Positions 1 to 64,000 of a stretch of DNA of 64,000 nucleotides are shown here, piece after piece. The translations under genes were made by a program, and so were the position numbers. The stretch's first letter is position 1. Each line of letters opens with the position of its first letter. The DNA comes from Nitrospinia bacterium (lineage in GTDB: Bacteria; Nitrospinota; Nitrospinia; Nitrospinales; JAJDAT01). The notes beneath the pieces were generated by a model. The model had not been told where the DNA came from, made no database searches, and saw nothing but the letters and a program-made list of their open reading frames with translations. The DNA lies in NCBI GenBank assembly GCA_029261715.1, contig JAJDAT010000004.1, positions 62,001-126,000 of the forward strand, in the 5' to 3' direction.

Positions 1-225
1 CTTTATCGATTAGAAAACCACAAATATCCAACAACGTCCGAGGGTTTGGAAGCCATAAAACCTTACCTCAAGAAAAAAGTTCCTAAAGACCCTTTTAGTA
101 ACGAATATGTCTACCGTTCTCCCGGTGAACATGGCGAATATGATCTACTTTCTTTAGGGGCCGATAATGCGGAAGGCGGAGAAGGCTATAACCAAGATAT
201 CACTAGCTGGAAAACATTGGAATAG
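1..225 (+). CDS. gspG: Type II secretion major pseudopilin GspG, C-terminal part (5' end outside window)
   Basis: The frame is open from base 1 to the TAG at 223-225 and gives 74 residues. They match the C-terminal half of GspG: a [10 protein letters not shown] block, then P-x-DPF-x-N-x-YxYxxPG, then a [10 protein letters not shown]-like end, which in the family forms the calcium-binding loop of the major pseudopilin. GspG polymerises into the periplasmic pseudopilus that drives type II secretion. The N-terminal methylation helix lies before the window. The gene is followed by gspH, I, J, K, L, M and D in the usual order, and its last 59 bases overlap the start of gspH. Identification is firm; the gene is cut by the window edge. 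Confidence 0.9.
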
Positions 226-715
226 TCAGTCTAGAGTTTGGAAAAATCGTGACGGTTTTTCGCTATTCGAACTGATTTTAGTCCTTTTATTGATTGCGTT
301 AATAACGGGATTAACAACCCCATTTCTATTTAAAACTCTTGATCGAATTAAGAGCCAAACTTCGGCTCGGAGTATAGCTACCGTACTACGTTACGCAAGA
401 TCAAAATCTATTTCGGAAAAAATTCCGTACACGTTTAACGCGAATATCGATACTAATCAATATTGGATCAATAACGTAGAAACAGAGAAATCCTCCGAAG
501 TGAAGGAATTAGATTCTCGACTGAAAATCATTCAATTTGTCGATTCCGATGAAGAAGTAAATACTGGGCCTTTTTATATCGTTTTTTATCCACAGGGTAA
601 TTCAAGCGGCGGCGAGATCTTAATTGAGACCACTAAGGAGGAAGAAAAAACTCGATACACGATTACCTTGGACCCTGTTACAGGAAAACCCGATGTCGAA
701 ATCGAAAAACCATAA
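167..715 (+). CDS. gspH: Type II secretion minor pseudopilin GspH
   Basis: A 182-aa protein with a prepilin peptidase site, G30 followed by FSLFE, where E35 is the expected Glu+5, and then a hydrophobic helix ([14 protein letters not shown]). GspH is a minor pseudopilin near the pseudopilus tip. The ATG at 167 lies inside gspG and gives a 30-residue leader, unusually long. No other in-frame ATG or GTG precedes the cleavage site, so this start is kept, though a non-standard start nearer the helix is possible. The rest, with short beta strands and an acidic end, fits the family. Its end overlaps the gspI start by 23 nt, implying translational coupling. Confidence 0.82.
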
Positions 716-1310
716 AGATGAAGGCTTCTCACTTTTGGAGGTCATCGTAGCGCTATCTATTATGGCCGTGGGATTTGCTACCGTTATGCAATTATTTTCT
801 GGGAGTATTAAATCTATTGATCTATCGGATGAATACTTAAAAGCAGTCGCATTAGCTAATCATAAAATGGACGAGTTGGAATTAGATGACTTCTTAACCG
901 AAGAACTTACCGGAGAATTCGAAAGCGAACCTAATTACTCCTGGACACTAGATTTAGAACCATATGGCGACACTCTTAACGACGACGAAGAAAATATTCA
1001 ATTAGCTAAAGTAACGTTAAATGTCCTCTGGAACAGCAGAGGGAGAGAACGAAACATCGAAATAGTGACAGTCAGAACGGATGGTTTTTCGTACACACCT
1101 TTAGACTCCTTAATTGGAGCAAACGCATCTCAAGACAATTTATTAAAACAACAACTGGGTAACTTAATAGCCGCTCCACCTCCTCCTAGTAACGATTCAG
1201 CTCCACCAGCCGCCGTAGAAAAAACGGTAAACTTTTGCGGGAAAGAAACTACTTTCATAAATGTGAGTGGACTGGGAAGCGGAATTTCTAACAATTTTTC
1301 CGGCAACTAA
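693..1310 (+). CDS. gspI: Type II secretion minor pseudopilin GspI
   Basis: A 205-aa protein. The start chosen is ATG 693 because it puts the prepilin motif (G11, FSLLE, Glu16) right after a short basic leader; the longer frame from 624 adds 23 residues inside gspH. The helix VIVALSIMAVGFATVMQLFSG is typical of GspI, which nucleates the pseudopilus tip with GspJ and GspK. The C-terminal tail is unusual: a proline-rich PPPPS stretch is followed by a segment with one cysteine, extending beyond the usual length of about 120-130 residues. The gene overlaps gspH by 23 nt and lies 4 nt before gspJ. Confidence 0.85.
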   Translation: MSKSKNHKDEGFSLLEVIVALSIMAVGFATVMQLFSGSIKSIDLSDEYLKAVALANHKMDELELDDFLTEELTGEFESEPNYSWTLDLEPYGDTLNDDEENIQLAKVTLNVLWNSRGRERNIEIVTVRTDGFSYTPLDSLIGANASQDNLLKQQLGNLIAAPPPPSNDSAPPAAVEKTVNFCGKETTFINVSGLGSGISNNFSGN

Positions 1311-1314
1311 TCTT

Positions 1315-2211
1315 ATGAAACGAGTTGACAACCAATCCGGATTCACATTATTGGAACTCATTGTATCCCTCGCTATTATCGCCCTAATAGCAGGTTTATC
1401 AATGGGAGGCGTTCGATTAGGCATTGCGGCAAGAGAGGCGGGAGAAGAACGAGCGGATATTTACCAAAGACTTCGGTTTATTGGCGAACAAATCTCTCAA
1501 AAAATTAAATCCACACACCCATTATTTATTAAGGCTCCGGATGATTCAGACGATATATTCGAAGAGGACAAAAATTTAGAAACGAATCAGAATCCACAAC
1601 AAAAGCAGAGCGGCGGAAAGGTTATCGCCTTTGAAGGCAGGAGCGACTCTATTCGTTTGGTAACCTTTACACATGGGCTTTCTAACTTTAAAAACACTCC
1701 CTGGATTCACGAAGTATCAATTTACCAGGGGCAAAACCCTCTCACGGAAGAAACTGGCATAGTAATGATGGAGAGAGACCTTTTTGCAGAAGACGTTTTT
1801 TCCGAAATAGACCCAAGCTCAGACGCAATCACTTACATCACGTTAGCAAAGGATGTTGCGTTTCTAAAGTTTCGTTACTACAAAATGGAAAAATATACAC
1901 CAGAAGAATTAGAGCAACGTGAAGACAAATCTAAAGAATATTATGGCGAATGGGTCGATGAAGTTGTCCCCGACGCCTCTGAAGATTTAATCGAAGGTTT
2001 TGGAATAGACGAGGAAGAAGCCGCTTTTCGCGAAGCAAATAAAATTAGCCTGCCAAGAGCTTTAGAGATCTCACTAGGGCTAGAGTTTCCCGAAGTTCCC
2101 GGAAAAACCAAAAGAGAAGAAATTTATAACATTCCTCCAACAATTATTTCCTTAAATTCTGGCATTTTGATATCAAGACCACCCGTCGAAGAAGAAAATG
2201 AAACGTTATAG
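1315..2211 (+). CDS. gspJ: Type II secretion minor pseudopilin GspJ
   Basis: A 298-aa protein. The start at ATG 1315 gives a short leader ending at G9, then FTLLE (Glu14 as Glu+5) and the helix LIVSLAIIALIAGLSMGG. The length exceeds the usual roughly 200 residues because of acidic inserts in the C-terminal half (around residues 190-250). GspJ forms the pseudopilus tip complex with GspI and GspK. The gene begins 4 nt after gspI and overlaps gspK by 14 nt. Confidence 0.85.
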   Translation: MKRVDNQSGFTLLELIVSLAIIALIAGLSMGGVRLGIAAREAGEERADIYQRLRFIGEQISQKIKSTHPLFIKAPDDSDDIFEEDKNLETNQNPQQKQSGGKVIAFEGRSDSIRLVTFTHGLSNFKNTPWIHEVSIYQGQNPLTEETGIVMMERDLFAEDVFSEIDPSSDAITYITLAKDVAFLKFRYYKMEKYTPEELEQREDKSKEYYGEWVDEVVPDASEDLIEGFGIDEEEAAFREANKISLPRALEISLGLEFPEVPGKTKREEIYNIPPTIISLNSGILISRPPVEEENETL

Positions 2212-3253
2212 CGCAAATAACAGAGGAATAGCTTTGATGATGGTCCTTTGGGTTTTAATTTTATTAGGAGCCTTAGCGACTGAATTTGCCTATTCAATGC
2301 GTACCGAGGTAAATGCAACCAAGAATTATAAGGAAGATATCGAAAGTTACTACTTGGCTAAGGCTGGAATACATATGGGGCTAGCGGAACTTTATAAAAA
2401 TGCTAGATTCCACTCTATCCATCCAGAGTACGGGTTCATCACGGGCAAAGTACTTGAATCAGATATTGGAGGCACAGAAACGGCCACATTCCCTTCAGAC
2501 ACAACGTCTCAAAATAATGTCGATGAAAACCTGAAATCGACTGAGTTGTCTTCAGAAACCGAAGATGATGAACTAGATTTTGATATCATTGAAAGAACCA
2601 ACATCCCACTAGGGAATGGCGTTATCAATTATCAAATCACCGACGAAAATGGTAAAGTCAATATCAATTCAGCTTCTAGAGAAGTACTGGTCAAAACATT
2701 AGAAGCTTCTGGCGTTGAAAGAGGCGACGAAAACTCCACGATAGCCGATTCCATATTAGACTGGATCGATAAGAACGAAAACCATCGATTAAATGGGACA
2801 GAATCCGATTATTACTTAAGCTTAAACCCTCCCTATAACGCAAAAAATGATTTATTCCACAGCTTAGACGAATTACTAAAAGTTCGAGGAATAACAGAAG
2901 AGATTTTGTATGGAAGCTCGAATGGCGAAGAAAGTCTTGAGGACCCTGCATATTTAGGACTCGTTAACTTTTTAACGATTCAAAACGTAAATTCATTCAA
3001 CCCAAATACCGCCGACCCGTCCATAATGCCTATTTTTTATTCAGATCTTCAAATAGACGCCATTATAGAAGCAAGAGAAAACAAAGGATATTTCGACGAT
3101 TCAAAATCAACACATTTTAGAATTGAATCGACAGGATTCATTAATGGAAGCGCCACCAAAAGAACGATCGTTGCAATTATTGAAAAACTTGGAAGCGCAA
3201 AAGACGCCACATTACTAATAAGATATTGGAACGATAACGCCCTACAATCATGA
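2198..3253 (+). CDS. gspK: Type II secretion minor pseudopilin GspK
   Basis: A 351-aa protein. Its N-terminus is RGIALMMVLWVLILLGALATE, the GspK signature: a prepilin site without Glu at +5, expected for the pseudopilin that caps the tip. Next come a SYYLAKAG segment and helix-hairpin-helix-like regions around GKVNINSASREVL and FNPNTADPSIM, as in the GspK alpha domain. It overlaps gspJ by 14 nt and shares an ATGA stop-start with gspL, so these genes are translationally coupled. Confidence 0.9.
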   Translation: MKRYSANNRGIALMMVLWVLILLGALATEFAYSMRTEVNATKNYKEDIESYYLAKAGIHMGLAELYKNARFHSIHPEYGFITGKVLESDIGGTETATFPSDTTSQNNVDENLKSTELSSETEDDELDFDIIERTNIPLGNGVINYQITDENGKVNINSASREVLVKTLEASGVERGDENSTIADSILDWIDKNENHRLNGTESDYYLSLNPPYNAKNDLFHSLDELLKVRGITEEILYGSSNGEESLEDPAYLGLVNFLTIQNVNSFNPNTADPSIMPIFYSDLQIDAIIEARENKGYFDDSKSTHFRIESTGFINGSATKRTIVAIIEKLGSAKDATLLIRYWNDNALQS

Positions 3254-4731
3254 AACCAGTTTACTTTGAAAAATCTCTTGGGATCGATATTCGCGAAAAC
3301 TCCGTTTGCCTAGCCTTGTTAGGAAAAACATGGCGGTCATCCGAAGTGCTAGCTTGCCACTTTTTCGAAATAGAACCTTTGTCTGAAGGCAAGAAAACTA
3401 TCGAAAATAAGTTTTTGGAGGAAATTAATCAATTTTTAATTGAAAACCAAATTACTCCAGAGACAACGATAGTTGGAATTCCAAAAAATTTTGCTTTATT
3501 CAAAACGTTCCATCTACCCGCCCCAGACATGAACTCAATCAGCGGCATGATTGAGTTCGAATTGGAGAAACATTGTATTGGAGATATTGAAGACTTTTAT
3601 TATACCTATCAAGCTTTTCCAATCGAGGAACGACAATTCCGTATTCATCTATCATCTATCAACAAAGCCCTTTTAGATTACTACATTCAGCTCCTTAAAC
3701 GAGTCAATCTTAACCCCACAGTTATCCATTTAGCTCCGTTTTCGAATTTAGACCTTTTGAAATCTCAAAATGAATATTCTGATGCTTTATCGGTATTGCT
3801 CGATGTCGGTCCTACTTCTGCGGATATCGCAATTTTAAAAGGCGGAAATATTATCGCTCTAAGAAACGCTATTTTATCGGATAAAAGTTTTTTCGACGGT
3901 TATTTTCGTGATTCTCTACCTTTCGAAGCTTGCGAACAGGCTTCAAAATCCATTTTGCAAAATATATTGAATGAAATTCAAAATGCCTTGTCATTCTGCA
4001 ATGAAGTTGAAAGCGACGAAGCTGTAGAAACTATTTATCTGTTTGGAGGAAGTCATTTTTCAAACTCACTCTCCATACTTTTAGAAAAAGAAACTGGAGT
4101 CGAAACGGCTGTCTATTCTTATCCCATCGAGGATGACGAAGAATCTGTATTCGATGGCCCTCCAAATGTTATAGACACTGCAATTGGATTAGGCATAGCC
4201 GGCATTAACCAAACCAAAGATCAATTAAACTTTTTACCGCCAGAATTAAGACCTAAAAGAAAATCGTTTAACGTTAAAACAACCATAGGAATTGGCGTTG
4301 CCGCAATTTTATTATTGATTGCAGGGATAGGAGGACAAATTCTCCAGAGCAGTATCGCTTTAGATTCTTTGAGTGTTCAATTTAAAGAAATTAAAGGGCA
4401 AACTGGCGCTTTTGAAAAAATCGATTTGGAATTCAACGATATGGATAATTACATGAAAATTCTGCAATCGATCAAAAAGGAGAATCCTCTCAAACTTCCA
4501 GTTCTTAACGAACTGACAAAAATCATTCCCCGAGATACTTGGCTCAGCGACACAATACTCAAAAATGATGAATTGGAAATTAAAGGCGTTTCTGCATCGG
4601 CATCGAAATTAATTCAAATTCTAGAAAACTCTTCGCAATTGTTAGACGCTAGCTTCAGCGGGTCTATCACGAAACAGAAAGAAGGCGAAAAGTTTGCTAT
4701 TAAATCTAAAATAAAAGGTCAGAATGATTGA
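3250..4731 (+). CDS. gspL: Type II secretion inner-membrane platform protein GspL (PilM-like)
   Basis: A 493-aa protein. The first roughly 330 residues form an actin-like cytoplasmic domain (LGIDIRENSVCLALL start, LLDVGPTSADIAIL phosphate-loop-like strand, YLFGGS) as in GspL/PilM, which recruits the GspE ATPase. A single membrane segment follows at about 347-368 (IGIGVAAILLLIAGIGGQIL), then a periplasmic PilN-like domain ending near residue 490. It overlaps gspM by 8 nt. GspL bridges the cytoplasmic motor and the periplasmic pseudopilus. The call rests on architecture and position. Confidence 0.85.
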   Translation: MKPVYFEKSLGIDIRENSVCLALLGKTWRSSEVLACHFFEIEPLSEGKKTIENKFLEEINQFLIENQITPETTIVGIPKNFALFKTFHLPAPDMNSISGMIEFELEKHCIGDIEDFYYTYQAFPIEERQFRIHLSSINKALLDYYIQLLKRVNLNPTVIHLAPFSNLDLLKSQNEYSDALSVLLDVGPTSADIAILKGGNIIALRNAILSDKSFFDGYFRDSLPFEACEQASKSILQNILNEIQNALSFCNEVESDEAVETIYLFGGSHFSNSLSILLEKETGVETAVYSYPIEDDEESVFDGPPNVIDTAIGLGIAGINQTKDQLNFLPPELRPKRKSFNVKTTIGIGVAAILLLIAGIGGQILQSSIALDSLSVQFKEIKGQTGAFEKIDLEFNDMDNYMKILQSIKKENPLKLPVLNELTKIIPRDTWLSDTILKNDELEIKGVSASASKLIQILENSSQLLDASFSGSITKQKEGEKFAIKSKIKGQND

Positions 4732-5305
4732 CAAATTAAGCGAAAAAGACAAGAAAGCCTTAATCTTTGGGGGAATAGTTTTAGCTATATACATATCCTA
4801 CAAATTTATCTTCGATCCAATTTATTCAAGCGGAGCCGAAACGCGGCAACAAATTGAAAATAAAGTCTTTTTTATTAAAAAATATTATGAGATATTAAAC
4901 CAGAAGGCGTTTTACGAACAAAAACGTAAAGCAAATGAAGCAATTAAAAACGCTCTCGCAAAACGGTTTCTTAAAAAAGAAAAACCTGCGCTGGCGGCTG
5001 CAAGTCTTCAAAAAATTTTAGAAGGATATTCTAAACAATCTTCTGTCGCTATTGAAAGCGCACGCATCGAAAAACCCAAATATATCTCTGGGCTTCTTTC
5101 CGTTCCGGTCGAAATCAGCGTCCGGTCCGACCTAAAAAATCTAACTCGTTTTTTATACCTAATCGAAAACCATGAAAAGTTCATGCTTGTAGAAGAACTA
5201 ACCATTCGAAGATCAAATAAAAAAGACCCGGAAGAACTACAAAGTAAATTATTAGTTTTAGGATTTATTAAAAAATTAGAAGACAAAAAATTAAAGAAGA
5301 TATGA
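4724..5305 (+). CDS. gspM: Type II secretion inner-membrane protein GspM
   Basis: A 193-aa protein with one N-terminal membrane helix (ALIFGGIVLAIYISYKFIF, about residues 12-30), a coiled segment rich in Lys and Gln, and a periplasmic ferredoxin-like domain (VPVEISVRSDLKNLTRFLYL), matching GspM/PilO. GspM pairs with GspL to build the inner-membrane platform. It overlaps gspL by 8 nt and gspD by 4 nt (ATGA). Confidence 0.85.
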   Translation: MIDKLSEKDKKALIFGGIVLAIYISYKFIFDPIYSSGAETRQQIENKVFFIKKYYEILNQKAFYEQKRKANEAIKNALAKRFLKKEKPALAAASLQKILEGYSKQSSVAIESARIEKPKYISGLLSVPVEISVRSDLKNLTRFLYLIENHEKFMLVEELTIRRSNKKDPEELQSKLLVLGFIKKLEDKKLKKI

Positions 5306-7764
5306 AACGACTACTTTCCACTTTTATTGCCCTAACAATCGTCTTAGGGTTGGGATGTTTAAAAAAAGAACCCACTGCAATAGAAAAGCTTTTAGCCAAA
5401 TCTAAAAAAGATCCACTAGAAGCTATGCGACTTGATCCCATAAAAGGTAAGAAAAAAAAGTCCACTAAGAAAAATGGCAAACTAAATTTAGGCCGCCCCG
5501 AAAAAGACGGGTTAGATTCCGCGCTAGCCCCTCTCAACCGAATCCCCAAACACCCCAAAAAGAAAATAGTTACCGTATTGGCAAATGAAACAGTTTTTCG
5601 GCAAGGGCCTGGAAGCAAATATAAAGAGATTGGCATTGGGCGAAAAGGGGATCAATTTCAACTTTTACAAATTAAAAAAGGTTCTTCAGGTGGTAAGTGG
5701 TACCTGGCTCAGGATAAACAAGAAAAAAAGTTTTTTATTTCAAGTCTTTTTTCAACAATAAAAGAACAAAAAAACCTCCAAAAAGAAACTATGCGACGAG
5801 GAGGAAGCTCCGAAACTCTCAAAAAACTTAAAACAGTAGTCGACACATCTCCTCCTTTACCACCAGAGCTTAAAGAAGCCAAAAATATCACTTTAAATTT
5901 TGAAGACACTGATGTTTACGACGTAATCACTACTTTTTGTGAATTATTAAAACTTGATTACATTATCGAAGGTCAAGTTGCGGGCAAAGTAACGCTTCAA
6001 ACATTCAATAAAATTGCGGTAGAAGACCTTTATTCTGTTTTAGAACAAATTCTAGCCCTAAACAACTTTACCGTAGTGAAAAGTGGAAATTTCTATCGTT
6101 TTTTACCTATTAAAGAGGCGGTAAAAAAACCACTGAGTATTTACTATGGGAAAAACGCACAAGTTCCTCCCAATGAAAGACTAGTAATTCAAATTATTCC
6201 ATTGCGACATATTACGTCGCAAACCATGAAAAAGATTGTTGCGCCATTACTTACAAATAACGCCAGTTTTATTGAAATTCCCGAAACCAATAATTTATTG
6301 ATGATTGAGCTTGCATCTAATGTTGGAAGAGTTCTGAAGGTAGTTGAAGCGTTGGACATCGATAAATTAGCGTCTTCGGATATTGAGCTTTATACCATTA
6401 AAAATTCTAACGCCAGTTTAGTCGCTAGCGAGTTACAAGAAGTTTTTAAAGCGTTAGGGTATGAAGAAACTGTCGGGCAAAGCCTCAATTTTTTACCTTT
6501 GGAAAGATTAAATGCCGTTTTAGTGGTAAACCCCTTCAATAGTATTTTACCCACCATTGAGTTTTGGATCGAAAAATTAGATCAGCCCATCACTTCGAAA
6601 AGCCAAATAAGCACCTTTGTTTATTATGTTCAACATAGCGAAGCGCAAAAGCTAGCGGCAGTTTTAAATAAAATATTCGCTGCAACTTCAAAAAAGTCGC
6701 GTAAAACGGCAAGACAAAGCAAATTACTTAAAAAACAACCGTCAACAGCCTCTAAAACCACTTCAAAATCAAAAACAACATCTACAACAAAAAAAGCTAG
6801 AAAAGTAAGCGTCTCGGGTGGCTTTAACAGCTTGCTAAGCGACGACGACGAAGAAGAATTAACGATCGTAGATGATGAAGACACCAACTCTTTAATTATT
6901 CGCACATCTCCAAGAAAGTATCCAGCAATTTTAGAACTGCTGAAAAAGTTGGATCTGATGCCGCAACAAGTTTTAATTGAAGTACTAATTTTGGATTTAG
7001 TAATGACAGATGATCTGCGATTAGGTTTTGATTGGGCGATACAAGGGAAAGTCGAAAATGCGGGATTTGCTACTGGTTCGCAATTTGGTACAGGAGCAGA
7101 TTTATCCTCATCTATTGCTGCAATCACTGGAGGCTTTAGTTTTGGTTTGGCAAATGCAAGAAAACTTAGCGCTTTGCTAACAGCCTCTAAAACTGATTCT
7201 AAAGTTAATATTTTATCCAATCCGACTTTAATCACTTCAGATAATAAGGCCGCATCAATTTCTGTTACAGACGAAATTCCAATTCAAAGTTCTACTATTA
7301 CGACACCCACGGCAGGGCAACCATTAACTCAATCAACCATTGAGTACCGTAGTGTTGGGATAAAGTTAAATATTGAGCCAAAAATCAATTCGGATAATTT
7401 TGTGAATTTAAAAATTCAACAAGAAATAAGCTCTCCCTCCCCAACCCCACCTGGCGCGACCCCTCAATTTAACGTCAGATCAATCAATACTGAAGTAGTT
7501 CTTAGGGATAATCAGGTATTAGTCATGGGTGGTCTTATGCAAAAAACTAAAAACCAAGGAAACACTGGCATTCCGATACTAAAAGATATGCCCCTTTTTG
7601 GTAAACTTTTTAGAACTGAAAACGAAACTAATAATAAAACCGAATTAATGGTTTTTGTAACGCCTCATATAATTACGGATTTTGAAACCGCCGATGATGT
7701 AACTAGACAGGTTAAAAACCGATTAAAAGGACTGGGTAAACAATTTAATCTCAATAAGAATTGA
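5302..7764 (+). CDS. gspD: Type II secretion outer-membrane secretin GspD with an N-terminal SH3-like domain
   Basis: An 820-aa lipoprotein secretin. The signal peptide ends in a lipobox-like LGLGC (Cys19). A basic linker follows, then a bacterial SH3-type domain at about 88-150 (TVLANETVFRQGPGSKYKEI, ending KFFISSLF). The N0 domain begins near NITLNFEDTDVYDVITTF, then N1-N3 repeats. N3 holds a low-complexity Lys/Ser/Thr and acidic insert at about 455-525. The C-terminal secretin barrel carries VLVMGGLMQ and GIPILKDMPLFGKLF and ends VTPHIITDFE. GspD forms the outer-membrane channel. No gspC is seen in the window; the extra SH3 domain sits ahead of N0 where GspC would dock. Confidence 0.9.
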   Translation: MKRLLSTFIALTIVLGLGCLKKEPTAIEKLLAKSKKDPLEAMRLDPIKGKKKKSTKKNGKLNLGRPEKDGLDSALAPLNRIPKHPKKKIVTVLANETVFRQGPGSKYKEIGIGRKGDQFQLLQIKKGSSGGKWYLAQDKQEKKFFISSLFSTIKEQKNLQKETMRRGGSSETLKKLKTVVDTSPPLPPELKEAKNITLNFEDTDVYDVITTFCELLKLDYIIEGQVAGKVTLQTFNKIAVEDLYSVLEQILALNNFTVVKSGNFYRFLPIKEAVKKPLSIYYGKNAQVPPNERLVIQIIPLRHITSQTMKKIVAPLLTNNASFIEIPETNNLLMIELASNVGRVLKVVEALDIDKLASSDIELYTIKNSNASLVASELQEVFKALGYEETVGQSLNFLPLERLNAVLVVNPFNSILPTIEFWIEKLDQPITSKSQISTFVYYVQHSEAQKLAAVLNKIFAATSKKSRKTARQSKLLKKQPSTASKTTSKSKTTSTTKKARKVSVSGGFNSLLSDDDEEELTIVDDEDTNSLIIRTSPRKYPAILELLKKLDLMPQQVLIEVLILDLVMTDDLRLGFDWAIQGKVENAGFATGSQFGTGADLSSSIAAITGGFSFGLANARKLSALLTASKTDSKVNILSNPTLITSDNKAASISVTDEIPIQSSTITTPTAGQPLTQSTIEYRSVGIKLNIEPKINSDNFVNLKIQQEISSPSPTPPGATPQFNVRSINTEVVLRDNQVLVMGGLMQKTKNQGNTGIPILKDMPLFGKLFRTENETNNKTELMVFVTPHIITDFETADDVTRQVKNRLKGLGKQFNLNKN

Positions 7765-7770
7765 TAAACT

Positions 7771-7823
7771 CTGATGTTTTTTGATTTAAATAAAACTTTC
7801 AAATCAAACAAATCAGTTTTTTT
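7771..7823 (+). terminator. Intrinsic terminator after gspD
   Basis: The arms 7771-7787 and 7801-7816 pair over two helices of 5 and 8 bp (outer CTGAT with ATCAG, inner TTTGATTT with AAATCAAA). Seven T residues follow at 7817-7823. It lies 7 nt after the gspD stop, so it probably ends the secretion operon. Confidence 0.6.
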
Positions 7824-7881
7824 AACCTATTCTTTTTCTGATTAGTCAAAAACTTCCTTTTAATAGAATAAATTCCTGGTA

Positions 7882-7910
7882 TTGACTTGGAATTTCCCTG
7901 CAACTATAAT
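7882..7910 (+). promoter_or_regulatory. Sigma70-type promoter for the cysM-thrC-moaD block
   Basis: TTGACT at 7882-7887 and a perfect TATAAT at 7905-7910 are separated by 17 nt. Transcription would start near 7917, about 44 nt before the cysM start. This is one of the two best promoter matches seen. Confidence 0.75.
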
Positions 7911-7960
7911 TAACTCTTTTCATTAAATCTGTCCCCTAAACTCCAAATCACTAAATTCGA

Positions 7961-8902
7961 ATGCCTACTCTGGATAATCCAAAACTCAGGTTCCAAAATA
8001 GTTTAGAGTTGATCGGCTCCACGCCATTGGTTAAACTAAACAAAGTCATTCCCCCTAATGGATCAAATATTTACGCCAAACTGGAGTACTTCAATCCTGG
8101 TGGGAGCGTAAAAGACCGAATCGCTTTGGCTATGATTGAAGACGCTGAGCGCAAAGGACTCTTAAAACCTGGGGCGACTATTGTTGAACCGACTAGCGGA
8201 AATACTGGCATTGGACTCGCCCTTGCGGGAGCGGTCAAAGGGTATAACGTAATTCTGGTTATGTCGGAAAACATGAGCCAGGAACGAAGGCTTATATTAG
8301 AAAGTTTTGGGGCTAAAACTGAATTGAGTCGGGCCGAATTTGGAATGCAGGGAACTATCGAGCGCGCAGAAGAGCTAGTTGCCTCAAACCCAGATTATTT
8401 TATGCCCCAACAATTTAATAACCCGGCTAATCCAGAAGCTCATAGAAGAACCACCGGACCAGAAATTGTTCAAGCGATGGAAGATACACCCGTGGACGCT
8501 TTTGTGGCCGGTATTGGAACCGGTGGCACGATTACTGGCGTTGGCGAGGTTTTAAAGAAAAATTACGATCCAGTCAAAATAATTGGAGTCGAGCCTAAAA
8601 CATCCTCGGTACTTTCTGGGGAGTCTCCAGGCCCTCATAAAATCCAAGGTATTGGGGCAGGATTTAAACCTAAAGTGCTTAATATGGAGATTCTGGATAA
8701 AATTATTCCAGTTTCCGATGAGGACGCGTTTGCTTTCTCGAGTCGTTTAGCAAAAGAAGAAGGGCTTTTAGTTGGAATTTCAGCTGGAGCGGCCTGTTGT
8801 GGCGCTTTCCAAGTAGCTAAGGAGCTTGGGCCCGGAAAAAATATTATTACAGTTTTTCCAGATAATGGTGAAAGATATTTTAGTTTTAATAAATTTTTTT
8901 AA
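7961..8902 (+). CDS. cysM: Cysteine synthase, CysK/CysM family PLP enzyme
   Basis: A 313-aa fold-type II PLP enzyme. It has the family markers in order: ELIGSTPLVKL near the start, the PLP-lysine site NPGGSVKDR (Lys51), the substrate loop TSGNTGIG, the phosphate-binding loop GIGTGGTITG, and the C-terminal DNGERY. It makes cysteine from an activated serine and a sulfur donor. Threonine synthase lies 14 nt downstream, then a MoaD-like sulfur carrier, so the donor may be a protein thiocarboxylate as in the CysO-dependent CysM of mycobacteria (inference). No clear Shine-Dalgarno precedes the ATG. Annotation as cysK is equally possible; a second paralogue starts at 10745. Confidence 0.85.
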   Translation: MPTLDNPKLRFQNSLELIGSTPLVKLNKVIPPNGSNIYAKLEYFNPGGSVKDRIALAMIEDAERKGLLKPGATIVEPTSGNTGIGLALAGAVKGYNVILVMSENMSQERRLILESFGAKTELSRAEFGMQGTIERAEELVASNPDYFMPQQFNNPANPEAHRRTTGPEIVQAMEDTPVDAFVAGIGTGGTITGVGEVLKKNYDPVKIIGVEPKTSSVLSGESPGPHKIQGIGAGFKPKVLNMEILDKIIPVSDEDAFAFSSRLAKEEGLLVGISAGAACCGAFQVAKELGPGKNIITVFPDNGERYFSFNKFF

Positions 8903-8916
8903 TAGGCAATAGATTA

Positions 8917-10155
8917 ATGGGATATGTCAACGGTTTAAAATGTAAAGAATGCGGCGAAAAATACGATAAATTACCAATTCACGTTTGTGAGCTTTGTTTC
9001 GGTCCTCTTGAAGTAGATTATGATTACGAAAAAATTAAAGAAGTCGTCACAAAAGACTCCATCGAGAAAGGTCCCCCTTCTATTTGGCGTTATAAAGATC
9101 TATTGCCTTTAGACGAAGAGCCAAAGGTTGGTTTCCATTGCGGTTACACTCCTCTTGTAAAAGCCGAAAACTTAGGTAAAGAACTAGGATTAAAAAACCT
9201 TTATATAAAAAACGACTCAGTCAATCACCCTACTTTTTCCTTTAAAGATAGAGTTGTTGCGATTGCAGTTTCTAAAGCTCTTGAATTTGGATTTGATACC
9301 GTTTCCTGCGCTTCTACAGGAAACTTGGCAAACTCAGTAGCGGCACATGCCGCCGAAGCTGGTTTGAAAAGTTATATTTTTATTCCCGAAGACTTAGAAG
9401 CTGGAAAAATTATGGGAACCTTAATTTATGGAGCAAAATTAATCCGAGTTAAGGGAAGCTACGACGACGTCAATAGACTTTGTAGCGAAATTGGCGAAGG
9501 TCATAAATGGGCTTTTGTTAATATTAATATTCGCGCTTATTATGGCGACGGTTCTAAATCTTACGGTTATGAAATAGCTGAGCAATTAGGTTGGAGAACC
9601 CCTGATAACGTTGTGGTGCCTGTTGCGGGAAGCTCATTAATCACTAAAATCTGGAAAGCTTTCCATGAATTTGAAATGCTTGGTTTAGTCGACAAAGTAC
9701 AAACAAAAGTGTTCGCCGCGCAAGCGACTGGTTGCTCTCCCGTAACAACTGCTATCAAAGCGGGTGAAGAGTTTTTCAAACCGGTAAAACCCAATACCAT
9801 CGCAAAATCCATCGCTATTGGGAATCCAGCCGATGGAATCTATGGAATTAAAACCGCAAAAATAAGCGGGGGTTACGGCGAAGATGTAAGCGACGAAGAA
9901 GTTGTTGCTGGTATGAAACTATTAGCTCGAACTGAAGGAATTTTTACCGAAACGGCTGGCGGAGTCACCGTTGGAGTCACTAAAAAATTAGTGGAACAAG
10001 GCAGAATCAAACCGGATGAAACTACAGTTATCTGTATCACTGGGAACGGGCTTAAAACGCTAGAAGCCATTAATGGCACTTTCCCCGAAACCGATTTGAT
10101 AGAGCCTCGTTTGAGCAGTTTCGAAGAAAAATTTTCTAACAATATATTAGTATAA
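8917..10155 (+). CDS. thrC: Threonine synthase
   Basis: A 412-aa PLP enzyme. It opens with a zinc ribbon (C9-x2-C12 and C24-x2-C27) and has the PLP-lysine motif HPTFSFKDR (Lys110), the loop STGNLANSVAAHAA, and a glycine-rich GITGNG-like phosphate site (ICITGNGLKT). These mark threonine synthase, which converts O-phosphohomoserine to threonine. It lies 14 nt after cysM and 35 nt before the MoaD-like gene. Threonine synthase next to a sulfur carrier and a cysteine synthase is a known arrangement; in some lineages the carrier pathway uses O-phosphoserine. Confidence 0.9.
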   Translation: MGYVNGLKCKECGEKYDKLPIHVCELCFGPLEVDYDYEKIKEVVTKDSIEKGPPSIWRYKDLLPLDEEPKVGFHCGYTPLVKAENLGKELGLKNLYIKNDSVNHPTFSFKDRVVAIAVSKALEFGFDTVSCASTGNLANSVAAHAAEAGLKSYIFIPEDLEAGKIMGTLIYGAKLIRVKGSYDDVNRLCSEIGEGHKWAFVNINIRAYYGDGSKSYGYEIAEQLGWRTPDNVVVPVAGSSLITKIWKAFHEFEMLGLVDKVQTKVFAAQATGCSPVTTAIKAGEEFFKPVKPNTIAKSIAIGNPADGIYGIKTAKISGGYGEDVSDEEVVAGMKLLARTEGIFTETAGGVTVGVTKKLVEQGRIKPDETTVICITGNGLKTLEAINGTFPETDLIEPRLSSFEEKFSNNILV

Positions 10156-10190
10156 ATTTAACAGTATTTTGGTTTAAGGAGAATAACGTT

Positions 10191-10472
10191 ATGTCTGTGA
10201 AGGTTAGAATTCCCTCACCTTTGTTAAAATTGACCAATAATCAAAGCGAAGTTGCCGCAGAAGGCGGCACTATTGCGGATATTTTAAATAATTTAGAATC
10301 CCAATTTGCCGGCATTAAAGAAAGAATTTGTGAAGAATCTGGCGCGCCGCGCAGATTTATCAATATTTACCTAAACGAAGAAGATATTCGATTCCTCGAA
10401 GGTGAAAATACTCCCGTAAAAGATGGTGACGATATTTCCATTATTCCAGCCATTGCCGGAGGACTTCACTAA
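10191..10472 (+). CDS. MoaD/ThiS-family sulfur carrier protein, CysO-like, with a GGLH tail
   Basis: A 93-aa ubiquitin-fold sulfur carrier (RIPSPLLKLTNNQ start, RFINIYLNEEDIRFLEG, DGDDISIIPAIAGG). The functional Gly-Gly is at 90-91 but two residues, LH, follow it. Sulfur carriers must end in Gly-Gly to be adenylated and thiocarboxylated, so the tail would need removal, as described for CysO-type and QbsE-type carriers by a JAMM metallopeptidase. None is seen in this window. A good Shine-Dalgarno (AAGGAG) lies 8 nt before the ATG. Position after cysM and thrC supports a role in cysteine synthesis rather than molybdopterin. Confidence 0.8.
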   Translation: MSVKVRIPSPLLKLTNNQSEVAAEGGTIADILNNLESQFAGIKERICEESGAPRRFINIYLNEEDIRFLEGENTPVKDGDDISIIPAIAGGLH

Positions 10473-10554
10473 AGTCAAAAAGTCGAAAGGAATTGCAGTC
10501 TGTCTTTAAAAATCAGTACAAGGCTGGCCTGCAAGAAGCCTCAAAATACTTTTC

Positions 10555-10625
10555 GCCTAAATAGATGTTTTCTTATATGTAAAGCTTGAACGTCTAGAAG
10601 CAGCTATTTAGGCCGTTTTTTATTT
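10555..10625 (+). terminator. Terminator-like hairpin after the sulfur-carrier gene
   Basis: GCCTAAATAG (10555-10564) pairs perfectly with CTATTTAGGC (10604-10613), followed by CGTTTTTTATTTT. The 39-nt loop can form an alternative hairpin, TAGATGTT (10562-10569) with AACGTCTA (10589-10596, one G-T pair), which competes with the base of the main stem. It could be a simple terminator or an attenuator before the second cysteine synthase. Confidence 0.55.
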
Positions 10626-10744
10626 TAATAGGCTTTTTTCTTTTTAAAAACCAATGGTTTTTCCTATATTTTGGCTTTTGAAAGGTTCCCTCGTTTATAA
10701 TTTGTAAAAAGATAGCTAATTTTGAATAAAAGTCATAAGTCTTT

Positions 10745-11743
10745 ATGAATCAACTAACGTCGCGCACCGAAGCTCTAGTTCCTTCCTGTCCTGCAATTAT
10801 GGACGACTCGATTTTAGACACAATCGGTAACACTCCGCTTATTGAAATTAAGCATATCGGCAAAGAGTTTCCTAACGTTAAAATTTTTGCCAAAGCTGAA
10901 TGGAGAAACGCAGGAGGCTCCGTAAAGTCTCGCCCGGCTCTAAGCATGATTGAAGACGGAGAAAAAACAGGAAAACTCACCAAAGATAAAATCTTATTAG
11001 ACTCTACCTCAGGCAATACCGGTATCGCCTATGCCCTTATTGGCAAAATTAAAGGCTACAAAGTAAAGTTGGTGATGCCCGAAAACGTCATTAATGAAAG
11101 AAAAGGCAAGATGGCCGCTTTTTATGGCGCGGAAATCATCGCTTCAAGCCCTTTTGAAGGCTCTGATGGAGCTATAGTCCTGGCTAAAAAGATTTACGAA
11201 GAAGATCCTGACAAATATTTTATGCCAGATCAGTATAGCAATGACGCTAATTGGAAAGCTCACTACGACCATACATCCAAAGAAATTTGGGAGCAAACAG
11301 AAGGAACAGTCACCCACTTTGCCGCCGGTATTGGAACAAGCGGTACTTTGATGGGCAACACTCGCGGCCTAAAACGCTTTAATGAAAATATTAAATGCTA
11401 CGCAGTTGAACCCGCAGAGGAACTCCATGGATTAGAAGGACTCAAACACATGGCCAGTTCTATCGTTCCTAAAATTTACGATGAATCTGTTTTTGACGGT
11501 GTATTGAGCGTTTCCACAGAAGACGGCTACGACATGGTTGGTCGGCTAGAACGCGAAGAGGGCATTTTAGTTGGCAACTCAGCAGGCGCCGCCATGCAAG
11601 GAGCCTTGGATTTAGCTTCTAAAATTAAAGAAGGAGTGATCGTCACTGTTTTCCCAGATAGCTGTGAAAAATGTTACAACGATTTTTGGCATGCTATGGA
11701 GCCTTCTAAAAACGGCTCCAAAAACGGCAAACCAGAAAAATAA
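10745..11743 (+). CDS. Second cysteine synthase-like PLP enzyme
   Basis: A 332-aa fold-type II PLP enzyme: DTIGNTPLIEI, the PLP-lysine site NAGGSVKSR (Lys61), the loop STSGNTGIAYA, GIGTSGTLMG and a C-terminal VFPDSCEKCYND. Arg63 is kept but the usual Asp after the Lys is Ser62. The C-terminal cysteines (CEKC) are less usual. ATG 10745 gives an 18-residue extension; ATG 10799 (MDDSILDTIGNTP) starts nearer the conserved core and is a valid alternative. A TATAAT lies at 10696-10701 with a poor -35. It probably makes cysteine or a related beta-substituted alanine. The 2Fe-2S ferredoxin gene follows by 12 nt. Confidence 0.8.
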   Translation: MNQLTSRTEALVPSCPAIMDDSILDTIGNTPLIEIKHIGKEFPNVKIFAKAEWRNAGGSVKSRPALSMIEDGEKTGKLTKDKILLDSTSGNTGIAYALIGKIKGYKVKLVMPENVINERKGKMAAFYGAEIIASSPFEGSDGAIVLAKKIYEEDPDKYFMPDQYSNDANWKAHYDHTSKEIWEQTEGTVTHFAAGIGTSGTLMGNTRGLKRFNENIKCYAVEPAEELHGLEGLKHMASSIVPKIYDESVFDGVLSVSTEDGYDMVGRLEREEGILVGNSAGAAMQGALDLASKIKEGVIVTVFPDSCEKCYNDFWHAMEPSKNGSKNGKPEK

Positions 11744-11755
11744 TTCCTCTCCTAT

Positions 11756-12079
11756 ATGTCGAGATTTACCAAGCATTTATTCTTCTGCAATAACGACCGA
11801 GGATCAGATAATCCAAAAGGGAGCTGTGGTCAATCCGGCGCGCCAGAACTCATCGACTACGCTAAAAAACGCTCGCACGAACTAGGATTAAAGGGAAAAG
11901 TCCGGATCAATAAAGCCGGTTGTTTGGACGCATGTTCACATGGACCGGCTGTTGTTGTTTATCCCGAAGACCTATGGTACACACCAAAAACGATTGAAGA
12001 CGTTGAAGAAATTTTACAAAAAACCGTTTTAGAAAATAAAACTGTGGACCGACTTTCCATCCAATTCAAAAAAAAGTAA
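11756..12079 (+). CDS. Thioredoxin-like [2Fe-2S] ferredoxin
   Basis: A 107-aa protein with four cysteines, C11, C24, C56 and C60 (FFCNN, SCGQSG, NKAGCLDACSHGP). This is the pattern of the thioredoxin-fold 2Fe-2S ferredoxins, which also share the VVVYPEDLWY strand. It is likely a cytoplasmic electron carrier. It starts 12 nt after the cysteine synthase and is probably co-transcribed, suggesting a redox or cluster role linked to sulfur metabolism (inference). Downstream, GCTGC-ATAC-GCAGC (12131-12144) is flanked by two copies of AAACCTATAG. Confidence 0.85.
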   Translation: MSRFTKHLFFCNNDRGSDNPKGSCGQSGAPELIDYAKKRSHELGLKGKVRINKAGCLDACSHGPAVVVYPEDLWYTPKTIEDVEEILQKTVLENKTVDRLSIQFKKK

Positions 12080-12224
12080 TTCACTTCCCTCCCCTTCAGT
12101 TTAAACACGTATTCCCAAATCAAACCTATAGCTGCATACGCAGCCTCCCAAACCTATAGACTAAAAAGAAACTCAAATTAAATGTAATAAAGATCTAGTT
12201 TGGATGTAAAATAATAAAGAGGAT

Positions 12225-12308
12225 CTCTAAAAATTCAGATTTACCAAGAGCCAAGCCTTAAATAAGGACTTGGCGACAGTAAAACAGTAAAAACACGAAC
12301 TATTAGAG
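12225..12308 (+). ncRNA. Conserved structured leader RNA, copy A (riboswitch-like), before the DUF4197 gene
   Basis: P1 pairs CTCTAA (12225-12230) with TTAGAG (12303-12308). P2 pairs TTTAC (12240-12244) with GTAAA (12279-12283). P3 pairs GCCAAG then CC (12250-12257) with GG, a bulged A, then CTTGGC (12266-12274). Copy B at 19812-19898 has the same helices and identical linker lengths (9, 5, 4 and 19 nt), differing only in the P3 loop (8 against 11 nt). The base changes A-T to G-C in P2 and A-T to T-A in P3 preserve pairing. Just after P1, GCTCTC (12309-12314) can pair with GAGAGC (12349-12354), which covers the ribosome site 6 nt before the ATG. No known family was recognised. Confidence 0.6.
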
Positions 12309-12360
12309 GCTCTCTTAAATTATTTTATTCAATGACTAAATATTTCCCGAGAGCTTTCTA

Positions 12361-13110
12361 ATGAAAAAAATCTCTGTTTTTCTGATCTGTTTTATTTTCT
12401 TGTCGGTCACACCAAGTCACGCAGATTTTTTTGGCAGTTTACTTGAAAAAATCGAACCGCTAACAAAAGCTGTGGAGTCACCTTCTACTTCATCTAACCC
12501 TCTAAGTTTAGGCTCTTCGGAAACAATCATCTCAGGTCTAAAAGAGGCTTTATCTGTTGGCATCGAAAAAGCGGTGAAAACAGTATCGCAAACGAACGGT
12601 TTCTACAACAACCCTGACATTAAAATACCGTTACCCGATACCCTCAATCAAGCTAAGCAAATGTTAGAAAAAGTTGGAATGGGGCAATTGGTAAATAATT
12701 TTGAGTTGAGCATGAACCAAGCCGCTGAAAAAGCCGCTCCTAAAGCGACCTCCATTTTTTTAGACGCCATTAAAAATATAAGCATTGAAGACGGCAAAAA
12801 AATATTGGATGGAGGAGAAACCGCAGCAACAGAGTTTTTAAAATCGAAAACGTTTACTCAGTTATATGACGAGTTTAAGCCAGCAATTTCTTCAAGCATT
12901 TCAGAAGTAAACGTAACTGGATACTATAAAGACATTGCCAGTCAAATATCCTCAATACCATTCGTAACGATGCCAGCAGTGGATCTCGACGATTATGTGA
13001 CGAAAAGTTCTTTGGACGGATTGTTTGCAATGGTAGGCGATGAAGAAAAGAAAATTCGAAAAGATCCTACCGCAAGAGTAACAGACCTTCTACAACAGGT
13101 TTTTAAATAG
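12361..13110 (+). CDS. DUF4197 family exported protein
   Basis: A 249-aa protein with a clear signal peptide (KKISVFLICFIFLSVTPSHA, cleavage near residue 21). The mature part is helical and matches the DUF4197 pattern: GLKEALSVGIEKAV near residue 60, NNPDIKIPLPDTL, a long amphipathic middle, and the C-terminal KSSLDGLFAMVGDEEKKIRKDP. The family is common in proteobacteria-like periplasms and has no established function. The gene follows structured leader A and carries a possible RBS, GAGAG, that the leader may hide. A convergent neighbour is the M6 protease. Confidence 0.8.
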   Translation: MKKISVFLICFIFLSVTPSHADFFGSLLEKIEPLTKAVESPSTSSNPLSLGSSETIISGLKEALSVGIEKAVKTVSQTNGFYNNPDIKIPLPDTLNQAKQMLEKVGMGQLVNNFELSMNQAAEKAAPKATSIFLDAIKNISIEDGKKILDGGETAATEFLKSKTFTQLYDEFKPAISSSISEVNVTGYYKDIASQISSIPFVTMPAVDLDDYVTKSSLDGLFAMVGDEEKKIRKDPTARVTDLLQQVFK

Positions 13111-13128
13111 AAAAAATTAAAAAATACC

Positions 13129-13158
13129 GTGGAGTTAAACTCTTAAGTTCAACTCCAC
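13129..13158. terminator. Hairpin between convergent DUF4197 and M6 protease genes
   Basis: GTGGAGTTAAACT (13129-13141) and AGTTCAACTCCAC (13146-13158) pair at 12 of 13 positions around a 4-nt loop. No strong T-run follows on the plus strand. The position between convergent stops suggests bidirectional termination. Confidence 0.5.
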
Positions 13159-13194
13159 ATACAATCTATTTTCTCAATCAAAAGTTACGAACCT

Positions 13195-15744
13195 TTACAC
13201 ATAATATAATTTTATCCCCCAGGAGTTTAGCGTTCCAGTATCAGCTCCGGCAAGATCCATAACTCTTAAAACCCAAACGCCTTGAATAGGCTGTCCAATA
13301 AAGAGTTTTAAGATATCAGATGTATTCGAGTCGAGCTTAAGATTTAGATCTTTCGCTCTGACTCCTGTTTCTTTCTGGAGAGTAACAAGTTGCCCTGAAG
13401 GAGCGACAAGTTCCACTCTTAAATCACCTGTGAAAGAATGCGTTATACCAACAGAGACTTCAATACTTTGCAAGGTACCCGACTCGTCAATCTTAACAGA
13501 ATCCCCCACCCCACTTTGATCGTTATCTGGAATTTGTAATGCAGGGCTGAGCGTCTTCTCTATTATAGGCTTCAAATCTGGAGCAAGTTCTATTTCCAAA
13601 CTCCAAGAGTTCAAAGTTCCAGTATCCTGTCCGACCAAATCAGAAACTCTTAAGATCCACTCCCCACGTACCGCTTTACCAATTAAACGCGACAAAACGT
13701 TATCTGTTTGCGACTCGTAAGTTTTCTTCAAGTCGTCGTCGCCTCCGCCTTCTTTGTTGTGCAAAAGCAATACTTCTCCAGTTGGGTGAACCAGTTCAAC
13801 TCTTAGATCGCCACGAAACGTATGAGTAATATCTATCGAAACTTTTGCAGACCTAACAACTCCACCTTGAGAAATTTTGACGATGCTGGAAACCCCAGTA
13901 GGATTGTTATCCGGAATTGCCGAATTGGGATTTTTTTCTTCTTTAATGGAAGAGGTATTGTTATTTACGGTTATTTCCAATCCCCACTTTTTCAGTGTTC
14001 CCGTATCATTGGAAACTGAATCAATAACTCTTAGAATCCATTCTCCATTAATTGGAGTATCCACCATTCCAGCGAGGGATTCTAAAGAAGTAGAACGATA
14101 TATTTTATTTATATTTTTAGAAGAACGTCCAGAATTATCATGCAACATTGCTTTTTGTCTTGTCGGGGAAGTCAATTCAACGTGTAGATCACCAATATAA
14201 GTGTGTTCAATATCTACGAACACTGCAATTTGCTGGACTCCTCCATCTTCATCTATTCGAATAGAGTCTTTTACTCCATTATTATCCGCATCTGGTATAG
14301 CCTTATTAGGTGTGGATTCTTTTACGACTATATCCTGTTTTTCTTCGTCTGGAGGTCGTGTACCTTCAATTTCAACGTCCAAAGTAATTCTACCCGAAGC
14401 AGAATCTCTAGTGATATTCTTCAGAGAAACTCCAGACTCGTCTCCATCAGGAAAAGTCGTAGATATTTTTCCCGAATCATTTAGAAACGTTCTTCCCGAA
14501 CTTCCCGGAAATGGATCGCCTGTATCTCCCGAATTAGAATCACCTGCACGGGCCAACTCATGCCTTCCATCCGCTTGTACTAAATATAACGCCGGTTTTT
14601 CGGGAGTGAATTGTTGTTTAACTTCATCCACTCGCCAAACTAACAAGCCTTCACCAGGAAGATGCGAATCAAAACCTTGCCTTGTTCTATTTTCTAAGAG
14701 CAGATATTGAGATGAAGAATACTTTTTGCTAACAATTTTTATGACTTTACCGGATGTCGATGTATAGGGATCTAAAGTCAATTGCTGAGAAGAGTTAACT
14801 ACATCTAGTTCCACCCAGTCGTGTTGAACTTTATGAAGGGCTGCAGGATGAGCCGGACTTCTGCCGCTGTCATTCCAAGAGCCTCCAGCCATTAGATCCC
14901 ATTCACCGGAACCATCCCACGCTTTACCGTCATCTCCATAATTCGGATCGTAAAAGTCATCCCATTGGAAAGCCAAATGCCCTAATTCATGAGCGCATAA
15001 ACCCACACTAGGCATTTGTGGAACGGTAAGGTAAGTGGTCGCCATTAAATTATTTCCAACGTTAATAGGATTTCCTAATCCCCATTTATGGGACCAAATA
15101 TTTTGATACCGTCTACTATCCGACTTGTCATAGTGTTCGGCTCCATCGCCAGCATGAACGATAAATAATGCGTTAATTGCTCCATCGCCGTTGAGATCAA
15201 GCGCTGGGTCGAAGCGAACACCGGCAGTGATAGCCCCTAGTACAGCATGTTCCGCCATTCGTCGAGCATTCCTAGGATACTGACCTTTAGTGCCGCTTTT
15301 CCCATTATGATAATAGCTGTAAGGTTCCGGCATACGAAACCAACCATGTACAGACCCATTAACATCCACCTTATTTAAACTCACTTCTTGAAAATAATCC
15401 CTCATGCTCCCAGTTCCATTCGTTCCTTTAGCAAATAAAAGGTTTTCATAAAATGAAACCGGACGAGTTCCTTCACGATCTGAAAAATCAACCAACAAGA
15501 CAATGACCTTTAAAGAACCATCTATCTTCGTCGAGGGAACCCGGATCAAGTCGGGCCCACCTTCCGTCGCATTAACCTCCAAACCATCATCCATCCCGTG
15601 CACATGATCTGAATGATTTCCGGAATCATTAACCTGTAAAAATTGATTGAAGGTCAATCCTAATGGTTTTCCTGAATGGATGAATTCTTGATAGAGTCGC
15701 TCAGTAACTTCAGGTGAAGGCGGAACTACACGAAGCTTATTCAT
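13195..15744 (-). CDS. M6-family metalloprotease with three C-terminal P/proprotein-convertase-like domains
   Basis: An 849-aa protein. The start at 15744 is preferred because AAGGAG lies 9 nt before this ATG; the frame can be extended 9 codons to 15771. The catalytic domain resembles immune inhibitor A: a zinc site HELGH at about 252-256, SGEWDLMAGGSWND downstream, and a FIVHAGDGAEHY strand. After about residue 470, three repeats of about 120 residues follow, each with IPDADNNG-like starts, GDLHVELTSP-type strands and WILRVxDxxxxDTGTL; these are P-domains usual in secreted proteases. No Sec signal peptide is visible, so the export route is unclear even though a type II system is encoded nearby. 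Confidence 0.85.
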   Translation of the reverse strand: MNKLRVVPPSPEVTERLYQEFIHSGKPLGLTFNQFLQVNDSGNHSDHVHGMDDGLEVNATEGGPDLIRVPSTKIDGSLKVIVLLVDFSDREGTRPVSFYENLLFAKGTNGTGSMRDYFQEVSLNKVDVNGSVHGWFRMPEPYSYYHNGKSGTKGQYPRNARRMAEHAVLGAITAGVRFDPALDLNGDGAINALFIVHAGDGAEHYDKSDSRRYQNIWSHKWGLGNPINVGNNLMATTYLTVPQMPSVGLCAHELGHLAFQWDDFYDPNYGDDGKAWDGSGEWDLMAGGSWNDSGRSPAHPAALHKVQHDWVELDVVNSSQQLTLDPYTSTSGKVIKIVSKKYSSSQYLLLENRTRQGFDSHLPGEGLLVWRVDEVKQQFTPEKPALYLVQADGRHELARAGDSNSGDTGDPFPGSSGRTFLNDSGKISTTFPDGDESGVSLKNITRDSASGRITLDVEIEGTRPPDEEKQDIVVKESTPNKAIPDADNNGVKDSIRIDEDGGVQQIAVFVDIEHTYIGDLHVELTSPTRQKAMLHDNSGRSSKNINKIYRSTSLESLAGMVDTPINGEWILRVIDSVSNDTGTLKKWGLEITVNNNTSSIKEEKNPNSAIPDNNPTGVSSIVKISQGGVVRSAKVSIDITHTFRGDLRVELVHPTGEVLLLHNKEGGGDDDLKKTYESQTDNVLSRLIGKAVRGEWILRVSDLVGQDTGTLNSWSLEIELAPDLKPIIEKTLSPALQIPDNDQSGVGDSVKIDESGTLQSIEVSVGITHSFTGDLRVELVAPSGQLVTLQKETGVRAKDLNLKLDSNTSDILKLFIGQPIQGVWVLRVMDLAGADTGTLNSWGIKLYYV

Positions 15745-15818
15745 GATGGGTCTCCTTAATAAAACCGACAAAGATATCAGCTATTAGAAATTATTATTAA
15801 TGGAGCTATTCAAAAAGA

Positions 15819-15839
15819 AAAAACCTGCTCAAGGTTTTT
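15819..15839. terminator. Bidirectional terminator-like hairpin
   Basis: AAAAACCT (15819-15826) pairs with AGGTTTTT (15832-15839) around a 5-nt loop, with A and T runs on both sides. On the minus strand the U-rich tail continues TTTTTTCTTTTT, so it would end transcripts entering from the right before the protease gene. Confidence 0.5.
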
Positions 15840-16001
15840 CAAGTGAGATTATCTATGGCTAGTATTTTTAATTTTTAAGCCACACTCGCATAAGACCTCG
15901 CTATAAAAATTCATATGCCAAATTATTTTTTGGAGATTAAAATATAAACCTATCCCCTAAAATAGGAATTATCAAGCCAAAAATCATTGAAAACCGCATA
16001 G

Positions 16002-16235
16002 TTAGTCCACAAAAACAGCTTCAGTCTGTAAACTTTTTACGACATAAACCTTGGAAGGTCTTTGAAAAATAATAAGAAAAAAGGATAAGAAACAGCCCGC
16101 ATTGGCAAACCAGAATTGGCGTAAACCGTGCCAGGTGGCAATAAAATGAAGAAAAAAAATACTGACCTTAAACCACTTTAAAGAAGAACTCTTTCCTTCG
16201 GCTTGCCTTATCGAATTATCAATTGAATTCATCAA
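16002..16235 (-). CDS. Doubtful small membrane protein
   Basis: A 77-residue frame starting MMNSIDNSIRQAEG, with one hydrophobic stretch (WFKVSIFFLHFIAT) and a second around CFLSFFLIIF. No Shine-Dalgarno or homology was recognised, and base composition is like the intergenic DNA around it. The terminator hairpin about 160 nt downstream is the only support. It may not be a gene. Confidence 0.2.
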   Translation of the reverse strand: MMNSIDNSIRQAEGKSSSLKWFKVSIFFLHFIATWHGLRQFWFANAGCFLSFFLIIFQRPSKVYVVKSLQTEAVFVD

Positions 16236-16433
16236 TCCATAGTCTCTAGCACCATTAAATATTCAGTTAGAAAAATTTGGAGCAAGTAATATCACGACAA
16301 TTAACTATTCTTCTCAAGTAGTAGCGCCCAAGTATTTCAATAGTTTTATTATCATCGGAAAAACTTTGAATTGGACTTTATGGGAAACAAAAACCCGTTA
16401 TAATGAGTAATAACTAACAATAAAGAAAATATT

Positions 16434-17447
16434 ATGAAAACTAAATTCTTGTTACTTCTGTGTTTACTACTGGCTTCTCCAATGAAACTAATGGCCGCTT
16501 CAGCAACAGAGGAGTTCATAGCAAAAAAAACCTGTAGCATGTTCCAATCTAAAAAAAGAGGCACAAACCCAGGCAATATTAGATCTAGGATCAACGACAC
16601 CTTCCCCGTCATCGAAACTCTTAAAAAAGGCTCAAAACCCACTTGGGCACGGGTCCACACTCAGGCAAATCAAAGCCCTCAAAGGTGGATATCCGCTGAA
16701 TGCGGAATATTCCGAAAATTAAAAATCCGTGGATCAAATCAAGGCGACTCTCAAAGTAGCGTCTCTAAATGCAGGGAACCAAATAAATTTGATTCGAATG
16801 TATTAGCTATCAGTTGGCAACCTGCCTTTTGTGAAATTAAAGGAAATAGTAAAAAGGAATGCTCCACCTTAAATTCTAAAAGATTTGACGCCACCCACTT
16901 CACTCTACATGGTTTGTGGCCCAACAAAAAATCATGCGGTATCAAATATGGTAATTGCGGAAGAATAAATAAAAAACCCGCTTCATTTTGCGATTATCCA
17001 AAATTAAATTTAACCACGAAAGTTAGGATTGCTTTAGGGAAGGTCATGCCCAGCGCCAAATATAATACATGCTTACAGCGTCACGAATGGTGGAAACATG
17101 GAACCTGTAGCGGAAGAAGTCAAGGCGACTACTATTTACTAGCTATGGGGTTACTTGACCAAATTAATAGTTCCAAATTTGTTAAGCAGTTTATTTCTTT
17201 ACGAGTAGGTCAAACGTTGACTAAAATTAAATTTAAGAAGGAATTTGAAAAAAGTTTTGGTCCTGGTTCTTTTAAAAAAGTGAGATTAGTTTGTAATAAA
17301 AAACGCAGGATGTTGACCGAGTTACAAATAGCGTTGCCTAAAAATCTAAATAACCAACAGAGAATTAAAACTTTGCTATCCGCTCCTAATGTAACTCTTA
17401 CGGGAAAGAGTAATTGTAAAAATAGCTTTAAATTGGACGGCACCTAA
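16434..17447 (+). CDS. Secreted RNase T2-family ribonuclease
   Basis: A 337-aa protein with a signal peptide (about residues 1-22, ending LMAASA). The T2 catalytic blocks are intact: CAS I THFTLHGLWP with His159, and CAS II HEWWKHGTC with Glu218, Lys221 and His222. Paired cysteines around both blocks fit the family disulfides. The enzyme cleaves single-stranded RNA in the periplasm or outside the cell, giving nucleotides for scavenging. Residues 30-100 form an extra N-terminal region with an SH3-like look (WARVHTQANQSPQRWI); that part is uncertain. The gene stands alone with a TATAAT 30 nt upstream. Confidence 0.88.
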   Translation: MKTKFLLLLCLLLASPMKLMAASATEEFIAKKTCSMFQSKKRGTNPGNIRSRINDTFPVIETLKKGSKPTWARVHTQANQSPQRWISAECGIFRKLKIRGSNQGDSQSSVSKCREPNKFDSNVLAISWQPAFCEIKGNSKKECSTLNSKRFDATHFTLHGLWPNKKSCGIKYGNCGRINKKPASFCDYPKLNLTTKVRIALGKVMPSAKYNTCLQRHEWWKHGTCSGRSQGDYYLLAMGLLDQINSSKFVKQFISLRVGQTLTKIKFKKEFEKSFGPGSFKKVRLVCNKKRRMLTELQIALPKNLNNQQRIKTLLSAPNVTLTGKSNCKNSFKLDGT

Positions 17448-17792
17448 AAAAATCATACCGTATAACCGAGCGAAAAAACTCTAAACTTAGTTTTAAGTCG
17501 CTTGAGAAAAAATCTAATGATTCTCTACAATACTTTTATCATTTATTTTTTTGGGCAAAAAGTTTCTTTTTGGAATCGACATTTGGGCTGAAAGTGGTCG
17601 TGCCAGAAACACTAGGAAAGTTTTCAATCTTTGGCAACTTTGAAAAAACCTCTCCGAACGGATTATTCCTGCACGAAGAAAAAAGAAGAAATAGATCAAA
17701 ATTGTAACTATCGCATGTAAAAAGCAATGGCCACTAAAGGTTAGCAGAACCATTTATTACGGATTTCGCCTTATAGAATCCACTCACATCTT
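17448..17792. other. Stretch without a confident gene
   Basis: Between RNase T2 and the 2TM coiled-coil gene. It contains overlapping minus-strand frames described separately as a possible broken lipoprotein (17539-17753). Nothing else was recognised. Confidence 0.4.
17539..17753 (-). pseudogene. Possible frameshifted small lipoprotein
   Basis: Two minus-strand frames overlap. One begins MVLLTFSG at 17753 and has a hydrophobic HAIVTILIYFFFFL. The other carries LLFSSC, lipobox-like, followed by a soluble-looking tail (NNPFGEVFSKLPKIENFPS) ending at 17539. A shift within the TTCTTCTTTTTTCTTC run would join signal and tail into one lipoprotein of about 70 residues. It could be a decayed gene, a sequencing error or chance. 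Confidence 0.25.
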
Positions 17793-18185
17793 TTAAGAAG
17801 CTTTTGGTCCAATCTCTTCGTTAGCTTTTTTAATACTGCGTCCACTTGAGAATGCCGCTTGTTCACTCCGAATTTTTGATAGCTTTTGTTCTAAAACCAG
17901 AAGTTGTTTCTTCTTTTCTTCTTCATTTTCTTCTAATTTAAGACTTTCGTAATAAGTTTGTAACTCTTCAAATTGATTTATCAGCTTACGACATTCTGCT
18001 TGATGCTCTTCACACTTTAAACGATTAGATATTCCTAATGACGCGGCTCCAATAACAGCAATCCATCCCGCTTGATTTTTTGTAACTAATGCTGCCTCTG
18101 TTATAACGGATAAACCAACAACAAAGGAAAAACTCCTCCGATACCAACAAGAATAAAATTGGGATAGGTAAGAAAATTCACCCAA
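17793..18185 (-). CDS. Small two-helix membrane protein with coiled coil (SLATT-like, uncertain)
   Basis: A 130-aa protein. Residues about 15-35 and 42-55 are hydrophobic (FSFVVGLSVITEAALV; GWIAVIGAASLGISN). A long charged helix follows with a HQAECRKLINQFEELQTYYE pattern. This two-membrane-segment plus coiled-coil layout recalls SLATT domains, effectors in some nucleotide-signal defence systems, but the match is loose and no nucleotidyltransferase is nearby. The first 20 residues look odd; another frame reads a hydrophobic ILVGIGGVFPLLLVY just there, so a frameshift or a later start is possible. Confidence 0.45.
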   Translation of the reverse strand: MGEFSYLSQFYSCWYRRSFSFVVGLSVITEAALVTKNQAGWIAVIGAASLGISNRLKCEEHQAECRKLINQFEELQTYYESLKLEENEEEKKKQLLVLEQKLSKIRSEQAAFSSGRSIKKANEEIGPKAS

Positions 18186-18593
18186 ATAAAATAAGACCTT
18201 CTTTCGATTTTACATAGCAGAATTCTTTCTTCGATTCGTGTAACAGGGTTATCGCCTCACTTCATTTAGCCCGGATCACTAAAAACAAAAAAAATATGGA
18301 ATACATAAATAATAACAACCTACACCAAGCACAAAAACCTAAATATAGAGCACATAATGGTTTATTTAAAACTATTTACACTCCTCATTGACTTTTTTAT
18401 ATACTTTGGTATGTATAAATAAATTCCTAAATCGAAAAAAATATCAACTAACTCTCGTGCCATTTATCACAGAGAGTAATGTGGGGAGGGAAATATCAAT
18501 TTAATATAAAAAGTTACAAGGCGAATATTAATTGAAAGCAGTTTTCAACAAATATCATTTTTAGGGAAACTGATAACTAAAAAGGAGTATCTT
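18186..18593. other. Long leader region before the secreted 147-aa gene
   Basis: TTGACT at 18388-18393 is followed by TATGTA (16-nt spacer) or TATAAA (20-nt spacer), a weak promoter candidate about 175 nt before the ATG. A hairpin lies in the presumed leader: ACTCTCGTG (18451-18459) pairs with CAC and GAGAGT (18468-18477) with one bulged A. Nothing else was recognised. Confidence 0.35.
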
Positions 18594-19037
18594 ATGACTT
18601 ACTATTCTAAAATACTGGTAGTGGCACTATTCATGATGTTCATTGGAGTATCGAGTATTCAGGCAGGAGAAAAAGGATCAATGAGTCAGAAAGGAATACT
18701 GAAACACGACGTCCATAATATAGCTAGAAACAACGGTATGGTGGGTGGCACAGAATTCCAATTAAGTAAAAAACTACAAATAAGATGGGCACTTGGCAAT
18801 AAATCAGGTTGTCCCTCATCGTGCGGCAATATAAGTGCCTCATATGGTGCGCTCGCAGTCAATAGTGTCCCTCCCAACCCCCAATTCTATTTCTGCCGGG
18901 CAAGAGAAAACACGACGGATGCTTATCGTCCCGGCTGGAACACAACTGATCCGCGTTGGAAACATGAATGTCATTATGCCAAAGGGGGAGAAAAGCATAC
19001 TGACACGTATCAATGCTTGTGCTACATAATAGACTAG
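18594..19037 (+). CDS. Small secreted cysteine-containing protein, unknown
   Basis: A 147-aa protein with a signal peptide (about residues 1-24, ending SIQAG) and a good Shine-Dalgarno (AAGGAG). The mature part has six cysteines (SGCPSSCGN, YFCRA, HECHY, QCLCY), suggesting disulfides in the periplasm or outside. No family was recognised. A strong terminator follows at once, so it is likely a single-gene unit with a long structured leader. Confidence 0.65.
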   Translation: MTYYSKILVVALFMMFIGVSSIQAGEKGSMSQKGILKHDVHNIARNNGMVGGTEFQLSKKLQIRWALGNKSGCPSSCGNISASYGALAVNSVPPNPQFYFCRARENTTDAYRPGWNTTDPRWKHECHYAKGGEKHTDTYQCLCYIID

Positions 19038-19043
19038 CTCAGT

Positions 19044-19085
19044 AAAAAAAGGGAAATATACTTGATAGTCTATTTCCCTTTTTTT
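19044..19085. terminator. Strong bidirectional terminator
   Basis: A perfect 15-bp stem: seven A then GGGAAATA (19044-19058) pairs with TATTTCCC then seven T (19071-19085), loop 12 nt. It serves the plus-strand secreted protein and the convergent minus-strand gene ending at 19101. Confidence 0.85.
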
Positions 19086-19100
19086 AAATTGAAAATTTTT

Positions 19101-19667
19101 TTAATCTATTTGGAAATCTTCTGGTTTGAAGCCATATCTATCGTAATACTCTCTTAGGTTTCTTCTTGATTCAGCTATTCCCTTAATATTTTTGTTTTTT
19201 AAATAATATTTTTCCGCCAATCGCGTGTGTAAAATTGCGTCGGCTCCTTTTTCATAGTTATCGTAAATTTCTCCCAAAGAGAAATGAGCGCTAGCGTCTT
19301 CTGGATCTTTTTTGATATCGCTTAAATAACCCGCTATCAAAGCTTCTTGAGCTTGTTTATTTGCATACTGTTTAACTTTAAGCTGATCCAATTCTTTTTC
19401 TAAAAACACCTTCACATTTTCCATTAAAACCCGAGTCAACTCTTCTGCTGTTCCTTTTAGTTCTTCTTCAAAAGGCACAACCTCTTTTGGCAATGTCGCT
19501 TTATCTTGAGCGGTTGGTTTGGCATCCTCAACCGTTTTCACTTCATCGTTAGCGGTTCCATCCGATATTTTCACCGCCTTTATCACTTTACCCGCAATCG
19601 CGCTTGGCGGAATAATTAGCAATGCAAAAGAGATATAAAAAAATAAAATTAATAGTCTGGAATTCAT
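19101..19667 (-). CDS. Exported TPR-like protein, unknown
   Basis: A 188-aa protein with a signal peptide (FYISFALLIIPPSAIAG). After an acidic helical region, residues about 125-165 resemble a tetratricopeptide repeat (DPEDASAHFSLGEIYDNYEK; HTRLAEKYYLKNKNIKGIAE). AGGAGA lies 7 nt before the ATG. It probably acts as a periplasmic scaffold (inference). It is divergent from the TIGR03546/TIGR03545 pair and separated from it by structured leader B. Confidence 0.65.
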   Translation of the reverse strand: MNSRLLILFFYISFALLIIPPSAIAGKVIKAVKISDGTANDEVKTVEDAKPTAQDKATLPKEVVPFEEELKGTAEELTRVLMENVKVFLEKELDQLKVKQYANKQAQEALIAGYLSDIKKDPEDASAHFSLGEIYDNYEKGADAILHTRLAEKYYLKNKNIKGIAESRRNLREYYDRYGFKPEDFQID

Positions 19668-19811
19668 ACACGATCTCCTAAAATTAAGTCGCCCCCACTT
19701 TTCATTAGGTCATTATTAGATTAACAGAAAGAAATAGATTTTGAATGAAATATTTGCGCATAGAAAACCGTTCTATTAAAATAGAAAACGCTAATATTTC
19801 TTTGAGGAATA

Positions 19812-19898
19812 CTCTAAAAATAAAGATTTGCCATGAGTCTAGTCATTGCTATCAAGGGCTAGGCGATAGCAAACCAGTAAAAATATAGATTATTAGAG
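19812..19898 (+). ncRNA. Conserved structured leader RNA, copy B (riboswitch-like), before TIGR03546-TIGR03545
   Basis: P1 CTCTAA (19812-19817) with TTAGAG (19893-19898); P2 TTTGC (19827-19831) with GCAAA (19869-19873); P3 GTCTAG then TC (19837-19844) with GG, a bulged G, then CTAGGC (19856-19864). The joining segments match copy A in length, and the 3' joining sequence shares CAGTAAAAA. Unlike copy A, a competing 8-bp hairpin exists: TTGCTATC (19846-19853) with GATAGCAA (19865-19872). It breaks P2 and P3, as a switching element would. The 5' UTR continues 78 nt to the ATG at 19977. Confidence 0.6.
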
Positions 19899-19976
19899 AC
19901 TTCCTTTAATAATTCTTCATTCTAACTAAAACCTTTATAACATCCATATAAAAGACTAAAACCGGAGCCTTCTAAA

Positions 19977-20474
19977 ATGTACGGTCAAGTTTTTAAATTT
20001 TTCAAAGCGTTTCATTCCGATGAAAAACCATGGCAACTCACTTTGGGTTTAGTCTTTGGCTATATGATGGGCTTGTCCCCTACACTGAGCGCGCTAAATT
20101 TAGTTTTGCTCCTTTTGGCTTTAATGATTAATCTCAATATTTCTTTTCTGATCATCAGTTTTGGTTTTTTTTCAGGAGTTGGCTATCTACTAGATCCTTT
20201 TTTCCACAAAGTGGGTTATCAATTACTAACCTCTCCAGGGATGAAGGAGCTTTGGCTGCAACTATTTAGTTTTCCTATTGCTTTAACTGCCAAATTAAAT
20301 AATTCGATTGTTATGGGGAGCATTGTTGTATGCATCGTTTCTTCCGCTCCCATGTTTTTTGTCTTTAACACCCTTCTTAGAAAATATCGAGATCCTATAA
20401 ATAAATTTATTTCGCGATTGCCTATTATCCGATCAATCCAATACATGAAAATTTACGAGAATATGCCAGGCTAA
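19977..20474 (+). CDS. TIGR03546 family membrane protein
   Basis: A 165-aa protein with about four hydrophobic segments (LGLVFGYMMGLSPTLSALNLVLLLLALMI, FLIISFGFFSGVGYLL, SIVVCIVSSAPMFFVFNTLL). The motif LTLGLVFGYMMGLSP and the size match the TIGR03546 family, which is found next to TIGR03545 proteins, as here with 4 nt between the genes. It is an inner-membrane protein of unknown function. A GGAG lies 10 nt before the ATG. The pair is preceded by leader B. Confidence 0.8.
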   Translation: MYGQVFKFFKAFHSDEKPWQLTLGLVFGYMMGLSPTLSALNLVLLLLALMINLNISFLIISFGFFSGVGYLLDPFFHKVGYQLLTSPGMKELWLQLFSFPIALTAKLNNSIVMGSIVVCIVSSAPMFFVFNTLLRKYRDPINKFISRLPIIRSIQYMKIYENMPG

Positions 20475-20478
20475 TCCT

Positions 20479-22503
20479 ATGAAACTTTTTCGCGTTTACG
20501 GCGTCGTCGCCATTCTATTACTAACCGGTTTAACCACCGGATTCTTCCATTTCTTTTTAGACGGCTTAATTAAAAGTAACGCCGAAACTAAAGGCTCCGA
20601 AGCGGCAAAAACTCAAATTGAAATCGGTTCGGTAACAACCTCTCTGCTTGATCAAAAAGTGGAGATAAAAAATATCGCCGTTGCCAATCCCGACAACAAT
20701 ATGGAGAACGCGGTTGAAGTCGGACTAATCACTTTTAATTTTGACGGCTCTCAAGCCCTATTAAGAAAAGCTGTTATTGACGAAATCATCATCGACAAAG
20801 TTCGTCCAAATCAACCGCGAAAAAGCCCTGCAAAACAGTTTGGTTCATCGCGCAAAACTCCGTCTGAAGGATCTAAAAAAGAAGATTCATCTGGCATGCC
20901 TGATCTAGGCGGCCTGGATTTTAAATCTCCTGAAGATATTTTAAAATCTGAAAAACTAGAAACACTTGAATACGCTCAAAAATCTAAAGAAGAAATCGAG
21001 GCTATTAAAACTAAATGGCAAAACCGATTTGATAACGACCTAAGCTCTGGAGCATTAGACGAATTTAAAGTTCGTATCGACAAATTAAAAGAAAGATCAA
21101 AAAATCTCAAAGGACCTGGCGCGATTACTGAAGCTCCAAAAATTTTAGCAGAAGCGAAAGCTATTAAGACCGATATTCAAAAGAAAATCGACAGCATTAA
21201 AGGCTTGAAATTGGAATTAGATCAAGACGTTTCTAAAGTCAAAACCATGGCAACGGAGATACAATCGCTTCCAGAAAAAGACTTTAATCGTCTTAAATCA
21301 AAATACACACTAGACGCCAAAGGCGGGGTTAAGTTTGTTGGTAATATAATCGGCGGCGAACTTAAGAAAAAATTAGATAAAGCCTGGAAATATTACGAAA
21401 TGATTTCTCCTTACCTTGGAGGAGAAGAGTCCAGCGAGGAAAAAGCTATAGAAGATGGGGAATACGTAAGAGGAAAAGGAACCACCGTTCGCTTTAAAGA
21501 GTTAGATAAAATACCGGATGTCTTGATTAAACTTGCTAAGCTTTCTGTACAGGCAACTCCGGAAATTTCTTTAGCAGGAAACCTAAAAGATTTTTCCGAC
21601 AATCAAAAACTCTATGGGAAACCCATATCGCTTGATTTAATGTCCAACAAAACGGAACAGTTTGACGGCGTTAATTTTGACGCAATCTTAGACCGCACAC
21701 AATCTATCGCCAGCGACACGTTTAACATAAACATACAGTCTTTTAAAATTAAAGATCAAGGTAGCGATCAGTTTGCAATAAAGAGTGGCTTGGCTCATGT
21801 GAAAAGTTCCATTAATATTGCGAATCAAAAAGAGCTTAGTGGAGATATTTTAATTAACTTCGAGTCAGTCGCTACCGAATTTAGCCAGCAAAATGGTAAT
21901 GAAATTTCTAAACTAATCGCGCAATCACTTTCTACCATCGATAAATTTTACATTAAAGCCAATATTTCTGGCACTCTGGATAACTACAACCTTGACATCG
22001 AAACGGATGTCGATAAAATATTGGCCGGAGCCACTAAAAAAGTTGTAGCTCTCAAAGCAAAAGAATTCGAATCAAAATTAAAAGATTCTATTGGAGTTAA
22101 TACCGGACCTCTATTAGACAGTATATTAGGGTCTAAAGGCGAGGTTTTTGATTTTCAAAAAATCTTAAATGGACAGAACGCGTCCTTAAACGATCTGCTC
22201 AAAAAAGTCACAGAGAACTTATTAAAAGATAAGTTAGGTAAAGCTGGAGGCTTAGGGAAAGTACTAGGCGGCAAAGCAGGCGGTATTGTATCTTCTTTGG
22301 GAGGACTGGCAAATGGCGATTCAGGCTCGTCCCCACTTGGTGGTTTGTTGGGCAGTCAATCTGACGACAAAAAAGAAGCTAGCGATTCTCCTTTGGGAGG
22401 ACTATTAGGAGGAATCACCGGCGGAAAGTCTAACCAATCAGACGACTCTAAAAAAGAAGGAAAAACAGAGTCACCGCTTGGAAGCTTCAAGCTTCCATTT
22501 TAG
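20479..22503 (+). CDS. TIGR03545 family protein (AsmA-like exported protein)
   Basis: A 674-aa protein with an N-terminal membrane anchor (YGVVAILLLTGLTTGFFHFF). It then follows an AsmA-like layout: a first beta region (TQIEIGSVTTSLLDQKVEIK), a charged coiled-coil centre at about 150-310, and a second beta region with VQATPEISLAGNL. The Gly-rich tail has repeats of SPLGGLLG (residues about 600-660). These are the traits of TIGR03545, always paired with TIGR03546. It is probably anchored in the inner membrane with a large periplasmic part; a role in envelope assembly is inference. Confidence 0.8.
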   Translation: MKLFRVYGVVAILLLTGLTTGFFHFFLDGLIKSNAETKGSEAAKTQIEIGSVTTSLLDQKVEIKNIAVANPDNNMENAVEVGLITFNFDGSQALLRKAVIDEIIIDKVRPNQPRKSPAKQFGSSRKTPSEGSKKEDSSGMPDLGGLDFKSPEDILKSEKLETLEYAQKSKEEIEAIKTKWQNRFDNDLSSGALDEFKVRIDKLKERSKNLKGPGAITEAPKILAEAKAIKTDIQKKIDSIKGLKLELDQDVSKVKTMATEIQSLPEKDFNRLKSKYTLDAKGGVKFVGNIIGGELKKKLDKAWKYYEMISPYLGGEESSEEKAIEDGEYVRGKGTTVRFKELDKIPDVLIKLAKLSVQATPEISLAGNLKDFSDNQKLYGKPISLDLMSNKTEQFDGVNFDAILDRTQSIASDTFNINIQSFKIKDQGSDQFAIKSGLAHVKSSINIANQKELSGDILINFESVATEFSQQNGNEISKLIAQSLSTIDKFYIKANISGTLDNYNLDIETDVDKILAGATKKVVALKAKEFESKLKDSIGVNTGPLLDSILGSKGEVFDFQKILNGQNASLNDLLKKVTENLLKDKLGKAGGLGKVLGGKAGGIVSSLGGLANGDSGSSPLGGLLGSQSDDKKEASDSPLGGLLGGITGGKSNQSDDSKKEGKTESPLGSFKLPF

Positions 22504-22518
22504 TGCAGCGTTTAACAC

Positions 22519-22884
22519 TTATTTCTCAGGGTTTTCGTAAAAAATATAAGGCGTTGAATAATCGCTAAACTCGAAATAGACTTTTTTCTCTCCTTTATCG
22601 TGCTTAAAGTTTTGATTTTTATCTAAAACGCCATAGCCAAAGCGATAAGCTCGAGCTCTATCATCTCCAGTCCCCAGCGCGGTTGAAATTTTATCGATTT
22701 TAATGAATCGGTTAACCAATCGATTACCCGCGTATATATCTAAAACTCCATTCACACCCGTCCAATTCTGAATACCTCTTCCCAGCTTATTTTGGGCTTC
22801 CTGAGTACACCCAAAAAAGATAATCGATACTAAGAGAAAAATAAACAAAATCGTTTTTTCAGTAAAACCTCTCAATGTAATCAT
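22519..22884 (-). CDS. Small conserved lipoprotein
   Basis: A 121-aa protein with a lipoprotein signal (ILFIFLLVSIIFFGC, lipobox IFFGC). The mature part has VLDIYAGNRLVNRFIKIDK, YRFGYGVLDKNQNF and a C-terminal VYFEFSDYSTPYIFYENPEK. I recall similar hypothetical lipoproteins in gammaproteobacteria but know no function. It is convergent with TIGR03545, 15 nt away. Confidence 0.7.
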   Translation of the reverse strand: MITLRGFTEKTILFIFLLVSIIFFGCTQEAQNKLGRGIQNWTGVNGVLDIYAGNRLVNRFIKIDKISTALGTGDDRARAYRFGYGVLDKNQNFKHDKGEKKVYFEFSDYSTPYIFYENPEK

Positions 22885-23033
22885 TATTTACTCTCAATCA
22901 ACTATCTGTAATGAACATTTAAATAAAGCGCAAACTTTACGCTCAACAACCTTATTCTATAATAGTTCAAATTTTTCACAACTCAACATCAGAAAAGATG
23001 AAAAAAACGTTTTTGAGATAAAAAACAAGATAG

Positions 23034-23846
23034 TTAGCTGATTCGAAAAACAACAACATGATTCACATGAAAATCAGAATTTGTAGAACCAGGTTTTGCC
23101 TTCAAAACAAAAGAATCTCCGTCCCGAGCTCCCTTTGGAACGAAAAACTTTATAACCCCTTGAAAAGTATTTAGGGTAAACATTTTATTCTTTGCAATAT
23201 CTTCTTCGGAAACTTTCTTCTCGTAAAAGATATTCGTATTTTCTGGAGCAATTTTATCAGCGGGCATAACACGAATGTTTAAATACAAATCTCCTCGCTT
23301 GTCGTAAAAAAAACTTTTTTCCCCTTTCCCTTTAACCCGCAATTGAGTTTGATCGGTAATTCCTGCGGGAATTTTTACTTGAAAGCTACCGTGAGCGGTG
23401 TGAACTCGAGCGGCTCCACCTTTTGCGGCAAATGACGAGTTTATTTTCACTCCTTGCCAAACCGTTAGAGGAGCCCATTTGTTTTCGTATTTGAAGATAA
23501 TGTCCTCAATTCTTTGTTTCCATTTAGGAACCGCCCCATTATGCTTACCTCTAATCTTTTTTGGCGGGATTATAACTTGCTCGACTTTAGGATCTACTCT
23601 TTTTGACGATCCATTTTTCCTTTGACTTTTGATCCAAATATCTTTTATCGCTTGTCGCCTTTTAAATTGGCGCCCCAAAATATGATAAGCTTGAGAAATT
23701 TTTTGAAACTTGGATTCAAAAAAAGGATCACCATAATTCACATCAGGATGATACTTTTTAGCAAGAGTATAATAAGATTTTTTGACTTCCCCCCAATTGG
23801 AAAATGTCGGAACATTTAAAATTTTATAGCAATCTAAAACATTCAT
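23034..23846 (-). CDS. DnaJ-domain co-chaperone, CbpA-like
   Basis: A 270-aa protein when started at ATG 23846, which follows a GGGGGG purine run by 8 nt and begins MNVLDCYKILNVP, the normal J-domain start; the frame extends 33 codons further to 23945. The HPD motif (KKYHPDVNYGD) that stimulates Hsp70 ATPase is intact. A linker follows, then a C-terminal substrate-binding domain (VKIPAGITDQTQLRVKGKG; GDLYLNIRV). The G/F region and zinc finger are missing, so it is CbpA-like. No dnaK lies in the window. Confidence 0.8.
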   Translation of the reverse strand: MNVLDCYKILNVPTFSNWGEVKKSYYTLAKKYHPDVNYGDPFFESKFQKISQAYHILGRQFKRRQAIKDIWIKSQRKNGSSKRVDPKVEQVIIPPKKIRGKHNGAVPKWKQRIEDIIFKYENKWAPLTVWQGVKINSSFAAKGGAARVHTAHGSFQVKIPAGITDQTQLRVKGKGEKSFFYDKRGDLYLNIRVMPADKIAPENTNIFYEKKVSEEDIAKNKMFTLNTFQGVIKFFVPKGARDGDSFVLKAKPGSTNSDFHVNHVVVFRIS

Positions 23847-24285
23847 TTTACAGTCCCCCCCCATTTTGCGCCTAATAAACGAATTCGTCGACAATCCAGA
23901 TATCTCGCAAAGATTTCTTAAAAAATGTTTTTTTATTAACTGCATGGCATCTAATATTCCAATCTTCTCCCTTTAATATTGGAATGTAGAATTAGTCTAT
24001 CCCAAGAATTAATAGCAAGTCTTTTGCCGTTTCTGAGGAAAAATAAAAAAAGAATTTATATATTGGGAAAACAATTGTTTTGAAAATTTAAGATCTATAA
24101 AACAAGGAAGGCATAGAGGAAGAAGGAAAACGTATCTTTATCATTTTGTACAATATGTGATATATATCACACAAAATATGACGCCAGAAAAAGTCAGAAA
24201 GACCAAAAGCTTGAAATAATTGTACTTATTTTAATACAGAAACTAAAAATCTCTTCAGTTTTGGCGATCATAAAACTCAAAAAAC

Positions 24286-26019
24286 TTAATAAGAAAATGA
24301 AGCGCAATCTTTCCCTTCTAAAATTTTAATTTGTAGTTGTTCATATACATTACAACTTAACAATTTTGAAATATCTTTTGCAGGCAAAGGACGACTGATC
24401 AAATACCCCTGAACATGGCAACAACCCAGTTTATTACAAAGTTCGAATTGAGTTTCCGTTTCGACTCCTTCAACAATAGTTTCTAAATTCAGTCCACGAG
24501 CCATATCAACGATTGCATTGATGATGGATTGATCTGTTTTACTATTTATATTTTTCAAAAAAGATTTGTCTATTTTTATAAATTTATTTGGCAATGAACT
24601 GATATAGCTTAGAGACGAGTAACCCGTGCCAAAATCGTCGATTCCAATCCCTACTCCTAAATCTCTCAACTTTCGTAGAGTTTTGATAGTTTCATCTTTG
24701 TTTTCCATAACAGCACTCTCAGTCACCTCCAGATCTAAAAATTCGGGAGCCAAACCTGTCGCCAATAAAGTTTTTTTAATTAAATCTTCTAGATCCCCCT
24801 GACTAAATTGCTTTGGCGATAAATTAACCGCAACCGGTAAAGGTTGAAACCCTTCATTTTGCCAGATTATATTTTGCTCACATGCTTGTTTTAAAACCCA
24901 TTCCCCAATCTCCCATATCAAACCCGTTTCCTCGGCAATAGTAATAAACTCACCTGGAGAAACTAAACCAAACCCTGGTCTTTCCCATCTCACTAACGCC
25001 TCTAGACCGCTTATTTTCTTACTCTCCAAATCCAATTTAGGTTGATAGTAAACTCTTAATTCATCATTTGGTATCGCTAAGCTCAAAGCTTTCTCAATCT
25101 TATTTCGTCTAATTGTTTTTGCATGAAGTCCATGATTAAAAAAACCAAACTTTTTATTGTTCTTCTGCACTTGGAATAAAGCTAGTTGAGCTTTTTCTAA
25201 TAAGACTTGAGTCTCTTCACCATCGTTGGGATAGATAGAAATTCCCAAACTCGGTGTAATCGAAATCTCGTTATCGATTATACAAAGAGGAGTTACAAAA
25301 TTTTTAAATATTTTCTCAGCCAAAAAAGATGCAGATTCTTCATTTTTTATTTGCGGGAACAATACGGCAAACTTCTCCCCTTGGAGTCGACACACCGTAT
25401 CGTCTATCCTGACCGAATCACATAACCGTTTAGCGCTTTCTCTTAGAACTTGATCGCGCATGGCAAACTTAACAGGGCTATATATTTCTTTCAAAACGTT
25501 TAAATCTAAAACCATTAAGGCAAGCAATTCTTTGTGCCTCATTGAATGAGCTATAGACTGATTCAATCGATCATTAAAAAGATGCCGATTAGGAAGTCGA
25601 GTTATTGGGTCATAATATGAGAAATCTTGAGAGTGATTGACAGTCGAATTTCTTTTCAAAGGATCAGTAAAAACAAAAATCAATTCTTGAGGATCATTTT
25701 GACCTGAGGCATAGAATGAAAATTCTAAATCGCAATTTATCCCATCAATTTGACGTCCAACAATTTCTATTCCTCTTTCAACAATTTGACTGTCCAAACC
25801 GATTTTTGACTTCTTTAAATAAATGTCTATTTTTGAATCCTCAAAAGAAGCAAATAACTTTTTAATATTTTGATCAATCAACTGACAAGAGTCATAGCCA
25901 AATACTTTTTTTGTAGAAAAATTTGAACCTAAAATTTTACCGGTTTGATCTACTTTTAAAACTGCGTCATTTAAATAATCTAAAATAAGAGACGCGGATC
26001 TTGTATTCACTTCGGTCAC
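24286..26019 (-). CDS. PAS-GGDEF-EAL protein, probable c-di-GMP phosphodiesterase
   Basis: A 577-aa cytoplasmic protein: PAS domain about 1-125, GGDEF-like about 135-295, EAL about 310-560. The cyclase signature is degenerate (QGEKF instead of GGDEF), so diguanylate cyclase activity is unlikely. The phosphodiesterase part is complete: EALVRW, DDFGTGYSSLSYI, KIDKSF and EGVET. It should degrade c-di-GMP, with the GGDEF part perhaps binding GTP. No membrane segment is seen; PAS would sense an internal signal. A 47-bp palindrome with a Fur-box-like core lies 33 nt upstream. A second EAL protein is at 33102. Confidence 0.85.
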   Translation of the reverse strand: MTEVNTRSASLILDYLNDAVLKVDQTGKILGSNFSTKKVFGYDSCQLIDQNIKKLFASFEDSKIDIYLKKSKIGLDSQIVERGIEIVGRQIDGINCDLEFSFYASGQNDPQELIFVFTDPLKRNSTVNHSQDFSYYDPITRLPNRHLFNDRLNQSIAHSMRHKELLALMVLDLNVLKEIYSPVKFAMRDQVLRESAKRLCDSVRIDDTVCRLQGEKFAVLFPQIKNEESASFLAEKIFKNFVTPLCIIDNEISITPSLGISIYPNDGEETQVLLEKAQLALFQVQKNNKKFGFFNHGLHAKTIRRNKIEKALSLAIPNDELRVYYQPKLDLESKKISGLEALVRWERPGFGLVSPGEFITIAEETGLIWEIGEWVLKQACEQNIIWQNEGFQPLPVAVNLSPKQFSQGDLEDLIKKTLLATGLAPEFLDLEVTESAVMENKDETIKTLRKLRDLGVGIGIDDFGTGYSSLSYISSLPNKFIKIDKSFLKNINSKTDQSIINAIVDMARGLNLETIVEGVETETQFELCNKLGCCHVQGYLISRPLPAKDISKLLSCNVYEQLQIKILEGKDCASFSY

Positions 26020-26051
26020 CTAACCTCTCTTGCGCTATTTTTCTTAATTTT

Positions 26052-26098
26052 AAAACTCTTAATATGAAAATGATTATCATTTTCATATTAAGAGTTTT
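26052..26098. promoter_or_regulatory. Perfect 47-bp palindrome with a Fur-box-like core
   Basis: Arms of 23 nt (26052-26074 and 26076-26098) are exact reverse complements around a single base. The centre, GAAAATGATTATCATTTTC, closely matches the 19-bp Fur consensus. The flanks make a long hairpin ending in AAAA and TTTT. It could be an iron-responsive operator for the EAL gene (start 26019), a terminator for the dctP gene (end 26191), or both. Confidence 0.55.
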
Positions 26099-26190
26099 CT
26101 TTAATTTTGTCAAACTATTTCGATGTAATGAAATCAAATATTTTTAAAAATGCGAAGGATAGCGCTGGAAATTCTGGAGGAAAATTTTAT

Positions 26191-27204
26191 CTAATTACGA
26201 ACTTCTTGAATGGAGTCGGTCACTTTTTTTAATAAATCTGCAGGGAACAGTTTTCCTACCAAAGCTTCTTGAACTTTCTTACCTAAATGACGAAATTCCT
26301 TTACTGTTTTTTCATCGGGCTTCTTAGCAAGTTTAAGTCCCGCTCCCTGCATAGCTTGAACAGATTTAATATTATCTTTATTATTTTTATGAACCAACTT
26401 TTTTAAAAACTTTTTACTCAGTTTTTTTAAAGTTTCTTTTTGATCGTCAGAAAGTTTATTAAATTTCTTTTTAGAAATTAAAATACCTCCAACGCCAAAA
26501 CCCATTGGCGTTTGGGACATATACTTTACTTTTGTAAACCACTGAAGAGCTAGAGCCGCAACTGGCGACGCATATACTGTTTCAATCATTCCCGTTTGCA
26601 AAGATAACAAAACATCCGTAACTGAAAGGGGGAATGGAGAAACATTCAAAGTTTTATAAGCCGCCTGAACCAAGGGATCGCCTTCCCACATCCACGCCTT
26701 TGTCTGTCGGATATCCTCTATTGAAACGATTTCTTTTTTAGAGAAAAAGTGAACCCACCCAACTGGTGCCCAACCTAATAAGACATATCCTTTTTGTTCG
26801 AACTTTTCAGCGAAGTGGTCCTGCAATTTCTCGTAAACATGCTCGACCTCTTCGTCGTTTTCAAAAAGGAACGGCAAATCTAACACTCTGGACTCTGGCA
26901 AAAGCTCTCCAAGTCCAACACCTGTAAATCCTGCCGCGTGGATTTGACCAATTCTCATTTTCCGGATAACGTCTTTTTCGTTACCTGAAACCCCACCGGG
27001 ATAAAACTTAAATGAAAGTTTGCCATCAGTTTCTTTCTTTAATGCTTTATCTAGCTCTCTAAGGGTCTGCATCCAGGTAGAACCTTCTGGAGCCAAAGTA
27101 GCAATTTTAATTCGGTTACTTTTTCCAGCAAAAGAGTTTTGCGGAAACGTCGCCAGAAAGATCAAAGCAACGAATAGAAAGAAAAATTTATTTTTTATTT
27201 TCAT
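26191..27204 (-). CDS. TRAP transporter substrate-binding protein, DctP family
   Basis: A 337-aa periplasmic protein. The start MKIKNKFFFLFVALIF at 27204 gives a standard signal peptide ending in SFAG; the frame adds three codons to 27213. Family blocks are present: KIATLAPEGSTWMQTLRELD, LSFKFYPGGVSGNEKDVIRKM, RVLDLPFLFEN, WMWEGDPLVQ and LQTGMIETVYASPVAALALQW. DctP delivers organic acids or similar ligands to a DctQM membrane pair. No dctQ or dctM is nearby; a TatT-like gene lies upstream, separated by a REP-like element, so this may be a TPAT-type system. Confidence 0.85.
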   Translation of the reverse strand: MKIKNKFFFLFVALIFLATFPQNSFAGKSNRIKIATLAPEGSTWMQTLRELDKALKKETDGKLSFKFYPGGVSGNEKDVIRKMRIGQIHAAGFTGVGLGELLPESRVLDLPFLFENDEEVEHVYEKLQDHFAEKFEQKGYVLLGWAPVGWVHFFSKKEIVSIEDIRQTKAWMWEGDPLVQAAYKTLNVSPFPLSVTDVLLSLQTGMIETVYASPVAALALQWFTKVKYMSQTPMGFGVGGILISKKKFNKLSDDQKETLKKLSKKFLKKLVHKNNKDNIKSVQAMQGAGLKLAKKPDEKTVKEFRHLGKKVQEALVGKLFPADLLKKVTDSIQEVRN

Positions 27205-27225
27205 ATGTTCCATTTAAATGAACAA

Positions 27226-27311
27226 CCCCGCAACAAGCAGACGGGGTATCCGATGAAAAACATTATTTTAAAAGACGTGGCAAGCCACGAAGAATTAAAC
27301 CCACTTGTGGG
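27226..27311 (+). repeat. REP-like triple-hairpin element, copy 1
   Basis: Three hairpins follow each other: CCCCG (27226-27230) with CGGGG (27242-27246), CGTGGC with GCCACG around AA (27276-27289), and CCCAC with GTGGG around TT (27300-27311). ACAAGCRGA and TATCC match copy 2 at 62153-62240 in the same order. The design resembles REP elements mobilised by RAYT transposases; no RAYT gene is seen. Confidence 0.6.
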
Positions 27312-27350
27312 ATTAAATTGATTCAACTATTTGAATTATATCGCATATTC

Positions 27351-28280
27351 CTAAAACAAGTCGTCCATAGAGTCTAATAAAGCTTTTGCTTTCAACTTTG
27401 CAATCTCATTAGCCAATCGTTCTTCTGGAAGCAAATCATCAGGAGCTTCTACTATTTCATTCAATAATCTCTCAAAAAGATCGCGATCTTGATTTTGAAC
27501 AGCATAAGTTTTTGCGAATAGAAAGGAATTTATTAAAAACTTTCTTTCCGTTATGCTCAAACTTTTATCAAAGTTTGCTTTTGCTTTTTCCGGGTTGCCT
27601 CCCAAAACTTTGGTTCGGCTTCCATAAAAAACTCCTAATCCTCTATGAGCGCCCGCGTAATAAAAACTTGAATCCAAAACAAGAACTTGTTTCAAGGCAG
27701 GCTCTATTCTTGAAATATCCGCGAACGCAAAGGGATTATGCAAATTCATCGTTAGCCAACCGCCCCAACATTGAGTCAGCCAATAAAGAGCGGGCAAAGC
27801 GGTTGAATCTAGTTTCTTTAAATTTCTTTCCCAAATTTTTAGGTCGCCTTTTGAAAACTCTGGATCTCCCGTCAAGCTTTGCAATGTACTTAAAGCATAA
27901 TTTTTTCCTCTAAGATACCATTTACTGGCTCGCTCTTGATCCACATCTTCCAAAAATGCGAATGAATAACTACAAAAACCTTCCGCAAGCAAACGTTGAA
28001 GATCCAAATTATCAGGCTCGGACTGCAAAAAACCTTCTAACATTTTTAATTGAGCGGGAATAGCCAAACGCGCCAACTCAGGATCTGACTCTGTTTTCAT
28101 TACATCCGCCTGATCTTCGAAAAGAGGTAATGAGGTTTTAACAATGAGAGATGAACACCCAATTGAAGTACAAACAAACAGAACCAAAAAAGATCGAAAA
28201 ACAAACTTAAAGTATGGTGTCTCTAACGATCTGCTTGATAAACTTCTAGCTTGTGTTTTTAGTTTCCTCAGGATTTCCAT
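27351..28280 (-). CDS. TRAP-associated TPR lipoprotein, TatT family
   Basis: A 309-aa protein with a lipoprotein signal (FVFRSFLVLFVCTSIGC; lipobox SIGC) after a basic extension of about 25 residues. The mature part is helical with tetratricopeptide features: FLQSEPDNLDLQRLLAEGFCSYSF, YWLTQCWGGWL, and GLGVFYGSRTKVLGGNPEKA. The last motif is characteristic of TatT, which associates with DctP in tripartite TRAP-TPR (TPAT) systems, probably loading ligand at the outer membrane. Same strand as dctP with a 137-nt gap holding a REP-like element. Confidence 0.75.
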   Translation of the reverse strand: MEILRKLKTQARSLSSRSLETPYFKFVFRSFLVLFVCTSIGCSSLIVKTSLPLFEDQADVMKTESDPELARLAIPAQLKMLEGFLQSEPDNLDLQRLLAEGFCSYSFAFLEDVDQERASKWYLRGKNYALSTLQSLTGDPEFSKGDLKIWERNLKKLDSTALPALYWLTQCWGGWLTMNLHNPFAFADISRIEPALKQVLVLDSSFYYAGAHRGLGVFYGSRTKVLGGNPEKAKANFDKSLSITERKFLINSFLFAKTYAVQNQDRDLFERLLNEIVEAPDDLLPEERLANEIAKLKAKALLDSMDDLF

Positions 28281-28442
28281 TTTTTTTCCATGTCCGATAT
28301 CATAACAAATGGCGTACTTTTCAACAACATACGACTAATTTTTTGACTCCTTTTTTACCTTTTGCTAACATTAAAAGAACTCATTTCAAATTAGCATGAT
28401 ACGTTTTATTTTTGCACCTAAACAAAAAAAATAAATATAAAA

Positions 28443-28679
28443 ATGGAAAAACGCATAGATCAGAAATCGGAAGAACAAACGATTCAAACCATGAAAAAAT
28501 TTATGGTTGGCGGAGGAATTCTTTTTGTTTTAATTGGCCTATTTCTGCAATGGCCTATTACCGATAAATCATACATGGAGTTTATTGAAGGCCAAGGTTA
28601 CATTCCCCTAATCTTAGGCTTAATTATGATTATTCTTGGGTTTTCAGTCAGGCTATTGATGGGGACAGACGAAGAGTAA
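28443..28679 (+). CDS. Small two-TM membrane protein
   Basis: A 78-aa protein with two membrane helices (VGGGILFVLIGLFLQW and IPLILGLIMIILGFSVRLLM) and charged ends. No family was recognised and no Shine-Dalgarno is seen. It lies 42 nt before the DUF1844 gene on the same strand, so the two may be co-transcribed. Confidence 0.6.
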   Translation: MEKRIDQKSEEQTIQTMKKFMVGGGILFVLIGLFLQWPITDKSYMEFIEGQGYIPLILGLIMIILGFSVRLLMGTDEE

Positions 28680-28721
28680 GATTGCGTCGATAACTTTTAC
28701 GATGTAATGGAGGATTCCAAC

Positions 28722-29114
28722 ATGAGCGAAGAAATTAAGGGACCAGGCTTTACTATAAAAGACCATAGACATTCTCAAAAAGCCAATGAAGGAACTGAAA
28801 ATGAATCTCCAAATTCGGCTGATTCCACATCAGAACAGCCAGAATCTATCCAAGACTTCAAGATAGACTTTTCAACATTCATTCTTTCCTTAACCTCTTC
28901 CGCTTTCTACCATTTAGGTGAGATACCAGACCCTAAGACTGGAGCAAAAAAGATAGATCTTAATGCCGTTAAGCAAACTATCGATATAATCGCCATGTTG
29001 AAAACCAAGACCGAGGGAAATTTATCCGATGAAGAGAAAAAACTCATTGAACAATTGACTTATGAACTACAAGTCAAATATGTAGATGCGCAAAACAAAA
29101 AACCAACAAGTTAA
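28722..29114 (+). CDS. DUF1844 family protein
   Basis: A 130-aa protein. ATG 28722 is preferred because GGAGG lies 8 nt before it; the upstream ATG at 28707 overlaps that Shine-Dalgarno. An acidic, disordered N-terminus of about 45 residues precedes the DUF1844 core: DFSTFILSLTSSAFYHLGEI, GAKKIDLNAVKQTIDIIAML, LIEQLTYELQVKYV. The family is widespread in delta-like bacteria and has no established function. Confidence 0.8.
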   Translation: MSEEIKGPGFTIKDHRHSQKANEGTENESPNSADSTSEQPESIQDFKIDFSTFILSLTSSAFYHLGEIPDPKTGAKKIDLNAVKQTIDIIAMLKTKTEGNLSDEEKKLIEQLTYELQVKYVDAQNKKPTS

Positions 29115-29235
29115 ATTCTTCGTTCTATCCTTTTTTTAGCCTCCCGATTCTAATAATTTTACATCAAGCTAACCCTTGTTTATGCTAAAGTAACCTTTCG
29201 TCCAAACTATTACTTCCCATTAAAAACAGAAAATT

Positions 29236-29967
29236 ATGGCTTTACAAACCGATCATAACGGCATGTTCATCGAAGGTATGACAGACGCCAACGAATTGAT
29301 GAGCTTTATACAATATAAATTTGGCGAAGAGGCTATTCAAGATACGTATAAAGGCTTGCTAGAAAAAGCAAAAGAAGAAGGCCGAAAAAAAGACACCACT
29401 CCATTAAGAGCATTTTGGGGTTTATTAGATCAAGCATTTCAAGAAAAATCAGATTCTTTAAAATGCGGAAAAGGTTGCGCGCATTGCTGCCACACGGGTG
29501 TTGCCGCCACTCAGTTTGAGTGGGAAGGAATCGTAAAAGGAGCCAAAGAAAAAGGGATTGACCTTAAAGAAGTGATTGAACGATCTCAAAAATCTATTGG
29601 TAAAGTTAAGACCGCTCTTAATTCTCAAAAGAAATTTGAGCAGATAGACTGGCACCAAGCCGTTATGAATCACCCCTGCCCCTTTTTAGACGATGAAATG
29701 AATTGCATCATTTATGAAGACCGTCCATTAGACTGTCGTCTTGTTGTCGCTTTCCGAGACGCCTGCGTTTCAAAAAAATTAGAACATGCGCAACGCGGTA
29801 TTTGGATCGAAGAATCAGTCGCAGCTCCTATAGTCGCAAAGCTGCAACACGATAAAACTCCAAAGATGAAACGAAAAAAGTTTACCGGGACGCAACCTCT
29901 TAAATTATTACAACACTGGTTGATCGTTTGGCAGGAAAAAAACAAAAAGAAGCGCTCTTCAAAATAA
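29236..29967 (+). CDS. YkgJ-family cysteine-cluster protein
   Basis: A 243-aa protein with the CxxxCxxCC signature (CGKGCAHCC, about residues 76-84), a later NHPCPFLDDEMNC, and YEDRPLDCRL. This pattern marks the YkgJ family, believed to bind zinc or an iron-sulfur cluster. Function is unknown. It stands between DUF1844 and an alcohol dehydrogenase, 26 nt before the latter, suggesting co-transcription. Confidence 0.8.
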   Translation: MALQTDHNGMFIEGMTDANELMSFIQYKFGEEAIQDTYKGLLEKAKEEGRKKDTTPLRAFWGLLDQAFQEKSDSLKCGKGCAHCCHTGVAATQFEWEGIVKGAKEKGIDLKEVIERSQKSIGKVKTALNSQKKFEQIDWHQAVMNHPCPFLDDEMNCIIYEDRPLDCRLVVAFRDACVSKKLEHAQRGIWIEESVAAPIVAKLQHDKTPKMKRKKFTGTQPLKLLQHWLIVWQEKNKKKRSSK

Positions 29968-29993
29968 CGATCCCAAGAGTTTCCGACTAAGTT

Positions 29994-31022
29994 ATGCCTC
30001 TTTTCGCAGTAATAACAGAACCTAAGAAAATTGAACTTCAGGAAAAAGCGGATCTCATTCCTAAACCGCAAGAAGTTATTATTGCCCCTGAAGTAGCGGG
30101 TATTTGCGGCACCGACCTTGCCCTTTTTTCGGGAGATTACCAAGTACCGTTACCGTTAACTCCCGGTCATGAATTTGTCGGTAAAGTAATCGAGCTTGGA
30201 AAAGGTGTCGATAAGTCTTGGCTAGACAAAAAAGTAACTGGCGAAATTAACAACACCTGCATAGCTTACAAATGGGATCAATTATGCAAAGCTTGTAGAA
30301 TGGGGTTACCCAATCATTGTTTAAAAAGGTCAGTTTTAGGAATCATTAACCACAACGGAGCGTTTGCTGAACAAGTAGCAGTTCCAGCGGGAGCTCTTCA
30401 TAAAATTCCCGACTCTATTCCTTCAAAAACTGCGGTCCTCATCGAACCTCTTGCCGCTGCGCTACAAACATTTGATCTTTCACCCGTAAAACCAAACGAC
30501 ACAGTTGTTGTTATCGGTTGCGGAAGATTAGGCATACTTATAATTTTTGCGGCGATTTTAAAAGGTTTAAACCCCATTGCAATTACAAGAAGCGAAGAAA
30601 AAAGATATAGAGCTTTAAACTTTGGGGTTCAGCGCGCCTTTTCCCCACAGGACGCCGAAAAAGAGATTAAATCCTTAACTGGAGGATTAGGAGCAGACAT
30701 AGTTGTCGAATCTACCGGAAGTCCAGATGGGTTTTCATTAGCCCTAGATTTAATCCGTCCTAGAGGAACGATCGCCTTAAAAACCACATGTGGCTTACCC
30801 ACTAAAGGGTTTAATGCCACTCAAATAGCTGTGGATGAAATTTGTATCCAAGGGTCTCGGTGCGGACGCTTTTACCCAGCGATCGAAATATTGGATAAAC
30901 ATCAAAAACAATTAACTAATTTGATTTCATCCGTCCATCCGTTTAGTGAGATTGAATCCGCCTTTGAAGCTGCAATGACCGAAAGTAAAGTATTGATAGA
31001 TATTGCTTTAGGCGAAAAATAA
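29994..31022 (+). CDS. Zinc-dependent medium-chain alcohol dehydrogenase
   Basis: A 342-aa MDR enzyme. Catalytic zinc ligands appear in VAGICGTDLALF and TPGHEFVGKVIELG. The structural zinc loop is changed: one Cys sits far from the next pair (NNTCIAYKWDQLCKACRM then NHC). The Rossmann fold is VVVIGCGRLG followed by an ITRSEEKR coenzyme strand, and GGLGADIVVESTG is typical. It should oxidise an alcohol or threonine-like substrate with NAD(P); the substrate cannot be read from sequence. Confidence 0.8.
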   Translation: MPLFAVITEPKKIELQEKADLIPKPQEVIIAPEVAGICGTDLALFSGDYQVPLPLTPGHEFVGKVIELGKGVDKSWLDKKVTGEINNTCIAYKWDQLCKACRMGLPNHCLKRSVLGIINHNGAFAEQVAVPAGALHKIPDSIPSKTAVLIEPLAAALQTFDLSPVKPNDTVVVIGCGRLGILIIFAAILKGLNPIAITRSEEKRYRALNFGVQRAFSPQDAEKEIKSLTGGLGADIVVESTGSPDGFSLALDLIRPRGTIALKTTCGLPTKGFNATQIAVDEICIQGSRCGRFYPAIEILDKHQKQLTNLISSVHPFSEIESAFEAAMTESKVLIDIALGEK

Positions 31023-31050
31023 ACAACCCCAACCAGAAACACACTATATA

Positions 31051-31078
31051 TTGTATTTATAAAAAAACTATGTACAAT
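31051..31078 (+). promoter_or_regulatory. Candidate promoter for the structured RNA and small lipoprotein
   Basis: TTGTAT (31051-31056) and TACAAT (31073-31078) are 16 nt apart. Transcription would begin near 31084, at the first G pair of the structured region. Confidence 0.5.
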
Positions 31079-31082
31079 ATGT

Positions 31083-31225
31083 GGCAAGGACAATCGAAGT
31101 CCGGAGGCTGGCTTTTCCTCCCCGGGCCTTTCCAGTTGTCGAACTTTACTCCTATCCCTAATGGTTTCCTTGTGGAAACTATGCTACCTCGACCGTAGAA
31201 CTGACCCTCTGGGTTCCCTGTCCCC
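31083..31225 (+). ncRNA. GC-rich structured leader or small RNA candidate
   Basis: In an AT-rich neighbourhood this stretch is near 50 percent GC and fold-rich. GGACA (31088-31092) closes with TGTCC (31219-31223). A 6-bp hairpin GTTTCC-TTGT-GGAAAC is at 31164-31179, and GGAGG/CCTCC and CTAC/GTAG hairpins lie inside. It sits between a promoter and a lipoprotein gene at 31267, so it may be a riboswitch-like leader; a free small RNA such as a 6S-like RNA is the alternative. No known family was recognised. Confidence 0.45.
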
Positions 31226-31266
31226 AAAAAACATATTCCAAAACTTAAAAGAGGAGAAAAAAAGCA

Positions 31267-31440
31267 ATGAAAAAACACCAATTGCTATTAGCAACAGTTT
31301 GTTGTTTGTTAGGCTTAATTGTAGGTTGCGCTAAATCCCTCCCACCCTCTAACAATCATGTAAGTGGAAACGAAACAAAATCCACAACAACTCCACATGT
31401 TTCCGGAGCTAAAGCCCCTGGGCATATATCTGGCTACTAA
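31267..31440 (+). CDS. Small lipoprotein, 57 aa
   Basis: A 57-residue lipoprotein: LLLATVCCLLGLIVGC is a signal with lipobox IVGC (Cys21). The mature part is short, Ser/Thr/Pro-rich and repeats HVSG (residues 31-34 and 45-48), ending GHISGY. AGGAG lies 10 nt before the ATG. Function is unknown; small lipoproteins of this kind can act as entericidin-like or regulatory peptides (inference only). The structured leader upstream suggests regulated expression. Confidence 0.65.
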   Translation: MKKHQLLLATVCCLLGLIVGCAKSLPPSNNHVSGNETKSTTTPHVSGAKAPGHISGY

Positions 31441-31475
31441 AAATAAACTGAAAATCGATCCACTATAAAAGAGGC

Positions 31476-32447
31476 TTACTTACAAGCTTTAGCTATCATA
31501 CGTTTGTTTAAGTCTCCCTCGCCTTCCCCAACATCGACGCAAAGATCTCGTTTGCAAGTAAACTCCATTGCTCCCGTCCATTCAACTTTGAGATAAATGG
31601 GAATTACTGTGGACTTTCTATCGAATAGTTTCGCAGTGAATAATTGCTCACAAGTAAGGTTGGTGGCATATCCTAGATTTGCTCCGCTTATATCGGCTCC
31701 CAACATAGTTGCTCCAGAAAAATCCGTTAAATCAAAACTTGAGCCTTTTAATTGCCCTCCATTAAGGTTGGCTCTGCTCAAATTGGCTTTATTAAAATGA
31801 GAACCAAAAATTTTAGCGTTAATCAAAGAAGCTTCCGACAAATCCGTTCTATAAAATTGAGAGCTACTCATTAAAGCGCGATTAAAGCTCGCTTTTTTTA
31901 AATCAGCCAGGCTGAAATCTGCATGGTCTAACTTAGCCCCAGCAAGATTACCTCGAGATAAGTTCACAGAAGAAAAACGAGACCCAATCAACATAGCCTC
32001 TTTAAGAATCGCTCCAGACAAGTTCGCTTTATGAAAATTTGTATAAGCTAGGTTTGCGCCGCTTAAATCTGCTTTAGCAAGATTTGTAAAACTTAAATTC
32101 GCTCTTACTAGCTTAGCTTTCTTTAAGCTAGCCTTATTCATATCAGAAAAAGAAAGATTAGATCCATGCAAATTAGCTTTACTTAAATTTGCTCCTCTTA
32201 AATCGGACTCTTCTAAATTAACTCTTCTCAAATCTGCGTGGCTTAAATTTCCTCTTTCATAATTTCGTGATTTTAAATTGGGGCGAAATAAGTCTTTTTT
32301 ACCCGTATACTTTTTCTTTTTATCAAACGGCCCCAGTTCGCCTTTGAAAACACTTGGCAATTCAGGAATTATCGGGTTTGCAATAGTTTGTGAATGACTC
32401 GTCAAAACTAGTAAAAATATTGCAATCGCACAGGAAGTATTTTTCAT
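31476..32447 (-). CDS. Exported pentapeptide-repeat protein
   Basis: A 323-aa protein. The start MKNTSCAIAIFLLVLTS at 32447 gives a signal peptide; the frame begins four codons earlier. From about residue 55 to 255 there are some 40 pentapeptides of the A(D/N)LXX type (YERGNLSHADLRRVNLEES, NLSKANLHGSNLSFSD), forming a right-handed beta-helix. The C-terminal part has cysteines (LTCEQLFTAK, FTCKRDLCVD), often seen in exported members. The binding partner is unknown. Confidence 0.8.
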   Translation of the reverse strand: MKNTSCAIAIFLLVLTSHSQTIANPIIPELPSVFKGELGPFDKKKKYTGKKDLFRPNLKSRNYERGNLSHADLRRVNLEESDLRGANLSKANLHGSNLSFSDMNKASLKKAKLVRANLSFTNLAKADLSGANLAYTNFHKANLSGAILKEAMLIGSRFSSVNLSRGNLAGAKLDHADFSLADLKKASFNRALMSSSQFYRTDLSEASLINAKIFGSHFNKANLSRANLNGGQLKGSSFDLTDFSGATMLGADISGANLGYATNLTCEQLFTAKLFDRKSTVIPIYLKVEWTGAMEFTCKRDLCVDVGEGEGDLNKRMIAKACK

Positions 32448-32506
32448 ACAAAGAAACATTCTTTAAAAGCGTTTTTAAAAGTAGCGTTTAATAAAATGAA
32501 AAAGTT

Positions 32507-32881
32507 TTAGTATTCTTCAACGCAAATATCGCGATTCCAATTACAGGTCAAAATACATTTCCTTTTAAGAAATAACAGTGTTTGATAACCTTGCTCTTTG
32601 TTTTTTGTCGAATCTTCTGTCACTTCTTTATATGTCCTTCTACATTTTTCGATACACGAATTTCTAGAAAGTAAACAAAGCATTCCGCGCTCGTCCTTAG
32701 AGCTAATATCTCTGAAATTCTGCGGTTCCTTCACTTCTTCCTTTTTAATTCGAGCTTTTCCTTCAACCACCCACTTATCTCGCTGAACGTTTACTGTTTG
32801 CCCCAAACTTATGTCCACGGAGATTAGAAAAAACATCGCTAGAGAACAAAGGAAAGTTATTTTTTTCAATGATTTACTCAT
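32507..32881 (-). CDS. Small exported cysteine-containing protein, unknown
   Basis: A 124-aa protein with a signal peptide (FLCSLAMFFLISVDISLG). The mature part has six cysteines in a short stretch (MLCLLSRNSCIEKCRR; LKRKCILTCNWNRDICVEEY), which may form disulfides. No family was recognised. It lies 47 nt upstream of the pentapeptide gene on the same strand and may share its transcript. Confidence 0.6.
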   Translation of the reverse strand: MSKSLKKITFLCSLAMFFLISVDISLGQTVNVQRDKWVVEGKARIKKEEVKEPQNFRDISSKDERGMLCLLSRNSCIEKCRRTYKEVTEDSTKNKEQGYQTLLFLKRKCILTCNWNRDICVEEY

Positions 32882-33101
32882 AGCCTATTATGATAAACGA
32901 AAAAAATGAGAAAACTCAACAAAGTTTAGCCAATATTAAAAATAGAATGCTTAAAAACTTAAAGCTGTCATTCAAAAGATTAACATTCAGTCACACAATA
33001 GTCTTACAGTTTAAGTTATAATATAATGCATAGAAGTACCCACCGAAGAATCTGAACACAGCTACATATTTTTTAAGTTTACCTAAGGGACCGTTTTTTA
33101 G

Positions 33102-35201
33102 ATGACCAACGATATTAAAAGCGTATTAAAGGAAGTCGATTTTTTGTCGCATTTACCAAATTTGGACAACTTAGCGGCTAATTGCATAAATATTAAATTA
33201 AAACCGGACGACTTTTTATTTCGGGAAGACGAATTAGGAGACTCAATGTTCGTCATTCTTTCTGGAGTCTTAAAAGTATTCAAAAAAAACAGAGTCATTT
33301 CCACTAGAACCACTGGAGAGTATTTAGGTGAAATGGCTTTACTAGGAAATGGAACCCGGTCAGCTTCTATTCAAGCTATCTCAGAATCAACTTTACTCAA
33401 AATTTCCGAAAATCAATTCCACCAGTATTTAGCAAATAATCCCGCTTCTCTTATGCCGATCTTAAAAACTTTATCTCAACGATCAAAAACTGACCTGGAA
33501 ATTATCCAAGAAGATAACATTAGATTGATCAATGAAAAAAAACTTGCCAAACGATTGAACAAAATTTTAGACGATACAGCGAACGAAATATTTGTTTTCA
33601 CAGATAGCGGTGAAAAAATCAAACAAGTAAATTCAAAGGCCTGCAAAAGCTTGGGGTATAGCTTAGACGAAATTAAATCCCTAAAAATAACAGATTGGCT
33701 ATCAGGAGTTTCAATATCTGAAATTGAAAAATTACTTATTCAAGTTAGAGAAGGCAAAAAACCTCTTGCTTCATTTGAAGCTTTGCATAAACGCAAGGAC
33801 GACACAATCTATCCTGTTGAAATCCAAATCCAGTGCCTGGAACCGGAACATCCTCCTGTTTTCTTGGCTATCGCTCAAGATATATCCGAGCGCCTTGAAA
33901 TGGAAAACAAAGTAAAAAAGATGGCGTTTTTCGATAACCTAACAGGACTACCAAACCGTAACTTATTAAATGATCGAACGGAAGTTATGATAGCCCAGTC
34001 CGCTCGGCGCAAAAAAATAGTCGGTTTTCTGTATATGGATTTAGATAATTTCAAAGTTGTCAACGAAACCTTCGGGCACTCCGCAGGAGACCAGCTAATT
34101 AAAGAAGTAGCCGACCGATTAAAAGCCACTTTAAGAAAAGAAGACACTATTTCTCATATCGGAGACGACAAGTTTGTAATTTTGCTTGCAAATTTAATCG
34201 ACGCTAGCGACGCCGCAAAATTTTGTGAAAAACTTTTCAAAGCTTTTGAAAAATCTTTTATTTATAACAATCAAGAAATAGATATTGGATTGAGCGTTGG
34301 CATCTCTTTATATCCAAACGATGGGAATGATTTTGAAGTTCTATTTAAAAACGCCGACATCGCGATGTATCGGGCAAAAGATAAAGGGGGAACAAATTAC
34401 CAATTCTTCATGCCAACCATGAACGAACGTATTATAGACCGGATAAACCTAGAACAGACTTTAAGAAAAGCTCTCAATGAAGAAAAATTAAAACTTCATT
34501 ACCAACCCAAAGTCGATTTAGTTAGCGGAGAGATTTCGAGTTTGGAAGCTCTAATTAGATGGGAAAAGCCAGATGGATCTTTAATTTTGCCGAATCAGTT
34601 CATACCATTTGCCGAAGAGAGTCATCTCATACTTTTAATTGGAGAATGGGTTCTCTATAAAGCTTGCCAACAAATTAAAACCTGGGAACAGACACTTGAA
34701 GAACCTTTAAATATTTCAGTAAATTTATCTAGCAAGCAAATAGAACAACCCAACCTAGTGAAGAGTATAAAAAGGATTGTTAAGAACACAAAGATTGAAG
34801 CTCAATTTCTGCAACTTGAGATTACCGAGCCTGCAATCATGAAAAACACTGAAGGAGTTATAAAGAAACTACAAGCCTTAAAAGAAGAAGGCATACTATC
34901 TTCCATTGACGATTTTGGGTCGGGTTATTTTTCATTAAAAGATCTAAAAAACTTACCTGTAAACGCGCTCAAAATAGATCAATCGTTCATTCAAAGTTCA
35001 AATGACAAAAAAACAGCAAACATTACCGAAGCGATAATCAAATTTGCAAAAAGTCTTGAGTTAAAAACAATCGCCGAAGGAGTAGAAACTGAAGAGCAAA
35101 AAGATTGGTTAAAAAACGTTGACTGCAACTTCTATCAAGGATTTTTATTTAGCGAAGCCTTAACTGTAGAAGGAATCAACAAACGTTTTTTAACTAGGTA
35201 A
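33102..35201 (+). CDS. cNMP-binding, PAS, GGDEF-EAL signalling protein
   Basis: A 699-aa cytoplasmic protein: Crp-like cNMP-binding fold about 20-125 (FLFREDELGDSMFVILSG; GEYLGEMALLGNGTRSAS), PAS about 145-265, GGDEF-like about 275-435, EAL about 445-690. The cyclase motif is degenerate (HIGDDKF), so it is likely a phosphodiesterase with an intact EALIRW, DDFGSGYFSL, KIDQSF and EGVET. A TATAAT lies at 33017-33022. It is convergent with a hybrid kinase that carries the same cNMP-binding module, suggesting a shared signal (inference). Confidence 0.85.
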   Translation: MTNDIKSVLKEVDFLSHLPNLDNLAANCINIKLKPDDFLFREDELGDSMFVILSGVLKVFKKNRVISTRTTGEYLGEMALLGNGTRSASIQAISESTLLKISENQFHQYLANNPASLMPILKTLSQRSKTDLEIIQEDNIRLINEKKLAKRLNKILDDTANEIFVFTDSGEKIKQVNSKACKSLGYSLDEIKSLKITDWLSGVSISEIEKLLIQVREGKKPLASFEALHKRKDDTIYPVEIQIQCLEPEHPPVFLAIAQDISERLEMENKVKKMAFFDNLTGLPNRNLLNDRTEVMIAQSARRKKIVGFLYMDLDNFKVVNETFGHSAGDQLIKEVADRLKATLRKEDTISHIGDDKFVILLANLIDASDAAKFCEKLFKAFEKSFIYNNQEIDIGLSVGISLYPNDGNDFEVLFKNADIAMYRAKDKGGTNYQFFMPTMNERIIDRINLEQTLRKALNEEKLKLHYQPKVDLVSGEISSLEALIRWEKPDGSLILPNQFIPFAEESHLILLIGEWVLYKACQQIKTWEQTLEEPLNISVNLSSKQIEQPNLVKSIKRIVKNTKIEAQFLQLEITEPAIMKNTEGVIKKLQALKEEGILSSIDDFGSGYFSLKDLKNLPVNALKIDQSFIQSSNDKKTANITEAIIKFAKSLELKTIAEGVETEEQKDWLKNVDCNFYQGFLFSEALTVEGINKRFLTR

Positions 35202-35226
35202 GTTGTCACTAACCTTAGAAAAGTAT

Positions 35227-37839
35227 TTAGAAATCAATTTTCAAAACTCCACAAACTGATTTCAAAAATAAATTAACGTCTACCGGTTTAGTAATATATT
35301 CCTCAAACCCACATTTCATTGCTTTTTTAATATCCGATTGCATCGCGTTTGCGCTTAAAGCAAAAACCGGTATTGCCTTGGTTTCTTCATACTTTTTTAA
35401 GTGCTTTAAAGCGGTAATACCATCCATTCCCGGAAGATTGATATCCATTAAGATCAAATCTGGCTTATGTCCACGCGCAAGCTCAATCCCCATTTTAGCT
35501 TCAGGCGCGGTGAACAGTCTTATATTTGGATAAATAGAAAGGATTCTCTTAATCAAAGCCAAGTTACTTGCATTATCTTCTATATAAAGAATTGATTTTA
35601 AGAACTCACCTCCTGAACTATGCTCTACGGTTTCTGGTTCCTCTGTGGTTGTGGCTACAACTTCGTCCTGGCCATCCACTCCTGGAACTAATTCAATCTC
35701 AAATAGGCTACCCTCTCCAAAACGACTGCTTACTTTTATGAAACCGTTCATAAGCTCAATAAGTTTTTTAGTGATTGAAAGACCAATTCCAGTTCCTTCT
35801 ACTGGCGTAGTCTCGATTTCCAAACGGCTAAAGGGCTCGAAAATTTCTTGAAGTTTATCCTCTGGTATTCCAAGACCACTATCTTGCACTTTGATAATTA
35901 CCTGACCGTTTTGAGTCATTGCGTCGATTTTAACCGAGCCTCCAGGATTATTATATTTGATACCATTTGAAGCTAAGTTGAGCAAAGCCTGTTTTAAGCG
36001 AATGGGATCTCCCTTAGCCCATATTTTTCTATCTTTCGGCACTTCATTCATTACCGATATCTGTTTTTGTTCGCCAATTGGCCGCACTAAAAATACAACT
36101 TCTTCAATTAATGGATTTAATAAAACATTGTCATTAAGGACCTCTAAGTTCCCAGATTCAATCTTGGATAAATCAAGAACCTCGTTGATCAAATCAAGCA
36201 AGTGATGACCCGCTTTCAAAATATGCTGGATATTTTGTTTTTGCCAATCGGTCAAAGGATCTTTTTTACTGATATTAAATAATTGACCAAATCCCAAAAT
36301 AGCGTTCAGCGGCGTTCTCAATTCATGGCTCATTTTCGATAGGAATTCGGATTTAGCATAATTAGCTTTCTCTGCTTTTTCCTTAGCTTCTTTTAAATCG
36401 CTAGTTTGGTCGTCGATAAGAAGTTGCAGACTATCTCTATGCCACTCTAATTCTTCTTGAAAAGTTTTTCTTTCCAGAAAACCGGCGATGATCCCCGTCC
36501 CAGCGTGTAAAAGCCCTATATCCTCCTGACTCCATTCTTCATCCCGAACGCAATCGTCAATACGCACAAAACCAAACCATTCCCCCTTAATAAACATGGG
36601 AAGAACAAGAACCGACTTTATATCCTCTTCCAACAAATAGAGTCTTTCGTACTCTGGAAAAATAGCAACCGAACCTGAAATTGGATCGCCTAAACTGAGT
36701 TCGTCTCTCCAACGTCCAAATCCCATCTTGTCATACACAAGGCTTTCTTCATCAATCTTCCACTCTTCTGAACTATAAGAGGAAAAGGTATGTCGCGCCG
36801 CAAGGTGAGAATCGTTATCTAAATAATTTTGAAAAATAGAAATCCGAGATGCGTTTGCCGCACTCAAAAGAAATTTCAGGGCCTCTTTTATGGTCTTTTC
36901 CGCACCTTTTGCATTAACCGTCATCAGCTTATGCGCGGCGTCGGCTAATCCTTTTTCAAAACGTAACCGGTGATTGATTCTCTCCTGGGCTTTTTTAATG
37001 GAAGTGATATCTCTTGCGACAAATTGAAACCCTAGAAAGTTTTTTTCAGAACCTCTCTGACTCACTATTTCATTGGGAACGTCCCATAACCCCGCCGCAT
37101 CGGCAAGTAACATAACGTTGCTCAAACTCTCTGAGGATTCAGAGTTTTCGTTTACCTTCATCATCACTTCTAGATTGCTAGTAGAACGCTCTCCAACTCT
37201 TTTCGTCAAAAGTCTTGGCAAAACCGAGTCTCTTTTTTCTGGATCTATAAAATTATCAATAGGCTGCCCGATCATTTCTTCGGGAGAGAACCCTAAATAT
37301 TTAACGGCTGAATTCGCAAAAGATATTTTTTCGTCAGGGCCAATTTGAATAATAATATCGGAAACAGATTCAACAATATTTCGGTATTGTCTTTCTTTCT
37401 CTTCTAACTTTGAAAAACCTACTTCCATTTTCCCTAAATCAGCCCTCGTTCTTTGAGAAAAAGCTTTTAGAATTTGCATTACAACGGAAGAGTTTGTTTT
37501 TAAATATTTATCAAAAATATCTCTGCCAACCTCCAACAAAATAGTTGGTTCATTGGCTTTAACGCTTGCCGATCTGGTATGCGATTCAATCAGAGCCATC
37601 TCTCCCAAAAAATCAAATTTCCTTTTAAAAGCGACAGAAACTTTTTCACGGTATACTTCTAACTCCCCTTCGAGGACAAAAAACATTGTCTCCCCAATCT
37701 TACCTTCGGTCAAAAGGACTTCCTCTTTCTTTAAACTTAATACAGTCCCCGTGTTAGCCAAAACTTCATAAGTCTCTTCATCTAAATCTCGAAGGATTTC
37801 CACCTGTTTCAAGGTTTCTATAATTTGTTTTGAATTCAT
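35227..37839 (-). CDS. Hybrid histidine kinase with cNMP-binding, PAS and GAF domains
   Basis: An 870-aa protein without membrane segments. Order: cNMP-binding domain about 20-130 (GEMALIESHTRSAS), PAS about 155-285, GAF about 300-465, coiled coil, HisKA with H-box SKMSHELRTPLNAILGFGQ, HATPase (NLASNGIKYNNPGG; DSGLGIPEDKL; GTGIGLSITKKLI) and a C-terminal receiver with LILMDINLPGMDG and a KPVD lysine. It should phosphorylate its own receiver and pass phosphate on to an Hpt or response regulator not found here. Convergent with the EAL protein. Confidence 0.88.
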   Translation of the reverse strand: MNSKQIIETLKQVEILRDLDEETYEVLANTGTVLSLKKEEVLLTEGKIGETMFFVLEGELEVYREKVSVAFKRKFDFLGEMALIESHTRSASVKANEPTILLEVGRDIFDKYLKTNSSVVMQILKAFSQRTRADLGKMEVGFSKLEEKERQYRNIVESVSDIIIQIGPDEKISFANSAVKYLGFSPEEMIGQPIDNFIDPEKRDSVLPRLLTKRVGERSTSNLEVMMKVNENSESSESLSNVMLLADAAGLWDVPNEIVSQRGSEKNFLGFQFVARDITSIKKAQERINHRLRFEKGLADAAHKLMTVNAKGAEKTIKEALKFLLSAANASRISIFQNYLDNDSHLAARHTFSSYSSEEWKIDEESLVYDKMGFGRWRDELSLGDPISGSVAIFPEYERLYLLEEDIKSVLVLPMFIKGEWFGFVRIDDCVRDEEWSQEDIGLLHAGTGIIAGFLERKTFQEELEWHRDSLQLLIDDQTSDLKEAKEKAEKANYAKSEFLSKMSHELRTPLNAILGFGQLFNISKKDPLTDWQKQNIQHILKAGHHLLDLINEVLDLSKIESGNLEVLNDNVLLNPLIEEVVFLVRPIGEQKQISVMNEVPKDRKIWAKGDPIRLKQALLNLASNGIKYNNPGGSVKIDAMTQNGQVIIKVQDSGLGIPEDKLQEIFEPFSRLEIETTPVEGTGIGLSITKKLIELMNGFIKVSSRFGEGSLFEIELVPGVDGQDEVVATTTEEPETVEHSSGGEFLKSILYIEDNASNLALIKRILSIYPNIRLFTAPEAKMGIELARGHKPDLILMDINLPGMDGITALKHLKKYEETKAIPVFALSANAMQSDIKKAMKCGFEEYITKPVDVNLFLKSVCGVLKIDF

Positions 37840-38272
37840 CTAAAAAATGACCGTAAAAAAGTAAATGAGTTTAAACTCTTAATGTTCTCTAAATTCAGGG
37901 CTTTTTCGAATTTTCCGAAAAACACAAAAAAGAAATGATATTGAGGAGTATTCTAGAAGTCAATTGTAGCGTTTTTGTATATCTAAGATAATATATCTTC
38001 TTATATATTACTACAGTCACTTACTAAAACTAAATCTCAGGCTTTAAAATACCTAGAAAACTGTAGAGAATCGACTCTTTTTCCTCAAAAACTACAAATT
38101 GTCGGCAAATCGAAAAAAGTTTACGAAAAAACACAAAAGATAAAAAAGAAATAACCCGTTAATAATCAATAAAAGCCTAGTTCATTATAATTCTCAAGAC
38201 ATTTTAAATTTCGGTAAAATAGTTGCAAGATTCCCTAAAGGCAACAATATTAGTAAATATGTACTTTTTTCA
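37840..38272. other. Non-coding stretch between divergent genes
   Basis: An AT-rich region between the hybrid kinase and the FGE-like gene. It should hold promoters for both, but no clear -35/-10 pair, hairpin or small frame with a ribosome site was found. Confidence 0.4.
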
Positions 38273-40309
38273 ATGAAGTTGAATTATTTAAGCTCCCAGA
38301 AAACACCATCACTAATGGTAAATATCTTTAGCCCTCTCACTATAATATTTTTAATATTATTGTCCGTTTTTAGTTCAAGAGATTTAGTCTTTGCCCAACC
38401 CAAGGGAATGGTCTTAATCCCTTCAGGCACATTTCTGATGGGCGCCGATCATTCTAAAGAAGCCTTTCAATGCGCTGAATATTTTGGGAACTGCAAGGGG
38501 AATTGGTATTCCAAGGAAGAACCTCTTCACAAAATATCGATCAGCGCTTTTTTAATGGATAAAAAAGAGGTGAGCCAAGGTCAGTATTTTAGAATAATGA
38601 GAGATAATCCATCCTCATTCAAAGGCGCAAAATTACCTGTAGAGCAAGTAACCTGGCCCGAAGCAAATCAATATTGCCGAAAAGTAGGTAAGCGTTTGCC
38701 TACCGAAGCGGAATGGGAATATGCCGCACGCGCAGGAACACGGCTCAATTATTACTGGGGGCAAAAAATTGGTCGTGGCAACGCCAATTGTGATAGCTGT
38801 GGGACCATTTGGGAGGAAAAAGAAACTTCCCCTGGTGGATACTTCCCTCCCAACTCATGGGGCCTTTATGACATGTCGGGAAACGTGTGGGAATGGGTGA
38901 GCGATTGGTTTGATCCAAAATACTATTCAAAATCACCGCGCAACAACCCAAGAGGTCCTAAAAGAGGAAAGTTAAAGGTTGCCCGAGGAGGATCATGGTA
39001 CGATACCCCTTACTTCTCTAGACACGCTTTTAGAAACGTATTTCCCCCTTCCATACGAAACGATGCGCTAGGCTTTAGATGCGCCAAAACCCCAAGTCAG
39101 CAGGAAATATTAATCGCTTCTAAAAAGGGAGAGAAAATTCCATCTCAATCAGAAATCGAAACCGCCAGTCAGAAAGAAAACAAACCCAAACGATCAACAG
39201 TATTGGCGATGCGATCTAAAGATATTTTAGAGAATACCGTTGCATCCCGCTCAAAACAAAATAAACGTTCTCCCAAACAACCTAACGCCCAAGCGCCCCA
39301 AAAACGCACCTCTTCAAAAAATACACAAAAAAGAGCAACAGGTAATTTAAGGATTCAAACAAACGTTCCTTTAGCTAAAGCGACTTTAAATGGGAACCTT
39401 GCTGGATTAGCTAGAAAAAACTTTCCATTACAAATCAATCAGCTTACTCCAGGCGAATTCATTTTAAGGTTAGAAGCCGACGGTTACAAAAACATTGAAG
39501 AAACCATCATCATTGCTTCAAACCGATTAACAGATAAACGTTATGAAATGAAAAAATCCCAGGCCGATCAAGATATTGTTCAAACAGCAAGCGCCCAACA
39601 GAAAAAGAAAACTCCAAGAGATATGGTTTATCTTGAAGAAGGCAGATTTCTTGCCGGCGCCAACCCCAAGTTCCTCAATAAAATCTGCCAGGCGAATGGA
39701 TTTTCCTGCGGAAACTTAAAGACACAATTCTCTGTCTCAAGCCCAGTTCATGAAGTTTATATCGATAGTTTTTTTATAGACCGTTTCGAAGTTTCTCAAT
39801 CTAAATATAAAGCGGTAACGGGGAAAAACCCATCCAAATTTAAAGGATCTCGCCGTCCCGTAGAAAGAGTTACCTGGATAGAAGCAATGGATTTCTGTAG
39901 AAAAATTGGTAAACGATTACCAACTGAAATGGAATGGGAATATGCAGCCCGCGCCAGCTCCAACGATTTTTTCTATTGGGGGAACCGCCCAAGTAATTCT
40001 TACAGCTGGAATTCAACGAATTCTAACTTTCAAAGCCAGCTCATTGGCCTTAAGCGGCCTAATAAGCTCGGATTATATGACATGTCTGGAAACGTATGGG
40101 AATGGGTAAGCGACTGGTTTGATCCAAATTATTATAAAAACTCCCCAAAAAGAAGCCCCCAAGGTCCATCAAATGGAAAATTAAAATCCTTAAGAGGAGG
40201 ATCATTCGGAACAACCCAGGACCTGCAAAGACCCACCGCTCGCCGTGGAGGCCCTATAGACGCAAAATACAACGACATTGGCTTCCGTTGCGCCAGATCT
40301 GTGGAATAA
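38273..40309 (+). CDS. Exported protein with two FGE/SUMF1-like domains and a PEGA domain
   Basis: A 678-aa protein with an N-terminal hydrophobic signal (IIFLILLSVFSSRDLVFAQ). FGE-like domain 1 is about 45-280 (MVLIPSGTFLMGAD, RLPTEAEWEYAARAG, MSGNVWEWVSDWFDP, ARGGSWYDT). A basic linker and a PEGA domain follow at about 360-430 (GNLRIQTNVPLAKATLNGN). Domain 2 is about 440-678. Both lack the paired active-site cysteines of formylglycine-generating enzyme after RGGS, so formylglycine formation is unlikely; they are better viewed as C-type-lectin-like binding or regulatory domains. Confidence 0.82.
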   Translation: MKLNYLSSQKTPSLMVNIFSPLTIIFLILLSVFSSRDLVFAQPKGMVLIPSGTFLMGADHSKEAFQCAEYFGNCKGNWYSKEEPLHKISISAFLMDKKEVSQGQYFRIMRDNPSSFKGAKLPVEQVTWPEANQYCRKVGKRLPTEAEWEYAARAGTRLNYYWGQKIGRGNANCDSCGTIWEEKETSPGGYFPPNSWGLYDMSGNVWEWVSDWFDPKYYSKSPRNNPRGPKRGKLKVARGGSWYDTPYFSRHAFRNVFPPSIRNDALGFRCAKTPSQQEILIASKKGEKIPSQSEIETASQKENKPKRSTVLAMRSKDILENTVASRSKQNKRSPKQPNAQAPQKRTSSKNTQKRATGNLRIQTNVPLAKATLNGNLAGLARKNFPLQINQLTPGEFILRLEADGYKNIEETIIIASNRLTDKRYEMKKSQADQDIVQTASAQQKKKTPRDMVYLEEGRFLAGANPKFLNKICQANGFSCGNLKTQFSVSSPVHEVYIDSFFIDRFEVSQSKYKAVTGKNPSKFKGSRRPVERVTWIEAMDFCRKIGKRLPTEMEWEYAARASSNDFFYWGNRPSNSYSWNSTNSNFQSQLIGLKRPNKLGLYDMSGNVWEWVSDWFDPNYYKNSPKRSPQGPSNGKLKSLRGGSFGTTQDLQRPTARRGGPIDAKYNDIGFRCARSVE

Positions 40310-40434
40310 TATTCTATACCGCCAAAAAACAAAATTTCAGAAACCTCAAATATTTGATATTTTACAGATACGCAAATGTCTTTTCCAAAACTCAAGGACT
40401 AGGCTCTTGGTAATTTTGTTTTTTTGAGGTCCCA

Positions 40435-41355
40435 TTGAAAATTAAAACAACCCTGCCCTTAATTTCAAATTTCTCCTATAAATCTAGATTCTTCTTCCGC
40501 CGTAAAATAATTCGCCTGATATCTACATACATTTTGTTAGCGGTATTTCTAATCTCTAACGGTTGTAGTCGAACTGACATCCTTTATTCAGTTTCGGGTT
40601 GGGCGGTATTAGGAAAAGTCAGAGACTATTTTGAGCTTACCGAAAAACAAGAGGCGTTCTTAACCGAAAAAATCGATACCATTTTTGATTGGCACAAAAA
40701 ACAGGAACTACCAAAAACTGTTTCTTTCCTCAAAGAGTTTAACAATCGCTTCCAAGATGGACTTACGAAACAAGAACTAAATACAATCGGCACAGATTAC
40801 GACAAGTTATGGGACGCTCTCATGAAAAAAGTATTGCCCGAGTGGACCATCTTTCTTGAATCGGTAAACTCGGATCAAATCAAAGAACTTCCTTCAAAAC
40901 TCAATAAAAGAAATGTGTTTTTAGAAAAAAAATTAAAACTCACCGATGCGGAGTGGGAAGCCGAAGACGCCGACTGGTTAATAGAAACTCTAGACGACTG
41001 GGTAGACGGTTTATCGAAGGAACAAATAATAAAGATCAAAAGTTGGATTAAACCCGATAGAAATTTCGTAAAAGTCAGGTTGGAACAACGCAGATCTTTT
41101 CATAAATGGTTTGTGGAAGAACTAAAAGCAAATAAAACGGCAAAAGAATTGGAAGCAGCCTTTAGTCCCTGGGTTATAGACCCCGAATCGGTTTGGTCGC
41201 CAGCGTTCAAAGCTCAAATGGATAAGAAAAAAACCGAATGGGCAAAACTAATGCTGAACATAGACTCTTTGTTAACCAAAAATCAAAGAGACTACGCTAT
41301 CGAAAAAATTGGAAATTATATTTCGAACTTCGAAAAACTATTTGAACTAAAATAG
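40435..41355 (+). CDS. DUF6279-like lipoprotein
   Basis: A 306-aa protein starting at TTG 40435, with GAGGT 4 nt upstream. A long basic N-terminus of about 30 residues precedes the hydrophobic ISTYILLAVFLISNGC, with the lipobox SNGC. The mature part is highly helical and charged (FELTEKQEAFLTEKIDTIFD; WLIETLDDWVDGLSKEQ), which matches the DUF6279 type of helical lipoprotein. Function is unknown. Confidence 0.7.
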   Translation: MKIKTTLPLISNFSYKSRFFFRRKIIRLISTYILLAVFLISNGCSRTDILYSVSGWAVLGKVRDYFELTEKQEAFLTEKIDTIFDWHKKQELPKTVSFLKEFNNRFQDGLTKQELNTIGTDYDKLWDALMKKVLPEWTIFLESVNSDQIKELPSKLNKRNVFLEKKLKLTDAEWEAEDADWLIETLDDWVDGLSKEQIIKIKSWIKPDRNFVKVRLEQRRSFHKWFVEELKANKTAKELEAAFSPWVIDPESVWSPAFKAQMDKKKTEWAKLMLNIDSLLTKNQRDYAIEKIGNYISNFEKLFELK

Positions 41356-41609
41356 ATTAAGAATTTATATAATTTTCACTCTAACTCTTCTCATGTTTAT
41401 CTAAAACGGAAGAAAAAAATGGCAGGATTTTGGCAAAACTTTCTATATTTGCGGTCTACTGATTGCAAATCAGAGGCGCCCAAACTAAATAGCGGCTTGA
41501 TATTGAAGTTGAAGGAAACTTCGGCCTGCGAAGAAATCGTATCGCTTTTTAGCCACTGGACTGGAGAGCTGCAATTCGGCGCTAAAATAGACACTGTAGT
41601 AGGTAGGAA

Positions 41610-41957
41610 TTACACTGGGAGATGAGATTCTCTAATATCCTTTGCTAATTGATCGATAGAGACTTTTGCTTCTTTAGTATCCCCTTGGATAACCTCTATC
41701 CTTTTTGATATTTCTTCCGCCGCTTCCGCAGCCTGATTAGCGAGTTCTTTAACTTCCATCGCGACAACGGCAAAACCTTTTCCAGCGCTGCCAGCACGTG
41801 CCGCTTCAATCTTAGCGTTTAAAGCAAGCATACTAGTTTGTTTAGCGATAGAATTTATCATTTTAGTCGATTCGCCAATATCTATACTTGCTTTCTCCAA
41901 CTTTGTAATAGACGCGTCTGTTCTCTCAATTTGCTCGTTGACTTTTTCAAAGTCCAT
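41610..41957 (-). CDS. Methyl-accepting chemotaxis signalling fragment (possible remnant)
   Basis: A 115-aa protein consisting of the MCP signalling tip only: [20 protein letters not shown] then [21 protein letters not shown], the CheA/CheW-binding hairpin, followed by a short coiled coil and a TAA stop after SHLPV. Sensor, HAMP and most of the methylation helices are missing. The same frame stays open past the stop for about 70 codons (41397-41607) without known domain signatures. It is either a small stand-alone coupling protein or a decayed MCP. No other chemotaxis genes are near. Confidence 0.65.
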
Positions 41958-42041
41958 AATATTTCAAAGCCATTGTTAATGTTTTTAATAACTCTTTTAA
42001 AATAGGGAAATCTCAAACGAGCGCTAATTTATAACCACATA

Positions 42042-42353
42042 TTAGCTCTCTTCTTTAAAAGGAACTTCCTCGCTAGGGGATGAGTTTTCAAAAAAATAGT
42101 GACACGAATTCTTTGAATGAGTTTCTATTTCATTCAATACAGCAGACAGGTCAATTTCAAATTTAGAAGATCCTTTCTTTCCAAAAGTACAATCTCCTTC
42201 GTCTTCTGTTAAATTCAGTTCACTATTAGTAAGCTCTTCAACCAAATAATTCATTTCAAGGTCTTCCTTGAAAGTTTCAATAGTCTCTGCATTAGCGAAA
42301 AAGGAAAAACCAATCAAAAAAAAACCAACCAAAATGAATTGCAACGGTTTCAT
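42042..42353 (-). CDS. Small exported acidic protein, unknown
   Basis: A 103-aa protein with a signal peptide (LQFILVGFFLIGFSFFANA). The mature part is acidic and has two cysteines (GDCTFG and NSCHYF). No family was recognised. It lies downstream of groEL on the same strand, 128 nt away, and is probably a separate unit. Confidence 0.55.
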   Translation of the reverse strand: MKPLQFILVGFFLIGFSFFANAETIETFKEDLEMNYLVEELTNSELNLTEDEGDCTFGKKGSSKFEIDLSAVLNEIETHSKNSCHYFFENSSPSEEVPFKEES

Positions 42354-42481
42354 TTTTTATCCTTTTAGTAAAATTAAATAAAAGAGAAGAAAATAAAAAT
42401 TTTACTTTGGCTCACTGGTTTGACCTTCTACTTTTTTCTTAAACAAACCTATCTCACTTTAATTTTAGAAGAGCGCTTTAT

Positions 42482-44104
<1,623 letters not shown>

Positions 44105-44112
44105 TTACAGGA

Positions 44113-44403
44113 CTAACTTTCGCAAATTGCTAAGATATCGTTTTCCTTCATAAGAAGGTAATCTGCGCCATCAATTTTGATTTCAGTTCCCGAATACTTA
44201 CCATACAAAACTTTATTGCCTTCTTTTAATTCTGATTGAGTTCTGGTTCCGTTTTCGTTCATTTTACCTTCCCCAACAGCTTTCACTTTTCCTTCCATTG
44301 GTTTTTCTTTAGCAGAATCAGGGATGATAATGCCGCTTTTAGTTTCCTTACTAGCTTCAATCGGCTGGATCAAAACTCCATCTTGAAGTGGCCTAATGTT
44401 CAT
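44113..44403 (-). CDS. groS: Co-chaperonin GroES
   Basis: A 96-aa Hsp10: [19 protein letters not shown], the mobile loop [35 protein letters not shown]. It caps GroEL. AAAGGAATC precedes the ATG. The 208-nt upstream region lacks CIRCE; CCCCAATA there faintly resembles a sigma32 -10 but has no proper -35. Confidence 0.96.
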
Positions 44404-44611
44404 AATGATTCCTTTCTAAGTTGCGTTATTTCCTAATCGCCTACTTTTTTAATAAACCGTTTTCTGAGGATTGTATTGGGGAAATTTCATTTCAGTATCT
44501 CTTATTCAGCGCTTTACACTTTAAGGTCTTTTAAATTTCTAATTTGGATCCACAACTCTGACCTCATGAAACCTATCAAAATCCCATTTAAAAATATGGA
44601 TTTATTTAAAC

Positions 44612-44950
44612 TTAAGAATAATAAAGTCCATAACAACAGAAAACGTCTTTAATAGGCGATCGTTTTTGCCATTCTGGGTAGCGATATTTCTTCGATGCCT
44701 TGGTTTCATCGCTTCTAATATGGGAAAGGCCCGTTAATTCCATTGCCATTGAAGAAAAATTGATCAAATTTATTTCAGAAATATTGGGCATCCTAATTGA
44801 AGAAATATCGGGTATATTCATTAAACTGTTAACCATCTGATCCAAATTCCTAGTGAAGAAAAAAAAACCGATCCCAGAGCCCAAATTATAAAACCCACCA
44901 TTTCCAGAATGGCGAACCGGTGGTTTGCTACTCATAATAAGAGGCTTCAC
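44612..44950 (-). CDS. Small protein, unknown
   Basis: A 112-aa frame; the start may be residue 1 or the second Met (MSSKPPVRHSGNG). It has a Gly/Phe-rich stretch (GSGIGFFFFTRNLDQ), helical sequence in the middle (MVNSLMNIPDISSI; EINLINFSSMAMELTGL) and a basic C-terminus (KASKKYRYPEWQKRSP). A perfect TTGACA on the minus strand (45048-45043) lies about 95 nt upstream but has no good -10. No family was recognised. Confidence 0.4.
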   Translation of the reverse strand: MKPLIMSSKPPVRHSGNGGFYNLGSGIGFFFFTRNLDQMVNSLMNIPDISSIRMPNISEINLINFSSMAMELTGLSHIRSDETKASKKYRYPEWQKRSPIKDVFCCYGLYYS

Positions 44951-45129
44951 TTTCTTAAAAAATACGATGGAATTTTTCTTTTGGATTAAGCAGTATCGCG
45001 CTTGAACTCCTCGATATTGCTAAAAACAATCTTTATTTTTTTTGTCAATTTTCTAAAAAATAAACTTTGTATTTGGTTTAATTTAATAACCAGCTAATCT
45101 TTTAGGATTTTATTAGAGCCAGTCAGATC

Positions 45130-45339
45130 TTAAATACTGATCTGCCGATTTCCGTTTTTTTTATCTTCAGCTTTTCCCTGGGTTTCAGAAGATTTCTCCG
45201 ACGGCCTTCCTGGCTTTTTTTTGTTTTTCATAAAAAGGTAAGGAGCTTCAAATTGTTTTTCCGAACGAATACTCAATGCTGCTACAGAAATCACTTCTTT
45301 CAGGTTCCCAGAACCGTCGTATACCTTAACCTCATTCAT
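45130..45339 (-). CDS. Small basic protein, unknown
   Basis: A 69-aa protein: VKVYDGSGNLKEVISVAAL, then a Lys-rich tail (MKNKKKPGRPSEKSSETQG). GAGGT lies 8 nt before the ATG. PGRP recalls an AT-hook-like motif, but only one copy is present. No family recognised. The next gene upstream is another small helical protein, and the two may form a unit. Confidence 0.5.
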   Translation of the reverse strand: MNEVKVYDGSGNLKEVISVAALSIRSEKQFEAPYLFMKNKKKPGRPSEKSSETQGKAEDKKNGNRQISI

Positions 45340-45431
45340 ATAATTACCTCGTCTTAAGTTATTTATCCCTCTGTCTAACTAGAAAAAGCCGCTTACCTTA
45401 GGTAATAACTTTCAGTCAATAGGCCGTATTT

Positions 45432-45644
45432 TTATATTTTACCTAATACCGATTTTAATTTTTTCGTGGCATTTTCATTTGCCAGTTTCTCTCCAGCCGC
45501 AAATTCAAATTTATAATATTCAAATTTACCTGATGCAGTTTCTCTACGTTTTTCGGCCTCTTCTGCCAATTGCCCGAACTCATCAATTAAATCTTGCACA
45601 ATCTCTTTCATTGTCTTTGAGGTTTCTACCATTATTTTCAGCAC
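45432..45644 (-). CDS. Small helical protein, unknown
   Basis: A 70-aa protein predicted to be almost wholly alpha-helical (MKEIVQDLIDEFGQLAEEAE; AAGEKLANENATKKLKSVLG). The start is GTG 45644 or ATG 45632 (MVETSKTM), the latter with AGGTG 11 nt upstream. Its length and helix recall phasin-like or coiled-coil small proteins; that is a guess. It follows the racemase gene on the same strand. Confidence 0.5.
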   Translation of the reverse strand: MLKIMVETSKTMKEIVQDLIDEFGQLAEEAEKRRETASGKFEYYKFEFAAGEKLANENATKKLKSVLGKI

Positions 45645-45729
45645 ACCTAATTGAGGTTTAAAAATATGCGACGATTGATGTCATACTTTCCAAATCGATC
45701 AAACCATTAACCATCTTGTTATTGTCGAT

Positions 45730-46818
45730 TTAGGCTACTGCGAACACATCACTACAATCCACAAACTGTTTTTTAACAAATGGAGAAGTCATAGCCGCGA
45801 GAAGACCTGCGTAATCTAAGTTAAACTTCACTTCATCTCCAACTTGTAAGTTTTGGTCTTTGCTCTCAAGGATAATATGATCGCTACTAGACCCTATAAT
45901 TTCTAATTTGTTATTAGTTTTTAAGCTAGATACCAAAACGTCTTGCCTGCCTAAAGCAATTATCACTCTCTGACGAGTTCCTCGGTCTTGAAAACTCGGA
46001 ACATTTCCGAAAGCGTCTTGACAAACCTCACCAAATGGAAGAGATGGTTTTTTTTTGGATTCAATAACTTCGGCAAAGAGTTGGAATGCGCGTGTGTGTA
46101 AACCAGGAATCGCTTTTCGATTCAAAGTTTCACAACCTAAAAGAATGGATTCTCCTAAACGAAGATTATTAATTTTTCTGACATCCTGCGCCGAGTTAAA
46201 CCACTCATAATTTGCAGAATTTCCACCCGAAATTATTTCCAAACTGATTTGAAATTCTTTTTCTATAAGGCTAGCCAGTTCGGATAGCTCCCTCATATTT
46301 TTATCGCCTGGTTTTACTCCCCCATAACAAGCCAAATTACAGCCAATTCCAACAACTTTTATATGAGATAAAGATAGAGTTTCCCTTATAAATTGAAGGA
46401 GGTCACAGGGTAGTATTCCTTCGCGCAGATCTCCCAACTCCACCATGATAATGACTTGATGATCTTTATTCTGCGCTTTTGCATAATAGGAAAGCTCCTT
46501 AAGAGTCCTTATCTCTGTGTTTAGACTAATAGTCACGCTTTGAACAACAGATTCTGCCTGACTTAGAGGAGTGCGTAGAAGAACAAACTTAGCGGATATT
46601 CCTGCGTTTTCCATTTTTTGGATATTTTCGATGCGAGAGTCGGCAATAAATCTGACACCTCCTTGAATCATTGCCTCAGCAATTGAAGGTTCGCCTAATA
46701 CCGCTTTTGAAACCCCCATTAACGAAATACCTTTTCGTCCATAAAGTTCGGTTAGCGCCCGGGCATTATCTTGTATTTGAGATAAGGAAATTTCTATTCT
46801 TGGCATGAAAGAGTTCAT
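45730..46818 (-). CDS. PLP-dependent amino-acid racemase, alanine/ornithine racemase type
   Basis: A 362-aa fold-type III PLP enzyme: PRIEISLSQIQDNARALTEL, PLP-lysine site LMGVSKAVLGEP, then RFIADSRIENIQKM, VGIGCNLACYGGVKPG, SGGNSANYEW and a C-terminal beta domain (LGRQDVLVSSL). The layout matches the ornithine/alanine racemase family rather than the classic Alr. It should interconvert L- and D-forms of an amino acid in the cytoplasm. It lies 23 nt after the DUF1611 gene and is likely co-transcribed. Confidence 0.8.
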   Translation of the reverse strand: MNSFMPRIEISLSQIQDNARALTELYGRKGISLMGVSKAVLGEPSIAEAMIQGGVRFIADSRIENIQKMENAGISAKFVLLRTPLSQAESVVQSVTISLNTEIRTLKELSYYAKAQNKDHQVIIMVELGDLREGILPCDLLQFIRETLSLSHIKVVGIGCNLACYGGVKPGDKNMRELSELASLIEKEFQISLEIISGGNSANYEWFNSAQDVRKINNLRLGESILLGCETLNRKAIPGLHTRAFQLFAEVIESKKKPSLPFGEVCQDAFGNVPSFQDRGTRQRVIIALGRQDVLVSSLKTNNKLEIIGSSSDHIILESKDQNLQVGDEVKFNLDYAGLLAAMTSPFVKKQFVDCSDVFAVA

Positions 46819-46841
46819 TGATTCTTTCCAGACAATACCGA

Positions 46842-47981
46842 CTATGCCGTTTGCAACACAGGAATTTTTTCTAAGCTTTTTAGTTTGATTTTATGATTCA
46901 GCTTTGGAAAATGATCGCCTAAGGCTTGAACAAGTTTTTGACATCCATGGCTCAATACATCTGTAGTTGGTAATTGAAACTTCTTCTCATAAACCGCTAC
47001 GATTTGCCGCATTTCTTCCTCCGCTAAGCTCTCATGGCTTAATGCAAGAGCCATCACTTTAGCTTTAGAAATTTCCTCAATCAGCTTAATTTCATGTGCA
47101 ACAGTCGGCATTGCCAAGTTTGGAAAATCGCATCGAAACTTCCTAGCCGGTGGATGTTGAAGAATAACGCCATCAGGCATACTTCCTTTCAAAATTCCGA
47201 GAGATCCCATAAAAGCGGGATGACTAACGGAGCTCTGCCCTTCGACTAAAATAATGTCTGGCTTTTCATTTTCAAATGCCTGAACAACAGAGTTTTCTAT
47301 TTCACCCACTACAAACTGGGCAATTAAAGCGTCAATCGCTACCCCATACTTGGCACCTTGAATCAAACTAGTTTGACCTGTCGCAATGAGTACCGATTTT
47401 ATGCCAAGGTTATTTAAAGTCTTGTTAAGTTCCACTGCGGTAGTCATTTTTCCACAAGCGCAATCGGTGCCTAAAAAGGCAATTACAGGAACATTTACTT
47501 CGGATATTCGGCCTGTAAAGACATGCAAATCTTTTAACTCAGGAGGTTTTCTGATGTCTTTAATTTGAATACCGTTTTGAGCGGCCTTCAAGGAAAGCTC
47601 TTGATCTTCAGAAAAGAACTGGTGAAGACCATTAATAATATCCATCCCGTTTTCCATAGCTTCTACAATTAGAGATCGTTCTTTATTTGATATATAAGTA
47701 TCTAACGGAGCTTTTCCATAGATGTAACAACTAGGAACCTCTGTAAGCTCGCTAAGGGCATCGTCTAAATCGGCAAAAATTGGAATACCGCTTTTTTCTT
47801 CTCCCAGCGCTTCTCCAGCATCTTTACCAGCTAACGAACTATCAATAACGCCAACAATTGAATAGAGTTCAGATTGCCTGATTAATGCCGCAGCCGTTTT
47901 CCCATCCACCAAACCGAATTGACTTTCACAGTAAACTAAGGCAGTTTTTTTCTTCTCGGATATTAAATTAATTTCCATCAT
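46842..47981 (-). CDS. DUF1611 family protein (DgcN-like)
   Basis: A 379-aa protein. An N-terminal Rossmann-like domain (ALVYCESQFGLVDGKTAAAL) precedes the DUF1611 core with the P-loop-like LGTDCACGKMTTAVELNK, IATGQTSLIQGAKYGVAIDA, ILVEGQSSVSHPAFMGS and a PTVAHEIKLIE strand. A family member, DgcN, was described in D-glutamate breakdown in marine bacteria as an acetyltransferase acting before the dehydrogenase DgcA. The racemase neighbour suggests the same kind of D-amino-acid role here; this is inference. Confidence 0.8.
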   Translation of the reverse strand: MMEINLISEKKKTALVYCESQFGLVDGKTAAALIRQSELYSIVGVIDSSLAGKDAGEALGEEKSGIPIFADLDDALSELTEVPSCYIYGKAPLDTYISNKERSLIVEAMENGMDIINGLHQFFSEDQELSLKAAQNGIQIKDIRKPPELKDLHVFTGRISEVNVPVIAFLGTDCACGKMTTAVELNKTLNNLGIKSVLIATGQTSLIQGAKYGVAIDALIAQFVVGEIENSVVQAFENEKPDIILVEGQSSVSHPAFMGSLGILKGSMPDGVILQHPPARKFRCDFPNLAMPTVAHEIKLIEEISKAKVMALALSHESLAEEEMRQIVAVYEKKFQLPTTDVLSHGCQKLVQALGDHFPKLNHKIKLKSLEKIPVLQTA

Positions 47982-48347
47982 TATTGCTTTCCATTTATTC
48001 TCATATTTTAAAAAAGCTTCTTGAGTAATAACTAAACTTCATTAAAATCTAAGATTTTTGTTATTCGGAACCCATGTATCAATCGCCCTATGAGTTTGAA
48101 TGAATCGTTTTTCTAGCTGCTATATTAATTTTATCGGAGTTTGGGTTTAGCTTTTGTTCTCGATACGCATATATTTTCCTTGGAATTTTTGAAGTGCATT
48201 CATTTATTGTCATTCATATCCGGCTATTGCGTTTCTAAACATATTAAATGGTTTTAAAAAGTGGCCAAAAGTTCAATTGAGCTCTTGATAAACTCGATAG
48301 TTTTGAAAACTCAATCAAATGGAGAACCTAATGACCACTTTTAAAAA
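47982..48347. other. Non-coding stretch with inverted repeat
   Basis: Between DUF1611 and the 43-aa microprotein. An inverted repeat (about 48251-48263, TTTTAAAAAGTGG, with 48335-48346, CCACTTTTAAAA) encloses about 70 nt and reaches up to the microprotein stop codon; it could be its termination or a 3' structure. Nothing else was recognised. Confidence 0.35.
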
Positions 48348-48479
48348 TTATCCTCTAGGCCAAAACAACTTAAACTTGGTAAAGCGTTTTACCTTAGGCC
48401 AACTGTCTTTTATTTTATCTATAAAAATACTGAACACAGAAACTCTCGTGATGCCAAACATCGACGTTGCTCCATCCAT
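48348..48479 (-). CDS. KDSW microprotein, copy 1 (43 aa)
   Basis: A 43-aa frame: MDGATSMFGITRVSVFSIFI, KDSW at residues 24-27, then a basic tail ending LFWPRG. Its partner at 51362-51481 also starts MD and has KDSW at exactly 24-27 without gaps. AGAGG lies 7 nt before the ATG. Both copies sit 32 nt after the same structured leader block. The N-terminal half is hydrophobic and may insert in a membrane. Unknown family. Confidence 0.5.
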   Translation of the reverse strand: MDGATSMFGITRVSVFSIFIDKIKDSWPKVKRFTKFKLFWPRG

Positions 48480-48510
48480 AACAATACCTCTAGAATCGTA
48501 CTTTTTATCT

Positions 48511-48600
48511 TAAGCGCGAGAAGAGCGCTTGGTCCTTGGTTATCTTTTAGCCTTCACACTTATGCCGGATTCCTCACATAAGCAGATAAAACCTTCAGAA
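48511..48600 (-). ncRNA. Conserved leader block, copy 1, before the KDSW microprotein
   Basis: Read on the minus strand this block shares with 51511-51620 the strings TGAAGGT, CTTATGTGAGGAA, CCGGCA and GGACCAAGC in the same order, ending in a hairpin: GCGCTT with AAGCGC (plus-strand 48512-48517 and 48525-48530). The other copy has AAGCAT with ATGCTT at the same place, so two base pairs change together. The block ends exactly 32 nt before the microprotein ATG in both copies. It may be a leader RNA or, less likely, a DNA operator/promoter. Confidence 0.55.
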
Positions 48601-48630
48601 CAAAACTCCATTCAAATAAAAAGGACCGCA

Positions 48631-48942
48631 TCAATTTTCATTCTTTTCGTAAGAGGGCGATAATCCTTCCAATTTTCGATCAATCTCACTAACCCCTCGC
48701 TCAATATCGTTTACTTTAGATTCAATGTATCCCACCATTCTTTCTATAGTATTAACCCCATCCAAACTTTTGATTGAATTTTTCCTGGCGGAATTACAGT
48801 CAGAATTATTACCATTCTCTGAGATAGCAGTATTTTCTTTTGCCCCTACGTCAGACGGTTTAATCCATGGGGTTAACCCGTTCAAAAATAGACCACATAT
48901 AAGAGCGATCATCAAAAACTTTGTATTGCGGTCGACATTCAT
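48631..48942 (-). CDS. Small membrane-anchored coiled-coil protein
   Basis: A 103-aa protein from ATG 48942, which follows GGAG by 8 nt; four further in-frame codons lie upstream. An N-terminal membrane helix (FLMIALICGLFLNGLTPWI) is followed by a polar, coiled-coil tail (IERMVGYIESKVNDIERGVS; EIDRKLEGL). Homologous-looking small proteins exist in marine delta-like genomes but have no known role. In the duplicated module it takes the place occupied by the 56-aa membrane protein in the second copy. Confidence 0.65.
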   Translation of the reverse strand: MNVDRNTKFLMIALICGLFLNGLTPWIKPSDVGAKENTAISENGNNSDCNSARKNSIKSLDGVNTIERMVGYIESKVNDIERGVSEIDRKLEGLSPSYEKNEN

Positions 48943-49028
48943 AACTTTCTCCATAAATATTTAAGTTGCGTCGCAACCTGAGAGCTGTTCAGTAGGAACC
49001 TTGACTTAATTATTTCTTTATTGGCCAA

Positions 49029-49544
49029 TCAACTTTTATCATGCAACTGTCTTGGAACCGCATAGCCAAGTTTTTTACAACGCTCTCGCACTGATTTGTA
49101 GGGCATACCTTTGGCAAGAACATAACGCTCAGCTCGAATAAACCAAAATGCAAGTCCACCCGTATTGTGACTAGGTTGCGATGGATCACTTCCTGCTCTA
49201 ACACCTAACGATCCTTTTCGACCCGTTTTCTGCCAACCACGAGACTCCATGATCATACGAACAACTACGCCGATGGCTTGTCTTAATCGTTTGCTTCTTT
49301 GAGTCTCTATCTCTTCCAAGGTTTTATCTATGTCCGGGTGTGACTCAAGCTCCCGAATAACGCCAGCTAAAGGAGGTCTGTCGTGGTGGATTTCGGATTC
49401 CTCCATCCGACGTTGCTTGCCGTCATTATTAAAAAATTCAAGAACTGCTTCAAAAGGCTGGGCTGTATCTTTCACAACATCGGAAAACGTTCTGCCTTGT
49501 AGGTCGTCGAGAAATTTATCGCGTGTGATGATTACGCTTGGCAA
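49029..49544 (-). CDS. 171-aa protein of unknown family, copy 1
   Basis: A 171-aa protein starting at TTG 49544; the second copy has ATG at the equivalent base and an in-frame stop 12-14 codons upstream, which fixes the start. Conserved blocks with copy 2: FLDDLQGRTFSDVVKD, MEESEIHHDRPPLAGV, RLRQAIGVVVRMIMESRGWQ, GRKGSLGVRAGSDPSQPSHN and FWFIRAERYVLAKGMPYKSV. The HHDRPP and RGW blocks look functional; the C-terminus resembles a small helix-turn-helix (YKSVRERCKKLGY). No family was recognised. A TTGTATC-repeat operator lies 48 nt upstream. Confidence 0.7.
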   Translation of the reverse strand: MPSVIITRDKFLDDLQGRTFSDVVKDTAQPFEAVLEFFNNDGKQRRMEESEIHHDRPPLAGVIRELESHPDIDKTLEEIETQRSKRLRQAIGVVVRMIMESRGWQKTGRKGSLGVRAGSDPSQPSHNTGGLAFWFIRAERYVLAKGMPYKSVRERCKKLGYAVPRQLHDKS

Positions 49545-49591
49545 TTTGGGATCAAATTTATCGATGTTGTCATTTTCTTTATGTCTCTAAG

Positions 49592-49623
49592 GATACAATT
49601 TTTGTATCTTCAATAATTGTATC
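49592..49623. promoter_or_regulatory. TTGTATC repeat operator, copy 1
   Basis: GATACAA (49592-49598) and TTGTATC (49602-49608) form a palindrome with a 3-nt centre; a second TTGTATC follows at 49617-49623 after 8 nt. The same layout with the same spacings occurs at 52585-52616 upstream of copy 2 of the 171-aa gene. It looks like the binding site of a repressor, perhaps the 171-aa protein itself. Confidence 0.5.
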
Positions 49624-49721
49624 TCTTTTTAAGATAAAAGCAAGAATAAAACATTGGATACGTCAATCTGGATATGTTGGAGCATTGATTTTTAAGGCGA
49701 GATCACTCAACAAAGTTTATC

Positions 49722-51110
49722 TTAAAACTTGCCGGAAGCCACCAACGCTTGGGTCTTCTGTGGTCCAGTTTCTGCTTTAGGATATTTTCCACTAGAAGAC
49801 CATAAGCATAATAGCCCAGTCCCTGCGGAAAAAACCGATGCCGACAAGATACCAAACTTAGCTTCATTAATTAGGCTGGGGTTAAAAGCCAGGTTGGCAA
49901 TGAACAGTGCCATAGTGAAACCAATACCTGCTAGCAGACCTCCGCCAGCCAATAATCTCCAATTGAGATCTGAAGGGATTACTGCCATACCCGTGCGGAC
50001 TGCAAACCAACTGAAGCTCAAAACACCAATGGGTTTGCCAAATGCGAATCCCACAAACACAGCAACTGTGATGGAGTTTTCAAAACTAGCGAAGGATAAT
50101 GGTATCCCAGCGTTAGCAAATGCGAAGAGTGGCATGACTATAAAAGCGACCCATGGGTGTAGCATTATTTCCAGTTGTTCGACCGGAGACAGTGTTTCAC
50201 GCGCCGCAACCTCAGCCATTTGCAATGCCTTACGACCCTCTGTATTTTCACTCCAGTGGTCGCCGGGTGGATACGCAACCACTCGATCAAATATGGCATG
50301 CAATCGATTATCGCTGATCCACCTTCCGGTGGGTGTCATCAAGCCGAGAATAACGCCAGTAACGGTAGGATGAATTCCGGACGAGTCAACAGCAAGCCAG
50401 ATGATACCGCCCACAAGAAAATAAATCGCAATGCTACGAATGCCGAGTAATGCCATTCCGCGCACTATTCCAAAACCAACTGCGGCAAGCGTTAAAGCCT
50501 GCCAATTGATTTGACTACCGTAACCAATGGCTACAACCAGAATTGCTCCGATGTCGTCAAAAATTGCCAAAGATAGCATAAACACACGCAAACTTTTGGG
50601 GATACGCCACCCGAGCAATGCCAAACAACCTATGACAAACGCCGTGTCGGTAGCCATCACTGTTCCCCAACCATTTTGACCAGGTTGACCCGACTGTAGT
50701 AATAAATAAAAGACGGCAGGCACGAGCATTCCACCCAAGGCAGCCATGATAGACAGCGCAGCTATACGCGGGTTGCGTAGTTCACCCAGTACCAATTCCC
50801 GCTTGAGTTCCAGGGCAACCAGAAAAAAGAACAGAGTCATTAAAGCGTCATTAATCCATTCTCGTATTGAGCGAGAGAATTCCAAAGAACCAATCTGTAT
50901 ACCCACTGGTGTTTCCCAGATAGCAAAAAAATGTTGGCTCCAGGGTGAATTAGATAAGACTAAGGCCGCAATGGTAAAAAACAGGAGAATTCCACCGGAA
51001 GCAACCTCTATTTGTAAAAAACGTGCAAACGGGTTTGACATCCAATTAACGAGCTCTAGTGGAAGTCGAGGTCGCTTTACAATTACTTTTAATTTTTTTT
51101 CGACAGTCAT
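49722..51110 (-). CDS. nhaA: Na+/H+ antiporter NhaA
   Basis: A 462-aa protein with about 12 membrane segments. Key acidic residues are intact: ATDTAFVIG (Asp155, equivalent to E. coli Asp133) and FDDIGAILV (Asp185-Asp186, equivalent to Asp163-Asp164), and ALELKRELVLGEL follows helix II. It exports sodium or lithium in exchange for protons. A 30-residue N-terminal tail and a longer loop near residue 300 explain the extra length over 388 residues. Base composition is clearly more GC-rich than the neighbouring DNA, suggesting acquisition. It lies between the two copies of the 171-aa module. Confidence 0.92.
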   Translation of the reverse strand: MTVEKKLKVIVKRPRLPLELVNWMSNPFARFLQIEVASGGILLFFTIAALVLSNSPWSQHFFAIWETPVGIQIGSLEFSRSIREWINDALMTLFFFLVALELKRELVLGELRNPRIAALSIMAALGGMLVPAVFYLLLQSGQPGQNGWGTVMATDTAFVIGCLALLGWRIPKSLRVFMLSLAIFDDIGAILVVAIGYGSQINWQALTLAAVGFGIVRGMALLGIRSIAIYFLVGGIIWLAVDSSGIHPTVTGVILGLMTPTGRWISDNRLHAIFDRVVAYPPGDHWSENTEGRKALQMAEVAARETLSPVEQLEIMLHPWVAFIVMPLFAFANAGIPLSFASFENSITVAVFVGFAFGKPIGVLSFSWFAVRTGMAVIPSDLNWRLLAGGGLLAGIGFTMALFIANLAFNPSLINEAKFGILSASVFSAGTGLLCLWSSSGKYPKAETGPQKTQALVASGKF

Positions 51111-51152
51111 GTCTTATGATTAATCATATAAATGAAATTCCAAAGAGTTAAA

Positions 51153-51177
51153 TTATTGGTTATCCAATAACGATAAC
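51153..51177 (-). promoter_or_regulatory. Mutually exclusive hairpins in the nhaA leader
   Basis: TTATTGG (51153-51159) pairs with CCAATAA (51164-51170), while GTTATC (51159-51164) pairs with GATAAC (51172-51177). The two overlap and cannot form together, as in an expression platform. The nhaA start is 43 nt away. Confidence 0.35.
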
Positions 51178-51254
51178 TAGAACAAAAAGATTGAAAATAT
51201 TTATTCTAAGGAGAACCTGTTCTTAAAATTTCATTAATTCCGCAATAAAGGGGA

Positions 51255-51284
51255 AAAGAGCTTGAAAATATACCCAAGCTCTTT
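51255..51284 (-). terminator. Terminator between the KDSW microprotein and nhaA
   Basis: A perfect 10-bp stem: AAAGAGCTTG (51255-51264) with CAAGCTCTTT (51275-51284), loop 10 nt. On the minus strand the stem ends in TTTT before CCCC. It lies 77 nt after the microprotein stop. Confidence 0.6.
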
Positions 51285-51361
51285 AGAGCTGCAGAGTCTT
51301 GAAGGATGGTAAAGCGGCTTAATTTTAAAGGAGGAGAACTTCAACGGGCCAAGGAAGTTGA

Positions 51362-51481
51362 CTATTGGACACGCTCACTATTGGGAATTGCTTTTTTTCC
51401 CCAACTGTCTTTCATGGAGAATAGTAAAAGCCCAATAATAGAAATTAAAGTAAGAATTCCCTTTAACAAAGTTGAATCCAT
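51362..51481 (-). CDS. KDSW microprotein, copy 2 (39 aa)
   Basis: A 39-aa frame: MDSTLLKGILTLISIIGLLL then KDSW at 24-27 and a short polar end (AIPNSERVQ). It has one membrane helix (residues about 5-21). AGAG lies 10-13 nt before the ATG. Position, start residues and the KDSW motif align with copy 1 at 48348-48479 without gaps. Too short for standard gene finders. Confidence 0.5.
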   Translation of the reverse strand: MDSTLLKGILTLISIIGLLLFSMKDSWGKKAIPNSERVQ

Positions 51482-51510
51482 AATAATTTTCTCTGGATTA
51501 TATTGTGCCT

Positions 51511-51620
51511 AAAAAGCATCGTTAAATGCTTGGTCCATGATTGAAATTTGGCGCCATAGGCCCGTGCCGGTTTCCTCACATAAGCCAGTGGACAATCAAA
51601 ACGGTAATACCTTCAATTTA
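51511..51620 (-). ncRNA. Conserved leader block, copy 2, before the KDSW microprotein
   Basis: Same order of blocks as 48511-48600 on the minus strand: TGAAGGT, CTTATGTGAGGAA, CCGGCA, GGACCAAGC, then the hairpin AAGCAT/ATGCTT (51514-51519, 51526-51531). It ends 32 nt before the ATG at 51481. An alternative reading: minus-strand TTAACG in the hairpin loop and TATAAT 17 nt later look like a promoter, so the block could act at DNA level. Confidence 0.5.
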
Positions 51621-51727
51621 AATAGTTCGCGACTATTCGATTTGTTAAATTTTTTCATTCTTCTCTAATTATGGTTTATTCAATATCTAAAACATATTTC
51701 TTAATAAGAACTTGTTCCAATCATTTT

Positions 51728-51898
51728 TTAGCTAATAGAGTTGAGGGCGATCAACCGTAATGTATATCCCTGAATAGAAATCGCGATAGCTGAAAGGGTT
51801 ACCGGCAAAAAAGAGTTTTCTCGATTTAGAGAAACTCCAAGCACAATAAAATTTAGAATCATTGAAGCAAGCAAGGCATAAAAAGCGTTAATTTCCAT
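51728..51898 (-). CDS. Small membrane protein, 56 aa
   Basis: A 56-aa frame below usual gene-finder limits. A strong Shine-Dalgarno (AAGGGGAG) lies 5 nt before the ATG. Two hydrophobic segments: FYALLASMILNFIVLGV and VTLSAIAISIQGYTLRLIAL. It occupies the same place in this module as the 103-aa membrane protein in the other copy, between the 171-aa gene and the conserved leader block. Function unknown. Confidence 0.6.
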   Translation of the reverse strand: MEINAFYALLASMILNFIVLGVSLNRENSFLPVTLSAIAISIQGYTLRLIALNSIS

Positions 51899-52025
51899 TC
51901 TCCCCTTATTAGGAGTTAGTCTTTCCTAGCGGAAAAACCATCTACCAATGAGCTCCACCGCCAATTTGATTAGGTAGCAAAACTTGACCTTATGAGTCAT
52001 TAACCATACTTTATAAAATTCGACG

Positions 52026-52541
52026 TTATTTTCTGCTACTCGGTTGTCTTGGCACCGGGAACCCTAGAGATTTGCAACGCTCTCGAACTGATTTGTAGGG
52101 CATACCTTCGGCAAGAACATAACGTTCAGCGCGAATAAACCAAAATGCTAGTCCACCCGTATTGTGACTGGGTTGCGATGGATTACTTCCCGCTCTAACG
52201 CCTAACGATCCTTTTCGACCCGTTTTCTGCCAACCGCGATCCTCCATGATAATGCGAACAACTACGCCAATAGCTTGTCTTAATCGTTTGTTTTTCTGAA
52301 TATGAACTTTTGATAAGAACTGATTAATGGTTGGCTCCGATTCAAGCTCTCGAACAATGCCCGCTAATGGAGGTCTATCATGATGAATTTCAGATTCCTC
52401 CATTCGGCGTTGCCTTTCCACATTATTAAAAAACTCGAGAACCGCAAGAAAAGGCTGTTCAGAATCTTTCACCACATCGGAAAACGTTCTACCTTGTAGG
52501 TCTTTCAAAAACTTATCTTGTGAAATATTTACTTTTCGCAT
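52026..52541 (-). CDS. 171-aa protein of unknown family, copy 2
   Basis: A 171-aa paralogue of 49029-49544, starting at ATG 52541. Sequence identity is high over the middle and C-terminal half (HHDRPPLAGIVRELES; GRKGSLGVRAGSNPSQPSHN; GLAFWFIRAERYVLAEGMPY) and lower at residues 70-90. GWQKTGRKGSLGVR is invariant. As in copy 1, the TTGTATC operator lies 44 nt upstream and a small membrane gene follows. Function unknown. Confidence 0.7.
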   Translation of the reverse strand: MRKVNISQDKFLKDLQGRTFSDVVKDSEQPFLAVLEFFNNVERQRRMEESEIHHDRPPLAGIVRELESEPTINQFLSKVHIQKNKRLRQAIGVVVRIIMEDRGWQKTGRKGSLGVRAGSNPSQPSHNTGGLAFWFIRAERYVLAEGMPYKSVRERCKSLGFPVPRQPSSRK

Positions 52542-53141
52542 TTTGGATTCAGACTTATCAATATCTATGCCACACTAATAATAACATACAAATTTTGTAT
52601 CTTCAAATATTGTATCTTTTATCTCATCAAAAGCATGAGTAGCGCTATGAAAACACTTGGAGCAATTCAGTTTTAATAGAAAGGAGACTTTATTAAAAAA
52701 AGGAAAGTTCCCTTGATGAAACATATCGTAAATTTACCAAAGGACTTAGAAACAAGCCAAGGGTTTTTCCACAAGTCCTAAAAATATTTAAAATGCTAGA
52801 AAAGAATCAAAATCTCTATCCAACAAAATATGTACTCTATTTAAACTATATTTTAAATAGATAGGTTTTTACAGGAGTTTTAATTCTCAAGTTTAAAGGA
52901 AGGTTAGTTGCTTTTATACTCTCCAATTTTTAAAAAAAATTTTCTAAATTCTACATTTGAAAGGGGCAAACTCAGTAGTAATCATAACTTTAAGAAGAGT
53001 TCTAGTAAATCAGCTAAGCTATCAAGGTTTTATCAAGATCGAAGAAAAAGGACTTACAAGAAAAACTGTAACCACTTATATTATTGTTGGGTCGAATCTG
53101 GGTCGATCAGGTGGTCTACTAATGAATAATTGGTAGGCCGA
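52542..53141. other. Stretch without a confident gene
   Basis: It holds the operator below and then about 500 nt of AT-rich DNA. A 73-residue plus-strand frame (52908-53129) has a basic composition and no ribosome site; it is probably not a gene. A decayed coding remnant is possible. Confidence 0.35.
52585..52616. promoter_or_regulatory. TTGTATC repeat operator, copy 2
   Basis: CATACAA (52585-52591), TTGTATC (52595-52601) and TTGTATC (52610-52616) with the same 3-nt and 8-nt gaps as at 49592-49623. It stands upstream of the second 171-aa gene. Conservation of spacing in otherwise diverged DNA suggests a protein-binding site. Confidence 0.5.
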
Positions 53142-54584
53142 TTAAGAAACAGCTTTAACAGGAGAGGGGGTTGTTGTCGCTGTTTTAGGGAGAGATATTT
53201 TAAATTTTGTCCCTACCCCCACTTGGCTTTCCACTTCAATGATTCCTTTATGCGCTTCGATAATATATTTTGATATCGCTAGCCCAAGGCCACTACCCCC
53301 CTCTGTTCGAGAACGCGATTTCTCGACTCTATAAAACCGATTAAAAATAAAATCAAGATCTTCCTTTGGAATTCCAATACCTGTGTCTTCTATCGAAAGA
53401 ACAGCCATATCATTTTTATTTTGGAGGTAGACCTTTATTCGGCCTTCGTTAGGAGTGTATTTAATAGCGTTATTTAGCAAATTCCATAACGTTTGCCTTA
53501 ACCGCACTGCGTCGCCAATAATCTCCACTGGTTCTAAAAAAGCAATAATGATTTCAATCTGTTTTTCACTCGCGATTATCTCGGCATGCTTGCAAATGTC
53601 TTCGGTTATTAAAGCTAAATCTAAAGGTTTGAACTCCAATCGAATTTCGGCTTCGTCCGCTTTTGACAAATAAAACAAGTCTTCTAGAATTTTGGACATA
53701 TAGTTAATTTCTTCCAAATTACTCGAAATAACTTCCTGATATTCTTCCGGAGTACGCACCTTTCTAAGAGCCAATTCGCTTTGCCCTTTTAAGACGGTCA
53801 ATGGAGTTCTTAACTCATGAGAAGCGTCACTACTAAATTGCCTAACCTGAATAAAAAAGTTTTCCAACCGTTCCAGCATTTCGTTAAAAGTTTGCGCTAG
53901 CCGCCCTATCTCATCCTGGGCATCTGGAACAGGTATTCTCCTACTTAGATCAGCCCCACTGCCAATTTTTCTAGCGGTTTGATTTATTTTATCCACGGGT
54001 CGAAGAGCTCTTCTAGCCATAAAACCGCCAACTAAAGTCGCTAAAACAAGAACGGCGGGAACTGCCGTGTATAGAAAAATTTTCAGGTTTTTCATAGTTT
54101 CGTTAACCGCCATTAACGAAGTTCCTACCTGGATTAAGTTGACCAACTTTCCCCCACGCAAAACGGGTCTCGTTAAAACTCGAATATTTTGGTTCTCCGA
54201 TAAAGTAAAAGTCTCATACGAGCTCTTCCCCTCCAAAGCTTTTGCATAAGACTCTTCCGTTAAAGGAAACTGGGAAGGTTCAATATTCTTTGAAAGGGAA
54301 CCCACATTTCCTGAGCCATCGTAGATTCGGTAAAATTTATTGATGTTTCCGTAACCTAAGAATTGTTCTAAAAAGTTTTCTAGGCCAGGTAATGGCGCGG
54401 AGGTATATCTGTTTAAAGCCGTTTTTGCAACGACATTTGCGGAAATTTTCAGCGAATTATCAACGCCCTCATAGAGCCTTTTTGAGAGGAAGAAAAAAAG
54501 TAGAAAACTGAAAAGAATTAGGATGCTTCCAAGAAGAGCAACATACCATGCTGTTAACTTTAATCGAACGGAGTAGATTATCAC
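53142..54584 (-). CDS. Sensor histidine kinase, CusS/CopS-like
   Basis: A 480-aa membrane kinase: membrane helix about 10-32 (WYVALLGSILILFSFLLFFFLS), periplasmic sensor about 33-165, second helix about 168-190, HAMP (RRALRPVDKINQTARKIGSG), HisKA with SDASHELRTPLTVLKGQSEL, and HATPase (NLLNNAIKYTPNEGR; DTGIGIPKEDL; GSGLGLAISKYIIEAHKG). It should phosphorylate the adjacent regulator 4 nt upstream. Domain order resembles heavy-metal sensors, but no metal-transport genes are near. Confidence 0.85.
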   Translation of the reverse strand: MIIYSVRLKLTAWYVALLGSILILFSFLLFFFLSKRLYEGVDNSLKISANVVAKTALNRYTSAPLPGLENFLEQFLGYGNINKFYRIYDGSGNVGSLSKNIEPSQFPLTEESYAKALEGKSSYETFTLSENQNIRVLTRPVLRGGKLVNLIQVGTSLMAVNETMKNLKIFLYTAVPAVLVLATLVGGFMARRALRPVDKINQTARKIGSGADLSRRIPVPDAQDEIGRLAQTFNEMLERLENFFIQVRQFSSDASHELRTPLTVLKGQSELALRKVRTPEEYQEVISSNLEEINYMSKILEDLFYLSKADEAEIRLEFKPLDLALITEDICKHAEIIASEKQIEIIIAFLEPVEIIGDAVRLRQTLWNLLNNAIKYTPNEGRIKVYLQNKNDMAVLSIEDTGIGIPKEDLDFIFNRFYRVEKSRSRTEGGSGLGLAISKYIIEAHKGIIEVESQVGVGTKFKISLPKTATTTPSPVKAVS

Positions 54585-54588
54585 TCGA

Positions 54589-55257
54589 TCACTCCTTCAT
54601 CACATAACCTACGCCTCTTAAGGTATGTATCAACTTCTTAGAATAGCTTTTATCTATTTTTTTTCTAAGATGGTTGACATAGACGTCGATAACGTTGGTA
54701 AAGGTATCAAAATTATAATCCCAAACATGTTCTGCAATCATGGTTCGGGTTAACACCTTTCCCGGAGATCTCATAAAGTATTCAAGCAAACTATATTCCT
54801 TACCAGTCAATTCGATTTCTTCTCCGTCTCGACTAACTTTGTGCTTTACCAAATCTAAAGTAAGGTCTGCAACTTGTAAAACTGTTTTAGTTTCATTTTG
54901 TCCGCGCCTTAACAATACTCGCGTACGAGCAAGCAACTCAGAAAATGCAAAAGGTTTGGTTAAATAATCGTCGGCGCCACGATTCAAACCATTGACTTTA
55001 TCGTCTACTGAATCTTTTGCGGTTAATAGCAAAATTGGGGTGGTAATCTTATTCTTTCTTAATCGAGAAAGAACTTCTAACCCATCAATTTTAGGCAGCA
55101 TGATGTCAAGAATGATTAGATCGTAATTCTCGGCTTCTGCCAAACCTAAACCTTCTTCTCCATCAGAAGCTACATCCGCCGCGTATAGCTCCTCCTCTAA
55201 CCCCTTCTTTATAAATCCGGCGACTTTCTTTTCATCCTCGACAACTAAAATCCGCAT
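54589..55257 (-). CDS. OmpR/CusR-type response regulator
   Basis: A 222-aa regulator: receiver domain with LILDIMLPKIDGLEVL (phospho-Asp51), LTAKD and DDYLTKPFAF; then a winged-helix DNA-binding domain (LTGKEYSLLEYFMRSPGKVL; NHLRKKIDKSYSKKLIHTLR; VRGVGYVM-type end). Partner kinase 4 nt downstream. The start is adjacent to the stop of a small upstream gene, so they are co-translated. Confidence 0.9.
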   Translation of the reverse strand: MRILVVEDEKKVAGFIKKGLEEELYAADVASDGEEGLGLAEAENYDLIILDIMLPKIDGLEVLSRLRKNKITTPILLLTAKDSVDDKVNGLNRGADDYLTKPFAFSELLARTRVLLRRGQNETKTVLQVADLTLDLVKHKVSRDGEEIELTGKEYSLLEYFMRSPGKVLTRTMIAEHVWDYNFDTFTNVIDVYVNHLRKKIDKSYSKKLIHTLRGVGYVMKE

Positions 55258-55464
55258 TTAATGGTCCCATTTATCCTGATCTTTATGTAAATCAATTTCG
55301 CTTTTCAGCATTTGAATATGCTTTTCGCAGTCCCGCTTAATAGCGGAATACATCGCCCTACAACTTTCATCATTTGCATCGACCATTGCCTGTCGGCAAT
55401 TTTCAACAGCATCTTGCGCAGATTCTAAGGCCTTTAATAAGTTTGCGTTAAATTTCTCTGTCAT
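55258..55464 (-). CDS. Small helical protein upstream of the regulator
   Basis: A 68-aa protein, helical, with three cysteines (VENCRQAMV, DESCRAMY, IKRDCEKHI). Its stop directly abuts the regulator start. The cysteine pattern may bind metal; that would suit the metal-sensor-like kinase, but no family was recognised. Confidence 0.55.
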   Translation of the reverse strand: MTEKFNANLLKALESAQDAVENCRQAMVDANDESCRAMYSAIKRDCEKHIQMLKSEIDLHKDQDKWDH

Positions 55465-55485
55465 TGCTCACACCAAATCCGAAAG

Positions 55486-55499
55486 AGTTTTGCAAAACT
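55486..55499. promoter_or_regulatory. Palindromic operator candidate
   Basis: AGTTTTGCAAAACT is a perfect 14-bp palindrome 21 nt before the start of the small protein-regulator-kinase operon. It could be a site for autoregulation. Confidence 0.35.
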
Positions 55500-55548
55500 T
55501 GAAAAATCTTTTGCAACTCCTCAATACTTAGACAATTTAAGAATAAAC

Positions 55549-55809
55549 TCATTTATCAATATTTCCATTTTCCCATTGATCTTGAAATAATATTCTAACC
55601 AGGATAACGCCTAGCGCAACCCCAAAAAGTGGTAAGTAGTTAAATAATTTAATCAAATAATGACCAAAAGTGCCGTGATTTCTTACTAAATTGCTTAAAA
55701 TTGGGTTCCCAGATTCTTCTACCCACATGAAAATAATATTGATTACAATCGCACAAACAAACCCAATAAACCCACCAAACCCATAATATATTAATTTTGT
55801 CATATTCAT
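55549..55809 (-). CDS. Small two-TM membrane protein
   Basis: An 86-aa protein with two membrane helices (IYYGFGGFIGFVCAIVINII and YLPLFGVALGVILVRILF) and a polar loop. It lies 84 nt upstream of the small cysteine protein on the same strand. No family was recognised. Confidence 0.55.
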   Translation of the reverse strand: MNMTKLIYYGFGGFIGFVCAIVINIIFMWVEESGNPILSNLVRNHGTFGHYLIKLFNYLPLFGVALGVILVRILFQDQWENGNIDK

Positions 55810-56202
55810 TATATGTGAATTTTCCTAATCGTTCTTAATAAACTATCAAATCAATTCATAACTACGTTAAGAAAAAAACAATACTGTTAAACTATGTGAA
55901 TAAAAATGTCCCACAACTATCTAAACAAATTGTAATAATTTCATTTTATCAATATCTTGGCCTAGGATGAAAGGAATTCCTGAATCTGTTATGATGTATA
56001 ATCTTAAGAGAATTTCAGATAATTGACGTTTTTTGCCAATCCTTTATTATTTGCTTTAGAAGGCGTTGCATATAACCCAATTTTCTCCAAATATAAGCGG
56101 ACTTGACGGTTTATTTACTAAATAATACAATATCCCCCTTTAAAATCCGACTTTCACAAATTCTACCTCGCTTAAAAGGTTCCGTTTGCAAGGATTAACT
56201 TA
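55810..56202. other. Intergenic region before gatB
   Basis: It separates divergent transcripts and holds the gatB promoter (56103-56131). No other structure was recognised. Confidence 0.5.
56103..56131 (+). promoter_or_regulatory. Sigma70-type promoter for gatB
   Basis: TTGACG (56103-56108) and TACAAT (56126-56131) are 17 nt apart; transcription would start near 56138, about 65 nt before the gatB ATG. Confidence 0.75.
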
Positions 56203-57645
56203 ATGGATTATGAAATAGTCATTGGCTTAGAAGTTCATTGCCAATTAAAAACAAAATCAAAAATATTCTGTTCTTGCCCGGCAGAGTTTGGAAAACCGGC
56301 AAACGAGAACACATGCCCTGTTTGCCTGGGAATGCCCGGAGCGCTTCCAGTTTTAAACAAACAGGTTCTTGAATATGCAGTCATAGCTGGTCTAGCGACT
56401 CATTGTGAAATTCAGACGTTTAATCAATTCGCAAGAAAAAACTATTTCTACCCCGATCTTCCAAAGGGTTACCAAATTTCACAATTTGATCTGCCATTTG
56501 CCCGCCATGGATATGTAACCATCAATATCGACGGCAAAGAGAAAAAAATTAACCTCACTAGAATTCATATGGAGGAAGACGCCGGCAAATCTATTCATGG
56601 GGAAAACCTGGGGCAACCTGAATATAGCTACGTAGATTATAACAGGACAGGAATGCCCTTAGTCGAAATCGTAAGCGAACCAGAGCTTAGATCCTCGGAA
56701 GAAGCAAGAGCCTATCTGACCGAGTTAAAAGCTATTCTTGAATACGCTGGAGTTAGCGAATGTAATATGGAAGAAGGAGGGTTCCGTTGCGATGCAAATG
56801 TTTCCCTCAGACCCAGAGGGTCCGAAAAACTAGGAACCCGAACGGAAGTAAAGAACGTAAACTCGATTCGTTTTGTTCAAAAAGCCATCGATTATGAAGC
56901 GGAGCGACAAGCAAAAGTTTTAGACCAAGGAGATAAGATCGTTCAAGAAACCCGTCTATACGATTCAGATAAAGGCGTCACATTTTCCATGAGAGGAAAA
57001 GAAGAAGCTCACGACTACAGATATTTTCCAGACCCAGACTTAGTTCCCATCATTTTCGAGGACGACTGGCTGGAAAAATTGAAATCCGAACTACCCGAGC
57101 TACCGGAGCAGAAAAGACATCGTTTTGTAAAAGAATACGAAATTTCCGAATACGATGCCGGTGTGTTAACAGTTGACCGTTCTTTGGCCTCCTACTTTGA
57201 GGAATGTAACTCGCTCTATGCAAAACCTAAAGTTTCCGCAAATTGGATTATGGGCGATCTACTCCGAGAATTGAAGAACGACGATAAAGAAATTACCGAT
57301 TGCCCAGTCACCCCAAAAGCTTTAACCGACATGTTAACGCTTATCGACGATGGAACTATAAACGGTAAAATTGCAAAAACTGTTTTTGAAGAAATGTATC
57401 AGACCGGAAAAACTTCGGAAGAAATTGTTAAAGAAAAAGGATTGACCCAAATTACCGACAATTCAGAAATCTTAAAAATCATTGATCAAATCCTTGAGGC
57501 AAACCCCAGTCAATTAGAAGAATTTCGTAGCGGAAAAGAAAAGCTATTAGGCTTTTTTGTAGGACAAGTCATGAAGCAAACTAAAGGACAAGCTAACCCT
57601 GGAATCGTTAATCAGTTATTAAAAGAAAAATTAAAAGCTCCATAG
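56203..57645 (+). CDS. gatB: Aspartyl/glutamyl-tRNA amidotransferase subunit B
   Basis: A 480-aa protein: [20 protein letters not shown], zinc cysteines (FCSCPAEFG and CPVCLGMPG), [11 protein letters not shown], the signature [17 protein letters not shown], and a C-terminal YqeY-like tail ([20 protein letters not shown]). GatB with GatA and GatC converts misacylated Glu-tRNA(Gln) or Asp-tRNA(Asn) to the amide form. AAGGA lies 9 nt before the ATG. gatA and gatC are not in the window. Confidence 0.96.
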
Positions 57646-57684
57646 TTTTATTATCGTACTCAAACTTTATAAATAGGCGTTCAG

Positions 57685-58251
57685 ATGTCGCGCATTTCTA
57701 ATTCAATATACAAATTATTTTTTATCATTGGTTTGTTCTCTATAGCGTTTTTTCAATCGCCTCTTATTTCCGAAGCAAAAGCTGAAACCACAGAAAAAGA
57801 TATTCAACAAAACTCCACCACCTCTGCCGACAAAAGGTTTATTGATAACGGCGACGGAACCATAACAGATACAAAAACCAATCTAATGTGGATGAAACAA
57901 GATTCTTATTTACGCTCTGGACATTGGCTTCATTGGTTTGATTCTATCCAATATGTCAAAAAATTAAACGATGAGCAATTTGCTACTTATATGGATTGGG
58001 ATATGCCCAGTATAGAAGAGCTAAAAAGCTTATATGAACCAGGAAAGTTTAATAGCTCTCAGAACGGACGGGAGATGAAAATATATATCGATCCTATTTT
58101 CGCAAAAAATGGATCTGGCGGTCATTGGTCTGGAGAAAAAAACGGAATCCACAGCGCTTTTGGCGTCATTTACAATAACGGGTCTGTATTTTCCCATCCT
58201 AAAAAATCCCGTGCTAGAAAAGCGGTTCGCGCCGTCAGAAGGTTACCCTAA
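57685..58251 (+). CDS. DUF1566 (Lcl C-terminal) exported protein
   Basis: A 188-aa protein with a signal peptide (FFIIGLFSIAFFQSPLISEA). The mature domain starts RFIDNGDGTITDTKTNLMWM, then WDMPSIEELKSLYEP, and ends with HWSGEKNGIHSAFGVIYNNG and KKSRARKAVRAVRR, the DUF1566 pattern. Function is unknown. It lies 39 nt after gatB and may share its transcript. Confidence 0.8.
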   Translation: MSRISNSIYKLFFIIGLFSIAFFQSPLISEAKAETTEKDIQQNSTTSADKRFIDNGDGTITDTKTNLMWMKQDSYLRSGHWLHWFDSIQYVKKLNDEQFATYMDWDMPSIEELKSLYEPGKFNSSQNGREMKIYIDPIFAKNGSGGHWSGEKNGIHSAFGVIYNNGSVFSHPKKSRARKAVRAVRRLP

Positions 58252-58285
58252 CAATCTTTAATCAAACTTACTATTTTAAGGAATC

Positions 58286-59944
58286 ATGAAATTAAAAAGT
58301 TCTACCTCTATTTTCGTTTTTGTTTTTACCGCCTTATTTTCCATTTCTTTATCCTCTTCATGGGCCGCAATGCCAGGGAAAAACATTGAAGATTGGAAAA
58401 CATGGATACCAAGCTCACAAGTTGAACCAGCCTTTGTACAAGCCTATGAGCTTGCGCAAAAAGGAAACTTTAAGAGCGCTTTGGACCTTATAGACAGCAC
58501 AACCATCAATCCCAAATTCCAAGGTCCCGCTCTTATCATAAAAGGTTTGATATATAACGAAAGAGGAGAATACGTAAACGCATTAAACAGCTTTATCGAA
58601 GGACAAAAACTACTTGTTTCTTCTCAAGAAACCACAAAAAAAAGAAGAGCTAGCCATCCAGCTCTGAGTTATGGCTTTTGCGTAGCCTACCGTAACGTTG
58701 GCAATGGTAATTTGTCCGAACGAGCTTGTCATATGTCGTCCCAACAGAGTTACGAAGCTCCCGAAGCCCATTACGAAACCGCGCAAACATTAATGGCCCT
58801 GGGTAAAATGACCGAAGCAAGACGGGAACTGATACTAGCTGCAGAAAAATCGAAAACCCCGTCCAAATATTTTTATGAAATCGGATTAATCCGCGCCTAC
58901 GAAAACGACAACCAGAAAGCCGAGGAAGCTTTCAAAAAATCATTTGATTTAGATTCTACTAATTTTGATTCCGCCTACCAACTCGCATACACCTACGCAA
59001 TTCAAAATAAGTTAGACCTTGCTAAGAAATTTTTAGAACCGATATTGTCTGCAAAAGATCCGCACCCTAAAATGGGCTCAGCGCGCGTTTTAAAAGATTA
59101 TATAAACAAAAATGCATTAGATAGATTACCCAAAAAAATTAAACCCGCTCAATATCACCTAAGCAGATCTAAAGCCTTTTACAAATCTAAAAAATTTGGC
59201 ATGTCTCTATTAGAGGTTGAAACTGCCGCCAAAATCGCTCCTGAAGATCTAAAAATCAGAGAAATTCAAGCGGGACTAAATAGTATTCTATTCCGAATCG
59301 AAGGCGCCAAGTCCACTGTCAAAAAAATAATTGAATTAGCAGATTCAAAAAACAACACCCTACTCTCTAGAAGTCATCAGAAGTTGGGAGACTTAATGGT
59401 GATAAGCGGAAATATTAAAGAGGCGGAAACCCATTACAAAGAAGCCATTGTCTTTGGAGATCCGGACAATTTAGCCAAAGTGGCGTTAAAAGAGCTTCCC
59501 AGTGGAACGGTCGAAAAACCTCCCGTCAATCCAAATGAAATAATTCTAACGCCAGAAGATGGATTAAATCGAACGGGTGAAATATTTGCTCATTATGGAA
59601 TGTATAAAAGCGCTATCGGGGTTTACTCCACAGCGTTGAGATTAAACCCTAACTATCTACCCGGCATGCTCAATACTGGAATGGCGTATTTTAAAAGTGG
59701 AGCCCATGGGAAAGCAATCACTATTCTGGAAAAAGTTTTAATCAGTTACCCTACACACCAACACATCGAAGCGCACCGACTTTTGCTCAGCCGCGCTTAT
59801 GTTAAAAAAGGCGACTTACGAGGAGGATTGGATGGTTTAGAAGAACTCGTAAAAATAAATCCAGGAATAAAACAAGTGGTTCAAACCGACCCAACTTTTG
59901 AACCATTAAGAAATATGGAACGCTACAAAGATTTAATGAAGTAA
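58286..59944 (+). CDS. Exported TPR-repeat protein
   Basis: A 552-aa protein with a signal peptide (FVFVFTALFSISLSSSWAA). About ten tetratricopeptide-like repeats span residues 55-540 (GLIYNERGEYVNALNSFIEG; YEIGLIRAYENDNQKAEEAF; GMAYFKSGAHGKAITILEKV). It is probably a periplasmic scaffold for an unknown complex. It starts 34 nt after the DUF1566 gene, with AAGGAA upstream. Confidence 0.8.
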   Translation: MKLKSSTSIFVFVFTALFSISLSSSWAAMPGKNIEDWKTWIPSSQVEPAFVQAYELAQKGNFKSALDLIDSTTINPKFQGPALIIKGLIYNERGEYVNALNSFIEGQKLLVSSQETTKKRRASHPALSYGFCVAYRNVGNGNLSERACHMSSQQSYEAPEAHYETAQTLMALGKMTEARRELILAAEKSKTPSKYFYEIGLIRAYENDNQKAEEAFKKSFDLDSTNFDSAYQLAYTYAIQNKLDLAKKFLEPILSAKDPHPKMGSARVLKDYINKNALDRLPKKIKPAQYHLSRSKAFYKSKKFGMSLLEVETAAKIAPEDLKIREIQAGLNSILFRIEGAKSTVKKIIELADSKNNTLLSRSHQKLGDLMVISGNIKEAETHYKEAIVFGDPDNLAKVALKELPSGTVEKPPVNPNEIILTPEDGLNRTGEIFAHYGMYKSAIGVYSTALRLNPNYLPGMLNTGMAYFKSGAHGKAITILEKVLISYPTHQHIEAHRLLLSRAYVKKGDLRGGLDGLEELVKINPGIKQVVQTDPTFEPLRNMERYKDLMK

Positions 59945-59962
59945 TTTAAAAAAGTTACTTCA
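59937..59962. terminator. Hairpin between convergent genes
   Basis: TGAAGTAA (59937-59944) pairs with TTACTTCA (59955-59962), loop 10 nt; it overlaps the TPR gene stop. Modest support for bidirectional termination. Confidence 0.4.
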
Positions 59963-59980
59963 ATAATTCATTAGTTCCAA

Positions 59981-60754
59981 TCAGCGCTTCAAAATACTTT
60001 GGCGGAAGTATTTTTTGGGGATGTCTTTATCGAACTGAATTTCGTCAAAGTGGTAGATCGTTTTCGTATCGTTTTTTAACATATCTCTAAAAATCATTCT
60101 CTTTGGAAATAGCCGACCGCTATAATCCTTATATTCCTCAAACGTAACTCGTTTTAACAGTTTTCCGCTCTTAGCGTAACGCTCTTCCTTGAGAACCACT
60201 TGCTCCTTCGCCTCTACCCATACCCGCCTCGATTGATATGTAATTTCTTTATCTTTTGCAGTTAAATATAAAACCGCAGCTCTAACTCCATCCACGTCTT
60301 CCCACTTCTCTAATATCACATCGTAAGAAAGACTCATTTTACGATCTTCCAACATATCTTCGTAAGAGAGGTCGCTTCCCATCATAGATTGCCGCAACAG
60401 ATGGCCAGCAATTAGAATTTTTCGATCTGTTCTTGGAGTGAACAACCAAAGCTTATTTTGAATTTTAAGCATTTGGGTTCCTTTTTCTCGTGCAGGCGAT
60501 TTGTAAAAACTATACGAGTTTTCTAATCCCTCCATCCAAGTATCAACACTCATAGTTCTAACTCTGCGACCGTTATCAACAGACAATCTACCGCTTATGA
60601 TTTTTGTGTTCGACCATAGGTTATCGTCCACCGCTTTTAGTAACTTCCAAGGATCTATCTCTTGAGCGTAACTATTTTGAAATGAAAAAAAACTTATCCC
60701 CAAAAAAATCGTAACGACAACACTTCTAATCTTATGGTTACTTAGCATATTCAT
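59981..60754 (-). CDS. LolA-like outer-membrane lipoprotein-sorting protein
   Basis: A 257-aa protein from ATG 60754; the frame runs to 60811, but those extra codons lie in a repeat element, so a later start is preferred. A signal peptide (VVVTIFLGISFFSFQNSYAQ) leads to a LolA-like fold: GTQMLKIQNKLWLFTPRTDRKI, GSDLSYEDMLEDRKMSLSYD, VVLKEERYAKSGKLLKRVTF. This family is often encoded beside MacB/LolCDE-type exporters and is thought to carry lipids or lipoproteins. It ends the ABC operon here. Confidence 0.78.
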   Translation of the reverse strand: MNMLSNHKIRSVVVTIFLGISFFSFQNSYAQEIDPWKLLKAVDDNLWSNTKIISGRLSVDNGRRVRTMSVDTWMEGLENSYSFYKSPAREKGTQMLKIQNKLWLFTPRTDRKILIAGHLLRQSMMGSDLSYEDMLEDRKMSLSYDVILEKWEDVDGVRAAVLYLTAKDKEITYQSRRVWVEAKEQVVLKEERYAKSGKLLKRVTFEEYKDYSGRLFPKRMIFRDMLKNDTKTIYHFDEIQFDKDIPKKYFRQSILKR

Positions 60755-60765
60755 CTTTCTTTCCG

Positions 60766-60798
60766 CCCGAAGCTTGTCCTGAGGTACTCGAAGGGCTC
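60766..60798. repeat. Short imperfect palindrome resembling a dispersed repeat
   Basis: The minus strand reads CCCTTCGAG, then TACCTCAGGACAAG, then CTTCGGG. This form is similar to short dispersed palindromes seen in many bacteria (from memory). It lies just before the LolA-like gene start and extends its frame spuriously. Confidence 0.4.
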
Positions 60799-60845
60799 CT
60801 TTGCGGTTCATTTTCTTTAGGCGTTATTGATTTCACTTTTACCTT

Positions 60846-62141
60846 TTATCCATGTTCTAATTCTCGAAATAACTCAGCTTCAGATCGTTTGAAAATTCCA
60901 ATCCCAGCGACTAAAGTTCCTAAAACATTCGCTAAAACCCCAGGAATGATCGCATAGACAAACGCATCGACGCTCATCCTAGCGCGGGAAACATCGCTCA
61001 GCATCAGACCGGTTTGAGCTAATTTGTCTCCCATATCAATTCCATACTCTTGAAAATAATAAAGAAAACCGCCGCCCAAAACGCAACCGAATAACGCGCC
61101 AATCACGCCCACTAAAAAAGCTTCCATCACTAAATGCTTTAAAAGCAACCCATGAGATTCACCCATCGCGAGCCGCATTCCAAGCTCTCCATATCGATAA
61201 ATTCCATTTAACAGTCCAGCGTTCCATAGAACAATACCCATTAATATCAAAAAAATACTGACAACATAGGCGTTAACGCTTTCAAATGTAGTAACAAATG
61301 TATCTAAATTCCTTTGCTCCAATACTGTTTTCACAACAGGCCAATCGTCCTTAGCCCAACCAGGAAGCGGTTTTAAAGTTTCTAACTGTTTTTCCAGGTC
61401 GAGTTTTATACTTCCATAGTTTTTATAAGATATGCCTCTCGGTAAAAACCCCAACCAATCGGTAACCATATCTTCTAAATAAAATGAGTCTTGAGCCCCA
61501 GTGATATCCATGAGAGCCATTCTTTTATCCATTGCGTTAACGCCAAAACGGACAAACCCCACAACCGTATAATTATCCGCCGCTAACCCACCATCGTAAG
61601 ACTGCCCCAATAAGGTTACCGTTTCGTCAATTTTTAGCTCTAGTTCTCGAGCCGCTAAGTAACCTACCAAAATCTCCTTAGGTTTTTGTGGCGCCCTTCC
61701 CTCAATTATATTTTTTCCCAATCCCAGCCGCTCAAACTCACCTGAGCTATCGTTAAGAAGATCTAGAGCCGTTCCAATTACCGGCTTCTGCGCTCTTGTT
61801 TCTCCTTTTGCATCGGGGACGTCCATAATTGCTCCCCACCTAACTCGTGGGACCCATTTAATTTTCTGCGGAGAGTTTTCTTGCAACCATTTTAAAGTTT
61901 CTTTCTGGGCAGGCAGTGATCGATCCAAAGGATTCATATGCTCGTCTTTATAGAAATCTTTATTGACGAATCGAATATGGCCCGTATCCAAATTAGCTGT
62001 CATATCCACCATATCCATCAGAACGCCGTCCATAAAACCCAGCATAACGATGGTCAAGCCAACTCCTAAGCTGACAACTATCCCCGGAAACAACGACCTC
62101 GATTTATCTCGCAAAACCCCTTTTAAAATCCATCGAATCAT
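60846..62141 (-). CDS. FtsX/LolC-type ABC permease, first subunit
   Basis: A 431-aa protein: N-terminal membrane helix (IVVSLGVGLTIVMLGFMDGV), a periplasmic domain of about 240 residues, and three C-terminal helices (VSIFLILMGIVLWNAGLLNG; LVGVIGALFGCVLGGGFLYY; YAIIPGVLANVLGTLVAGIG). The four-helix layout and LGMRLAMGESHGLLLKHLV-like coupling segment are those of MacB/LolC/LolE permeases. It forms a transporter with the second permease and the ATPase upstream. A REP-like element separates it from the second permease. Confidence 0.85.
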   Translation of the reverse strand: MIRWILKGVLRDKSRSLFPGIVVSLGVGLTIVMLGFMDGVLMDMVDMTANLDTGHIRFVNKDFYKDEHMNPLDRSLPAQKETLKWLQENSPQKIKWVPRVRWGAIMDVPDAKGETRAQKPVIGTALDLLNDSSGEFERLGLGKNIIEGRAPQKPKEILVGYLAARELELKIDETVTLLGQSYDGGLAADNYTVVGFVRFGVNAMDKRMALMDITGAQDSFYLEDMVTDWLGFLPRGISYKNYGSIKLDLEKQLETLKPLPGWAKDDWPVVKTVLEQRNLDTFVTTFESVNAYVVSIFLILMGIVLWNAGLLNGIYRYGELGMRLAMGESHGLLLKHLVMEAFLVGVIGALFGCVLGGGFLYYFQEYGIDMGDKLAQTGLMLSDVSRARMSVDAFVYAIIPGVLANVLGTLVAGIGIFKRSEAELFRELEHG

Positions 62142-62152
62142 TTAATGAACTA

Positions 62153-62240
62153 CTCCCACCACAAGCGGATGAGATATCCTATATATAGCGTTATTTAAAA
62201 TCACGTGGCAAGCCACGGGAGGCAAAACCCATTTATGGGT
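62153..62240 (+). repeat. REP-like triple-hairpin element, copy 2
   Basis: The same order as copy 1 at 27226-27311: a weak first hairpin with ACAAGCGGA and ATATCC, then a perfect CGTGGC/GCCACG pair around AA (62204-62217), then CCCA/TGGG (62228-62239). It is inserted between two permease genes of one operon and may affect mRNA processing. Confidence 0.6.
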
Positions 62241-63397
62241 CAGAAAGCCTTTCCAACAAGCGCTCTCGAAGGATCAATACGAGAAATTTTTCTGGCCGGT
62301 AACCAAGAAGCAAAAACAATCATTAAAGTCGCGGTCAAAAGACAATTAACAATTTGTTTGGGATCAAAAACCAATCTTATATTTTCGGTTACAGGTATCG
62401 TAGAGTCTTTCAAATGTGAAATATCAAGCCCCACAGTTTGAAACCAGGAAAAAAAAGGAATTCCCAAAACAAACGCCAGAACAACAGCTCCAACAGCCGT
62501 GAAACTTCCCTCTAAAACAAACATCTTAGTCAACTGTCCAGGGGTCATTCCTAAAGCTAAAAGCGTACCCGCTTCTTTTTGCCGTTTAAATGCATTAAGC
62601 ATTTGTGAGTTGAAAACGCTGATACAACATAAGACCATTAAAATAATCCACATGATCATCGAGTTGCGCCGATCATGTTTAGCCAATTCAATAACGTCTT
62701 TCATCAAAACATCGGGAACTAAAAAAGAGAGTTCCTTAATTTCTCCTTGATTGGATTTAACCGTGACCCAACTAGATTCATTTTCTCGCCGAGTCATGTC
62801 ACGCAATGTCTTTAATCCCAACCAAACAACGCCATCATTCAATCTAGGATTCACAAAACGAACTGTTTCGATAATTTCAATCTCTCTTGCGTCAACGGCT
62901 CCATATTTATCGCGCCATTTCAAAACAACAAAATCGCCTTTATTTAAATTGGATTTCTTCGCCATTTTGGTTCCAATAATTGCCGGTATGGAATCCCCTT
63001 TATAAGACTTGAGTGAACCTAGCGGCAATTCAAGCAAAGATTGCTCAAGGTCAATGCCTCTTATCTGAGCCGGGATAAATCTATTTTGCGGAAACAATTG
63101 TCCTTGTTGAACCAAAACTTCAGCTTTTTCATCCGAAGACATTTTTTTCAATTCTGGCGGCGTCACGAATACAAAGTCTTCCCATTCAGTAGGAGACAAA
63201 ATATCAAATTCTGCCAGTCTATAATGACCGCCAGCTACATCGGTTTTTTTCAAATTCTTTGACGACTGGTCTTGAAACCCATTGACCAAAGAAACCATAA
63301 AAACTGCAACCACCAACGTCAATGCCGCCACTAAGACATTCAAAATAGCCCTCAGACCTTGGCGACAAAAATTTTTCCAAGCCGCTTGCAGAATCAC
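62240..63397 (-). CDS. FtsX/LolE-type ABC permease, second subunit
   Basis: A 385-aa permease: N-terminal helix (AILNVLVAALTLVVAVFMVS), a periplasmic domain with GTKMAKKSNLNKGDFVVLKW, and three C-terminal helices (MIMWIILMVLCCISVFNSQM; LEGSFTAVGAVVLAFVLGIP; LLTATLMIVFASWLPARKIS). LALGMTPGQLTKMFVLEG is the coupling segment. It overlaps the ATPase stop by 4 nt (ATGA). Confidence 0.85.
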   Translation of the reverse strand: MILQAAWKNFCRQGLRAILNVLVAALTLVVAVFMVSLVNGFQDQSSKNLKKTDVAGGHYRLAEFDILSPTEWEDFVFVTPPELKKMSSDEKAEVLVQQGQLFPQNRFIPAQIRGIDLEQSLLELPLGSLKSYKGDSIPAIIGTKMAKKSNLNKGDFVVLKWRDKYGAVDAREIEIIETVRFVNPRLNDGVVWLGLKTLRDMTRRENESSWVTVKSNQGEIKELSFLVPDVLMKDVIELAKHDRRNSMIMWIILMVLCCISVFNSQMLNAFKRQKEAGTLLALGMTPGQLTKMFVLEGSFTAVGAVVLAFVLGIPFFSWFQTVGLDISHLKDSTIPVTENIRLVFDPKQIVNCLLTATLMIVFASWLPARKISRIDPSRALVGKAF

Positions 63398-64000
63398 GAT
63401 TTAACTTCCTCATTCGAACCGTTTACATCGCTTATAATTCGTCCATCGTCTAATTTAATTTTTCTATTTACGTATTGAATCAATTTGTCGTCATGAGTAG
63501 AAAAAAGAAAAGCGCAACCAAACTCTCGGTTTAATTCAGAGGTCAATTCTAAAATAGCCCGAGAATTTTCGGCGTCAAGATTCGCCGTTGGTTCGTCCGC
63601 CAAAACTAATGAAGGCTTTTTAACTAAGGCTCTAGCGATAGCGACGCGTTGACATTGCCCCCCAGAAAGTTCAGTAGGCTTTTTCTTCTCCAATCCAGCC
63701 AACCCAACTCTCTCCACTATATTCATAACGCTATCTCTTACTTCAGATTCTTTTTCGTCATTTAGCAATAACGGAAATAATACGTTTTCATAGACGTTGT
63801 AAACTGGCAACAAATTATGAAACTGAAAAATAAAACCAATTTTTTTCCGACGCAATTCTGCTAATTGATCTTTATTCAAGTCGGCTAAGTTTCTTCCTTC
63901 CAGAATAACTTCCCCTTCTGAAGGTCTATCTAAACCACCGATTAAATTTAATAAAGTAGTTTTTCCAGAACCAGAAGGTCCTATAAAGGCCATAAAAGCT
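63394..64000 (-). CDS. ABC transporter ATPase, LolD/MacB type (5' end outside window)
   Basis: The frame is open to the right edge. Visible parts: Walker A GPSGSGKTT, Q-loop FIFQFHNLLP, signature LSGGQCQRVAIARAL, Walker B LVLADEPTANLD, and the H-loop FSTHD. These are the LolD/MacB features; it energises the two FtsX-type permeases. The gene is truncated by the window boundary, so the N-terminus is not visible. Confidence 0.93.
   Translation of the reverse strand, partial: AFMAFIGPSGSGKTTLLNLIGGLDRPSEGEVILEGRNLADLNKDQLAELRRKKIGFIFQFHNLLPVYNVYENVLFPLLLNDEKESEVRDSVMNIVERVGLAGLEKKKPTELSGGQCQRVAIARALVKKPSLVLADEPTANLDAENSRAILELTSELNREFGCAFLFSTHDDKLIQYVNRKIKLDDGRIISDVNGSNEEVKS

Follow-up and report, generated by a model that had tools for sequence, protein, structure and literature searches.

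Tandem palindromes covering the promoter and the gene that follows them, which encodes a 171-aa protein, form an operator-gene pair conserved in at least five phyla that probably represents an undescribed family of self-switching operon regulators. The pair occurs twice in the window, i.e. in the entire stretch of 64,000 nucleotides analyzed here (Table 1). Sequence comparisons make it likely that the 171-aa protein represents the founding member of a hitherto undescribed protein family, whose members would bind DNA and regulate their own operon. This provides a sequence-defined pair of protein and exact DNA target for a family without annotation or fold match that is patchily distributed across phyla. 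If true, the DgcN-Orr operon of marine Nitrospinota, which are nitrite oxidisers with a little-understood D-amino-acid or solute metabolism, would gain a regulator, and unnamed plasmid proteins adjoining TerY and PP2C genes would gain a function.

Table 1. Features of the locus in the window
Feature	Position	Strand	Remarks
Sensor kinase and response regulator	53142..55257	-	upstream of copy 1
-35-like hexamer ATGCTT, copy 1	52631..52636	-	16 bp before TACAAT; TTGCTT in relatives
Operator copy 1: TACAATATTTGAA + 2 bp + TACAAAATTTGTA	52587..52614	-	15-bp step; unit 1 contains -10 TACAAT
171-aa protein, copy 1	52026..52541	-	undescribed family, predicted autoregulator; ATG start
56-aa membrane protein (s56)	51728..51898	-	conserved in 7 relative loci and L131, close to the DgcN-Orr cluster
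Leader block, copy 1	51510..51587	-	two predicted hairpins
KDSW ORF, copy 1, 39 aa	51362..51481	-	sole homologue found is copy 2
nhaA, Na+/H+ antiporter gene	49722..51110	-	between both copies; not a conserved neighbour
-35-like hexamer TTGCTT, copy 2	49638..49643	-	16 bp before TACAAT
Operator copy 2: TACAATTATTGAA + 2 bp + TACAAAAATTGTA	49594..49621	-	15-bp step
171-aa protein, copy 2	49029..49544	-	starts with TTG where relatives have an aligned ATG
107-aa protein (s107)	48631..48954	-	N-terminal membrane segment; homologues adjoin s56 in 4 relative loci
Leader block, copy 2	48509..48585	-	
KDSW ORF, copy 2, 43 aa	48348..48479	-	
DUF1611/DgcN-like gene	46842..47981	-	conserved downstream of the 171-aa gene as its main partner
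Ornithine-racemase-like gene (Orr)	45730..46818	-	conserved partner of the 171-aa gene
70-aa protein (s70)	45432..45644	-	member of the conserved DgcN-Orr cluster
69-aa protein (s69)	45130..45339	-	member of the conserved DgcN-Orr cluster

Tandem palindromes at the promoter of the 171-aa gene

The operator unit is a 13-bp palindrome, TRCAAWWWTTGYA, that is present in 2-5 copies at a step of exactly 15 bp. Such tandem arrays precede the 171-aa gene in 38 of 43 loci versus none of 215 Markov controls and 2 of 205 random windows, and spacings other than 15 bp were found in only 0-2 of the 43 loci. In the window, two units at this step lie upstream of each copy of the gene, in agreement with the equal operator gaps pointed out in the initial annotation, and the tandem arrangement at 15 bp is far above chance. 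Five of the 43 loci remained under the tandem-box threshold, or four once locus L052 is credited, where the array is located 630 bp upstream of the gene and is itself preceded by a -35. The promoter consists of a -35 (TTGCTT), 15-17 bp, and a -10 (TACAAT) which is covered by the first unit of the array. While the number of units differs among loci, the 15-bp register is kept, and box letters are conserved together with this register but spacer letters are not. Five additional planctomycete promoters comprised three with scores of 22-24/26 and one with 21/26, the best step being 15 bp in all four, and one without boxes.

The boxes are tied to the gene. Within the 12-kb loci, boxes of at least 23/26 were found before the 171-aa gene only, L052 being the sole exception. 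Genome-wide, double boxes with at most one mismatch again occurred only there, plus one at a contig end (G008:C69), and a scan at this threshold of six genomes without the 171-aa gene returned none. A wider box regulon was rejected, since the remaining matches carry 2-3 mismatches and are near control level in most genomes. The gene thus has a conserved palindromic operator on its own promoter and tied to itself, the arrangement of an autoregulated regulator heading an operon.

We propose that the 171-aa protein, probably as a dimer, would bind each palindrome, spread cooperatively along the array, and block or tune RNA polymerase at its own promoter. In this way it may determine how strongly the genes transcribed with it are expressed, which are DgcN-Orr in the window and other genes elsewhere (metabolic, TPR or phosphatase). 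It is pure guesswork that a conserved E-x-x-H-x-R patch or a flexible loop (113-136) might sense a signal, for example a D-amino acid or an osmolyte. It is unlikely that the boxes are instead bound by another, host-encoded regulator which merely controls the 171-aa protein, the latter being an enzyme or a structural component. Although the 28 invariant residues of the family, polar ones among them, and the lack of a recognisable DNA-binding domain would suit this role, the same box sequence and spacing recur in Nitrospinota, Desulfobacterota, Planctomycetota and Nitrosomonas bins with no obvious local regulator in common. Other targets would be expected of a host regulator, yet near-perfect boxes are found before the 171-aa gene only and DgcN operons without the gene carry none.

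Alternatively, the repeats could act in RNA, the 171-aa protein binding units 2-5 in the 5' UTR of its own mRNA and controlling translation. A start site about 7 nt past the -10 would indeed put units 2 onward in the transcript, and the protein is basic near residues 105-116. Nevertheless, this is very unlikely, since the well conserved unit 1 contains the -10 and lies mostly outside the transcript, and many loci have two units only.

Downstream genes and the duplicated copies

The 171-aa gene is commonly the first gene of a DgcN–ornithine-racemase operon, and in several Nitrospinota its stop codon overlaps the start codon of DgcN (TGAATG, TAATG). Both genes co-occur (13/14 vs 12/47, Fisher p = 8.5e-6), and 12 DgcN loci from genomes without the 171-aa gene have no array. 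With respect to the DgcN/DgcA D-glutamate pathway, the main downstream gene in the window is DgcN-like (NF041892, E 1.6e-48), but it is not an assigned DgcN because its 165 bits fall short of the cutoff of 480; its partner is Orr-like (400 vs cutoff 480), not DgcA. Outside the DgcN-Orr group the downstream partners mostly differ (other metabolic, TPR or phosphatase genes), and therefore no common pathway is established.

The two 171-aa proteins of the window are 78% identical, and their genes differ by a dS of 0.66 at a dN/dS of 0.24, so that the earlier view of a duplication that is not recent was fair. Since the two group as sisters in the tree of the family (support 99/96), the duplication occurred within this lineage. 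The initial annotation had proposed a duplicated four-part module acting as a functional unit, with nhaA as a possible link to ion or membrane stress. Operator, 171-aa ORF, leader and KDSW ORF are in fact present twice, with exactly 32 nt between the hairpin GCTT and the KDSW ATG each time, as described. The second part of the module does not fit: s56 and s107 belong to different, unrelated families, members of which adjoin each other in the relative loci L023, L024 and L027. Operator, 171-aa gene and leader/KDSW were duplicated and the small proteins were not. Following duplication, each copy would stand at the front of a small transcription unit of its own, one on either side of nhaA, and the DgcN-Orr operon lies downstream of copy 2. 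At L023, a kinase/regulator pair that is 67% and 83% identical to that of the window is likewise located upstream.

In none of 45 homologous loci does nhaA adjoin the 171-aa gene; it was rejected as a functional partner on these grounds and is an accidental neighbour. A covariance model of the leader block, which comprises a GCTTATGTGAGGAANCCGGCA ... GGACCAAGC hairpin, found only the two copies of the window among 64 Nitrospinales genomes and none in the other 63. No credible KDSW-like ORFs were detected elsewhere, and leader and KDSW ORF in the four-part order occur in no other genome examined. Hence, although the copies agree in order and in the 32-nt gap, a stress module tied to nhaA is largely refuted and most improbable: nhaA is not adjacent in relatives, the small proteins are mutually unrelated, and leader and KDSW ORF are absent from all relatives. 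What stands of the functional unit is the operator with the 171-aa gene, and more loosely its cluster of several small proteins with DgcN and Orr.

The leader blocks had no match in Rfam at E <= 5, including the Na+/Li+ riboswitches, and a known riboswitch or RNA was rejected accordingly. Their folding is no stronger than that of shuffled sequences (z -0.6 and 0.05), and compensatory changes prove little with two sequences. A coding leader peptide was rejected as the reading frames differ between the copies.

Protein family, spread and predicted structure

That the 171-aa protein was not recognised in the initial annotation is borne out by database searches. Pfam, NCBIfam, PHROGs and PADLOC gave zero significant matches; a PDB fold search with two models gave no match (best E 2.9), be it to a solved wHTH protein, another DNA-binding protein or any other fold, and one model searched against a viral structure library found no match. 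Relatives of the locus lack two parts of the proposed module, but the protein itself matches no common family, so that only half of the refuting case set out in the initial annotation applies. Its AF2 model (pLDDT 84, pTM 0.80) consists of helices followed by a long helix and a beta hairpin, and is compatible with a winged-helix-like DNA binder, a term that denotes the order of secondary structures only, because a fold match to any DNA-binding protein is absent.

Relatives are 54–78% identical and of patchy occurrence, being found in Nitrospinota, Desulfobacterota, Planctomycetota, Nitrosomonas and Fraserbacteria bins. The gene is carried by 15 of 77 Nitrospinota and 7 of 392 Planctomycetota genomes, one of the latter seven being a remote relative. 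Desulfosarcina alkanivorans and Blastopirellula marina are carriers available in culture. Phyla are partly intermingled in the family tree, and horizontal spread is the best reading of these sequences. Patchiness and mixing would also agree with a single cassette that spread recently between phyla, so that conservation is only apparent and the boxes are functionless. We consider this highly improbable: with proteins down to 54-66% identity, the letters of the boxes and their 15-bp register have been retained, those of the spacers have not, and the unit number varies in register.

Several other affiliations were rejected. LHCI chains match residues 39-66 via E..HH.R...G of the CAB light-harvesting helix (E 0.0024), but the match is short, Pfam PF00504 gave a best E of 0.089, below cutoff, in 3 of 41 family members, and the hosts are not phototrophs; kinship to chlorophyll-binding proteins was dismissed as convergence or chance. 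A phage origin was rejected with no member in the phages or viral contigs searched, and a role in defence with no credible PADLOC match for the family. As regards an antitoxin, no conserved small gene adjoins the 171-aa gene across phyla, and the partners are metabolic.

Plasmid relatives and comparison with known regulators

Judged by profile comparison, the 171-aa protein is distantly related to unnamed proteins encoded on plasmids of Lelliottia, Acinetobacter and rhizobia. These proteins of about 107-200 aa, found in Lelliottia (NZ_CP042362.1), Acinetobacter (NZ_CP118895.1 and others), Agrobacterium, Rhizobium and Photobacterium, share profile-profile homology with the family across some 100 residues (prob 93.9, E 1.5e-7). 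A profile from the plasmid proteins alone recovered only the 171-aa genes in 21 Nitrospinales genomes, and profile similarity is significant in both directions. The plasmid proteins are 23-46% identical among themselves and have neither the HH patch nor the GLAFWF segment nor the box sequence of the Nitrospinota. Their neighbours are PP2C, TerY/InaA-kinase or defence genes and not DgcN-Orr. A Cas10d match of one plasmid relative (E 0.00096) was treated as noise.

Some of the plasmid genes head or adjoin operons, two of them with tandem promoter repeats. The Lelliottia and Agrobacterium relatives have their own, different palindromes before the gene in a tandem, 13-14-bp arrangement, the repeats of the former being CATATATAACATG; a tandem-palindrome pattern near the start is nominally significant in only two of nine plasmid relatives. 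It is quite possible, if somewhat short of probable, that an undescribed superfamily of small DNA-binding autoregulators, having a new type of fold, extends from Pseudomonadota plasmids to Nitrospinota, Planctomycetota and Desulfobacterota chromosomes. Its members would assemble over the -10 on tandem palindromes of 13 bp, spaced in steps of 14-15 bp, and would serve as exchangeable switches at the head of unrelated operons.

While the 171-aa protein matches no characterised regulator family by sequence or fold, it shares with autoregulated first-gene regulators in general the promoter-overlapping tandem palindromes, the first position of the gene in its operon, and a single target per genome.

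Layout of the duplicated region

The window (contig C4:62001-126000 of a 5.3-Mb genome) belongs to the sole representative of its family among the genomes compared; the same order includes named Nitrospinaceae bins. Coordinates and the identical 32-nt distance from leader block to KDSW microprotein ORF in both copies were correct in the initial annotation. Its reading as a duplicated four-part module held in part: the duplication is real, but the small proteins of 56 and 107 aa belong to different families. The 171-aa proteins share 78% identity, and a dS of 0.66 with a dN/dS of 0.24 suggests that selection acts on both copies. In the family tree the two are sisters (support 99/96), and the duplication therefore took place within the window's lineage.

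Features of the window in minus-strand order, followed by features of compared loci
Feature	Position	Strand
Response regulator		-
Sensor kinase		-
Operator		-
171-aa gene, copy 1	52026-52541	-
56-aa membrane protein		-
Leader block	51510-51587	-
39-aa KDSW ORF		-
nhaA		-
Operator		-
171-aa gene, copy 2	49029-49544	-
107-aa protein		-
Leader block	48509-48585	-
43-aa KDSW ORF		-
DgcN-like gene		-
Ornithine-racemase-like gene		-
Two more small genes		-
groES/groEL		-
Perfect double operator, locus L131 (3' end)	G008:C69:5262-5302	
Relative on Lelliottia plasmid NZ_CP042362.1	L069:6028-6351	
S21-like ORF	L023:9125-9330	
S21-like ORF	L027:6795-6995	
S21-like ORF	L026:9053-9253	

Genes for the 56- and 107-aa proteins lie side by side in the related loci L023, L024 and L027, in the first two downstream of the DgcN-like and ornithine-racemase-like genes. 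In L023 the same response regulator and kinase are followed by the 171-aa gene, these two enzyme genes, a 69-aa protein, an ORF that we read as ribosomal-S21-like, and the 107- and 56-aa proteins. The best reading of the window is that it holds this cluster in rearranged form. Three loci (Table) have S21-like ORFs among the small-protein genes that lie downstream of the 171-aa gene; none was noticed at the corresponding place in the window. The proposed functional link to nhaA is unsupported, as this gene adjoins the 171-aa gene in 0 of 45 loci.

The leader block occurs twice in the window's genome and is absent from 63 other Nitrospinales genomes; a search for KDSW ORFs elsewhere found none. 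The block has two predicted hairpins, the second of which retains AAGC/GCTT with an AT-to-GC compensatory change, and is a candidate small structured RNA with two known copies.

The operator of the 171-aa gene

The duplication is not the main point of the locus. The main find is an undescribed protein family linked to an exactly spaced operator in at least five phyla. When the regions upstream of 43 gene copies were compared with the 13-bp palindrome TRCAAWWWTTGYA, a motif derived from part of these loci, 38 contained box pairs with a score of 22/26 or higher and a 15-bp step. Such pairs occurred in 0 of 215 Markov-generated sequences and 2 of 205 random windows from the same loci. Cleanest as checks are the spacing contrast, other steps (13-14, 16-24 bp) giving pairs in 0-2 of 43, and a set of planctomycete promoters added afterwards (of these five, three scored 22-24 and one 21, and one gave none). 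Arrays comprise 2, 3, 4 or 5 units, always in register. A TTGCTT-like -35 precedes the first unit by 15-17 bp in 24 of the 38, and the TACAAT of this unit is the -10.

Boxes of at least 23/26 were found only before the 171-aa gene in loci scanned over up to 12.5 kb; the array of L052 sits 630 bp upstream of the gene and has its own -35. Across whole genomes, double boxes that had no more than one mismatch were restricted to 171-aa promoters, with one exception at a contig end in genome G008. Because this perfect double operator lies just past a homologue of the 56-aa protein and the next gene is truncated, this other genus probably also has a second 171-aa copy, cut off in the assembly. Six genomes without the 171-aa gene contained no such double boxes, nor did 12 DgcN loci of gene-less Nitrospinales. 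This distribution is the pattern of a putative dedicated self-operator.

Distribution, relatives and predicted fold

The 171-aa protein, likewise unrecognised in the initial annotation, matched nothing in Pfam, NCBIfam, PHROG or PADLOC. The titles of 39 loci from one scan of genome contigs name Nitrospinota, Desulfobacterota/Deltaproteobacteria, Planctomycetota, two Nitrosomonas bins and one Candidatus Fraserbacteria bin; carriers are mostly metagenome bins, and isolated odd placements could be binning errors. Desulfosarcina alkanivorans, Botrimarina, Aeoliella and Blastopirellula, in contrast, are isolates. The gene has a patchy distribution, being present in 15 of 77 genomes of Nitrospinota and 7 of 392 of Planctomycetota (in one of the latter as a remote relative). 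Horizontal transfer would fit the family tree, because it partly mixes phyla; many deep forks are without support.

A weak tblastn match on a Lelliottia plasmid (28.5%, E 0.007) led to plasmid proteins in Acinetobacter, Agrobacterium, Rhizobium, Photobacterium, Variovorax and Sinorhizobium. Their homology to the 171-aa family is supported by profile-profile comparison (prob 93.9, E 1.5e-7) and by a reverse test, in which a profile built solely from the plasmid proteins recovered nothing but the 171-aa genes from 21 Nitrospinales genomes. A 128-codon frame of a planctomycete (L148, genome G386; YMECATLNHDLPAVAGI ... GWQTTGVKG) is intermediate between both groups and useful as a link. The Lelliottia relative lies beside TerD/TerY/PP2C/InaA-kinase genes, and a PP2C gene is located immediately downstream of the Acinetobacter relatives (L092, L100).

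In the second AlphaFold model (pLDDT 84, pTM 0.80) the first hundred residues are all-helical, ending in a long helix (81-101), and are followed by a beta hairpin (104-112, 137-143) enclosing a disordered basic loop and by a last helix. This predicted order would suit a winged DNA binder. Since Foldseek found no relative in the PDB, the protein may have a new fold. Residues 39-66 of both copies (RMEESEIHHDRPPLAGVV) resemble the first chlorophyll-binding helix of light-harvesting proteins (LHCI-4, E 0.0024), probably by chance; the H-D-R patch is close to invariant and might be a binding site for a ligand or metal.

Partner genes and proposed regulation

DgcN-like and ornithine-racemase-like genes are adjacent or close to the 171-aa gene in 19 and 18 of 45 loci, respectively, and in several Nitrospinota the 171-aa stop overlaps the DgcN start (TGAATG, TAATG). 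Among 61 Nitrospinales genomes, DgcN was present in 13 of 14 with the 171-aa gene versus 12 of 47 without (Fisher p 8.5e-6). DgcN is described as having a key role in a D-glutamate racemisation route; Nitrospinia have been flagged for D-amino-acid recycling (PMC12363236). Exact substrates are not assigned by score, because the DgcN-like (165) and ornithine-racemase-like (400) genes both fall under the cutoff of 480.

Functions of other partners were assigned by our own reading of the sequences. In six loci (L018, L019, L021, L030, L045, L049) genes for a nucleotidyltransferase and aminotransferases come next, in place of the DgcN-racemase pair; the gene sets headed there by the 171-aa gene also include a CDP-alcohol transferase type and look phosphonate- or head-group-like. 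Another partner class is a small TPR-like repeat protein downstream in the planctomycete loci L143 and L145 and also in L039. A flotillin-like gene lies farther away in Planctomycetota (L035, L041, L042, L047).

The conserved promoter, tandem palindromes over the -10 and the strict tie to the 171-aa gene suggest that its product would bind the boxes and control the operon in which it is encoded. Repression would be the most likely mode, the -10 and start region both being covered by boxes. Among plasmid relatives, that of Lelliottia has CATATATAACATG repeats at a 14-bp step (p 0.015) and that of Agrobacterium GGT...ACC units (p 0.045); the remaining seven had no convincing tandem pattern near the start. 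These data are no more than suggestive of a shared operator architecture in other letters. Fitting no known regulator family, the 171-aa protein and its operator would act like an autoregulated operon switch.
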